A DNA stretch of 64,000 bases from Hydractinia symbiolongicarpus (lineage: Eukaryota; Cnidaria; Hydrozoa; Anthoathecata; Hydractiniidae): assembly GCF_029227915.1 (NCBI RefSeq), contig NC_079880.1, forward strand, positions 25,413,501 to 25,477,500, in the 5' to 3' direction. Shown piece by piece: positions 1 through 64,000 of the stretch. The position numbers and the translations under genes are program-made. The first letter of the stretch is position 1. Each line of letters starts with the position of its first letter. The notes beneath the pieces are model-generated. The model ran no database searches. It had not been told where the DNA came from and saw only the letters and a list, made by a program, of their open reading frames with translations.

Positions 1-480
1 GACTGAAAGTATGGCCATTTACTTTCGTAAACATCATCTCGTCCTGCTCCACTTTTGTTGCTGTTGTTTACTTTCTTCAATTCTGCGCTGAAATAACTTC
101 GCAGTGTATTTATTTTACTCCTCACTACTTTCTCTAAAAAGAAAAACAGATCATAAAAACATGCACGTTTTTCTTTTCTCATCCAAACCATTCGAAATAA
201 CACAAACCTTCCATTCCTAGTCTACCTTTGAATATCTCATAACTTTTTGCCTTCTCGTTTCTGTCCTTATAGAAAGGGGATTTAACATCCCACAAACTGG
301 GCTGGCTTCTCCAAATCTCAATAAAATTTTCGGTTGCTTCTTGCGTCTTCATTCTCGGGTGAATTACTTGTTCAAATCTTTGTTTTTATCTATATTTACG
401 CCTAAACTACATCGCGTGCAACAAACACGTGTGCGAAAACAATGGATTCGATTTAAAACAATAGAAAAAAAATGTCATTG
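1..480. other. Intergenic, no gene seen
   Basis: This AT-rich stretch has no long open frame and no family resemblance I can support on either strand. Short poly-purine and poly-pyrimidine tracts are present. It may be the edge of an older repeat, but nothing in the sequence proves it. Confidence 0.5.
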
Positions 481-483
481 AAA

Positions 484-515
484 AATTAAAAGTTGAACAT
501 GTTCAACTTTTAATT
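484..515. repeat. Perfect 32-bp palindrome
   Basis: The two 16-nt halves are exact reverse complements, centred between bases 499 and 500 (core GAACATGTTC). It sits next to a second hairpin at 565-622, so both may be parts of one decayed foldback element. Confidence 0.85.
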
Positions 516-564
516 CTTAAGGATCATTGGAAATGAGAGTGTAAAAAATGACATTTTCTTCTGT

Positions 565-622
565 ATACACTGTCATTTTTCAATGATAATTGGAAAATGA
601 TCATTGAAAAATGATAGTGTAT
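565..622. repeat. Hairpin: 23-nt inverted repeat, MITE-like
   Basis: Bases 565-587 and 600-622 are inverted copies with one mismatch in 23, separated by a 12-nt loop. Partial copies of the motif TCATTGAAAAAT occur around it from about 474 onward. This fits a small foldback or MITE remnant. No target-site duplication was identified. Confidence 0.75.
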
Positions 623-918
623 TTCAGCCTTTACTTCATCCGCTGCGGTTGAAATGTAAGCGGACGTCTGTTTCGAACAAGCGATCGCGCATTGAAACTA
701 GCGGTCGCTTGCTCAAGTCCGCGCCCGTCAGTTAGAATGGAAGTACGCGGGCGCTTGTATTAACTGGCGTTTGCTATTTTTGAAGAAGCAGCCGCTGGTC
801 TGTTTAATATTTACTTCAGTCCGTGAAATAATCCATCAGATCCATTAAGTTTGTTATCGTCAAATAGTTGAATTCATCAATTTTAAGTATAATATAGTTA
901 TATATTAAAAGAAGAGGT

Positions 919-1400
919 CCGCGTTGTATTGAAATCATTGATGCAGAGGATGTCGAAAAAAGATCAAGAAACGTAATTAAACGACAAATCTATTAAACTC
1001 AGAGCCCTAACGATGTCCATCACACAGACTGAAACGACAATCTCAAGAAATAAGGCTTTTGTATGCACGGAGCTGTAGATAAATACAGTCGGAAGTTATT
1101 ATGGCTGAAGATGGCAACTGCTAACAATGATCCATTGATTACTCCAAATGTCTATATCGAATTGGGGAAGGCTCATAACATTGTTCCTAAACTGGAAGTA
1201 TGGATAGGAACAGTGAAAACATCTGCATTGATGATCTACAGTGTTTTTCACTGGGCGTGATGATAGCTTTCAATACATTACTTTCACTTGTAATTAAAAG
1301 TTGAAAAATTTCAGGTTATCTTGGTGGAACACCTTCTTTAAAAAACATGGGGAGAAATGAGCTGTTCGAGTCACATTTGGAAACACACGCGAAATTTTTT
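919..1400 (+). pseudogene. Relic of an integrase-core (DDE) protein
   Basis: A decayed coding stretch resembles the integrase-core proteins common in cnidarian and fish genomes. In order I see a run reading IEIIDAEDVEKRS, then a region like the family's 'pGPN..WHiDG.DKLK..GF' segment with stop codons in it. Next comes an open piece (1063-1260) starting MHGAVDKYSRKLLWLK and containing NNDPLITPN, with a frame break after VPKLEVW where the family has the second acidic residue. A WW..FF-type motif near 1323-1350 marks the C-terminal side. Stops and frame changes make it a pseudogene. Superfamily assignment is by resemblance only. Confidence 0.7.
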
Positions 1401-1788
1401 ATTTTCGTTTTTTTACCAATTAAGGCCGTGGGTAAGGAGGCATAAACGTTTAGGTCGATACCCCAAATTTTAGGACAAACATACCTTGATTTATTTTACC
1501 CTTTTTAAGGGTGCTGATCACGATTTTGAATGTTATTAAAACCCGTAGTTTTATTAAATTTTGAAATAATATGTCCTTACTAACAACAAGGGTGATGTAA
1601 TTCCGCTAAAATTACTTTGCCGAACACTGTTTTACTATATAAATTGCTTGCATCAACGTTCTGTAGAATGGCCTAGCCCGTTCAGAGAAATTCAAAATGG
1701 CGAGATATTAAACAGCAAGCAATACCATTTCAGTTTAATCGATACCCGAATATATTAATTATATCCAAATACGGATATATTTCCTGTA
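1400..1788. other. Intergenic, no gene seen
   Basis: AT-rich sequence between the integrase relic and the left end of the Tigger element. I see no coding signal. The TA dinucleotide at 1787-1788 is the left copy of the Tigger target-site duplication. Confidence 0.5.
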
Positions 1789-1982
1789 CAGTTGACTCTC
1801 TCTATCTCGAACTCGCAAGGGACTAGAAAATTTGTTCGAGATAGAGAAAGTTCGAGATAGAGAAAAATTGACAAAAATTGGATTTTTTCGTAAAAAACGT
1901 ATTTTTAACCTTCAGTGTATCGGGAGTTGATAGAGGTCAATGAGAGATGTTAAAATGTTAATATTCAATGCACAAGACTTCT

Positions 1983-4190
1983 TCATTTAAAGAAATCGGT
2001 TATGTCTTTTTGTTTAAGTGATGCCACTCTGTCTTCATTATACATTTTTTCGAATTTGGAGATAAGCATTTGCATTTCATTGCCTTTTTCGCAACACATT
2101 GCTAGATCTTTCAAAAGATCAATACTACACTCGACTTTTGATCTTGATGGTTTTTCGACAACTATATCAAATGAATCATCCTCCATGTCACTGCCATCGT
2201 CTTCAGCTTCGTCGTCCTGAGATTTCCGAAATTCATCAATGATATCCTCATTAGAGATTTGAGGGGCGGTTGCGATAACCTCATCATCCAAGGTCACAAG
2301 ATCATTAGCACTGAGATCATTTGGTACCAATGATGGATCAGCCTCTCTTAAATCATCCAAACTTTCTTGAAGATCTTTAAATGGGTCATCCGAATCAGCA
2401 ATAGCATCCTGTTGTCCTGTAGAAGAGATTCCAGATTTCTTAAAACAATTGATGATGGTTTGTTTAGTTACAGCCTCCCAAGAATCAGCCAGTATCTTCA
2501 TTCCGCTTAAAATTGAAATCTTTGGCAAAGGTTTGTTGTTCTCCAAAGCACTGCACAGCAAACGTACAACTCTCCTTCGGTAATGCGCTTTTAGACTTCG
2601 TATGACACCTTGGTCCATCGGTTGCAACACAGACGTTGTGTTAGGGGGCAAAAAAACGAGATGAATGTTTGTTAAGTTCGAGATCGATGGGTGTGCTGGA
2701 CAGTTGTCGATTATAAGAACGATTTTTCTCCCGTCTACACGAAACTTTTGGTCCAGTTTCCGGACCCAGTTTTCAAATATTTCACTATCCATCCAACTTT
2801 TCTTTTGTGATGTGTATTGGCAAGGGAGATGTTTGATGTTATTAAAGCAGCGAGGTTTTTTTGATTTGCCAATGACGAACATTCGCAACTTTTCTCCAGT
2901 AGCACTTGCTGCGGCCATTCCAGTGAATCTCAACTTGCTCTTCTTCCCCCCAGAACACTTTTCTCCTTTGAGGTGGTATGTTTTCTCGGGAAGACATTGG
3001 TAAAACAAACCAAATTCGTCTGCGTTGAAAGTGTCCTCCAATTTGTAATTCGACAGAATGGTTGGGAGCGTGGTTTCGTTCCAGGAGCTTGTCATTTGAT
3101 TTGTAACTGACTTACATTCACCACCGATAACTTTCAAGGAAATGCTGTGCCTGAAAAAGTAAATAAATAAAAATGTTTCGTGTAAAGCAGCCCTTAATAT
3201 TAATCGAACATAACACAATCGAACATAAATTTTAAGATTGGTTCGATTTGATTCTTATCTGTTTACAAATTATATTGTTGAACACGTGGAGTGTAGTAGA
3301 ATCTGTAATGAACAATATGGCTATAAATTTACTGGGACAAGAAATTGAATTAACTGAAAATATGCCACTCGTCGTTTTGTCTTCCACTGACATTACATCT
3401 TACATAAAAGGGTACCATGTTTACAAAAGTTTATGGACACCAGTCCAACAAGAAAAACTACAAGGAGAAATGGAACCTCACAACCCTGTCGACAAATACG
3501 CTGTAGCCGTTAAAAAAGATGGGAAACTAGTCGGACATTTGCCGTTAGGAGAAAATGGAAAGTTTGCTAAAACCATATTTTATTTTCTCCGTGCTGATCA
3601 ATTTGGGAGATGTGATATAACTGTTACTGGAAATGCAGTTAATCTTGGAGATGGTGATGGAATGCAGGTCCCCTGTGTTCTAAGCTTATCCGGGCAAAAG
3701 TAAATGGTAGAGATTTTGAAAAAACAGAAGCTGTAATTTTAGTGTTTGATATGTAATCACGTTGTTTTTATACACGAAATGAAAATTATAACTATGTTAT
3801 TTACCTTTTTTTCCATTTGTCCAGCCAACCATCGGAAGCCTTGAAACTTGAACAATCAAAGTTTTTAGCAAAACTGAGTGCCTTTTCTTTTATCAAATTG
3901 CCATCGATCGGAATGTTTTGGCTTCTTTGAACAGTAAACCATTTGAAAACAGCCTTGTCTATCTGCTCATAATCACAGCCTTGAACCTTTTTCGAACCAG
4001 ACGCGGTTTTTTGTTCTTCCAAGCTTTGTAGGATCTTATGTTTTTTTTTCATCCAAGTTGAAATTGTATTTTTGGGGATCCCGTATTTTTGTGCTGCCTC
4101 CTTGTTTGACATTCCTTTCTCGATTTCCCGAATTATTTGACATTTTTGAATTAAAGAAACGTTATTGAGTTTTCTTTTTAAAGCCGACAT
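1983..4190 (-). CDS. Tigger/pogo-like transposase (two exons)
   Basis: The model is complement(join(1983..3150, 3805..4190)), 517 residues. The donor is AAAAG|GTAAAT and the acceptor CTTTTTCAG|GCAC, and phase is kept (phase 2). Residues 1 to about 55 form a psq/CENP-B type helix-turn-helix (NKEAAQKYGIPKNTISTW). Residues about 65-130 form a second Tc5/CENP-B DNA-binding domain ending WLDKWKKRHSIS. The DDE catalytic domain follows, with acidic residues in NADEFGLFY (about D173), LIIDNCPAH (about D277) and LQPMDQGVI (about D308), so the triad is present. The acidic C-terminal tail is typical of pogo/Tigger. The start is the ATG at 4190; an in-frame GTG just upstream is less likely. It would bind the element ends and cut and paste DNA at TA. 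Confidence 0.92.
3308..3703 (+). CDS. HIRAN-domain protein nested antisense in the transposase intron
   Basis: This is a 131-residue ORF from the ATG at 3308 to TAA. Residues about 30-128 resemble a HIRAN domain: a hydrophobic start (YIKGYHVYKSLW), the E-P-x-N-P-x-D-x-Y-A-V-A-V core, then GKLVGHLPL and a C-terminal VPCVLSLSG strand. In other proteins HIRAN domains bind 3' DNA ends or stalled forks, as in HLTF. Stand-alone HIRAN-like proteins occur in cnidarians. The whole ORF lies inside the 654-nt intron (3151-3804) of the transposase on the other strand. A splice-acceptor-like GTGTAG precedes it at about 3298. Whether it helps transposition, repair or neither is unknown. It could be captured host DNA. 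Confidence 0.75.
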   Translation: MNNMAINLLGQEIELTENMPLVVLSSTDITSYIKGYHVYKSLWTPVQQEKLQGEMEPHNPVDKYAVAVKKDGKLVGHLPLGENGKFAKTIFYFLRADQFGRCDITVTGNAVNLGDGDGMQVPCVLSLSGQK

Positions 4191-4335
4191 CTTCACCTCA
4201 AGAAGGTTTCTGGTTCAAAACACTGTAAACAATGTTTTGTGAGTGACTTTAGAATTCGAACGTCAAACATTTTCGTTCGAAAATGGAACATTTTAATTCG
4301 ATTTTTAGTGTAAATAGGTTCTTAAATCCGGAAAA

Positions 4336-4532
4336 GTTCGAGATAGAGAGAGAAACAGTCAGACGGGACCGAGATTTTGGTTCGAGATAGAGAGTTATTC
4401 GAGATAGAGAGGTTCGAGATAAAGAGAGGAAAATAGCTTAGAGCCTACACAAATGTCCAAGGGACCGAGACTTTGGTTCGAGATAGAGAGATGTTCGAGA
4501 TAGAGGGTAGTCGAGATAGAGAGAGTCAACTG
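4336..4532. repeat. Subterminal repeats of the Tigger element (3' end)
   Basis: The motif TTCGAGATAGAGA and close variants recur about seven times in this 197-bp end, in one orientation. At least three inverted copies lie at the other end (about 1808-1870). Such arrays are candidate binding sites for the CENP-B/psq-type helix-turn-helix of the transposase. The spacing is irregular, and the phrase GGGACCGAGA is also repeated within the array. Confidence 0.8.
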
Positions 4533-4534
4533 TA

Positions 4535-5240
4535 TATTTGAAAAAAAAAGTTTACCCTCTTTTACCCAATTTTCTTTATTATTGTCTCGTAAAAGAATAA
4601 TAAATAGCCAAAAAATAATGAATGAATATTTTACTTTTTCTCGCCTGTCATAACTTGTTCCAATAAACACAAATCAAATATAAAGTTTGCGTGAAGCGAG
4701 CGTAATATTTTCTCAAAAAGTTATTTCGTCTGGATTTGATGCAAAATAGTTTAATTCCATGACTTTTCCAGAGTTCGTTCTTGAATCTATATTATTATAT
4801 TATTATATATATATGTCTTTCTCGCTGTTAGCAACATTGTTGCAAATTTTTTGTAGTTTGTACTCGGCAGTTTTTGTTTTGTTTTCTTGTTCCATTTATA
4901 TTCGAATTATATTCGAATGCGATAGTAGCAACCTCAGTCCTAGAACACAAAAATGGAAGATAAATAAGAACAAACAAACTTTTACTTTGTGGCCGTAAAC
5001 ATTGATATGTGAGATACGTAACGCACGTGGTAAAACGGGGGTAAAATAAATTATTTAAGATATTACAGGCGCGTACGGCGCTGTAGCATAAACAACAAAT
5101 GGACTCCTTGTTTTCTCGTTTTCCAGCTTACTTATTTTTTTAGTCAAATATTAGCGTAACGCCACGTCATAAGAAAGTAACCCGTAATTTGCGTGTCGTG
5201 GACTCACATAGTCACTCACACAAGCGTACTATAGAAAATA
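4535..5240. other. Intergenic, no gene seen
   Basis: AT-rich sequence with short open frames that have no coding character and no counterpart elsewhere in the window. A short TA-rich run occurs near 4795-4815. Confidence 0.5.
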
Positions 5241-6819
5241 TCAAGAACACATAGCTGGTTCATCATATTCTTCAAGTTTGATTGAAACTATTCAAGTACT
5301 TTCTATATAGAATGTTTTTCTGTACAATCCAAACTGATAGTTTTGGGAATAATATATAGTACGGAAATTTAAATTATAAATTACAAATTCGTTGCTTACA
5401 ATGAACTATCAGTTTTGCAGTTTGTTAAAAACTGAGGACACGTGTGTTCAACATAATCTATTCTCAAAAATAATAATATTTACAGTTCTTCTTTCGTACT
5501 TGTTTTCGACATGCTCTCCATCGTATAGCGTGTACTCCATTGTAGTGTGTATTCGCTATAACACAGTTGTAAGTTGATTTACGTCTGAATTGGTAAGAGA
5601 ATCAACCAGCGCAAAAGAGATAGGAGACAGAAACAAATTGAGTCATCAATTCAAAAAGAAGTTGTTTATATTCTTAAAGATTGCAGTTTTTACATTGCAA
5701 ATTCTTTTTGTTAGGGGTGGTTATTATACTTTGGATGATGAATTACCTGAAGGCGATGTAACAAAGTATTTTAAAAACTGCACTGAAGTGAGCTGTTTGT
5801 TGCAATGTGAAAGAGAGAAACAATGTGACCGAATCATGTTTAAGTTACACAATAAACAGATGAGAAATGGAGAGTGTTGGTTTGTTAAGCAGAACACAAC
5901 TGATAAAGGAGAAGAGATGCAGACATTAAAAAAAGACAGATCCACTAAAAGTTATCAAAAGGTTCGAAAATGTGTAGATTTTCTTTTGTTATCATTCTTA
6001 TATTCTATAAAACTTAAACCTCAGAATTAACAGAAGGTTTTCCTCTCAAAGTATTATGATCAGTATTTGCGCTCTTTTTTACAGACAGGTTATTATAATA
6101 AAAACGCACAAATTACTTCAATGGTTTTAGAAAAAAGACTAATGTTTTTTCCACCAAAATTTGCATAGATGCTTGACCAAATTTTTAACAAAAAATTTGA
6201 CTGTACAAATGGTTCCAACATTTACCTTCGCATTTTTCCCTTCTTCTTTTTGCTATCCCCTTTTCTATATTTTAAAATTAAAATGCCTCGTAAGGAATAA
6301 AGAATCTTCAACATATCATCAACATATAAAGAAAATAAAAAAATAGAATTTTGACCAAATAAACAAGTGTAAAATGGTTTAAATAAATTTGATATTTAGA
6401 CGACACCTAAATGCCCATCAAAAGCGAAGTGCTACTATGGAAACTGCGCCATTACCAACGATTTGAAAGGATACAACTGTGAATGTCAAGGTAGATGAAG
6501 TTTTTCACAAAATGAGGTTTTTTTAATTTTTTTTTTATAAGTTACTACATTATTTAACAGTGAGAATAGATGTGTTGGTTTGGCAATGAAATTTTAAACA
6601 ACAAATATTAGCTTGACAATAATACGAAGACTGTGTTTATCTGTGTGTACGTGTGTGTACGGGCATAGTAGATGTCTTCATTTTCCTTTGATGTAGCTGA
6701 AAAAGTCTGTCTTAAATGTTAAATTTTCTGATGTTACGTCACGGCGACGACGTCATTAATGTAACGTCAAAAGCATTTTTAAATTTAGCGAAGATATTAC
6801 ATTGCACTTTCATGTTTAA

Positions 6820-7305
6820 AGCGGCGTTTATCAGATTTTATCCGACAGATCCTGTCTGAAAGTTTTTTTCATTAAATATACATATCAGATTCTTGAGATT
6901 TCATTTGTATTATTGAAAAGGCAAAATCAACGAAAACAGGGAAAGAAATGATTTTGGCTCATTTCTAAAATGTCGCAAATGCGAATGATTGTCTTTGCTT
7001 TGTTGTTTCCCCTTTCATAAGTTTAATAAAAATTTCTGTTTTTGACATTTTGATTTATTGAAAGATGTTTCACCTCTTGTGCTATTGACATTATATAAAT
7101 TCTAAAATCAGTAATATTTAATAAAGCAAACTTTTCATTGGTTAATTCTCTTCAGACAAAATCCGAAAAGTTAAAGTTTTTCAACTTTGTGTCTGACGAC
7201 AAATTTGACAAAATTAAGAAGCTTCCAATTTTTTTGTTTACATTATCAGATTTTGTCGAATAAGATAAATCAGTCAGACAAAATCTGATAATGTAAACGC
7301 TGATT
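6820..7305. repeat. Foldback/MITE in intron 2, copy A
   Basis: A perfect 22-nt inverted repeat (7236-7257 against 7277-7298, core CATTATCAGATTTTG) forms a hairpin. A related TTATCAGATTTTATCCGACAG motif near 6828 suggests a larger foldback element of about 480 bp. The same structure is present in copy B at about 16640-17195, so the insertion predates the duplication. Confidence 0.6.
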
Positions 7306-7604
7306 AAGGCTTTATAACTTGGAAACGACTGGAATAACTGATGTTCTCGGGAGGGGATAAAGGCGATTTCATCGGGCAAGCTCGACCGGAAGATTTTGCT
7401 ACATTTTTATAATCCATTTTGAGAGGCTTTAAATCAATTAACAAAACCTCGCTGCAACAAAATGAACATGTTCATCCATGTTGCATTATGACATGTTGAA
7501 ACATGCATGTCCAATGAATGCGTGAAATTTTGCATCGAATTGTTCGACAGCTCCTAACAGTTCTTATGTACTCTTAGCTAAAATTAAACCGATTACATTC
7601 AAAT

Positions 7605-7925
7605 CATTTTTCAATTGAGTTAATTCTAACAAAATTTATAGGAACTATTACTTCCTACCACGAAGGTCACTTCTAACCATCAACTGATTTACCTTCAACC
7701 ATCAATCAAGTTCCCTTTTAACCATTAATTGAGTTACTTTAAACCATTAGTTAAGTTACTTCCATCCATAAATTAAGTCATTTCGAACCATTAATTAAGT
7801 TCTTCCAACCGTTAATTGAGTTACTTTAACCAGCAATGGAGTTACTCAACCCTCAATTAAGTTCTTCCAACCATCAAGGTTACTTTCAACAATTAATTAA
7901 GTTACTTCCAACCATCAGTTAACTT
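7605..7925. repeat. Intronic minisatellite, unit about 22-25 bp, copy A
   Basis: Imperfect repeats of AACCATTAATTAAGTTACTT run up to the start of the last exon, about 14 units. The orthologous array in copy B lies at about 17505-17815. Unit number and base changes differ slightly between copies. Confidence 0.75.
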
Positions 7926-8339
7926 GATTGTTATTTATAATACAAATTATTTTACAAATGATTGGATTTTATTAAAAAGTAATGTCTGCTTTGGAGCAAG
8001 GGCAAACCAATATGGAACATTCAACATACAATATGATGCATATATGACTGGCATAAAATTGGTGCATGTTGGAGGAATTGGGGTGACATGTTTGGAGAGT
8101 GGACCATTGACAAAATGGGGATGCGATTATATAAACCAGTTTTCCATAGGGTATGTTAGTGCTGTTATAACCAATTATCAAAACAACGTGCTTTATCCAT
8201 ACATGGGTCATCTTGGGAAAGGTTTTTATTCCGTGCCAGGATACAACGCCAATTCGCCATACTTGATCTTTGGTGGAAGGAATTACACTGGTTACAAAAA
8301 CGAAGAGTTGCGAATACAATATGGTGAAACAATGATGGG

Positions 8340-8580
8340 AAACCCGCGCAAAAAATCCTTACTACTTTTGTTCACGATGAGGTCGAGCGGTTGGAAGTAA
8401 TTCGTCCAATTGTTTGGAATAGAAACCATCTTTCCATTTGATTTGAGACTTTGAGAATGCAGAAACACAGACCCAAACTGTACCTGAAACCCAAGACATT
8501 GGAAATGCTCAAATAATTCCAGAAACACAAAATGTTATTGTCATTGATGATTAGACCTTTATATTCATGAAAGAAATTTA
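8340..8580 (+). other. Foreign tail joined to copy A last exon
   Basis: Sequence after base 8340 no longer matches copy B. It contains frame-shifted coding-like fragments: one reads FVHDEVERLEVIRPIVW, and another ends IIPETQNVIVIDD before a stop at about 8554. This looks like a relic of another protein, perhaps from a mobile element, fused by deletion or insertion. I do not recognise it. Confidence 0.45.
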
Positions 8581-8709
8581 TTAAAGTTAAACTCAGTAGC
8601 TCTCTTTTACTGTTGTTCGTAAGAAAGCCTTTCGACCGGAAAAGTACTTAAATGAAAAAAATGACCATCTCTTGAAGTTATCAAAGGCTTAGAAATAGCT
8701 AAAAATTCG

Positions 8710-8822
8710 CGCACCCTTTAATTTTCGCGCAGCCGAGTGCGCGAAAATAGGTTTTTTCCGCGCCTTTTATTTTCGCGCACCTTTCCTGCGTGAAAATAAA
8801 AGGTGCACGAAAATTAATGGCA
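8710..8822. repeat. MITE-like repeat with TTTTCGCGC motifs
   Basis: Several direct and inverted copies of ATTTTCGCGCA and GCGCGAAAAT occur within about 110 bp, forming imperfect hairpins. A related GC-spiked block lies at 57900-58070. This pattern is typical of small non-autonomous elements. Confidence 0.55.
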
Positions 8823-9035
8823 TTAAGGTATAGCCATTTATTTGGTAGACATCAATTGGTTTGATTTGAAACATCTTTTAGAAAGAGACCCCCAAATTAA
8901 GATATTCTCATATATTTGAAATTAATAAAATTTTATCACTTCAATACCACCACTACCACAGAAACAACAAAACTTTTAAAATAAATTTTAAAATTGTGAC
9001 GGTTGACGCTTGCAGTACATCCATGTAGTAGACAT

Positions 9036-9060
9036 GCACGCACGCACGCACGCACGCGCG
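9036..9060. repeat. ACGC microsatellite, copy A
   Basis: A short ACGC tetranucleotide run. The orthologous run in copy B (19123-19156) is longer, showing slippage since the duplication. Confidence 0.9.
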
Positions 9061-9413
9061 CTTAAAATTGATATTTATTTATATATAAAGAAGCTAAGAA
9101 TAAGCACGTTATTGTGTCCGGACTGGAAGATTTCTTTTGTGGTTCGAGTTTTCGGAATTTTTACACTATATTATTCTAAAATATATATATACAATACCCG
9201 CATACGTTTGTAAAGAAACTTTTTTGACGTAATTAAAAATGTGTCTTTGGACTTTGTGTTTTTGTTCAAATCATGTGTTCTGTTCGCATCTGGAATGATA
9301 ATACCCGCATTCTGTCTGCCGGTCGAAAAACTTAAAGTTAAAAGCTATAACTCAAAATACAGGGGGAAATCTTAAGGAAAAAAGTCTATAGTGGCACCAA
9401 CCCACGCCTAACT

Positions 9414-9625
9414 TTAAAAGCAAAATGGCGTATCAGGGGTGGTTTTTGTAGGAATATTGCAAACACTTCCTTGCGTACAAGTAAAACCGGTTTCCAGTGA
9501 GCAGTGGACTTCTATTTCTGCATTTTTTATTACTTCACTAACATCTTTAAACGATAATAGATAAGTCACCGTCAAAGATTTTTTGCAGAATTTAAACTCC
9601 CAACTCCCAGTGCACGTTTCAATTT
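9414..9625 (-). CDS. Candidate terminal exon, cysteine-containing, copy A
   Basis: A minus-strand open frame contains IETCTGSWEFKFCKKSL, then a helical segment (LSFKDVSEVIKNAEIEVHC), then FTCTQGSVCNIPTK and a stop. A homologous frame is kept open in copy B (20238-20473) despite substitutions and a 12-codon in-frame length difference, which suggests coding constraint. A polypyrimidine/AG acceptor (TTTTTTAAG) lies at the start. Upstream exons were not found and the family is not recognised. It could be the last exon of a secreted cysteine-rich protein or a gene relic. Confidence 0.4.
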
Positions 9626-10176
9626 CTTAAAAAAACTGAGTGTGATTATTGTTTACACTTTCTTTACCTAATAATGCCGGTGTATACTTTATATATATAT
9701 TCTAAACACAAGACCTACATTGAATTGGTTATATCCTGTATAAAAATTTGGAATAACTTTTCCGTTTTCGTTTTTCATCGTTTTCTTATGGAATTTATGT
9801 AAATTTGAAAAAGTTTAGAGTGAATCTAGTTCGTATAAATTTATATCTTATATAACTTGACTCTTGAATCTCAAGTGTAAACACATTTTAAAAACCATGT
9901 AATTTGGAAAAAGAGTGTTTGAAACTTAAAACTAACAGATTGACAATTTTTTTAGTAGGCCTTTTTATAAACAGTGTCAGATTTTGCCAAAAACTACGCA
10001 ATTTTTATTGGACTAAAATAGTCCTAAAACAATACTGAACAGTAACGACACCAAATGAAGCTTGATTTGACTCAGACTTACTGAAAAAAGGTTTTGCACA
10101 AAATAGTCCAGCATGATCGTGGAAGGGGCACATACCGTTGGGCTTTTCATATAGTGAACCCTTTAATTTTTACTGC

Positions 10177-11115
10177 TCACCATTTGGGGCTGCATCAAAA
10201 ACGAATGGCACTGTTCAGATGATTCTTGGTCTCTCCTCCCCCAAAGATTTATTCAGTTAATGGTAGCATAAACAAAGATGATTATTCAGTGCACTATTTT
10301 CCTTTTGATGAGGCCGTCAATTTCTTCAAGTGCTTAGGCAAAGGTTGCTACTTGGCAAAATTAGACATTCAACATGCCTTTTTGCTATGTCCAGTTCATC
10401 CTGATGCCTGGCACTTACTAGCCTATAAGTGGGGAAATAGATTTCATTTTGATATTGTGTTTCCTTCTGGTGGTAGATCTTTTCCATTTAATTTTAATAG
10501 CTTTGCGAACTTAATCACATGTATTTTCCTCGTCTTGGTGAACATAAGGAACAATAACTTTTTATTAATTGGAGTCTCACTGGCCTCTGGGAAAATTACT
10601 AGTTCAATGCAATTAATTACTTACCTTGGCATCGAGCAAGATACAGTTAATCTCATGATCAGGTTCCTAACTGAAGTGGTAATCCAGGAAAAAATGCACC
10701 AAACGTGATTTGTTGTCATTAATTGGGTCCATTTCCCTTACTTCCAAGGTGGTGAAATGCGGTCGAACTATAGAGAGACGCGTCAGGATTAAGTCTTGGA
10801 GGATATTATAATGGTTGGTGGTATTTATTACCCATTCATTTGCAGTAAGATTATAGTATCAGTTTTTGTAAGCTATTAGGCATTGCGATTACCACAACTT
10901 GCTGGGGTGAAATATGGGGAAATAAGGAAGTTGTCTTACGCACAGATAATGAAGTTATTGTTTATGTTTGGCAAACAGGGTCGTGTAAATGCATACACAT
11001 CATGCCATTAATTCAGACATTGTTCTTTTTTACTGCCAAGAGGAAGTCAATCTATTGTTGTGTCATATAGCTGAAAGTTCTAACACTTACGCTAATCTCC
11101 TATCTCGATTACAGG
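10177..11115 (+). pseudogene. DIRS-type retrotransposon relic (reverse transcriptase and RNase H)
   Basis: A decayed coding stretch resembles DIRS1-like tyrosine-recombinase retrotransposons. It reads SPFGAASKTNGTVQMILGLS, then SVNGSINKDDYSVHYFPFDEA, KGCYLAKLDIQHAFLLCPVH, and WHLLAYKWGNRFHFD followed by a PSGGRSFPF motif. In the family this span covers the reverse transcriptase fingers and the first catalytic aspartate (LDI). Further on, DNEVIVYVWQTG and a later LISYLDYR-like LSRL segment (about 10940-11115) look like the RNase H domain. Frame breaks occur before SVNGSI and after the RT core. No terminal repeats were located. Confidence 0.75.
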
Positions 11116-11536
11116 TCACAAAGATCAAAGCCATATACAGAAAGACAGATGTAGAAGCCACACTTAACCCCAAGTTAATATCAGATCAATATCATCTACA
11201 AGTAGGCAGCAATGTGTCTACTAAAACAGCTGTCCCTGCAACTTTTCGTGTTTTTTTCCTCATAATAAAGCCTTGTGGGTTTTAAAGTATGTCTCGGAAT
11301 ATGTTTGTCTATCGAATTCCTCGTTTCATCCAGCAATTCATCTGGCATCTTCTGACCTTTTATTCTTTTTGAAAAGTTGCATGCTTACTAATTATAGCAT
11401 ACAAAACAGATCATTTTTGGCAAGAAATAAAAACCCGACTGGCTAACTTTGGAGGAAATTTATGTGCTGTTAATGCGGTTAGACACTGTTATCAATCTGG
11501 GTCCTGTGTTCAGAATTTATTCATTTAGTATGCGCT
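11116..11536. other. Unassigned, probably decayed DIRS sequence
   Basis: The stretch follows the RNase H-like relic directly and may be the recombinase part of the same element, but I cannot identify recombinase motifs. No other feature is visible. Confidence 0.35.
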
Positions 11537-11692
11537 GGCATTGCCTATCGAATTTGCCTCACATGGCATGAGTTAAGCCGTAGCTGTAGCAAAGGCAGTT
11601 GCTAAACATGCCCCCGTTGTGGACCGAGCGACGGACCTTGTGGTTACTAAGCGACCTCCATAACTACATGACCACGCGCCACTATCGGCTAT
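11537..11692 (-). repeat. tRNA-headed SINE (minus strand)
   Basis: On the minus strand the 3' part (ending GATAGGCAATGCC at 11537) is clearly similar to the SINE at 20981-21120. This includes GGGCATGTTTAGCAA and a GCTACAGCTACGG segment. The proposed 5' part, with box A-like and box B-like (GGTCCGTCGC) motifs, resembles a tRNA head. It is older and more diverged than the other copy. Confidence 0.55.
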
Positions 11693-11879
11693 TACGATTA
11701 TATTTATCATTGGAAAAAGGGCGTTTTCCAGCTTTCTCTCAAAATTTCAGGAAAATGATGTGTTCAAATTATGATATCTTTGATCGTGGATTTGTCCACC
11801 GACGTAAATAATGAGATCGCATTGATGTTATGTCTTCACTACTTCTTCAAAAGAGTTTGAGCAAGAGTGCTTAACAAAA

Positions 11880-12800
11880 TAAGAAGCAATTCGGAAAAAA
11901 GATTAGATAAATGGAACAGAGAAGAGCTGACAGAAATCCTTCAAGAAGGACACTTGATAAACAACGTATGAAACGTCGCAGCAACATTTACAACGAAGAT
12001 AAATACGTTACTAAAATGTTTTCAAACTGTATAAGAAATAAGAAAGCTCTCAAAATACTTAGCAAAGCTTTAAAAAAGGGTAAACTTCCAGTGCACGCTG
12101 ATAATATGAATTTGCTGGCTGAGGAACATCCTAAAGCGAAACCAATTAACTCATAACTGAAACGACCAATCGCTCCATACATACACAGTGGTTCTTTAAA
12201 GACTCACTCAGTTGGAGACAGCATGAAAAATTACTATATCGCCACGATCAACAAGGATCCAAAGCTCTCACCCTAAGGTACAGAAGTATAGTGAACTCAC
12301 GATCATTGTCGGATCCCTATCTCTCTTGAGGTACGGTCCTGTAATAAGGACATACGTCATCTGAATCAGAAGTACAGCAGCGAAGTGGTATTTACTACCG
12401 CCTAGAGCATCTTTGGACAGGATGAAAAGCCATTAAGTTATTTGTTGGGAAGACCGCAAAGCTCGGCCTATGCAGCAAGGTGTCGCGAAAGAAAGTTGCT
12501 CACTGGCTATCTCAGCGACTACTCCGGCTTCAACACATTCAAGACCCAAAGAGGATTGACCTCCCTCACTGCAACATAACTAAGCCGAACGAAATGCACA
12601 AGTTTGACTTGCTGAATATGCTACACAATAAGCTATATGGGAAAACGTACAAATATATACCAACAAGCATCAATCGGGCTTCGAGGTACAAGGTAACAAG
12701 ACCCATAAAGAAAAAAGATGTCCTTGAAACGACACCATGCATGAACAGCGCTGAAATCGTCACGGAACGCAATTCCTACGTCTTTTTTACAATGGCCTGA
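11880..12800 (+). pseudogene. Integrase-bearing element relic (F54H12.3-like class)
   Basis: Open pieces at 11911-12156 and 12480-12800 flank a frame-broken middle. The second piece reads KVAHWLSQR, then PHCNITKPNEMHKFDLLNML, LYGKTYKYIPTSINRASRYK and VTRPIKKK. This follows the order of the integrase catalytic core in the F54H12.3-like transposon proteins I know from nematodes and cnidarians, possibly of Maverick/Polinton type. The first acidic residue falls in KFDLLNM; the second (normally DVASRYK) is replaced by NRASRYK. With stops and frameshifts it is a relic. Confidence 0.55.
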
Positions 12801-14125
12801 TCCCAATTCCTACGCTCACCGTGTAGTTGTTTCACATCCTTTCTTACAAATCATCGCTTAAACTTCATAGCCTTCGGTTCTCTACAGCACTATATAAACT
12901 TCAAAACGCCAAAGTCTAACGAAAACATTAGGGGAACTTTTGTCTCTTCCAAAAGATAAGATAGCCCTGCCCCACTATTTCTTGTCTTTTCGCAGTTTTT
13001 TAACTCAATTTAAAAAATGTCGCGCCATGTTACAAATATCTAAGAATCCGCCGGGATCTACACGCTTGAAACGAGGTTACAAGTCCTCATCGTACAAAGT
13101 CCCAATATATTTCGCTTCAGCAAATACAATGTTTAGCAGGGTAAGTTGTAAAGAAGACATATTTTCTTTGTACCTCCAAAAGTCCGACCATATTTTTGCA
13201 TGGACAAAACTATACCAAACGGTTCAGATTATTCGAAATGCATTACAAAGTGCATTGGAAAACTTTAAGAATAATTTAGATGTCGTCAAGATCACCTTCT
13301 GTGTATTAAAGATGCTTGCAAGTCCTTTCAAAATGTGCTGAAATGGTTTTAAAAAACTTCTTTAGTTTTTTTTTTTGCATGGTGCTTTGCAAACCTATCT
13401 TTTTTTTCTGTATCACCATCGTAAGCAATCATCAGAAAGGTCACAGTAAGTAAAACCTTGTCTTCGTAAAAGGGGGACAGATCTGTCTGCTCCTCCAAGT
13501 CAGAGCGTCTATACCTTTTATACTTCCTCACTGCACCTTTTGTGGAGCTTTACAACCTAGAAGTGAGAAGAGATTGTCTTAGCTTTTCAGGAAATTCGTC
13601 CGCGTTCATGCGTTTTCTCACAACCTGTTGGCCCGGTAAAGAACGCTGTATGCGGGACCATCACTATCTTGTCTTGAGTCATTTATTAAATCGTGTTTAC
13701 CGATAAAGCACACTATAATGCGCAGAGTCTGTGCTGCTCACAATCGTACGCTTCTTGTTTGTACTACTTAGTTCTAGAACAAACAATAGTCGTAGAGGTC
13801 CTGTTCTTATTGATTGTAATTCGGCGTTTGAGCCTAGAAACGTGACACTAGAAGAAAACATTCTAAACGATATTATTGAAATTGTTTACCCAGGATAGTC
13901 TTTTCAGTTTTTATTGATACTGTTGCCAGCGAGTATCCTGCAAAGAGGGTCCCAGTACATTCAACGCTTCCGTTTGAGCTACGAAACTCGCGCAAGCATA
14001 GTAATCAACTAGAAAACGGCCTAAAATATTAATCCTACTCTCATGCTAAACGTTAAGAAGAAGGAATAGTTTCAAAATATTTTAAAAGTGCCTGACCGGA
14101 CCTTCCGCACTGGAAGCAAACACTC
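12801..14125. other. Unassigned, repeat-derived
   Basis: The region between two integrase relics is slightly GC-richer than its flanks. It contains an open frame of 133 codons (12940-13341) that I do not recognise. It is probably further decayed mobile-element sequence, but no motif proves this. Confidence 0.35.
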
Positions 14126-14129
14126 TACT

Positions 14130-14712
14130 ACAAGGCTATCAGTCAGTATTGTGCCAGACGACGGATCTTCCAGCAGGCTTTAGCAACAACAGGAATTCCA
14201 CAATTAACTAATTCATTTGACTTCCGTCCTAATATACTTCGATGCTGACTTCCAAGTTCCTCTCGCTTGTCGTTATTTAAGCATTTTGCATATTTTGAAA
14301 GGTTTTCTACCCAGTTTACACCAACACGTCCTTGAGTTATGAGATCGTATGATTTCTTTTTTCGTAAAGTTTTATCCGATCTTTCTACTTTTCCTTGTGA
14401 TTGAGGGTGTTAAGGTCAGCTTTTAAGCTGTTTTATTTTTTTCCTCTGACAATACCTTTGAACTGATCCATAAAACTCTTTACCCTGGTCACTTTGTAAA
14501 ATATTAGGCGTCCCATGTAAATTGCAAATTTTCTCAAGCTCCATTATAACCTTGCTTGCATGTTTTGAAGTCAGTGGTACTAACCAGTGAAAGCGAGAAA
14601 AGACATCGAGTAAGGACAGTACATAACGATACGTTTTTCTTTGATATTCAACTTCCATATTTTTCATGTCGACCAGATCGATTTGATGGATATGATGAAC
14701 CTGGAAAGCAAA
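14130..14712 (-). pseudogene. Retroviral-type integrase relic (KRBA2-like class)
   Basis: Reading the minus strand: HHIHQIDLVDMKNMEVEY, then YRYVLSLLDVFSRFHWLVPL, then ILQSDQGKEFYGS, a stop, and HPQSQGKVERSDKTLRKK followed by GVNWVENLSKYAKCLN and GRKSNELVN. These are the D, D and E blocks of an rve integrase core (DLVD, QSDQGKEF, SQGKVER) in the correct order. In-frame stops between blocks make it a pseudogene. The parent element type is uncertain: Ty3/Gypsy-like, or one of the domesticable integrase families. Confidence 0.7.
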
Positions 14713-15199
14713 CGATACTATTTTTAAATTGTCTTATTATCTAGCGTAATTAACACAAGTCAACTGTCGATTATAATAAAGGTAATACAAAAATACAAAG
14801 TAACGTCATTTCACAATTATGTAAATCAATTCAGCAACCTTGATAACAGTCTTCTTAAGCTTGGATGATAAGAAACGGGGACCCAACGTCGCAAACAAAC
14901 TAAAAGGCGAGGTTTTCTTCCCCATGCCTTTACATTTAATTTAAAATGACCACAGTATGAATAGAACCTATTTCATTTGCAGTGACTGGTTTAGGAACTG
15001 CTTTGCTGTTGAATTTCATAGTGAATTTTTTAAACTCCGCATCATTTGATGTTATACTGAGAATTTTTCTGCCACTGATTTCCGCATATGCGTCCGTAGC
15101 TCTGTTCATTAGTAATTTTTGACAGAAAAGAAGACTACAAAAAGTAATTTACTACGTAAAATAATACATATTTAACATCGAAATGCCAAAACCATACCT
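14713..15199. other. Intergenic, no gene seen
   Basis: AT-rich sequence between the integrase relic and the start of duplication copy B. I see no coding or repeat signal that I can name. Confidence 0.45.
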
Positions 15200-15485
15200 C
15201 GGGTATACCACATTTTTTAAGTTTGATTGAAAATATTCAAATACTTTCTATATAAATATTTTTCTGTTCATTTATATTCAAAATCAATATATCAAAAACA
15301 TATCGCTGGTTCACCACAATTTTCAAGTTCGATTCAAAGTACTTTCTATATTTAAGTGTTTCTCTGTATTCCATTCATATCCGTAATACAACTTAAATAA
15401 TTTATAATAAGTTTCTATTTGTTTCTTTTAAACTTGATAAGACAAAAACAGTTTAACAAGCAAAACTCACCAATTCAAAAAGAAG

Positions 15486-18295
15486 ATGTTTATATTCTTA
15501 AAGATTGCAGTTTTTACATTGCAAATTCTTTTTGTTTGGGGTGGTTATTATACTTTGGATGATGAATTGCCCGACGGCGGTGTAACAAAGTATTTTAAAA
15601 ACTGCACTGAAGTGAGCTGTTTGTTGCAATGTGAAAGAGAGAAACAATGTGACCGAATCATGTTTAAGTTACACAATAAACAGATGAGAAATGGAGAGTG
15701 TTGGTTTGTTAAGAACACAACTGATAAAGGGGAAGAGATGCAGACTTTGAAAAAAGACAAATCCATTAAAAGCTATCAAAAGGTTCAAAAATGTGTAGAT
15801 TTTCTTTTGTTATCATTCTTATATTCTATAAAACTTAAACCTCAGAATTAACGTAGACAGGTTTTCCTCTCAAAGTATTATGATCAGTATTTGCGCTCTT
15901 TTTTACAGACAGGTTATTATAATAAAAACGCACAAATTACTTCAATGGTTTTAGAAAAAAGACTAATGTTTTTTCCACCAAAATTTGCATAGATGCTTGA
16001 CCAAATTTTTAACAAAAAATTTGACTGTACAAATGGTTCCAACATTTACCTTTGCATTTTTCCCTTCATTTTTTGCTATCCCCTTTTCTATATTTTAAAA
16101 TGCCTCGTAAGGAATAAAGAATCTTCAACATATCATAAACATATAAAGAAAATAAAAAAATAGAATTTTGACCAAATAAACAAGTGTAAAAAGGTTTAAA
16201 TAAATTTGATATTTAGACGACACCTGAATGCCCATCAAAAGCGAAGTGCTACTATGGAAACTGCGCCATTACCAACGATTTGAAAGGATACAACTGTGAA
16301 TGTCAAGGTAGATGAAGTTTTTCACAAAATGAGGTTTTTTTAATTTTTTTTTTATAAGTTACTACATTATTTAACAGTGAGAATAGATGTGTTGGTTTGG
16401 CAATGAAATTTTAAACAACAAATATTAGCTTGACAATAATACGAAGACTGTGTTTATCTGTGTGTACGTGTGTGTACGGGCATAGTAGATGTCTTCATTT
16501 TCCTTTGATGTAGCTGAAAAAGTTCTGTCTTAAATGTTAAATTTTCTGATGTTACATCACGGCGACGACGTCATTAATGTAACGTCAAAAGCATTTTTAA
16601 ATTTAGCGAAGATATTACATTGCACTTTCATGTTTAAAGCGGCGTTTATCAGATTTTATCCGACAGATCCTGTCTGAAAGTCTTTTTCATTAAATATACA
16701 TATCAGATTCTTGCGATTTCATTTGTATCAGATGTCGAATTTTTTTTCATTTTTTTTTCAACATGGTTCCTTCCGCGCGAAGGCGTGTTAGCTGTTTTAT
16801 TGAAAAGGCAAAATCAACGAAAACAGGGAAAGAAATGATTTTGGCTCATTTCTAAAATGTCGCAAATGCGAATGATTGTCTTTGCTTTGTTGTTTCCCCT
16901 TTCATAAGTTTAATAAAAATTTCTGTTTTTGACATTTTGATTTATTGAAAGATGTTTTCCCTCTCGTGCTATTGACATTATATGAATTCTAAAATCAGTA
17001 ATATTTAATAAAGCAAACTGTTCATTGGTTAATTCTCTTCAGACAAAATCTGAAAAGTTGAAGTTTTTCAACTTTGTGTCTGACGACAATTTTGACAATA
17101 TTAAAAAGCTTCCAATATTTTTGTTTACATTATCAGATTTTGTCGAATAAGATAAATCAGTCAGACAAAATCTGATAATGTAAACGCTGATTAAGGCTTT
17201 ATAACTTGGAAACGACTGGAATAACTGACATTCTCGGGAGGGGATAAAGGCAATTTCATCGGGCAAGCTCGACCGGAAGATTTTGCTACATTTTTATAAT
17301 CCATTTTGCATGTAGAGGCTTTAAATCAATTAACAAAACCTCGCTGCAACAAAATGAACATGTTCATCCATGTTACATTATGACATGTTGAAACATGCAT
17401 GTCCAATGAATGCGTGAAATTTTGCATCGAATTGTTCGACAGCTCCTAACAGTTCTTATGTATTCTTAGCTAAAATTAAACCGATTACATTCAAATCATT
17501 TTTCAATTGAGTTACTTCTAACAAAATTTATAGGAACTATTACTTTCTACCACGAAGGTCACTTCTAACCATCAACTGATTTACCTTCAACCATCAATCG
17601 AGTTACTTTAAACCATTAATTGAGTTACTTTAAACCATTAGTTAAGTTACTTCCATCCATAAATTAAGTCATCTCGAACCATCAATTAAGTTCTTCCAAC
17701 CGTTAATTGAGTTACCTTTAACCAGCAATGGAGTTGCTCAACCGTCAATTAAGTTCTTCCAACCATCAAGGTTACTTTCAACCATTAATTAAGTTACTTG
17801 CAACCATCAGTTAACTTTATTGTTATTTATAATACAAATTATTTTGCAGATGATTGGATTTTATTAAAAAGTAATGTCTGCTTTGGAGCAAGGGCAAACC
17901 AATATGGAACATTCAACATACAATATGATGCATACATGACTGGCATAAAATTGGTGCATGTTGGAGGAAATGGAGTGACATGCTTGGAGAATGTAGCATT
18001 GACAAAATGGGGATGCGATTCTATAAACCAATATTCTAACAAGTATGTTAGTGTTGTTATAACCAATTATCAAAACAACGTGCTTTACCCATACATGGGT
18101 CATCTTGGGGAAGGTTTTTATTCCGTACCAGGATACAACGCGAACTCGCCATACTTGATCTTTGGTGGAAGGAATTACACTGTTTACAGAAACAAAGAGT
18201 TGCGAATACATTATGGTGAAACATTAATGGGATACCACCAAAAAAACAATGGTACATCTTGCGCAGATATTTATGCAAAGTTGTGTGACGTTTAA
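15486..18295 (+). CDS. Secreted PAN-EGF protein with cnidarian-type C-terminal domain, copy B
   Basis: The model is join(15486..15782, 16217..16307, 17850..18295), 277 residues, with phases 0 and 1 kept. A signal peptide (MFIFLKIAVFTLQILFVWG) is followed by a PAN/Apple-like module with NCTEVSCLLQCEREKQCD and GECWFVK. Exon 2 encodes one EGF-like domain (CPSKAKCYYGNCAITND to CECQG). Exon 3 encodes a C-terminal domain of about 145 residues: WILLKSNVCFGARANQYG, IKLVHVGGNGVTC, TKWGCDSINQ, ELRIHYGETL, and a closing NNGTSCADIYAK. I associate this domain with cnidarian extracellular proteins, but its function is unknown. The first donor (AAG|GTTCAA) is weak. The protein is probably secreted and may act in adhesion or recognition. 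Confidence 0.8.
17505..17815. repeat. Intronic minisatellite, copy B
   Basis: Imperfect AACCATTAATTAAGTTACTT-type units precede the last exon, orthologous to 7605-7925. The array ends about 35 bp before the AG acceptor at 17848-17849. Confidence 0.75.
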
Positions 18296-18299
18296 ATGT

Positions 18300-19122
18300 G
18301 ATGATTGGTGATTAATTGACTGTGTCCTTTTTATGACGTGTTTATTCACAAGATTCTATTCTTAGGACATTTTTTTTTATTTTAATGCTTCGTGTTTATA
18401 CAGAATCTTTTTTTAACATTAGTCGTTTTTTCACTGAACAGAAAAATTCACTAAAGCTGTTTAATTTTTATTTAACCGGAAAACAAAGAAACGTTTCGTT
18501 TTATAATTTTTTAAGAATATTGTAATCAAAATTTAAAACAGTTTAAAAAGTACGTAAGCTTAAAGCACCAGGATTATTACCAGAAGAATGGTTTATATAT
18601 ATTATTTACGTAGAACCCTTGATTTGCGAACTTACTCAAAAACTCCTTCAATTCTTGTGACCTTTTTCTGAAGAAAAATTGTTTTATTAGATGTAAAACT
18701 ATGCGAATCAAAGATCAATCCTAAATGTGCAACAATAGAAAAGATACCAAACAAAGTTACTAAACCGGGAAACCTTATTGTTTGAAAAAAATTTAGAAAT
18801 ATGGATGAAATTTTGCGACACTTATTGCAAAAAATTTACATCTATGACAATTCATTTGATAGACACAAATTGGTTTGATTTGAAACAATAGTCATTTAAA
18901 GATTTAAACTTAGATTAATGGTCTTAGTTTGGGACTGTTTTAATTCCCACAGCAGACCACTGATAAACCATTGGATAGCTCAAATTTTTAATAACTGCAA
19001 CTCAGTCGGCTGTTTGGATCAAGAAAGAAAATGTACAAGTTTAAACTTCTCATTCTTTCAACTTTTACAGTGTTCTATCACAAAATTTAAAAATTGTGAA
19101 AGTTGACGCCTGCAGTAGTCTT
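18300..19122. other. Intergenic within the duplication, no gene seen
   Basis: AT-rich sequence downstream of the PAN-EGF gene. Part of it (about 18840-19120) matches copy A near 8840-9030. No coding signal is seen. Confidence 0.5.
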
Positions 19123-19123
19123 A

Positions 19124-19155
<32 letters not shown>

Positions 19156-19156
19156 C
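19123..19156. repeat. ACGC microsatellite, copy B
   Basis: An ACGC run of 8.5 units, longer than the copy A counterpart at 9036-9060. Confidence 0.9.
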
Positions 19157-19489
19157 GTCATTTGACGTCATTTGTAAACAATTTTTCGCCAAGACACCTT
19201 AACAAAGTTATGCTTCCTATTCGAAAAGCTGAAAATAAACACGTAATTACTTCTGGACTAGAAGGTTTTTTTGCGGTTCGAGTTTTCAGAATTTTGAGCC
19301 TCGATCCTTTAAAATATAAAAATATATCTTAGGTATATAATTGTATTTCAGAATGTGTCATTGGCATCGTTTTTATTTGTTTATAGTTTATCATAGCAAT
19401 CTTGGTGTTTCATCTATATTATTAATATCTGCATACGTTGTAAATAATTTTTTGACGTAATTAAAAAATGTGTCGTTGGACTATTTGTT

Positions 19490-20100
19490 TTTCTGTTCAT
19501 ATCATGTGTTTTGTTCATGTCATATGTTTTGTTCATATCATATGTTTTGTTCATATCATATGTTCTGTTTATATCATATGTTCTGTTCATATCAAATCAT
19601 ATGTTCTGTTTATATCATATGTTTTGTTCATATCATATGTTCTGTTTATATCATATGTTTTGTTTATATCATATGTTCTGTTCATATCAAATCATGTTTT
19701 GTTTATATCATGTGTTCTGTTTATATCATGTGTTCTGTTTATATCATATGTTTTGTTTATATCATATGTTTTGTTTATATCATGTGTTCTGTTCATATCA
19801 TATGTTTTGTTCATATCATATGTTTTGTTCATATCATATGTTCTGTTTATATCATATGTTTTGTTTATATCATATGTTTTGTTCATATCAAATCATATGT
19901 TCTGTTCATATCATATGTTTTGTTCATATCATATGTTTTGTTCATATCATGTGTTCTGTTTATATCATATGTTTTGTTTATATCATATGTTCTGTTCATA
20001 TCAAATCATATGTTCTGTTTATATCAAATCATATGTTCTGTTTATATCATATGTTTTGTTCAGATCATATGTTCTGTTCATATCATATGTTCTGTTAGCC
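19490..20100. repeat. 18-bp minisatellite expanded only in copy B
   Basis: About 33 units of CATATCATATGTTCTGTT occur with C/T variation, plus occasional 23-bp units containing an extra CAAAT. The orthologous site in copy A (about 9260-9290) has only one or two units flanked by the same sequences. Because the unit is a multiple of three and lacks stops, long spurious open frames arise in three phases. Confidence 0.92.
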
Positions 20101-20237
20101 TTTGGAATGATAATACTCGTATTCTGCCTGCCGGTCGAAAGATTAAAAATTATAAGCAATAGCTCAAAAATCAGGAGAAATTCTTTAGGAAAAAGGTTTA
20201 TATTCACACATTTGTTTTGTACAAACCCCGTTAAACT

Positions 20238-20473
20238 TTAAAAGTTGTTTTTAAAAGTGGCTTTTGTAGGAATATTGCAAACACTTCCCTGCGTACAAGT
20301 AAAACTTTCCATATCATATATTTCCATTTCCTTAAAAGTTTCCAGTGAGCAGTGGACTTCTATTTTTGCATTTTTTATTGCTTCACTAACATCTTTTAGC
20401 GATAAAAGATAAGTCACTGTCAAAGATTTTTTGCAGAATTTAAACTCCCAACTCCCAGTGCACGTTTCAATTT
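20238..20473 (-). CDS. Candidate terminal exon, cysteine-containing, copy B
   Basis: The minus-strand frame is homologous to 9414-9625. It reads IETCTGSWEFKFCKKSL, LSLKDVSEAIKNAKIEVHC and FTCTQGSVCNIPTK, with an extra 12-residue segment around KEMEIYDMES that is absent from copy A. Five cysteines are conserved between copies. The start is taken at an AG acceptor at about 20474; no upstream exon is identified. The protein family is unknown. Confidence 0.4.
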
Positions 20474-20980
20474 CTTAAAAAAACCTTTAAAAGTTAGGGC
20501 TCATTGTGATTATGTTTTTACACTTCTTTAACCTGTTCGTGTTTGTGTTCAGCTAGAAAAAGAGAAATATTTCGTCAGATTAACGGCTGATAATGAATAT
20601 TTTGAAAACACACGCTTTTTATTGAAAACAGTAAATTCAGGCTACGATTTTGTGAGAAAGCAAAGGCCTACTGAGAATGAACTTAGCCTGAAATCCTTTA
20701 TAAATTACAAATTATAAATTATAAATTAAAAAGGTTCTGACATCAAGGTTGACATTAAGTTGAAAATATATATACACATACAAATTCGATATAGGTGTAT
20801 GTGATTTTGAGATGAAAGCATTTATACTGCGTTTACACATGATCAGTTAAATAAAAAAATATCTGGATTCAAGGAAAACTGATAAATAACAGAAATGTAT
20901 CATTCATCTTTATCTGTTTGCACTCATGAATCAAAACGTATAATTTTTTGAATTATCACCTATACAGATTCAGCAAACCC

Positions 20981-21120
20981 AGGCGCGTAGCCTTGTGGTT
21001 ATTAAGTTTGCTTCGTAATCACAAGGTTCGTGGTCAGCGTGGGCATGTTTAGCAAGTGTCTTTACTACAGCTACGGGTCAACCTATGCAATGTGAGGGAA
21101 ATCGGGTAGGCAATGCCGGT
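20981..21120 (+). repeat. tRNA-headed SINE (plus strand)
   Basis: A box A-like sequence (TAGCCTTGTGG, 20988-20998) and a box B-like sequence (GGTTCGTGGTC, 21025-21035) are spaced as in tRNA genes. They are followed by an unrelated tail ending GTAGGCAATGCC. The tail is shared, inverted, with 11537-11625. It is absent or truncated at the matching place in copy A, near 9672. Confidence 0.6.
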
Positions 21121-21574
21121 GGATACTTAGCGTATACATTCTAAACCACATTAATAACAGTGCTTCTAATACTGAAGTGGCTATATCCTCTGTAAAGTTT
21201 AGGAATAATAATTAAACCTATTTGGAAACTTTTCCGTTTTCGGTTTTTATCGTTTTCATGCTGAATTTGTGTAAATTTAAAGTTTAGTGTAAACCCACTC
21301 CGCATAAATTTCTATTCTTTAGAATCTCAAGTGTAAACACAGTTCAAAAAACCCGTATGATATGGAAAAAAGGGAGAAAAAAACTTAAAAGAGTGGGACT
21401 TTTTTAGTGGGACTGTGTCAAATTTTTTCAAAAACAACGCAATTTTTATTGGACTAAAATAGTCCTTACAGTAACAGTAACGGCACCAAATAATGCTTGA
21501 CTTGAAAGTCTAGTATAATCGTGGAAGTTTCTTTTAACAAATGACGGACGCTTTTAAATAACTAGTCGTTAACC

Positions 21575-21690
21575 CGTGAATAAATTCACGGGTTCGCCTG
21601 TTCTTTATTAGCTGTATTTCGTGTCTTGCTGCTGCGGTTACCATTTTGCGTGACACACAAAAAGACGCATACGGGTGTTATAATATTATA
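21575..21690 (+). repeat. Dispersed repeat with TTCGCCTGTTCTTT core, copy 1
   Basis: The motifs CCGTG..A..TTCACGG, TTCGCCTGTTCTTT, TACCATTTTGCGTGACA and CATACGGGT occur in the same order and orientation at 57555-57670. The short palindrome at the left edge (CCGTGAATAAATTCACGG) suggests a non-autonomous element. Confidence 0.65.
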
Positions 21691-22134
21691 AGATTTTATA
21701 CACACAAAAGAACCGTATCTATATTCATTTCGTTGTTTAAAACACTAAATTTAACCAATTTATGATTTCATAAATCAAAAGGTTTTAACCACAAAAACCA
21801 AACAAAGTTTCTAAACGTTCTTTCCAAGCTCGACCCCAGCAGCTCTTACCGTGACGGATAGAACTATCAGAAAGCGCAGCGCAATTTGAAGCAAATAGTT
21901 CTGGGCACGAGGTTGCGTTCCTTTAAATGAAATTCTTTACCAATCCATACCATGGGTGGCTGTAAACTTGTTATGAAAACTGTTTCATTGTAGCTATACA
22001 GTCCTACACGTGTAATTCGATGTCACATCAGGGCACATCCATTGAGTTTGATCATACTGGTTGATAACCTTTAACAAGCATCGTTAAAAAACGTATTTGC
22101 GCCAGAAAACTGACCAGTATTATGACTCTAATCT

Positions 22135-22522
22135 TGTCACGACCTGAATCTCGTCATGACCCGCATTCCGTCATGACCCGCATTCCAGCATGACTGGCAT
22201 TCTAACATGAACCACATTCCAACATGACCCGCATCTCATCATGTCCCACATCCCATCATGACCTAATCTCATCACGACCGATATTCCAACATGACCCGCA
22301 TTCCAACACGACCCGCATTCCAACATGGCCCGCATCTCATCACGTCCCTCATGTCATCATAACCTAATCTCATCAGGACCCACATTCCAACATAACCCGC
22401 ATTTCAACATAAACCTCATCTCGTCATGACCCGCATCTCATCATCATCCGCATCTCAACGGTACCCTAATCTCATCACGAGCCACATTCAAACATGACAC
22501 GCATCTCATCATGACCCGCATC
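22135..22522. repeat. 17-bp minisatellite
   Basis: About 22 imperfect units of CATGACCCGCATTCCAA occur, with alternating CATTCCAA and CATCTCAT ends. On the minus strand the array runs directly into the last exon of the membrane protein gene at 22509-24195 and supplies its stop codon. Confidence 0.85.
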
Positions 22523-24195
22523 TGAGAGTACACGGAACAAAGTACTTTTTTGGATACTCGCTTGGAACTATAAAACCACGTGGCTTAAACTGTTTCCATT
22601 CATCAGAACCATCACAGCAATCACATATCCCGTCGTTCACGTAAGACGAGGGAAGCTCAACGTTCTCCGGTCCGCAGAAAAACCTATACAACGAAAACAA
22701 ATATTTAACACGATTAATCATGTATTTTGTCACGCCTACGCATAAAAAATGACGAAACATGATTACAAATGAGAAAAAAAAATCCCGGGATATACTTTCG
22801 CGATACTTTAATGAAAATAGCAACTTATACAAGCGGCACCTACGTTAGTTATGATAAAAAGACCTGCATTGTCTCTGTTTGTCGCATATGATATTACCCA
22901 TATTATCTCATATTCTCATATCTCAATTACATACTAAAACTAGCTATCAGTAAAACAAATAAAAATTCCAAAGTTTTTTGCTCTCTAGCGCAATAAAAAA
23001 AGGGTACAAAAATTTCACCCTGCGCAATTTAAATGGAATTTGTTATGTAAGAAAGGGAATTTAATTAATTTTTTACAAAAGAATGGTTTTCTATTAAACT
23101 TTGTGCAAATGACTAATATTTTTTCCAACCCCCCCCCCCAAAAAAAAAAAATTATTTGTTGACCTTAGGTACATGTTTAATCGAAAGGCCAGAGAAGAAA
23201 TAAAATCATGTTTCTTAGAACGTCTTGAATGGCACAAAACATGACAATTCTGTAAGTTCCAACGTATTTGTTTTTCTACGGCATAAAAAACCAACCTTCC
23301 GTTGATACAAGCTGATGTGCCAGGTTCGTCACTACCGTCTGTGCAATCGCAATAGTCATCATTGACAGCTGTCATCTTGATTTCGGTGCCATCAGAACAT
23401 TGGAAGTGCTTTTGTATGTCATTAAACAAGTGGATGTTTTGTGGATGAACACCTCTAAGAACTAGAGGTTGAGAAAAGCATTAAAAAATACTAAAGAGAA
23501 CAAATTTTAGTAAAGAGAATATTTGGTGGAAGTTAACTTGGTGAAGAATCGAAAATAAATAATTTCCTTCTAAAATCTCACAACGCTAGTTCTTTACAAT
23601 AATAAACATAAAAACTCTTTGGTACCTAGTAGGAGTGAGTGTTAAAATAAACAGGAGGTTGAAAATCACATTAATTAAAAGCAGGGAGTCTGGAAAAAAA
23701 AATTGGGGGGAAATAATTTTTTTTTAGAAATTTAACAACCAACAATTTAATAGATATTGCCTAAAAATTAAGCAACTTGAGATCTGACGAAAATTCTGAG
23801 TTGTTTATAAAAATTTTTGTGATATTCACCTGTACAGGTTGTATGAGTAGTATCACACATTTTAGAAAAGATTTCCATTGTTACTGTTTGAAAGTTTTTC
23901 TTTTCACTTAAAATAATGCCCTTAAAAACACCCAGGTCAAAGTTAGAAAATATTACAACATGGCAGATAGACAAACATGAAATATACACAGGCACTAACT
24001 TTGTCTTTTCAGCTCCTCATTTGAAATATTTGTTGATGTTTTAAGATCAGGAAAATATATTGAAGATTCGTGTTTGTAATTTCCATGGCCTTTATGCAAG
24101 TGGAAAGCAATGATCCATGTAATTATTAAAGTACCACCAATAAAAACAAACCATGTTCGCTTTCTCCAAATGTTTATCTTTTTAAAACACCACAT
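22509..24195 (-). CDS. Short type II membrane protein with glucosidase II beta-type LDLa modules
   Basis: The model is complement(join(22509..22683, 23296..23461, 24000..24195)), 178 residues, all phases consistent (donors GTTAGT and GTTGGT; acceptors CCTCTAG and TTGTATAG). A basic N-terminus (MWCFKKINIWRKR) precedes one membrane segment at about residues 14-31, so a type II topology is likely. The lumenal part carries two modules of the glucosidase II beta N-terminus, VNDDYCDCTDGSDEPGTSAC and YVNDGICDCCDGSDE, which bind calcium in that family. The long coiled coil and MRH lectin domain of full glucosidase II beta are absent. It may be an ER or Golgi accessory protein. The final residues (LRCGS, stop) come from minisatellite sequence. 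Confidence 0.8.
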
Positions 24196-24199
24196 GTCA

Positions 24200-25905
24200 T
24201 TACTAAATTAAGACACAAAAAACTATTTTAAGCAGCATTTATCATTTTTTTTTATATTTTTAAAACAATTACACAAAATTGCCACCGCTTAGGGCAGCTT
24301 TTGAATAATTTAGAGGCTATCCTGGGTAAATAATAGTAATAATAATAATATACACAATTGTTGAAAGACCACAGAAAGGAGTTGAAATAAAAAACAAAAA
24401 CTTTTTATTTACTGTAGCAAATCACTAGTCTAAAATATTTACTTGAAAGGGAAACAAGAAAAAATTCCTTACAAATCATTTAAAATAAGTTAGAACTCTT
24501 TGATTCTTTTAAGATTATTTATCTCATTAAAAATAGTTGAACTATATAAAGTTATAATATATAGTTGTTATACCTTATAGAATTATGATCAAAACTAGCA
24601 GTTTGGTTCTGGTTAAAAATAAACCTTTTTTGTGGCAGATTAGCAATCACGAGGGTGCCAATAAGCCGCATACGCCGAAAAAGTGCAATCGTTTTCAGGC
24701 AAGTTCAGTGTTTTGAAAAAAATAATCAAGTATTCGCCAGAAAAAAACCCGCAAAGACCTGAACAATGCCTGAAAAATACAAATTCACCACAAAATCACT
24801 CCAAAGATTCAACACAAATGATTCAAAAAACTATAAAAATTAAAACTTGCTATGTTGTAGTGAAGTTCTTAAAAGAACTGTTTTTGATGGTTTTTGGATA
24901 ACATTTACTTGATAAATAACTTATATATAAACTTTATTATATAACTCTTTTCTCTTCAAGCACCTTCTTCCAACTGCCGTCTACATGGTATATGTTACAA
25001 GGAATTGCATTTCAGGAATGCTCCAGGCGAGTTCGGGAAAGTGGGGGCGGTTTCAGAGGACAACAGCCAATTTAATTCGAAAAGTCGCCTGGACTCGCCC
25101 TTATATATGTGGGCATTTGCAGTATATCGGAACCCTCTTTAGCAATCCAGCTTGAAAGATGACATGTAGGTTGCAGAAGGTCTTAATATCTTTAAGCAAT
25201 GGAAGTTTGGGCTAAACTTTAGCCAACAATCACTGTGATTACAAAAAAATCAATCAACAAGCCCAATTGCTTTCTCATTGTTTGTGTAGCCATCACACAA
25301 TTTAATGGAATTTTGTACAAAAGTCACCAACAACATGCATAACCAAAGAGCCAGATAACAACATTAATATATTTAAAAAATAAAGAAAGTTGAACTGACT
25401 TTTTTATGGCTAACGACTACTAGGATAATTGTTGCTATCTATAGGCTAGCTACTATAGCTGTTTCTTTTTATGATAATTGACAAAATCTCAACACATTCT
25501 CATACAACCAGAACCTGTATCTAGTTAGCTAGCTATAGTTAAACATATTTTAAAAAGCAATGACAACATTTATAAGCAGCATTACATACAATATACACAT
25601 CTTGCAAACAACCAAAAAATTGTTCTATTTGATCTGTCTACTCAGTTCAGGCAAAGCTAACTTACGGACGCATTTGTAAACAGCGTGGTTTAGGTACGTA
25701 GATTTTATTACTGGGTTTCTCCAATTCAATTCAATCAATCGGATAAATCATTGCAAATTCAGTAACTTGACACCTGAAAGTTGCAAAAAAGCTTCGCCAG
25801 CTATAAGCTCCTATAGTTATAGCTCCTAGTTAAAGTTTTTGCAATGTGTGGTAACTGATGAATACATTCTCAACATCTAATTCGCTTGTTAACACAAATA
25901 ATTAT
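24200..25905. other. Intergenic between divergent genes
   Basis: About 1.7 kb separates the minus-strand membrane protein from the plus-strand carrier. No coding signal is seen. Short inverted motifs (CCAGGCGAGT near 25026 and AGTCGCCTGGACTCGCC near 25081) suggest a small repeat. Promoters of both genes probably lie here, but no core element stands out. Confidence 0.45.
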
Positions 25906-25909
25906 TATC

Positions 25910-37584
<11,675 letters not shown>

Positions 37585-38932
37585 TTACTCAGGATAGATG
37601 TAAAACATCTATGCAATAATATTTAACTCTCCACAAAAATAGTGTGGCTAGCTCCTCTGTTGAAACATGAGTTGCTCATAATTGTTGTAATTTAAACTAT
37701 TAATAGTTCAGGAAAATATTTTGATTCTAATTTTTTCTAAAAGAATTTTTCTTACAAATTTAAGAAATTGCTTTCGGTCTCGTAAAAATTCTTCTCAAGA
37801 AGTATACCAAAGTCCCACGAAAAAAATTCTGCCTGACCCGTTAAATAAAAAATATTGTCTGTATAAACTGGATTTGTAGGTTAGGAATGGGAAGGGTTGT
37901 AGGAAACTCGCACAAATATAAGAAGACAGTGAGATGCCCACAAAAAATTTGATTTATAAAAAATGCTTACAAGATGAAGAAAACTATCTTTCAAAAAATG
38001 CTTTTCTTAAGGTAGTCAAATAGATTTTTAAAATTTGCAGAAAGCCCCCGAATTACCAGGCAGTTAAATTGTCAAATGTTTGCAGTTTCTTTGTATAGGT
38101 TAAAGTTGTTAAAAACACCTTCAAATCAGGCACATAAAGTATAGAATAACCAAAATACAGACTTCATTAAGTGTGAACAAGAACCCCACTATTTCTGTGG
38201 AAAGTTTCATTTGTTTTTATGTAAAATATATTCTGTCATTTTTATACAGTTTAGGTTTAGTGTTTTGTACGCACTTTTTTATTGCTGACTCAGGGTGTCT
38301 ACCAGACCTTAAAAATTGTAAAAATAAAATCTCTAAAAACATCTCTGCTTAGATATATAATCAAGCATTGTTGTGTTTCCACTTTCACATTTGGCACAAC
38401 CATTTTAGCACACCAAGTATTTTTATTATTTTGTACCTAAGTATCTAGTGTTTGCATGCTTTGGAACCTTTAAATATTTCAATTGTTAAAAAATCAGTAG
38501 ACACCCTGTGGCGAGCTAGTATTTTACAGTAAGATAAGGTTATTTTGTTTTTGTGACTGAGGCCACGTTTTAAACGTTGTCTCTTAAATTTACCTAAATT
38601 TATATAATTATATAATTGCTGTATTATACTTTTATTTTTAGCATTATATAAGCTATAAAACGAAATATCGAAACTGTATATAAAAGCCTTTAAGTAGTTG
38701 CCCATAAAAAGAAAATTGTATACTGATTATGCAGTATAATAAATTTGCTGTTGTCTTTTACGTATATAATGTATGTGTCGATACATATGCCTCCTGCTTT
38801 CTTTTACTACAATAAATTGCTGGAATGTCTGTCTTTTGCACTCTGTTGAAATACAACCAAACTTGTTGTTTCTTGAAAATGAATTTTCTTATTCAGTAAA
38901 CACGTAGCAACTAACATAATTATGATGTAATC

Positions 38933-41900
38933 ATGTTCAGGCCAGCTTACATCAAGATATTGCCAAGGTGCCGTACAAAAGTTAGTCAAATTATTTTACC
39001 TGAAGAGTTTGTTGTTATTGCTGTTAATGACTAATATTGTTGTTGTTTGTTTGTTGCTATTTGAAATCTATCCAGGTAGCCGTACATTTCTTCTTTTAGG
39101 CCATTGCTTTCCAAAAACAATGTTTACACCTTTCTTCATATACACATCAGAAACGTGAGGCAGGTCTCAGTGAACGTACATTAGTTAGTACCCAAAATGG
39201 TATTAGACGGATAACATTAAATAGCTTAAAAAAGAGGTACGTAGCTTCTGTATCACTACCTTGTGTACCTTTAAATTTGTTGACTGCAACAAATTTGACA
39301 AGAAAAATAAAAAATACCAAATATAATATGTTTCCTGCAAGTTTTAATTTATTAATACCAAGGAATTAAGGGCTTAGCAAAGTCAGGATATTGTGAAAGC
39401 TTTATTGTACCATTATCAAACAAGCTTATGTTTTTCAATTTTGTTCTTTCACAGTACTTAAATTTGGGGTGGGCACAAACTAAAATATATCGTTCATCTT
39501 TTAGAAATGCTTTATCATTGATGATGCTGAAAGAATTGAAAGAACGTTTGCTTGACTGTCACGAAGACAAGGATGTCAGGGTTGTCATCATTGATCATAA
39601 TGGACCCGTGTTTTCATCTGGTCATGATTTGAAAGAACTTGTAAGTTTAATTAAATATGAATGCACAATAGAAATTCAATTGTACATAACGCTATGTGAG
39701 TAGGGGTTTTGTAAAGGCTATTACATGACGGCAAAATAGAATCTCAGAAACCATCGAAAATTATTGTGTCTGGAGTGCCACCCTCGTCCCCAGGGTTTTC
39801 TGCCTTCTTGATATGATAAATGACGTGGATAAATGCCCTGGTATTGTTGTTTGGATATTGAAATATTATTGGCTTTTACTTTTTCGCCTAATTATTACAT
39901 TTTTCCTTAGTCACCACTTTTTCAGGTCAAGATTAAAATGGTGCATTGAGCTGTGGTCGATTGTATTTGTAAACAACAACGGTTTGTTAAAAAGCTAGTT
40001 AAATTTATAAAAAACGTTTGATTTTACTTTGATAGATTTATTAAAAAACTGACTAGTTTGTCGTTGTACATTAAGAAAGAATAGTAGACTGCTAAAATAA
40101 TAAAAACAACAGTCCTGTCTTTTAGCAAGTGTTTGTAGAGCTAGCTAGTTAAGCTAGCTAAAACAAGGTTGTTAATATGCTTAGAACATTTTGGTGGTGT
40201 AAAACTTACTGCAGACGTGCTAATAACAGATATCTTTATGTATTTTTTATGTATTTTAGTTTGGTACTTTGTTTACATTTAGCTATTAGCTACCTCAACT
40301 TTTTCAACGTTTGCGAAATACGATAGGATTCGAGACTTTCTTCCTCCTTAAATTGCAATAAGAACATATTTGTGTAAAATCAGATAGACAAGAATAAATC
40401 CTACAAGTATGTGTATTTTTGGGAACCCTAAAATTTATCAAATATTTACTTAAGTTAATGAATGTGTCCAAGAAGAAGGATATAATAACACTTGGAGAAG
40501 GGGAAATCTTACGTCTCTGAGAAATCTATAAATTTCAATAATACCTTAACCGTTTTTATGCAGAGGCAGGTAAAACTAACCTGCTCCACCCACAAGTTCA
40601 AAAAGACGCGGTATGGTAAAACGTTGGCACATTTGAACTTAAATGTGGAGAGGTTTTTTATTGACAAAGTACCTTACTGTAATTAAGAAAATAGGAAACT
40701 TGGTTACACCTATCAAGCATTGCAGATATTTTTGTTTAGACCCTATTTCAATCATGAGAATTGCTCATAATATTTTTTGCACATGCATCTTTGTCAAAAT
40801 TCATATACTGTCAAAAATCGTTTATCGGTGTCCCTGAGAACAACTAAATTCAGAAACTCAGGATCTATGATAATAGTGGAAGTATTTTTTGAATCAAATT
40901 TACCAAACCAACCTAAAAACATGTTATAGGAAGATTCAAGTGTTTATTTTAATTTTTTTATTTTTAGCAAAAAGTATGTTTTGAACAAGAAGTATTTTTA
41001 TAGCCCACTTCACTGGCCACCTTAACAGCGAATTTCAACTTTAAGAAAATTTTCCATGGAACGAAATAGAGAGGAACAGGACAGAAAATTTTCTACTTGT
41101 AATTTCCATTCCATAACATTGCGCATTTTTAAACAGAAAGTAAACACTGCAATTTTCATGGCTAAGCAATTCTTCAGTTTTCTAGCAAAGAAAAGGTTGA
41201 ACTCCATTCTACTTTGCTCAGAACAGAACATCATCAACATCCTCGGCTTAACGTCCGTTTTCCATGCTAGTATGGGTTGGACGGGTATATTTATGACCCT
41301 CTTCCAATCAGAAAATTTTCTATTCATGAATGTAAACATTTTAAGTATACTTGCTCAGACATTTTTCTGTTCCTTTCCATTCCATTCCACAAAAAAAATT
41401 CTTGAAGTGGAAAATAGCCTTTAGTTTATATCCCTTTCAGTACATAAAGTCATACTTGTATTCAGATTAAGGAGGAATTTTGAACAAGAGTAGAACTTGC
41501 TAACTTTGCAAAAAAATCATTCTCGTAAAAATTCAAAAGTATTTCGAAACTAGTAGTAATATTAATTTCGTGTGAGATAACTGTATATTTTACATTAAAT
41601 AAACACCTATGGGGAGACCATCGGATAATATAAATACTAATGTAGTTGTGGTTCTTCTGTTTTAAATAACAGAATGTCAAAATGTCTAAGACAAGCCTTT
41701 ATAATATCTGAAGCTGTCCACATATATTCAGAAATTAGTCTACCCTTCTCTTCACTGCCTTGTTTTTTTTCATAGGATTTAAAGCGCCACAAAAATTAAT
41801 TTTTTTTCCATCAAGTGGATTTAAAATCTAACAATGAACTATCTAAGTTCAGCAAAGAACATCTTCATTTAGGAAAGCTAGCTAAACTATATTAAAGTAT

Positions 41901-44900
41901 TATATAACCTGCTAAAAAGGCAGAACACCATTTTTTAACTTGAAAGACTCTTATTGCAGTTGCCAAGATAATTGTTGTTGTATATTTCACTCGTGAGACA
42001 ATAATTTTCTGTTGCTGGAACATACAATTCTGCCCGCTAAAATTCCGCCATAGTTAGTCGCATAAATAACGTATGATGGGTTCGCATAATCTGGCCATAT
42101 ATTGGCCAAAAATCACTTAACGATACCAGGGTATATTTTGTCGTCATCAAAAATACAAAAAACCTTGGGGACGAGGGTGTCAGGAGTGCTTTTTTAGAAA
42201 CTTATTTCTAGGGAGAAAAAAGAAATACTTACCCGAGTGAGCATTGAAGCAGGAAAACGTCCTGTTAGTTAGAAGCATTTACCATTTTTAAGAAAAAGGA
42301 CAATGTCACCTAAAGTGACTTTAACAAGTGAAATTGACCAGTTATTTTCTAGACAGTTGTAACGGTGCCTCAACCAAAGTTTTAATGTTTTTGTAAAAAG
42401 TACTGTACTCTTCCTTTGCAAATGCATTCACTTATCCATTGTTCTATGAAAATTAAAAACTTAAAGGAAAAAACGTTAAAATAAGTAAAATATAAAAACG
42501 ACTTTGATCTTAACAAGTGATATAAATTATGTAAAGTGATGGTTTTATGGTATCTTTATATTATGAAGGGTTTTGAAATTCAGTGTATTTATTTTCAAGC
42601 GGGACTTTATTTTATTCCAGCAATCTAACACGGGAAGTGAATACCACACAAAGATATTTCAAACATGCACAGAAGTGATGAATCTTGTACAAGTAAGTCA
42701 TGTGTTGTCACAGAGAAGGAGAAAGAGTTGCAAAAAAGAGAAGGGAATTATATACCGAATGCTTTTATAATCTTTTCAATTGCACTCTCTTTTTTTGTGT
42801 TTGTTGACGTAATATAGGTTGAAGATAACAACTAAGAGTTGACGCACAGTGAATACTGGAATATCGGTCTAACAGTTTTTCAAAAAGTTTTATTAACCTT
42901 GTTCACATCTGAGGAACCATAAAGTGGTATTTTTACACCTCGAATCGTTCCTTGACATTTTTTCATGGAATGCAATACATATTTCAGTTTTTTTTTCTTT
43001 ACTGTACACATTTCGTATTTTTCTTCCAAGAGTGTAGTATTATTTCTCTTTGTAGATGTAGTTTTTTGTTTACGAATAAGTGATAATAAAAAATGCCAAA
43101 CCACTTGCTAATTTCATATTACGAACTACAAAAACTTTTAATGATACTTATTATCAAATACAAACTTAGCAATGTTTGCAAATCTAAGGCCAATTTTTAT
43201 GTACGTCCTCCTTTATATTAGTACAGCAATCCTGTGTTCGAAAGTCAGACGTTATGGGCGCTTTAGGGTATTCTTCCTTTAACTGCAGAAACTACTGAAT
43301 GTCTTACATTACATCATAAACAACTCCAGAAGTAGAAAAAAGCTTCTTTTTTTATCTGTTCAAGGCTGCAGCAGAAAAAAGATGGAGGTTGTGCAAGTCA
43401 AAACAATACACATACCTCACCTACTATGAATTATTAGGACTCGTACTTGTATCTGTTTTTTAGGATATAGATGTACCAGTTATTGCTGAAGTAAATGGTA
43501 GGATTTCTCATTACCCTTGTTGTTCTTAGAGATAATCGACTCTTTGGTGAACTGAAGGACGTTCCTAAAAAATATGTTCTAAACACTCTCTTTGAAGTTA
43601 CGGACTGCTTTTCTTTCCTTATCCTCAACAGATTTGCATTTTAAGAAGCAAATATAGTCCACAAGATATGTAAAATTGTAACAATTTTCATAATAATTTG
43701 TTTACATGGCATTGTTTTCGTTTACAGGTGTTGCAACAGCAGCAGGTTGTCAGTTAGTAGCTACATGTGACTTAGCTGTTGCATCTGATAAATCAATATT
43801 CGCTGTACCAGGGTATGTTGATTGGTAATATGTTATTGTTTACAAAGTGACATGGAAGTAAGACTGATAGTCTATTTTGCCAACTGATCCAACATGTCTG
43901 ACGCAAAGCATCTGACCAATCGTTTTACCCCTAGCACAGTCTTGAAAAAAAATATATTACTTTTTGTTTACTTTTTTATACCTACCTGATTTTTACGGCC
44001 AATATTTGCCAGTTTAGTAGAGGGTAAGCATCTGACCAATCGTTCTATCCTTAGCGCAGCCTTGAAAAAATATTATTTTTTGTTTACTTTTTTACGTACC
44101 TACCTGATTTTTACCGCCAATATTTGCCAGTTATCCGCATAGTGTTCTTCTTAGCGTCCAATGTGTTGTGTACCCCTGTTGAATATTTGTTTACTTTTTT
44201 TTAGAGTTTTGATTGGTTTATTCTGCTCCACTCCTGGTGTTGCTTTGTCGCGTGCAGTGAATCGTAAACAAGCATTAAAAATGTTACTTACTGGAGAATC
44301 CATATCTGCATCAGGTATAGATAAAAATGTTGATATAGTTACGTTACTATTTTTAATATTTATCAAATAGTTGAATTTAGCGAGTACGAATCGACTGTGT
44401 ACAACTAGCTACTTATTTTTCTCAATACGAAATTTTAAAATGGTTTGCGAATTTGGGGTTTGTAAAAATGCTTTGGCGAACATTTAATTCATGAAAAATC
44501 CTGAATTTATGTTGTGTTATAAAAATATTAACGGTGTATAATTTTTATCCTATTAGAGGCCTTGTCCGCTGGTCTTATTAACGAAATGGTAACAGAGGAT
44601 AAAGTTGCTGAAACAGTAAGTATGAGTAATTTGCTCAGACCTCTCTCGTACATTTAGTCATGTTAGTATGTTAGTAAATCCCGTTAAATACTTTTCCTAA
44701 AGTATCGTAATTTGTCCTTTAATTATTTTCACGTTAAACTGGACCGTCACAACTTCCTCCGCTATTTGAGTTTTGAGAAGCTGATTATTTATTGATTGAA
44801 AAAGGGGTCTTTTTAAGCTGACTTTTAAGGGTTAAACAATTTTTGCCTCGAAGGCTAAGAATTAATATAAAAACGGTTTTCGATTTGCAACCGACATAAT

Positions 44901-47144
44901 GCTTAATATATTCGTGAGTACAGCTTGTTTTCCAATTAAGTACGTAATTTTTGTGTAACGATTTATCGTGAATTTTTTTCACTGATAATGAAAAGTTTAT
45001 CAGTTGTACTCTAATGTGGCTTACCGTTTTTATGTCATTGAAAACTAAGCTTAAGGCGTTAACTAATAATAATGCGTTTTGTAACTGAATATTATGCTAA
45101 AATCTACTTTCTAGAGTCAAAAATTAGCTGAAAAAATAGTCCACCACAGTCGACCTGTCATTGCAGTTGGAAAGAAAACGTTTTATCAACAGGTGAAACA
45201 AACAAGAGATGAGGCGTACTGGTAAGAGGTTTTTCTTTACAATTCTTTTCCGTAACATTTTCCACTAATTTCACCTATTTTTCATTATGTCATAACTAAA
45301 ATAGATATGCACAAAAAGGAAAAATTGATGTGGAATTGTCAACTAAGTGGGGGAGGGGGTGAAGTTTTCGACTTAATGAGGAAGGAGGTGGAATTGGTAA
45401 CTAAAGGGAGTAAGGAGGTGGAATTGATAACTAAAGTGAGGAAGGAGGTGAAATTGATAACTAAAGTGAGGAAAGGAGGTGAAATTGATAACTAAAGTGA
45501 GTAAGGAGGTGGAATTGATAACTAAAGTGAGGAAGGAGTTGGAATTGATAACTAAAGTGAGTAAGGAGGTGAAATTGATAACTAAAGTGAGGAAGGAGTT
45601 GGAATTGATAACTAAAGTGAGGAAGGAGGTGGAATTGATAACTAAAGTGAGAAAAGGAGGTGAAATTGATAACTAAAGTGAGGAAAGGAGGTGAAATTGA
45701 TAACTAAAGTGAGGAAAGGAGGTGAAATTGATAACTAAAGTGAGGAAAGGAGATGGAATTGATAACTAAAGTGAGGAAGGAGGTGGAATTGATAACTAAA
45801 GTGAGGAAGGAGGTAAAAATGATAACTAAAGTGAGATAAGGAGGTGAAATTGATAACTAAAGTGAGGAAAGGAGGTGAAATTGATAACTAAAGTGAGGAA
45901 GGAGGTGGAATTGATAACTAAAGTGGGGAAGAAGGTGGAATTCATAACTAAAGTGAGTAAGGAGGTGGAATTGATAACTAAAGTGAGTAAGGAGGTGAAA
46001 TTGATAACTAAAGTGCAGAAGGAGGTGAAATTGATAACTAAAGTGAGGAAGGAGGTGGAATTGATAACAAAAGTGAGGAAGGAGGTGAAATTGATAACTA
46101 AAGTGAGTAAGGAGGTGAAATTGATAACTAAAGTGCAGAAGGAGGTGAAATTGATAACTAAAGTGAGTAAGGAGGTGAAATTGATAACTAAAGTGAGGAA
46201 AGGAGGTGAAATTGATAACCAAAGTGAGTAAAGAGGTGAAATTGATAACTAAAGTGAGGAAAGGAGGTGAAATTGATAACTAAAGTGAGTAAGGAGGTGG
46301 AATTGATAACTAAATTGAGTAAGGAGGTGAAATTGATAACTAAAGTGCAGAAGGAGGTGAAATTGATAACTAAAGTGCAGAAGGAGGTGAAATTGATAAC
46401 TAAAGTGCAGAAGGAGGTGAAATTGATAACTAAAGTGCAGAAGGAGGTGAAATTGATAACTAAAGTGGAGAAGGAGGTGAAATAGAAAACTAAAGTGCAG
46501 AAGGAGGTGAAATTGATAACTAAAGTGCAGAAGGAGGTGAAATTGATAACTAAAGTGCAGAAGGAGGTGAAATTGATAACTAAAGTGGAGAAGGAGGTGA
46601 AATAGATAACTAAAGTGCAGAAGGAGGTGAAATTGATAACTAAAGTGGGGAAAGGAGGTGGAAGTGATAACTAAAGTGGGGAAAGGAGGTGGAAGTGATA
46701 ACTAAAGTGGGGAAAGGGTGTAGGATTGCAATACCCCCTGCTAAGTATAAAAATATTTCAAAAAAAATTTCTTTTATTACAAGTTCCAATAAAAGTTAGG
46801 AAAAGTCACAAAATTTTAGCACTCAGTTACACGCCGAATAAAAGTTATGCCAAGTCAAAGAGCGGTGCGAAAACTTAGTTTAATAGGCTACGACATAGAA
46901 AACTTATAAGCTTTACTTTTATTCTTTTGACCTAAATTCTTACATTTCGACAAGGAAGGGCCACCTGTCAGTGTCTTTATATAACATTTTTGGCTGTAAA
47001 GTTACTTCTCTCTTGCTTGTTCCTTTAATTCTTTTTTGTAGCCTTGCAGAGAACGTTATGGTTGAAAATTTGAAACATGCTGATTCACAGGAAGGAATTG
47101 ATGCTTTTTTCACCAAACGAAAGCCATCGTGGACGGATGAATGA
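38933..47144 (+). CDS. ECHDC3: ECHDC3-like mitochondrial enoyl-CoA hydratase domain protein
   Basis: Exons: 38933-38980, 39100-39236, 39505-39640, 42621-42692, 43464-43497, 43728-43812, 44205-44314, 44557-44615, 45115-45221 and 47042-47144. They give 296 residues (human about 303), all phases consistent. Exon 1 ([16 protein letters not shown]) and the start of exon 2 make a basic, acid-free presequence suited to mitochondrial import. The crotonase fold shows [25 protein letters not shown] (oxyanion hole), [35 protein letters not shown] and LLTGESISA. The family is linked to fatty-acid and insulin-response metabolism, but its reaction is poorly known. Exon 1 is the least certain part. Introns hold MITEs and a large minisatellite. 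Confidence 0.92.
39781..42175. mobile_element. Candidate non-autonomous element or inverted MITE pair in ECHDC3 intron 3
   Basis: About 65 bp at the left (CACCCTCGTCCCCAGGGTTTT to CCCTGGTATTG) recur inverted at the right (about 42110-42175, ending GGGGACGAGGGTG). Similar short words (GGAGTGC) lie just outside both ends but are offset by about 3 bp, so a target-site duplication is only tentative. The interior has no transposase. It could be one 2.4-kb element or two MITEs of the family seen at 54539-54634. Confidence 0.45.
41027..41420. repeat. Foldback repeat with GGAATGGAA / TTCCATTCC arms
   Basis: The left arm (GAAAATTTTCCATGGAACG, GAGGAACAGGACAGAAAA) pairs imperfectly with the right arm (TTTTTCTGTTCCTTTCCATTCC, near 41360-41410). 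The interior includes CCATGCTAGTATGGGTTGG, a hairpin word common in invertebrate repeats. Confidence 0.55.
43909..44132. repeat. Direct tandem duplication of about 110 bp in ECHDC3 intron 6
   Basis: Both units start GCATCTGACCAATCGTT, continue through CTTGAAAAAA and TTTGTTTACTTTTTTA, and end CAATATTTGCCAGTT. They differ at scattered positions. The duplication contains no exon. Confidence 0.8.
45355..46715. repeat. 30-bp minisatellite in the last ECHDC3 intron
   Basis: About 45 units with the core AATTGATAACTAAAGTGAG plus a variable (G)AAGGAGGT spacer fill most of the 1.8-kb intron. Most units are 30 bp; some 31-bp units shift the frame. Unit subtypes form runs (GAGGAAGG, GAGTAAGG, GCAGAAGG), showing local amplification. 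The unit lacks stops on both strands, so spurious ORFs arise. Confidence 0.93.
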
Positions 47145-48160
47145 TTGACTGGTTGGAACATATAAATGCGTGTTTTTGATTGGTGGATTGCGGACGCCGG
47201 AAATTTCTTTTGTACAATATTTATATATATCTTTTATTATGTAACATTTTTTATAATTCTAAAAATTAATTAACCGCCAATATACCTTATCGGTAAAAAA
47301 AAGTCGGAAAAAATTAGTCGGAAAAAAAAAGTCGACAAAAAATATTAGTCACTTGGACAAAATTTAGTCACTTTTTGCCTATTAAATTTTTGAATTTTGT
47401 CACTAATAAAGAATAATTACATAAAACTGATGAAAATTGCTTTTTGATGCATCACAAAAAAAAGAACTAAAACAATCAAAAATTCATAATGGCGGTCTCA
47501 CAGTGGCAATTTATGACCGCTCTATAGACAAAACCAGTCGGGTAATAATTTCAAGACAAAAAGTCAAAATGGTTTGAAAATACTTTAAATATATTCTGAT
47601 CTATGACCTAACACTATTTGTATCTTTGTTACAGCGTGTGATCTTTCTTAAAGTTCGTTCGTGGTACAAATTTTTTTTCAAAAAATCTGACTGGAATTCT
47701 CTCCAAAAATTATATCTGTAGCTAAAATGGCTTAAAGTACAGTGTTAGGTCATAGAGTAAACATCCAAGAACGAACTATAAAAATTTGAAGACACAGATT
47801 AGCGGTTCTGAAATGACAGCCCTGCCGATCAGGTGAACAAGCGAAAATTGGCTAAAATTGTTAAAAAAATAGAACAGTAAAAAATTAAGTTTATATCGTA
47901 ATGCTGAATTAAAATAAAACAGTCCTAAAAACCCTTTAAAAACCTCCAGCTTCATAAGATATATCTTCTTTTTCGACAACTTTCTCATTTCGCGTTATTT
48001 TGGAATACCGGAGGATCTTTCTACGCTTCTTTTGTGGCGACGACGCATTATAATTGGACAGACGTTTTTGTTTTCGATTAACATTGTCATGTTAATTTTT
48101 TCATATAATAATCGGGATCTATGTTAAGAAATTCCATGGTGTCGAGGGCAGCCTTTTGTC
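47145..48160. other. Intergenic, no gene seen
   Basis: AT-rich sequence after ECHDC3. A short repeat of AAAAAGTCGGAAAAAATTAG type occurs at about 47295-47345. No coding signal. Confidence 0.5.
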
Positions 48161-48165
48161 CATAA

Positions 48166-48570
48166 TTAAAAAAACACAAGCGTCATAACTACAAAGAATA
48201 GTGTGTTGACACCAACATGTGTTGATTTGGGCACCCGGTTCCAAGTTGTACCGTTGAATGATTCGTTGTTGTTTTGCGTCTTACCGTGGAACAACTTTTT
48301 CATCATTTCCTCTTTACACAGGTCAGTGTAAATTGGAAGAATCGCTTTTCTGATATCAACTGGCAATTCCCCCTTTGATTTGCACAAATTGGTATTGTTG
48401 ATCTTGTCCAATTGATACTGACAACAAGATTCATTCGATTTAGGGCAAGAATCATGGTATCCCGCAACATGAAATATGGGTGCGAGACATGATTTTTTCA
48501 TTCCCTTGAGGTTACTAACATTTTGGCGGAGTGCTATACAAATAATTTTGTAACGTGTCAATTTTTGCAT
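48166..48570 (-). pseudogene. MULE-like transposase fragment
   Basis: The open frame reads LTRYKIICIALRQNVSNL, then MKKSCLAPIFHVAG, CPKSNESCCQYQLDK, GELPVDIRKAILPIYTDL and LFHGKTQNNNESFNGTTWNR. The last motif recurs in transposase-like proteins of cnidarians and other animals that I take to be Mutator-like. Only this C-terminal part remains and no catalytic residues are visible. Assignment to MULE is by memory of the motif. Confidence 0.5.
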
Positions 48571-48616
48571 CTGTCAATCTACCTCTACCTTTAATACTTT
48601 TAGTGTTTTTTTTAGT

Positions 48617-50029
48617 TTACGTAGTCTGCATCCAATTCGTTTTTGATAATGGCCGATGCATTCTTGTTTTATCATTGGTTTTTCTCCGTAGATATCTTTG
48701 ACATTTGAAATGAGGTGATGATCTCGAGTCTTCATTTAAGGTCAGCTGATGAAACGCTGCATTTATGTCTAGCTTCGTAAAACATGTGGCTCCTTCAAGC
48801 TGTACGAGCAAATCATCGACCGCTGGTGTAGGGTATCTTGTGCGCGTTATTAGCATTTCGCATATCTAGACATAGCCTAACGTCGCTGGTATTGGCTTTC
48901 GGTACTACTACTAACTGGCTCAACCATGGGGTGGGTTTGCCAGTTACGTCTTCTGTGATGGCTAATTCTTCGAGTCGTTCAATTCCTTGTTAAACTTTCT
49001 TACGCAGGGTGAATGGAATTCCTCTTTCTCTCTGAGCAACTGGGACTACGCTTTTGTTAATGTGAAACTTCACGTCTTGATCTTTGAGCTGGCCTATTTT
49101 GCCGCTGAATAGCGTGTCGTGATACTGCTGTACTAGAGATTGCAGGCGCTTCGGTACCTTCTCAGATGGCTTTTGATCTTTTGAAATGTGCTGAATTTCT
49201 TTGATGTTTGCAACGGGTGGCAACTGGATTAACTGCAAACCGAGCGCACTTTCGCCTGATAATAAATTTCTGTGATGAGTGTCAACAACATAAAATTCTT
49301 TTGCTAGAATTTTTTTTTTTCGACCCGATCCACTAACATCGTGACAACCCCTTTTAACGATATTAATGGTGCTTCCGCCCCGTATGTGATAATTTTCGTA
49401 TCTGTTTTTCTCAGTCTCAACTTTCCGTTGAACTGTCTATTAATAGCGTTAAAAGTCATGTTTAAAACATTTATTGCAGACCCGGAATCGATCAGAACAC
49501 TGACAGGAAATTTTTCGATTTTAACACGGCAATGGAACTTGGCAATGCTGAAAACAGGAGAGTGGATTGAAAACAACCGCGCGACTTGCTCTTTGTCGGA
49601 CGTATCGACATCGACATTGTTTAGTGGTCTGGGGATGCGACTAAAATAGCTGCGGTACGAGCTTGCGCTTGTGGAACGACACATTCTCGCAAAATATCCG
49701 ATTTTGTGGCAATTATTACAGGTTTTACTAGTTGTTGGGCATTTATTTTGGTGTGGATATTCGCCATCGCAGTAAAAGCATATTTTTGAAGATTGCTATA
49801 CAGATTAAAGCTTTTCTTACCCGGTGTGATTTCCTTTGATTGGTCGATGCGGTTGAGTTCTTCTTGTTTGATTTGTGTGATATCCTTTTGGTTGCTTTTT
49901 TCCACTAAAATAGCTTGAGTGTTTGTGTCTTCCAATGTTTTTGCGTAAACTAGGAACTGTGCCAGAGTTAAGGTAGGATTTCGAAATGAGTATCTTCTCA
50001 GTTTCTTTTGCAACATGGTTCAGGTCCAA
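48617..50029 (-). pseudogene. Ty3/Gypsy retrotransposon relic (zinc knuckle, protease, start of RT)
   Basis: On the minus strand, in order: a gag end with zinc-knuckle-like cysteines (CFYCDGEYPHQNKCP, CNNCHKIGYFARMC, about 49675-49785). Next, an aspartic protease with VLIDSGSAINVLN (about 49480). Then the linker DVKFHINKSVVPVAQRERGI, PWLSQLVVVPKAN and RLCLDMRNAN. Last, the first RT block, RYPTPAVDDLLVQLEGAT and FTKLDINAAFHQL (about 48740). Frame changes separate the blocks, and the catalytic YxDD part, RNase H, integrase and LTRs are missing. It is a 5' fragment of a pol gene, not functional. Confidence 0.85.
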
Positions 50030-50039
50030 TTGGAGGACC

Positions 50040-51640
50040 TAAAGGGAGGGAGCACTTCAAATGGCTAGAATAAATCAATTGTATGCTACCTAAGTTAAAT
50101 GAAGAAGTTTTGAAGATACATTGATTGATTACATGACAAAATAATCCAACTATTTAAATTTGATGTTTCAATCAAATTATCAATTATTAGTGACATATTT
50201 TGTTCTCCTAACATCAACTGTGTTAATTTTTTTCCTGGCTTCCCATGTGTTGTATTACAAAGAAAAAAAGCTTATTATGATACTAGCTATGTGAATGTAC
50301 TAGAGATATTAGTGATATATCTTCTTTGCTGTTTATATTAAAATTAGTACTTTTTGAAATAGCAGTTACAATGGACTGACAAGCAGGCACGAAACAAGAT
50401 TCCATTTTGAATAGGTGAAATATAAAAACAAATTTTGTGTCCCATCTGAATATATAAATGGTTATATAGCTAGAAGGTTTAAAAACAAAATGTATAATTT
50501 TGGGTTGTAGTAAAAAATCATCCATACAAAAAATTATTAAAATCGCTTATTAACGAGACATCAATAAGGATATTTCCATACCCTAACATATATCCATAAG
50601 TAATGTAAAAATAAAGTAAAAAAAAACACTATTTTGCAATGCTTAAAATAAAATTACTTTTTCGACAGCGAGAGTAGAAAAAAATTATACATCGACTACC
50701 ATTAGTTATTTAAAGCATCAGTCCTTGGTTAGCCTAGTTAACTAAGCTTTTTTTAAGGATATCGAATTCAGTTTCTATCAAACGAAAGCTTAGACGCAAA
50801 CACATGTCAGAGCAAATCCTTAAAATTTAAATCCCCTTATAGCAAACCTCCAATTACAATCAACCAATAAACAGAAAGTCAGCGTTGGCACATCGTTAAC
50901 TCTTAACTAATGGAATAATTTATTTTAATTATTTGGGTGAGTGAGGTCATTCGCACTAAAAGCAAAGATTTCCCGATATTGACCACGTGAGCAAAAAACA
51001 ATAGAATTAGCCAATCAAAAGACGCGGTCAGTACTCTAACCGCAGAAAAATCTTTTGAGACCCAGCGTAATTTTTCCCATCTTAACTAATCCGATTTCCT
51101 CGTTGTATTAAAAATTATAATGGATCCTAGATAAGTCTTGGTTCTAGACAAAGTAGGCAGCCTTTGCATTAACCTGACAAAATAAAAGTAGCTGTAGCTA
51201 GCTAGCTAGCTAGCCAACTGGCTTTAGAATGCTCCCTCAAAATCTACGTTTCTAGCCAAAATCTCAAAATTGTTGTGTTTAACATTTGTACATATCTAAA
51301 AAACGTGACAATATATCTATCTTAACATGTGAAAACATACAGAACATAAATATTACAAATTTAAAAAGCCTTTAGCAGCAAAAAGGTCAACCTTTTTAAA
51401 CCTCAACACTGACTTAACAAGACCACCACCAAAATCAAATTTGCTTTTGTCATCACGACACCCTCCTTGGTCGGGATATGAAGCTGAAAATCTAAAAGTG
51501 TTTTTTTTCTTCAAAAAATCAGCTTTGTGATTGGTTTACTACGCGCAAGCGGTTATAACAAACTCGATAAAAACACATGGCATTTGCTTTTTGTAGCTTC
51601 AAGATTTCATACGTGGTTAGCACGACTCACTTCACGTTGA
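50040..51640. other. Intergenic upstream of the thiaminase-like gene
   Basis: No gene is seen. A short GCTA run lies at about 51193-51213. Several G/C-poor tracts and one short unremarkable open frame (50283-50525) occur. Confidence 0.5.
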
Positions 51641-51649
51641 TAGACAAGA

Positions 51650-51960
51650 TACGGCTATTATAAATATAGAGAAGAGACAGATTCTTCACTCGTGAACTTT
51701 TATCCCGCAGATTTTAACGCAACGAAGACTAAAATGATTTGACTTTACTTTACGCCAAGTGAAACAAGCTAAAATAAATAAAGAAGTTAGTTTTTGTTTA
51801 CATAACAATGTAAACATTGAACCAAGTGATTCAACATCAGTCTTATCTATGTTGACATTAAGAAGAGTCTTTCTGTTATTTTAGTACTATTCTTAGAAGT
51901 AAGTAAAAGTATTTGCTACAATAACATGATGTTCAACAAAACTTGCATTTCATTTGACAG
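51650..51960 (+). promoter_or_regulatory. Candidate promoter, leader intron or trans-splice acceptor
   Basis: A TATA-like run (TATTATAAATATA, about 51655-51668) lies about 300 bp upstream of the ATG. A consensus acceptor (TTTGACAG, ending 51960) sits only 8 nt before the ATG at 51969. It could pair with the GTAAGT at 51899 as a 62-nt leader intron. In hydrozoans, such an acceptor could also take a spliced leader in trans. Confidence 0.4.
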
Positions 51961-51968
51961 TTTCAAAA

Positions 51969-53783
51969 ATGACGCACCACAGCATGATCTTTATGACTTT
52001 ATTTACACTAATCTCTTGTAGTAATGCTACTGTGAATTTGAGAATTGGCTTGTACAATTACATACCAGACCTTGCCGACGACCAATTGCAGTCCTATGCA
52101 AATTATATAAAGGCAAAGTGGGATGAGCTAGGAACTGGTACAACAATTCAACTGGTTGTTGATAGTAGTGTATACGATCCTTATGGCGATTTTAACACCT
52201 ATCTTGGCACTGGCGTCGGAAGTTTTGACATAATTGAGACCGACATGGTGAGATCAAGTGAATTAATTGGAAGGGTGGTGGAAATACAAGCCGGTGCAGC
52301 TTCTGATCAGATCAATGTTACTAGATTTGTCCAAGCTAATGTTGATGCAGTGGAATATAACAACGCTTATTTGGGTTTTCCAACACTTTCATGTGGCAAT
52401 TTCATTATCGAAACTGTTCTCTCTGGACAAACAGGAGTTTCTCTAGATGGAAGAGATTACAAAAAATTCATTCAAAGTGCTGATCAGGCTCAACGTAAAA
52501 TGGTTCACAATGGACATTGTGGATCAACCAGACCTAAGAATAAGCGTGCAAGATTGCTAGGTGGAAAAATAGACAGTTCATCAGGCTGGTATCTTCCCTT
52601 TATGTATCTAAGCAGCGTTGCAGACATACTTGGACCAGCCAGTGTTGAGGCAGAGATCAACAACGTTTTAGCTGGTCGGCCAAACAATGAAACCATACAA
52701 AAGCTTCGAAAATTCTTTGGATACTTCAAAGATAATTGCAATGCAATCGACTCAACTGATATCGAAGATGACGTAGTGAGCGGCAAAACTGGTTATTTTT
52801 ATGGGTTTTTTGAAACGCAAAGTATCATTTATAAAAAGGCAAATTATCAAAACGTAACAGTCTTGGGTGTTGTGGCGCCGCCATTTGGCAAAAAAAGTCA
52901 TCTTTTGGTGTATACAGATGCTCTGGTGTTGAACAAAGCAAAGTTCACACAAGCGAATGACAAGTACAAGGCTGCGGTGATGAAATTTGCAAAGTTTTTC
53001 TCTAGTAAGTAAAGTGCTATTATATACATCTTTAAAACTCAAAATATTTTGACATACAACTTTGAACGTCGCGTAATAACCATAAAGTACCATCTGGTGA
53101 GCACCCGGTAGACGGTAGATAATTATTTGTGGGGGCAATCCCTTCCTTCCTTATTTTATAATACATAATTTGGAATGTTTTGTATAATTTATCACTTAAA
53201 TTTGCAAACTTTTCGGTGATACCCTGTTAGAAGGTAGAATTATATAGGCTTTACTAGGAAATAGTAGCACTTGTTCTCAGGGCTGAGTACCGCAAGATGT
53301 TTCTATTTTAAAAGGTGTGTAGCAAGATAAACAGCGTTAAAAGCTCTCCACTACTACTACTACAAAAATTCCCGATAAAATTCCCGAAATTCTGTACTAG
53401 TACACTGTACTAGAACAGAATTTCGGTTCATTCAAAATTCATTTTTGCCATTCATGAAATAAAGTTATTGCGAACTTTGAAATTTTTAAGACTGGCTTTT
53501 ATTTTTACTGTTAAGGCAATCTAAGGTAGTGCTTCACTAACAGTGAGTTGTTTTCTTTTTTACAGGCAATCAGATGCGAAAACAATTGGTGTTGGGAAAG
53601 GATCTCCAGCCAGTGAGAAACCGATACTTGCTACCACCAGTAAAAGAATTTTTTGAAACCAACAAGAATACACTGTATCAACAATATTTTAAGATTATGC
53701 GAAATGGCTTTCCTTCACCTTCCCTTTCCGAAGCAACTAGACGAAGAATGCAAGCTGTTTTAAAGCCATTGGTGAATATTTAG
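51969..53783 (+). CDS. Secreted thiaminase I-like protein (two exons)
   Basis: The model is join(51969..53004, 53566..53783), 417 residues, near the length of bacterial thiaminase I (about 400). Donor A|GTAAGT and acceptor TTTTTACAG keep phase 1. A signal peptide (MTHHSMIFMTLFTLISCSNA) precedes a periplasmic-binding-protein-like fold: TVNLRIGLYNYIPD at the start, DIIETDM, then GFPTLSCGNF with a cysteine near residue 142 where the family has its nucleophile. GYFYGFFETQ carries a candidate catalytic glutamate (about 282), and LPPVKEFFE follows in exon 2. Thiaminase I (thiamine pyridinylase) splits thiamine by replacing its thiazole with another nucleophile. N-glycosylation sites fit secretion. 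An origin by transfer from bacteria is possible. Family assignment is by motif and needs a profile search. Confidence 0.75.
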
Positions 53784-54530
53784 AATATTACTCTGTTCTG
53801 TTGTTACCGTTAATTCTAAGAAAATGAAAATTACAACAGTAAATTAGTGTATTTTCTTCTATATATGTGCGTAACCGGAAAGTTGAACGTCCTAGCCTCT
53901 TGCTTTTTGATTGATTAATTCTATTGTTTTTTACCACCGTGGTCGTTATACAGAAATCCTTTGCTCACGCGAACAAATATAATTAATTCTCGTAGTATCG
54001 AAGACGGTGAGATGCGACCACGCTGGCGATGTGCCATGGTGGATTTCAATTGGGGGTTTGCTCTGACACATTCGTTTGTGTCTAACCTTTAGAAGAAAAC
54101 TGAATTTTGATATCTTGAAGAAAAGCTAAATTAAATTAAATTAGGTTAGGAGATTGCTTGTCTTGTTAACAATTCATTTTTGTTCTTGTCAATTTTAACT
54201 GTTTGCTTGCACGAAGAAAATCTAAAATTCTTTGTGCAATTATTCGAGTCTTCGTTGTGATTCAGTTTTAATGAAAAGTGTCAAGCGGAAAAATTGACAC
54301 TGATTTCTTTTTGAAGTATTCGTGTTTGTTTTTCTCCAATAAAAAAAATAAATAAATAAAAAACGTGGGAATGAAGTTTAAATAAAGTACGGTACAAGTC
54401 TTTTTCTGTTACTTATCTACCTTTTTTTAGTTTCTCTACGTAGCTAGCTATCAGTTTTTACTACCCAATCACCGGTTTTTTATTTTTTTAATAAAAAACA
54501 TACTTTTGGACCCTTGTTGTTTTTGTACAT
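53784..54530. other. 3' region of the thiaminase-like gene and intergenic
   Basis: AT-rich sequence with AATAAAA-type words near 54340. No coding signal. The intron before it (53005-53565) contains a hairpin with CGAAATTCTGT arms at about 53386-53427. Confidence 0.4.
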
Positions 54531-54538
54531 CTCTATGT

Positions 54539-54634
54539 CCAACCTCGTCCCCAGGACCTCTTTTCGCTTTTTTGATAAAAGATTTTATGATAATTTTATG
54601 ATAAAAGCGAAAAGAGGTCCTGGGGACGAGGTTG
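54539..54634. repeat. Perfect-hairpin MITE with CTCGTCCCCAGG termini
   Basis: Arms of 31 bp (54541-54571 and 54603-54633) are perfect reverse complements, beginning AACCTCGTCCCCAGGACC. CTCTATGT occurs on both sides (54531-54538, 54635-54642), a candidate 8-bp target-site duplication as made by hAT elements. Related termini occur at 39781 and 42175. Confidence 0.85.
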
Positions 54635-54841
54635 CTCTATGTTTATATTAAAAATACCCTTTGTCTGTCTTTGAACCATTCCATATTTATGCTACCGATA
54701 TGCGCACGATATGCGTTTTTAAAAGACACGCAAATCCTTGGACTAGTATCTATAAAATAGCGCGGGTAACCTGCGTTTTAAGAATATGACGTCATTAAAG
54801 TTCTTTGATAGATTTTGGTATGTAGTGGTAACATTGTTTAT

Positions 54842-55418
54842 CTATGTCCTTTTGCTTTCACCACAATGAACAGAGCAAACTCTGTGCAACGTTGACAGTA
54901 CAAAATCTTTTTTGTAAATCATAAAACTCCACTTCTTCCATAGCTCGGAGATTTTTAAAAACGACATTAACAAATAAGTCAGGGTTCTTCGTTGAGTTTT
55001 TTTTTTGACAGAGCGATACACAGCATGTTCTCCTCCTTCTTTACTTCTAGCTTGAAAACAGACGCTGGAACTGGATAAAAACTTGTTGGGTGCAGGAGAG
55101 TTCAAGTTTTGATAAAAACTGTGTCTTGAGGAGAATTTTGTATAAAGCTTTGGTTTTGAGTGGCGTCCAATGTTGTCAACTTGTTTGGCCATTTTTGTCT
55201 CAACAAGTGTTTTGTTTATATTTTTGCGATATACAACTACCATAAAGCATTGCGAAGTAGCCGTATAGAAGGAACGGGGAATAGCCATCTGCACCATGGA
55301 ATATGTGCTAATAGAAGGTATAATTGTCTTTAAAAAGGGAACGGTAAGATTTACGATTTTTAATGCAGTATCTAAGCAATAAATTAAAGGCACGATAAGT
55401 CTTGACAAAAACAATGAT
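54842..55418 (-). CDS. Unidentified terminal exon
   Basis: The minus-strand frame is open for 192 codons from an acceptor (ATTTTTGTAG, exon base 55418) to TAG. That is long for such AT-rich DNA. There is no ATG near its start, so it is probably the last exon of a longer gene. The first about 70 residues are hydrophobic (LSRLIVPLIYCLDTALKIV, FLKTIIPSISTYSM), perhaps one or two membrane segments, and the rest is basic and serine-rich, ending CSVHCGESKRT. I do not recognise a family. A receptor C-terminal exon is one possibility. No upstream exon was found before the RING gene. Confidence 0.4.
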
Positions 55419-55439
55419 CTACAAAAATATTTGATTTTT

Positions 55440-56320
55440 TTTTACGTATTTTTAGATGTGATTATTTAGCTTCCTTGTGATAGTTTATGTAAGGAGAAAT
55501 CTTCCTTGTTTTATGTCATCTGCGATTATAAATGTAAAACAATGGACAAGATAAGCCGTCAAAATTTAATCGTTTGATCGAAAGATGCATATGCTCAAGT
55601 GAGCATAAAAATTAGCGAATGCACATGCAAAAGTGCAGACAAATGAAAACACCTTATGTTTTAGCGTTCCAAGAGTAATGCGATTTCAGAACTTATTTTT
55701 TTGCTAGATAAGAGAGAAATTCTGCTATCCTCTCTGAAGTAAGATGGCGTATAACATTTTCTAAAACTCTTTTTTTAATTTTATTAGTTCTGTATGACTT
55801 CTAAACTGCAAAAGAATTATGAACACCTCACAACACAACAATTCTGACAGAGCTGACCAATAAATTCTTGTTCTTTATGATAAGAAGAATATAAAATGCG
55901 TATTTCATTTTTCCCATAACAATTGCAAGAACACCTGATTTTTCGGTACCCTATTCTCCTGATTATTCGAATTAACGATATCTGTTGCGGGATTTTAAAG
56001 ACATCAAAAGATAATTACGGTCTATTCACCGCAATGGTATAAGCACGTTTTTTTATTACCATAAAACATACATTCAACTTAGAAGAAAAAATATGACGAT
56101 GACAATATCATAATTACGAAAAAACGTATAATTATTTCGTAACGGGAAGTTTTATTTATTTATTCTTTTCCGAGATTAATGTGAAACATGATCATTTTCT
56201 AGACGCTTTTTTGACGATATTCCAACACGAAGCATCCTTCTTACCCAAGCACGTTACGTCCATTTTCTACAAACATCTATAAGGATCATTTCTATTTGGG
56301 CAGTCATTTTAACATGGCTC
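55440..56320. other. Intergenic, no gene seen
   Basis: AT-rich sequence between the unidentified exon and the RING gene. It could hold the missing upstream exon of 54842-55418, but I found no convincing candidate. Confidence 0.4.
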
Positions 56321-56324
56321 CATT

Positions 56325-56972
56325 TCACATAGGCAGTATACTGTCGTATCTGGTGGGACGTGTATGTAACAAGGGTGTTGTACTGCTTGGGTAGGTATGC
56401 TCCGTTATAATAAGATCATCTGGATGTAGTTTGTCCTTACATACAGGACAAGACGAGTTCGAATGACAAGTATACTTGGTCCAAGTATAAATACAGCCTT
56501 CATGAAAACAATGTGAACAACGTAACAAAATGGCTTCTTTGCCAGGTATAAATATATCTAAACATATGGGACAAATTTCATTTTTCGGCAAAAGTGGAAA
56601 GTTTGTAATAAAGTCTATAAATCTTTCGCTTCTTTTCGAGCGTGTGCTTTCTCCGAACACGATTCTTCGTGCGTTGGGAAGATATATAGAGTCGGAATAT
56701 TTCATCGATCTCGCGGTTGTCACGCATATGCAACAATAATCGTTTACATACTTCATGTTACGAGGTCTCGAAAACAAATCCGAATGTAGCTCTACTTCCT
56801 TATTTCTCTTCAGAAATTCATCTTCGTCAACTCCGTCATCAATTCTCTGTATGGTAATACCATCCCAAGCGCAAACCCACCTGCACAATAGCAGGTGGCA
56901 CAAAGTTAAAATAATTAAAACGAAGATGAACAATGCAACTCCAGCAGTAGTTATAAATTGTACTAATTCCAT
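56325..56972 (-). CDS. Membrane-anchored RING-H2 E3 ubiquitin ligase
   Basis: A single-exon ORF of 215 residues starting at the ATG at 56972. One membrane segment spans about residues 8-30 (TTAGVALFIFVLIILTLCHL). A RING-H2 domain lies at about residues 134-178 with all eight ligands: C134, C137, C152, H154, H157, C160, C175 and C178 (CPICL, CSHCFHEGC, CPVC). RING-H2 proteins recruit ubiquitin-conjugating enzymes, so this should be a membrane E3 ligase acting on nearby membrane or cytosolic targets. A cysteine cluster (YCCICV, about 79-83) lies between the two. The subfamily is not identified. The lack of introns may indicate retrocopy origin. Confidence 0.85.
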   Translation of the reverse strand: MELVQFITTAGVALFIFVLIILTLCHLLLCRWVCAWDGITIQRIDDGVDEDEFLKRNKEVELHSDLFSRPRNMKYVNDYCCICVTTARSMKYSDSIYLPNARRIVFGESTRSKRSERFIDFITNFPLLPKNEICPICLDIFIPGKEAILLRCSHCFHEGCIYTWTKYTCHSNSSCPVCKDKLHPDDLIITEHTYPSSTTPLLHTRPTRYDSILPM

Positions 56973-57035
56973 TTCTCTTAAAAAACTTTATGAAGTCTCC
57001 TTCAATGTTTATAATTTATCTTACGGACCTGGTTT

Positions 57036-57227
57036 CTACATGCTTGCAGATATTTCAATTATGTCAATTTCTTGTTTGTGGTTAGGCTTTATTTCATGAA
57101 ACAATACGACAATGCAGCACGCAATGATTTGTTTAGATAGAAACCAGAATGACCATATGATGGTCACAATGCGAACACGTTGTCTGTAATTCGCGTCAAG
57201 TGGGTGGGAAAACGTGATTTGGTGCAT
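57036..57227 (-). other. Small open frame of doubtful status
   Basis: A 63-residue frame from ATG to stop, with a hydrophobic middle (IVTIIWSFWFLSKQIIACCI), lies just upstream of the RING gene on the same strand. No homology is recognised. It could be a leader exon or chance. Confidence 0.2.
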
Positions 57228-57554
57228 GTTTATTTCTTCTCACCTTCTTTCTGGTTTATTTTATAGCAATCAAGTAAACAGATATGTATAAAAGGTGTCT
57301 CATGATAATTTTATGTCTCCCTCCTCCTGATACGTTTCTTTAAATACACAAATTGAAAGTTATTAAAATTATATATCATTTAATGTGTGTAATAACAGAC
57401 AGTATAAAGATTAAAAGTTTCCCACGCATTTGCACTAATGAGTATATGTTGATTCGTTTGTAACTCATTTGGCGCGTCCTGTTAAAAAAACATATTACCT
57501 TCGCGCGAGTTTACATTCTCCGCATCTTTTCTTCGCACATTAAATTTTATTGTA

Positions 57555-57670
57555 GTCGGTGGCCCGTGGAAAATCCACGACTTCGCCTGTTCTTTTTATA
57601 AATTGCGTGCCTCTCACTACTGGCAGTACCATTTTGCGTGACAGACGTATACGGGTATACTTAATATCAT
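57555..57670 (+). repeat. Dispersed repeat with TTCGCCTGTTCTTT core, copy 2
   Basis: The same motif order as at 21575-21690: CCCGTGGAAAATCCACG, TTCGCCTGTTCTTT, TACCATTTTGCGTGACAG and ATACGGGTAT. No coding capacity. Confidence 0.65.
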
Positions 57671-57899
57671 TTTGTATGGTTTGTTGGCTCTCAAATGGTC
57701 GCGTAGAATTTTCTGATAGATTGTGACAAATAATTTGCACGCTTTCTCTTTCATAGGAATATGAGTTATAAAAAAAATAAAGCTGAGATTTCAGGTTAAA
57801 AACAATGAGTCTATTATTTAGAAAAATAGAAAAATAAGAATAACGCCCAGTCTGGTTAGGAGGAAACAGTATTATGATACTAGAGCTCGTTATTCGTTT

Positions 57900-58070
57900 T
57901 TTTTTCCAATTTCGCGCAACCTAATTTTCGCATACCCGAAAAGGAATGTACCGCACACATCAAATTTCGCGCGGCTAAATGTGCGAAAGGTTAGTATTTT
58001 TACACAACCAATTTTCCGCGCAGTGGTTCTGCACGAAGGTTAGATGGGCGCGACAATTATATGAATTACA
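57900..58070. repeat. MITE-like block with TTTCGCGC motifs
   Basis: Repeated ATTTCGCGC, TTTTCCGCGC and GTGCGAAAGG words occur with imperfect inverted pairing, similar in style to 8710-8822. No coding capacity. Confidence 0.5.
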
Positions 58071-58865
58071 GGGGCTACAAAACGAGCAGTGATTTTTAAC
58101 CTTAGTGACTTACACAAAAGTCAAGCTAATGGCGGTGGAAAAGTTATAAGAATAATTACTCAATATCTTGTCGTGGGCCATTATTATGGAACACAATTTT
58201 AGATGAAGACAAAAAATCTATTTGCTTGTTGACGCATTTTAAGAAAACCACAAAACATTTCTTGTTATTTAATAATTAAGATTATTCGCGATATTTTTAG
58301 TATCACATTTTTGTAATTTTTTACAACTCTAGAGGTATTGTAAATATTTTTTCTTTACGTTAATTTTAACCTCCTCTCTTTAACCTATCTCAACTAGATG
58401 GGGCTTGATGATAAGACAAAGTATGTCTTCCACTTGCTCCAGTCATTATTTGATTGTAAACACGAGTACAAAAAAATATATATTCTGACGAAATATATAC
58501 ATACATACAGAAATCACCAAAGACGTTGCATACTGTAGAACTGATTAGTCTGCATGTTATGTTAAGATTGCTACAAGTTTATTTCTTATGTTATGTTATG
58601 TTATGCAAAAAACACATTACCTACTGTTTGTATTATATTTCTGTTATGTTATGGTATGAAAAGACTTCAGCTAGTACATTTTTTCACAAAAAGAAAGCCA
58701 GTGCATGTAATGTTACAACGCTTGCTAATAAAAATTGAAAGTAATCATTCTACTAACGTGTGACACACGTTTTATTGCAAATAACAAGACAGAGCATCCA
58801 GAACACCGATAACATAACAAAAGATGACGTCATAAAAATTGCATATTGGTCAGCATGCGCAAAAT
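58071..58865. other. Intergenic, no gene seen
   Basis: AT-rich sequence with a short TTATG run (58583-58602). No coding signal. Confidence 0.45.
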
Positions 58866-58869
58866 CGAA

Positions 58870-59090
58870 AATTACAAAGTGGGGCAAGACACTATTACAA
58901 AGTGGGGCAGCTCCGAAAATTACAAAGTGGGGCAACGATGAATTACAAAGTGGAGCAGCTCCGAAATTACAAAGTGGGGCGAAAGTTATTACAAAGTGGG
59001 GCAGGTATTACAAAGTGGGGCAAGATAATTACAAAGTGGGGTAGATATTACAAAGTGGGGCAATTATTACAAAGTGGGGCATAACATACC
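58870..59090 (+). repeat. Irregular minisatellite, unit core TTACAAAGTGGGGCA, block 1
   Basis: About ten near-identical cores occur, separated by variable spacers (for example CTCCGAAAA), so the period changes between about 15 and 27 bp. The constant core with variable spacers differs from an ordinary slippage array. Confidence 0.85.
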
Positions 59091-59224
59091 TGCAAGCATC
59101 ACTTTTACTAACTTCTAATTTCAGTCCCTTTTTCATTGTGCCTAGCTTTAGATTTATAGCGCGCGACCCCCGTTCTATATTTTTATAGGAGCGCCTGAAA
59201 AGTTATTTGTGTGCAACATAAACC

Positions 59225-59520
59225 AAAAATTACAACGTGGGGCAGCGTGGAAAATACAAAGTGATGCAAAAATTATTACAAAGTGGGGCAGGTATTACAA
59301 AGTGGGGTAAGACATTATTACAAAGTGGGCTAATTATTACAAAGTGGGGTTGTATTACAAAGTGGGGCAGGTTTTACAAAGTGGGGGGGTTGGTGTTACA
59401 AAGTGGGTGTGCGTGTTACAAAGTGGGTGTGCGTGTTACAAAGTGATGTTGGTGTTACAAAGTGGTGTTTGGTGTTACAAAGTGAGGTAATTATTACAAA
59501 GTGGGTGTGCGTGTCGTTAA
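59225..59520 (+). repeat. Irregular minisatellite, unit core TTACAAAGTGGGGCA, block 2
   Basis: About fifteen further cores occur, with variants such as TTACAAAGTGGGTGTGCG. The array ends about 105 bp before the left end of the TTAA transposon. A unique 130-bp segment separates it from block 1. Confidence 0.85.
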
Positions 59521-59626
59521 GTGGAAATATGTCCTTATTTGGAAATTCATTCAAACGAAAAGAAAAATAGTGATCAATTATGCATGTGTGGTTGCAGCAT
59601 TGTTTTCAGTGTGAACAAATGTTTAA

Positions 59627-59862
59627 AGGGAATATAGCATGTTTTATAAATATTTGCATATAAAAACTTCATATAGCACGAAACAATAATTCAGCATTAA
59701 TATATCTTAAAAAGTAATTCTTACGCACAATATTGTTCTTTAAAGTTTAACCTTCGCCACGAGAGTGGCCTTCTTCGACCGCCATGATAGTTTCTGATGA
59801 AAACACGATCAAGTGCGATATAGCATAATCGATTTACTGTGACGTAAGCAATTTTATAGAAA
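59627..59862 (+). repeat. Left terminal inverted repeat of the TTAA element
   Basis: About 235 bp, beginning AGGGAATATAGCATG. It contains GCCTTCTTCGAC (59768) and ACGTAAGCAATTTTATAG (59842). It probably includes the promoter of the THAP gene, whose ATG lies about 160 bp further in. Confidence 0.8.
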
Positions 59863-60023
59863 ATACAGAAGCCTTCCTCTTCACACACACCGCACGCGAA
59901 GTTTGTTCTTAAACCTATTAATAATTTATAATAGAAACTTGAATTTATTTTATACAATTTAACCCCCGTCGATATATTTTAAAAACATTTCTGCTCAAAA
60001 ACTTTTTTTCGATATTTCTTAAA

Positions 60024-61148
60024 ATGGCGTGGTGTGCTGCTGTAGGTTGTACTAATCATACGGCTAATAATCCCGAGAAAGTTCAGTTTTTTAAATTGCC
60101 GTCAAATGAAGATACGCGCAAAAAGTGGATACATGCTTTGCGGAATAAAAATTTACCTAAAAGGGTCTTTGTTTGTTCAAAACATTTTGAAGAAAAATGC
60201 TTTGATCCAAGTTGGGACATGCAACACCAGATATTACCGCGAAAAATCCCGAGAATGCTGTTAAAAAATGCCTTTCCAACAATATTTTGTTTTCAAGAGC
60301 AACCAAAGGAAAGAAAGGCCTCAGTTCGAAGGGCCCAATGCAGAGAAAGAGAAGAGGTAATTTATAGGTATTTGTTAATAGGAGTCACATGTCGAACATA
60401 TACTCCATGTTATCTAAAATTTTAGGTCATAGAAATGGCCGTAGTGATGGAATTGCATGAAGAAGAAGTGGAAGCTAGCAACACATGTGGAACACAAACT
60501 GATTCTTCTATTGTCGTTAGTAAACCAAAAGTTGTCTTGCGATCTATTGGTACCCAGACTTCTCCAATTAGTGTCAGAAATATGGGGTATCAAGTTAATA
60601 TGCGACCTTGACACAGAAGTCAATGTGTACAAGTAACGCCAGATACAACAAACATTCACCATCAAACACGTCTTGACGGTAATTTAAATTCATTCCTAAA
60701 TTTTGTTTCTTTTTTCCTAGACCAAGGCGACTGGGACAAAGACGACGATGTTGATGATTGGATCATAACTTAAATGTGGATAGAGAACAGGTACGAATAC
60801 GTCTTACTTTTTTGTTTTAATTACGTACAGCAAATATATAATCTGAAAACTAATCGTTTAGGAGACATCTAAAAAAGCTGAAAAAGAGAGCAATGTGAAA
60901 CCAATTTTTCGCATTGCCTATAGCAAACCAACAAAACGTTTTGTCGCCAAAAAGGAAAAGTCGCAAAAGATTATAATTACCTTGTTGACATGCTCGGTAA
61001 TATAATCACACGAGTTGAAGAAAATAGAAAGGTAACCACGGAAAAGCGCAGCAAACGTAAGCTCAGTTTGACTGTAGCACTATCAGAGAGAGAAGACCGT
61101 GAAGTTATCATTGAGCAATCAACTAAGTATAGCAGATTAAAACTGTAG
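60024..61148 (+). pseudogene. THAP-domain protein gene with a nonsense codon and frameshifts
   Basis: Exons: 60024-60356, 60426-60678, 60721-60790 and 60862 onward. Residues 1-90 form a THAP zinc finger with C4, C9, C51 and H54, the invariant W35 and P26, and the closing AFPTIF. This type of domain binds DNA and is found in P-element and Kolobok transposases. A glutamate-rich segment and GTQT repeats (CGTQTDSS, IGTQTSP) follow. An in-frame TGA (60609-60611) interrupts MRP/HRSQCVQVTPDTT. The frame then shifts near 60760 (VDD to DHNLNVDREQ) and near 60980 (KEKSQK to DYNYLVDMLGNI), ending at TAG 61148. A 172-residue THAP product could still be made. Single-base assembly errors could explain the shifts but not the TGA so easily. 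Confidence 0.75.
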
Positions 61149-61244
61149 TGACTTTTTATTTTTTTAGCTTATATAATTATTTACATACTATTTTCATACA
61201 TATATTATTTACATGGATATTTTACACGTATACTAATGAACGGT

Positions 61245-61950
61245 TTAGTCGCTTTGGTCTTCGTGAGCTGCAAATTGCCACACCATTTCAATCTCGGAAA
61301 CATTCGTTCCTCCCTCTCTAAACCCAGTGTAATTACCACTTTCAGAAGGGAAGGCTGTTCTTATTTTAGCAACGACACAAGCAGGAATGACTCTCCGCAC
61401 ACCTCGTCCCAACCTAGTATGGATGAACCAACTAAACTGTCTGTACGATGCGTAGCGATATGATCTAAAATAGGTTATATATTTCATTTATGGATAATAT
61501 AATATATTACATGTTCTTATATAACTCTACTTACTGGCTAGGTACGTGTTCCCTATCACATGGTAACGATGCATTTTCCCTGTCATATAACGATACCAAA
61601 GCAGTCCACAGAACACCCCTGTCCAGCATCACGTTTGAAAAGCTATTGTGCTCAGTGATACATCTGCAATCTAAAAAAGGTTTGGGTATAGATTGTATGT
61701 GTAATTGTTTCACTGTTTATTGTGTAAATAGAAATAAACTAAAGCAAACCGTCTAATTTGAAATATTTTATTTCGTCTATCTCGTGGCAGCATATGCACT
61801 CTCTTTCCGTATCCAATACGACGCAGTGCCCACAAGTACACCAACCATCGACCCCAAAGAAAAATCAGAATATTCTTCAGGTTCAGAATGTTCTTCATCA
61901 TCCTGAAATTCTGGTTCAAACTGAAAACCAAGTACCGTTGGTTGATCCAT
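61245..61950 (-). CDS. P2X7 cytoplasmic ballast-domain-like protein
   Basis: Exons: complement(join(61245..61464, 61535..61670, 61750..61950)), from the ATG at 61950. Exon 1 has an acidic start (MDQPTVLGFQFEPEFQDDEE), then in a shifted frame DGWCTCGHC and ERECICCHEIDEI. Exon 2 encodes CRCITEHNSFSNVMLDRGVL and WTALVSLYD. Exon 3 encodes YASYRQFSWFIHTRLGRG, VRRVIPACVVAKIR and FPSESGNYTGF. This cysteine and motif order matches the zinc- and nucleotide-binding ballast of P2X7 and its stand-alone invertebrate relatives. No channel domain is present. One base appears missing at a GGGG run near 61847, since exon 1 is 201 nt where phase needs 3n+1. It is either an assembly error or a frameshift. The gene converges with the THAP gene, 96 bp between stops. 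Confidence 0.78.
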
Positions 61951-62046
61951 GATAAAATTTAATATGAATGTTTGTTATTTACTTTCTCAAAACATTACAT
62001 ATTTTTTCTAAAAAGAACCCTCTACTATTACGGGGGCTCACTTTTT

Positions 62047-62282
62047 TTTCTATACAATTGCTTACGTAAGTCGCATAATTACGCATACTAATGTGATTGT
62101 CCAGATCTCTGACCGCGTTAAAACGACCTCGTTGAAGAAGGCGACTGTAATGTAAACATGTGAAACTTTTTTATGTTGTTTGTTTTTTTTGTTTATCTTC
62201 AAAACATAAGAACTAGATATTCTTTTATGACTTTGAAAAGTGGTTTATATATGTAAAAATAATTTTTCACGCCATATTCCCT
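62047..62282 (-). repeat. Right terminal inverted repeat of the TTAA element
   Basis: The inverted counterpart of 59627-59862. It contains the complement of GCCTTCTTCAAC (62131-62142) and of ACGTAAGCAATTGTATAG (about 62050-62067). It probably includes the promoter of the ballast-like gene, whose ATG is about 97 bp further in. Confidence 0.8.
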
Positions 62283-62286
62283 TTAA

Positions 62287-64000
62287 AAAGGTTTGACCTG
62301 GTGTTGATTTTTTTTCTGTATAAAATTTGTATTGATTAAAAATACAAAGACACTTAAGAAATAAGGATAGTTTCGTTTGTTCTGATATTTACATAGAAAT
62401 GCACCTGCTTAATGAAACTTTAAAAGATAAACAAAAACCAAACGTTGTTCTGATGTGCTTTGCTATATTAACAAACTTTTAGTCGAAGAAAAAGATGAAT
62501 CAATTAGAAAAGGTTCGAGTTGTAGAAATTGGTGCTGTATGAACAAAATAAACAAAAATTAACAAAACAAAATGGTTATATCAATCGTCTTTAAATGTTT
62601 TTGGCTTTAATATTTTGGTTGTTATGTTCTTGGAAAAGCTTCTGATATCTCTAGGTATGAAAGGATTCTCCCGACTGTCGTTATCGTTCAAAAACATATA
62701 GCATATCTACCAGGAAACTGCACTTCGAACTTTTCCAAACATATGATGCGATGGTGTCCCTCTGTAAGATACACACGCAAAGTATTTTTGCTCATGACAA
62801 GAATTAATTTACATTCTTTTTAAGTTTGGTTAGGTATGTGTTTCCATTATTTTATTTGTGTTCTATGCTTCGATCGAACTCAATGTACTTCAAGAGTGCG
62901 ATTGATCGGACCAATTGTACATTACACGTACACGTTGTGACAAATGACATCCGTCACTCGTTTGCTTCCTAAATAAATACGAATAAATTTAATAAACCAC
63001 AAAAAGAATTCACCTGCTAAGAAAAATGTGATACTTTTTAGTTTTTACTTTCTGAGCACTAATCAGTTTTCTCATCCAGAGTCGGCTTTTTCAGTATTTT
63101 TTTTTTCTTCAATTTTAGTCGCACTTTTGTCACTTTTTATCACTTCATCAGAAAATTTGTGGCTTCTACCAAGCTTCTTATCTCCAGAAAATTGAAAATC
63201 CAATTTCTTGAACACAGTTTATACACGGCTTTCCCGTTATCAGTTGTCGAATCGTTGGATCGATTACTATGGATTAAGATCCATAGTAATCGATCCAATA
63301 TGAGCCATTGATTCGACATATACATTTGCAATAATCCTTCAGCTTGTGATAAATTGTCACCAGCAATAGTACAAACGAAAGATTAGAGAATGTGACAATA
63401 CTGTAAATTTCGTCACTCGTTGTCAAATTATTTCGAACCAAGATTCCCAGGTCGAGCAATCAAGTCCAAGGTAAACACCACGCCGCCGTAATTTTTTTGA
63501 GAAAAACCATACCTAACAAAACATTAAATGGCATCGCTATGACTCTCTTAGAAGTTTAGATACTTATTTAATTAGACAGAAAAGGGATCACACTAACCAA
63601 ATTCCCGTGCACCACTTTGGGAACTTTTTCTCCTCTTTTTTAACGCCTGAAGAAGACTTTAACTTAAAATTTAAGTAGTTTATAGTTTGTGAGACGAACG
63701 GTGCACGGTACTGGGCGATAGAACCAACTGTCAAGTACGTAGCTAGTAGCGAAGCGTTGCCACGAGGTTGGAAAGATGGCATACTTTCGCCAAAAATAAT
63801 GTTTTTTTTAATTTTGTGTGTTTTGTTCGACGAAATAACTCGAAATCCATAACACACATGTATAACATATTTATATATTTAAAAAGTAGAAAAGTAGATC
63901 GTTTTAATACTTTTTATTTCAGTATAAGATTAAAACAATACAAAAAAAGTTTCAATAACTTAAAAAATGATACAAATACAAAATTTCAAAAAAAATTGTG
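62287..64000. other. Intergenic, no gene seen
   Basis: Open frames on the minus strand at 63140-63459 and 63588-63857 have no recognised similarity, and the first overlaps a palindrome. Nothing else is supported. Confidence 0.4.
63255..63298. repeat. Perfect 20-bp inverted repeat with a 4-nt loop
   Basis: TTGGATCGATTACTATGGAT and its exact complement flank TAAG. Partial pairing (GTCGAATC with GATTCGAC) continues outside. This is a likely hairpin or the core of a small foldback element. Confidence 0.9.

Follow-up and report, generated by a model that had tools for sequence, protein, structure and literature searches.

The window, as we call the whole 64,000-nucleotide stretch of Hydractinia symbiolongicarpus DNA that was analysed (C6:25413501-25477500), contains at positions 59627-62282 two genes that converge between inverted ends, with a TTAA on either side. 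The plus-strand gene begins with an exon encoding a THAP domain (60024-60356; PF05485, E=1.8e-16, Pfam), the end of which was placed by its splice signal, followed by a second exon (60426-60678, with inferred splice ends) interrupted by an in-frame TGA at 60609-60611, where a longer copy of the element, L013, encodes arginine. Comparison with longer copies identified the start of a third exon (60721-60757), which runs up to a deletion junction at about 60757/60758, and a remnant of the last exon (60862-61148), in which the frame is broken and which ends with a stop codon at 61146-61148.

The minus-strand gene, referred to below as KolX, consists of three exons. Its last exon (61245-61466) matches the P2X7 ballast domain PF20478 with E=1.1e-7 when taken alone, and the three joined exons, with an X at the frameshift, do so with E=8e-18; a phmmer search of the gene against the PDB retrieved rat P2X7 (6u9v, E=9.5e-8). 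The middle exon lies at 61536-61675 (approximate ends) and the first exon at 61746-61950. The latter contains a GFQFEP motif near the N-terminus and, near 61866, a gap that shifts the reading frame; at this point locus L012 encodes about 16 further residues. Profile searches thus recovered both domains that the first-pass annotation had proposed, THAP and the P2X7 ballast, while a P2X domain was not found on the window proteins with Pfam. In the window copy, both genes are broken. Structure prediction of a single-exon KolX was poor (mean pLDDT 58), and the 14 best matches of the model in the PDB were all P2X7, at E values of 0.13-0.94; because of this low pLDDT and these weak matches, the model adds little. 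A scan of viral contigs with the ballast protein revealed no relative.

The TTAA copies were read directly at 59623-59626 and 62283-62286, as had been reported before, and are considered target-site copies, the duplication having been demonstrated for the sister family L031. Directly inside them both ends share AGGGAATAT, also as described. The terminal inverted repeat at the transposase end, AGGGAATATAGCATG, occupies 59627-59641 on the plus strand and its counterpart at the KolX end 62268-62282 on the minus strand; over the slightly longer stretch TTTAAAGGGAATATAGCATG (59622-59641), 90% inverted pairing with 62268-62287 is reached. Deeper inside, a first mirrored block of 16 nt (59764-59779 on the plus strand, 62131-62146 on the minus strand) shows an inverted match of 88%, and a second, ACGTAAGCAATTTTATAGAAAA, lies at a depth of 220-241 at both ends (59842-59863, plus strand; 62046-62067, minus strand), its inverted match extending in full over 59842-59868 and 62041-62067. 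This second block may be a promoter element or a transposase site. The inner blocks seen earlier are real and nearly equidistant from the termini, but uniform terminal repeats of about 235 bp are not present: there are instead short conserved blocks, and the remainder of the ends aligns poorly. When the two ends were compared at a depth of 61-320, a score of 39 was obtained, which none of 56 cross-family end pairs reached. The termini read AG..CT in the window element and in all seven other elements for which both ends were found.

Direct evidence for the target-site duplication comes from the L031 copy, which lies inside a satellite array in which an unoccupied unit with one TTAA is present. 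The flanks of this copy, joined by a single TTAA, match the unoccupied unit without gaps and with 99.2% identity over 124 bp, so the TTAA was duplicated upon insertion. The same local test found no empty site for the other four two-ended families among our chosen representatives (L030, L034, L036, and L037).

Longer copies carry the remainder of the transposase gene

A search of the genome (480.9 Mb, 76 contigs) with the ends of the window element matched the left end at 15 places and the right end at 16, counting those of the window. Thirteen other left-end places were opened, together with eight further stretches comprising five right-end places, two extensions of opened copies, and a single stretch nearby; the analysis left aside three weak right-end places. 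The ends recur, with THAP and KolX genes between them in longer copies. Four of these (L013, L015, L016, and L018) have additional sequence at element position 1135/1136, which corresponds to window position 60757/60758. In L013 it amounts to about 1.9 kb, giving an element of 4,645 bp including both TTAA, and it supplies what the window copy lacks of the THAP gene, including ALDGQCDTPGHN, ATDRH, DPWH, and VFHS. The joined L013 product matches both PF05485 (E=1.7e-13) and the Mutator-like transposase family PF20700 (E=4.4e-8, Pfam). In this copy the THAP-DDE transposase is read inward from one end and KolX inward from the other, the two genes meeting tail to tail. With these 1.9 kb in place, the THAP gene becomes a complete DDE transposase gene, so the transposase that seemed to be absent was the THAP gene all along. 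The first-pass annotation was right about the THAP domain and mistaken in treating it as part of a separate gene, since what the window holds is the 5' part of the transposase gene; its remark that no DDE transposase is visible holds for the window copy, and the longer copies that it suggested looking for, L013 and others, do contain the DDE part between the same ends.

The last catalytic position is occupied by lysine in L013, so this copy also looks dead, and by glutamate in the window-family copies L015, L016, L018, and L020; the same replacement by lysine occurs in L032. Across families, the motif D[PVI]WH is present in seven of eight (in L033 this stretch was not covered), and the DDE signature is missing from the deleted window copy. 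LEV[FY]HS is found in L031, L033, L034, L036, and L037 (LEVFHS in L037), with LEAFHN across the join in L030. Ahead of the last E, the C-x-H of a zinc finger is conserved in all eight aligned families, and the preceding CxxC is complete in five of the eight. The L036 transposase gave no match to PF20700 up to E=0.1.

The window copy is one among several with differing internal deletions. Ends without the genes, which could have pointed to host genes hit by chance, were seen only in fragments or partial copies: L019 (about 75%) and L021 (49 bp) are short end fragments and represent relics, and in L017 the transposase end is present and the KolX half is absent within the 7.5 kb fetched. Within the window family, substitutions in KolX are spread over the codon positions, and codons with a replacement outnumber those with a silent change, the pattern of dead copies. 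The copies of this family decay without visible constraint, as expected after insertion, which makes a selection test within the family uninformative. Whether the internal deletions preferentially spare KolX was assessed from six deletion patterns entered by hand, one of which (L026) is without the transposase end; with deletions modelled as uniform and the KolX boundary also set by hand, the product was 0.04, a value that is not relied on.

Ballast genes and transposases are paired across the genome

A six-frame search with PF20478 produced 465 candidates, and all of the best 150 that were scored lay above the curated cut-off. These 150 matches are counted at the exon level without merging into genes and are spread over contigs C1 to C15. 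Some sets of matches have identical scores, for example ten at 58.1 bits, which points to young families. Eight ballast places (L030-L037) were picked as different-looking representatives, and in seven of them a related transposase lies downstream of the ballast gene on the opposite strand, the two genes being convergent; L035 has a ballast gene and no detectable transposase. Terminal repeats starting TTAA-AG were found in five of the eight; L035 offers a weak candidate only, and neither L032 nor L033 yielded any.

A search with the L036 transposase as the single-family query, in which the best 70 of 426 candidates were scored, gave 73 matches that correspond to 69 loci. At 38 of these a listed ballast match is found within 3 kb (chance expectation about 0.002 per locus), and all 38 adjacent pairs are convergent, with gaps of 42-504 bp. 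The remaining 31 loci have no ballast match among those listed, that is, the best 150 of 465. Two of the 31 were opened, and both carry KolX, in one case without a recognisable last exon, between perfect 24-bp terminal repeats. Conversely, 39 of the 150 listed ballast matches have a transposase locus within 3 kb, with loci taken from the best 70 of 426 candidates. The earlier proposals that the ballast domain travels on a mobile element and has multiplied with it, and that both genes belong to the element, are supported by the genome-wide occurrence of ballast matches, by the invariable convergence of the pairs, and by the transposase found beside seven of the eight chosen ballast loci.

The genome contains five P2X-domain matches, which form one cluster (C13:8.33-8.34 Mb); among the ballast matches listed, the closest is about 0.67 Mb away, so there is no sign of a P2X-ballast fusion in this genome.

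A mirrored block lies inside both ends

In five of eight two-ended families (window, L031, L034, L036, and L039), the two ends, compared beyond the terminus, show their best local match at a depth of 160-241. For each of these five, no more than 3 of 56 cross-family pairs reach that score, and when ends were re-paired among families, 8 of 40320 pairings, the true one included, reached the score of the true pairing. L037 shows only a 9-bp match, ACGTCAGTG, which is at chance level (its score is reached by 45 of 56 cross-family pairs), and between the ends of L030 and L038 no mirrored block was found. All five families have ACGT within the KolX-end copy of the block; in the transposase-end copy, three have ACGT and two ACAT. 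A TATA-like TATAG is contained in the block of the window family and of L039, and in all five families the block precedes both start codons.

We take the block to resemble a bZIP (CRE-like) site with an ACGT core. Over 12 ends of six families, the CRE-like motif, which was picked post hoc, gave a mismatch sum of 14, a value not reached in 1000 shuffles; on four held-out ends of two families the result was weak (55 of 1000). Upstream of KolX, an exact TGACGTCA is present in L035, and nothing within one mismatch of the CRE-like site was found in L032 and L033.

KolX and transposase diverge together, and the KolX core is under purifying selection between families

Among eight families, the distances between KolX proteins and those between transposases are strongly correlated (Mantel r=0.885), and 16 of 40320 permutations reach this value; in this comparison the L030, L032, and L033 proteins are partly incomplete, and the window is represented by its own KolX and the L013 transposase. 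The last-exon core of KolX (48 codons) was compared in 21 pairs of seven families, giving pS values of 0.61-0.92 and pN values of 0.17-0.42; the transposase core, in the same comparison, gave pS values of 0.65-1.15 and pN values of 0.14-0.47. Silent differences are near saturation and pN is low, so KolX has been maintained as a functional protein from family to family. A motif near the N-terminus, [PG][FY]x[FY]EP, defined after the sequences had been looked at, is present in eight of ten KolX proteins and lacking in L030 and L032.

Discussion

Kojima and Bao defined Kolobok transposons in 2022 by the duplication of TTAA and by 5'-RR..YY-3' termini and described a C/DxxH between the second D and the last E followed by a zinc finger with the third cysteine most conserved; their Kol0 group, represented by Kolobok-1_XT, encodes a transposase and KolX (PMC9587614). 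We conclude with high confidence that positions 59627-62282 of the window hold a Kolobok DNA transposon of the Kol0 type that is non-autonomous, has lost internal sequence, and is mutated, an assignment made by comparing its features with the published definition. Viewed as a single copy, the locus could also be read as two unrelated host genes that happen to be flanked by TTAA sites and by an inverted repeat arisen by chance, but the same ends and genes recur elsewhere with different flanks and all 38 adjacent transposase-ballast pairs share one arrangement, which refutes this reading and leaves it virtually no probability. A piggyBac element would share the TTAA target, and piggyBac families with a KolX-like C-terminal part are described in the same source (PMC9587614). 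Such an assignment is nevertheless extremely improbable, given termini (5'-AG..CT-3') of the purine-purine/pyrimidine-pyrimidine Kolobok type and a THAP domain combined with a PF20700-type DDE transposase with DxxH. The joined L013 transposase matched no piggyBac transposase family in Pfam up to E=1. The window KolX, moreover, keeps all seven cysteine positions, most of which are lacking in the KolX-like piggyBac proteins as presented there.

For the Kolobok element, we envisage that a working copy elsewhere would make transposase and KolX from its two ends, and that transposase supplied in trans would bind the ends through its THAP domain and move deleted elements into TTAA. Expression of each gene would start from the end nearest to it by way of the mirrored block, and the suggestion made earlier that the two genes are fired inward from mirrored ends agrees with such a subterminal block. 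We lean towards a shared promoter element, for which the CRE-like ACGT core, the TATAG of two families, and the position upstream of both start codons would speak; a binding site for the transposase, through THAP, is nearly as likely and has to be taken seriously, as the equal depth at both ends would also suit a synaptic complex and the P-element transposase is described as binding internal 10-bp sites at each end (PMC7776569). As to KolX, its retention and constraint beside the transposase across divergent families indicate that it probably does something for the element, and on balance these sequence patterns favour KolX as a partner that the transposase requires or strongly benefits from. 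It might instead face the host, for example by acting against silencing or in the regulation of expression, as P2X7 and possibly nanor use the domain without a transposase (PMC9587614); the matched divergence would suit either role, but it suits a physical partner well, and we regard the host-facing role as rather unlikely. That KolX is a passenger held by linkage only would explain the neutral-looking change inside the window family and is very unlikely in view of the constraint between families and of the presence of KolX, once partial, at both opened loci without a listed ballast match; the seven transposase-bearing loci among L030-L037 do not count against it, because they were chosen by their ballast match.

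If KolX is a partner of the transposase, a role in guanine-nucleotide binding is a natural question, since the P-element transposase depends, for the pairing and joining of its ends, on a GTP bound by a helical insertion domain (PMC7776569), and the P2X7 ballast binds guanine nucleotides (PMC7016195). In the boldest reading, drawn by analogy, KolX would supply a guanine-nucleotide-dependent step, as the built-in GTP-binding insertion of the P element does, which we consider a long shot. Equally speculative is the picture of KolX as a distinct subunit of the Kolobok transpososome, stabilised by zinc and responsive to guanine nucleotides, that would do the work of the P-element insertion in trans and dock on the transposase via [PG][FY]x[FY]EP, with the GDP-binding tail of P2X7 as a reused transpososome switch. 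Three of the five rat contact residues are absent from the element proteins, which speaks against assuming a guanine-nucleotide role.

The main inference of the first-pass annotation, that the ballast domain is carried by a transposon and could have reached P2X7 by fusion, is sound and not new: the resemblance of KolX to the P2X7 ballast and the origin of P2X7 by fusion with KolX were reported by Kojima and Bao (PMC9587614), so that the fusion is already in print and the element is of a known kind. In the literature searched, we found no other paper, in the parts accessible, that ties the P2X7 ballast or KolX to Kolobok transposons. The main text of PMC9587614 contains no words starting with THAP, promoter, opposite, or GTP and does not mention Hydractinia. 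What our analysis adds are the number of ballast matches, the genome-wide pairing in convergent order, the matched divergence, the constraint on KolX, the N-terminal motif, the mirrored block, and the empty site. These data, which concern a genome that the 2022 paper does not name, support the published view that the ballast of the immune receptor P2X7 came from a transposon accessory protein, and the constraint on KolX beside the transposase across families turns its role into a testable question. Fewer than ten ZCD genes per species were reported in 2020 (PMC7016195), as against at least 150 exon-level ballast matches here; perhaps transposon copies were not counted there.

Comparison with known systems

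With the Kol0 lineage the elements share the TTAA duplication, the RR..YY termini, the DDE transposase with C/DxxH, the zinc finger before the last acidic residue, and KolX, whereas the window copy differs in being a deleted and broken derivative. The convergent tail-to-tail order, the mirrored block, the N-terminal KolX motif, and the copy number go beyond the accessible content of PMC9587614.

With the P2X7 ballast (exon 13), six of nine aligned element proteins share all seven zinc-ligand cysteine positions; in L030, L032, and L035 not all of them are present or visible. The guanine-nucleotide residues of rat P2X7 are R546, H547, R574, R578, and K583 (roles as given in PMC7016195). R546 is found in eight of the nine element proteins and Y550 and R578 in all nine, whereas H547, R574, and K583 occur in none. 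The residue pattern of KolX is in line with that of the invertebrate stand-alone domains described in the same source. Unlike P2X7, KolX stands alone, with its own N-terminus and no channel.

The P-element and THAP9 transposases share with the element transposase a THAP domain at the N-terminus. The P element differs in its 8-bp duplications and in a GTP-binding insertion inside the transposase itself (PMC7776569), whereas the window family targets TTAA, and the counterpart of the guanine-nucleotide-binding domain of rat P2X7 is here encoded as a protein of its own.

Copies of the element and related ballast loci

Copies related to the window element, a deleted Kolobok copy, differ in how much of the transposon they retain. 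Three loci whose ends match those of the element, L009, L010 and L011 (C13:21.81-21.87 Mb), have an identical internal deletion in common and also agree in the bases immediately outside both ends; because of this shared deletion and flanking sequence, segmental duplication seems a better account of them than three separate insertions. At a further locus of this family, L015, a piece similar to KolX (the second Kolobok gene, encoding the P2X7 ballast domain) of the L033 type adjoins the copy at 5308-5719, so a member of one Kolobok family may have landed within or close to a member of a second.

KolX is incomplete at L039, where the first and middle exons are present (1962-2719), the last exon was not recognisable in this gene, and both the reading frame of the transposase and the terminal repeats of 24 bp appear intact. 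L035 carries a ballast gene at 1698-2279, with a terminal repeat that is a weak candidate only, and a transposase was not detectable at this locus; the gene could be a deletion derivative, a solo copy or a domesticated gene.

Other repeats in the window

A ATTACAAAGTGGGGCA-type unit forms a tandem array immediately left of the element (58869-59514), and the window also contains an array of 44 copies of a 30-bp unit (45381-46709) and an AT repeat of 97 copies (30089-30282). Positions 5643-8344 and 15467-18236, which are about 95-97% identical and contain similar reading frames, are read from this sequence comparison as a recent duplication.

An additional reading frame beside KolX

In the 5.9-kb L030 family, a cysteine-rich reading frame lies upstream of KolX within the same ends (L030 1077-1415 and about 1640-1740; L040 from 1272; L041 from 1185). 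A Pfam search gave no match for this frame, and a THAP domain was not found in the four transposase-side pieces of the family that were scanned. Judged by eye, the cysteine-rich frame is CXC-like, and in the L030 family the DNA-binding part may lie beside KolX.
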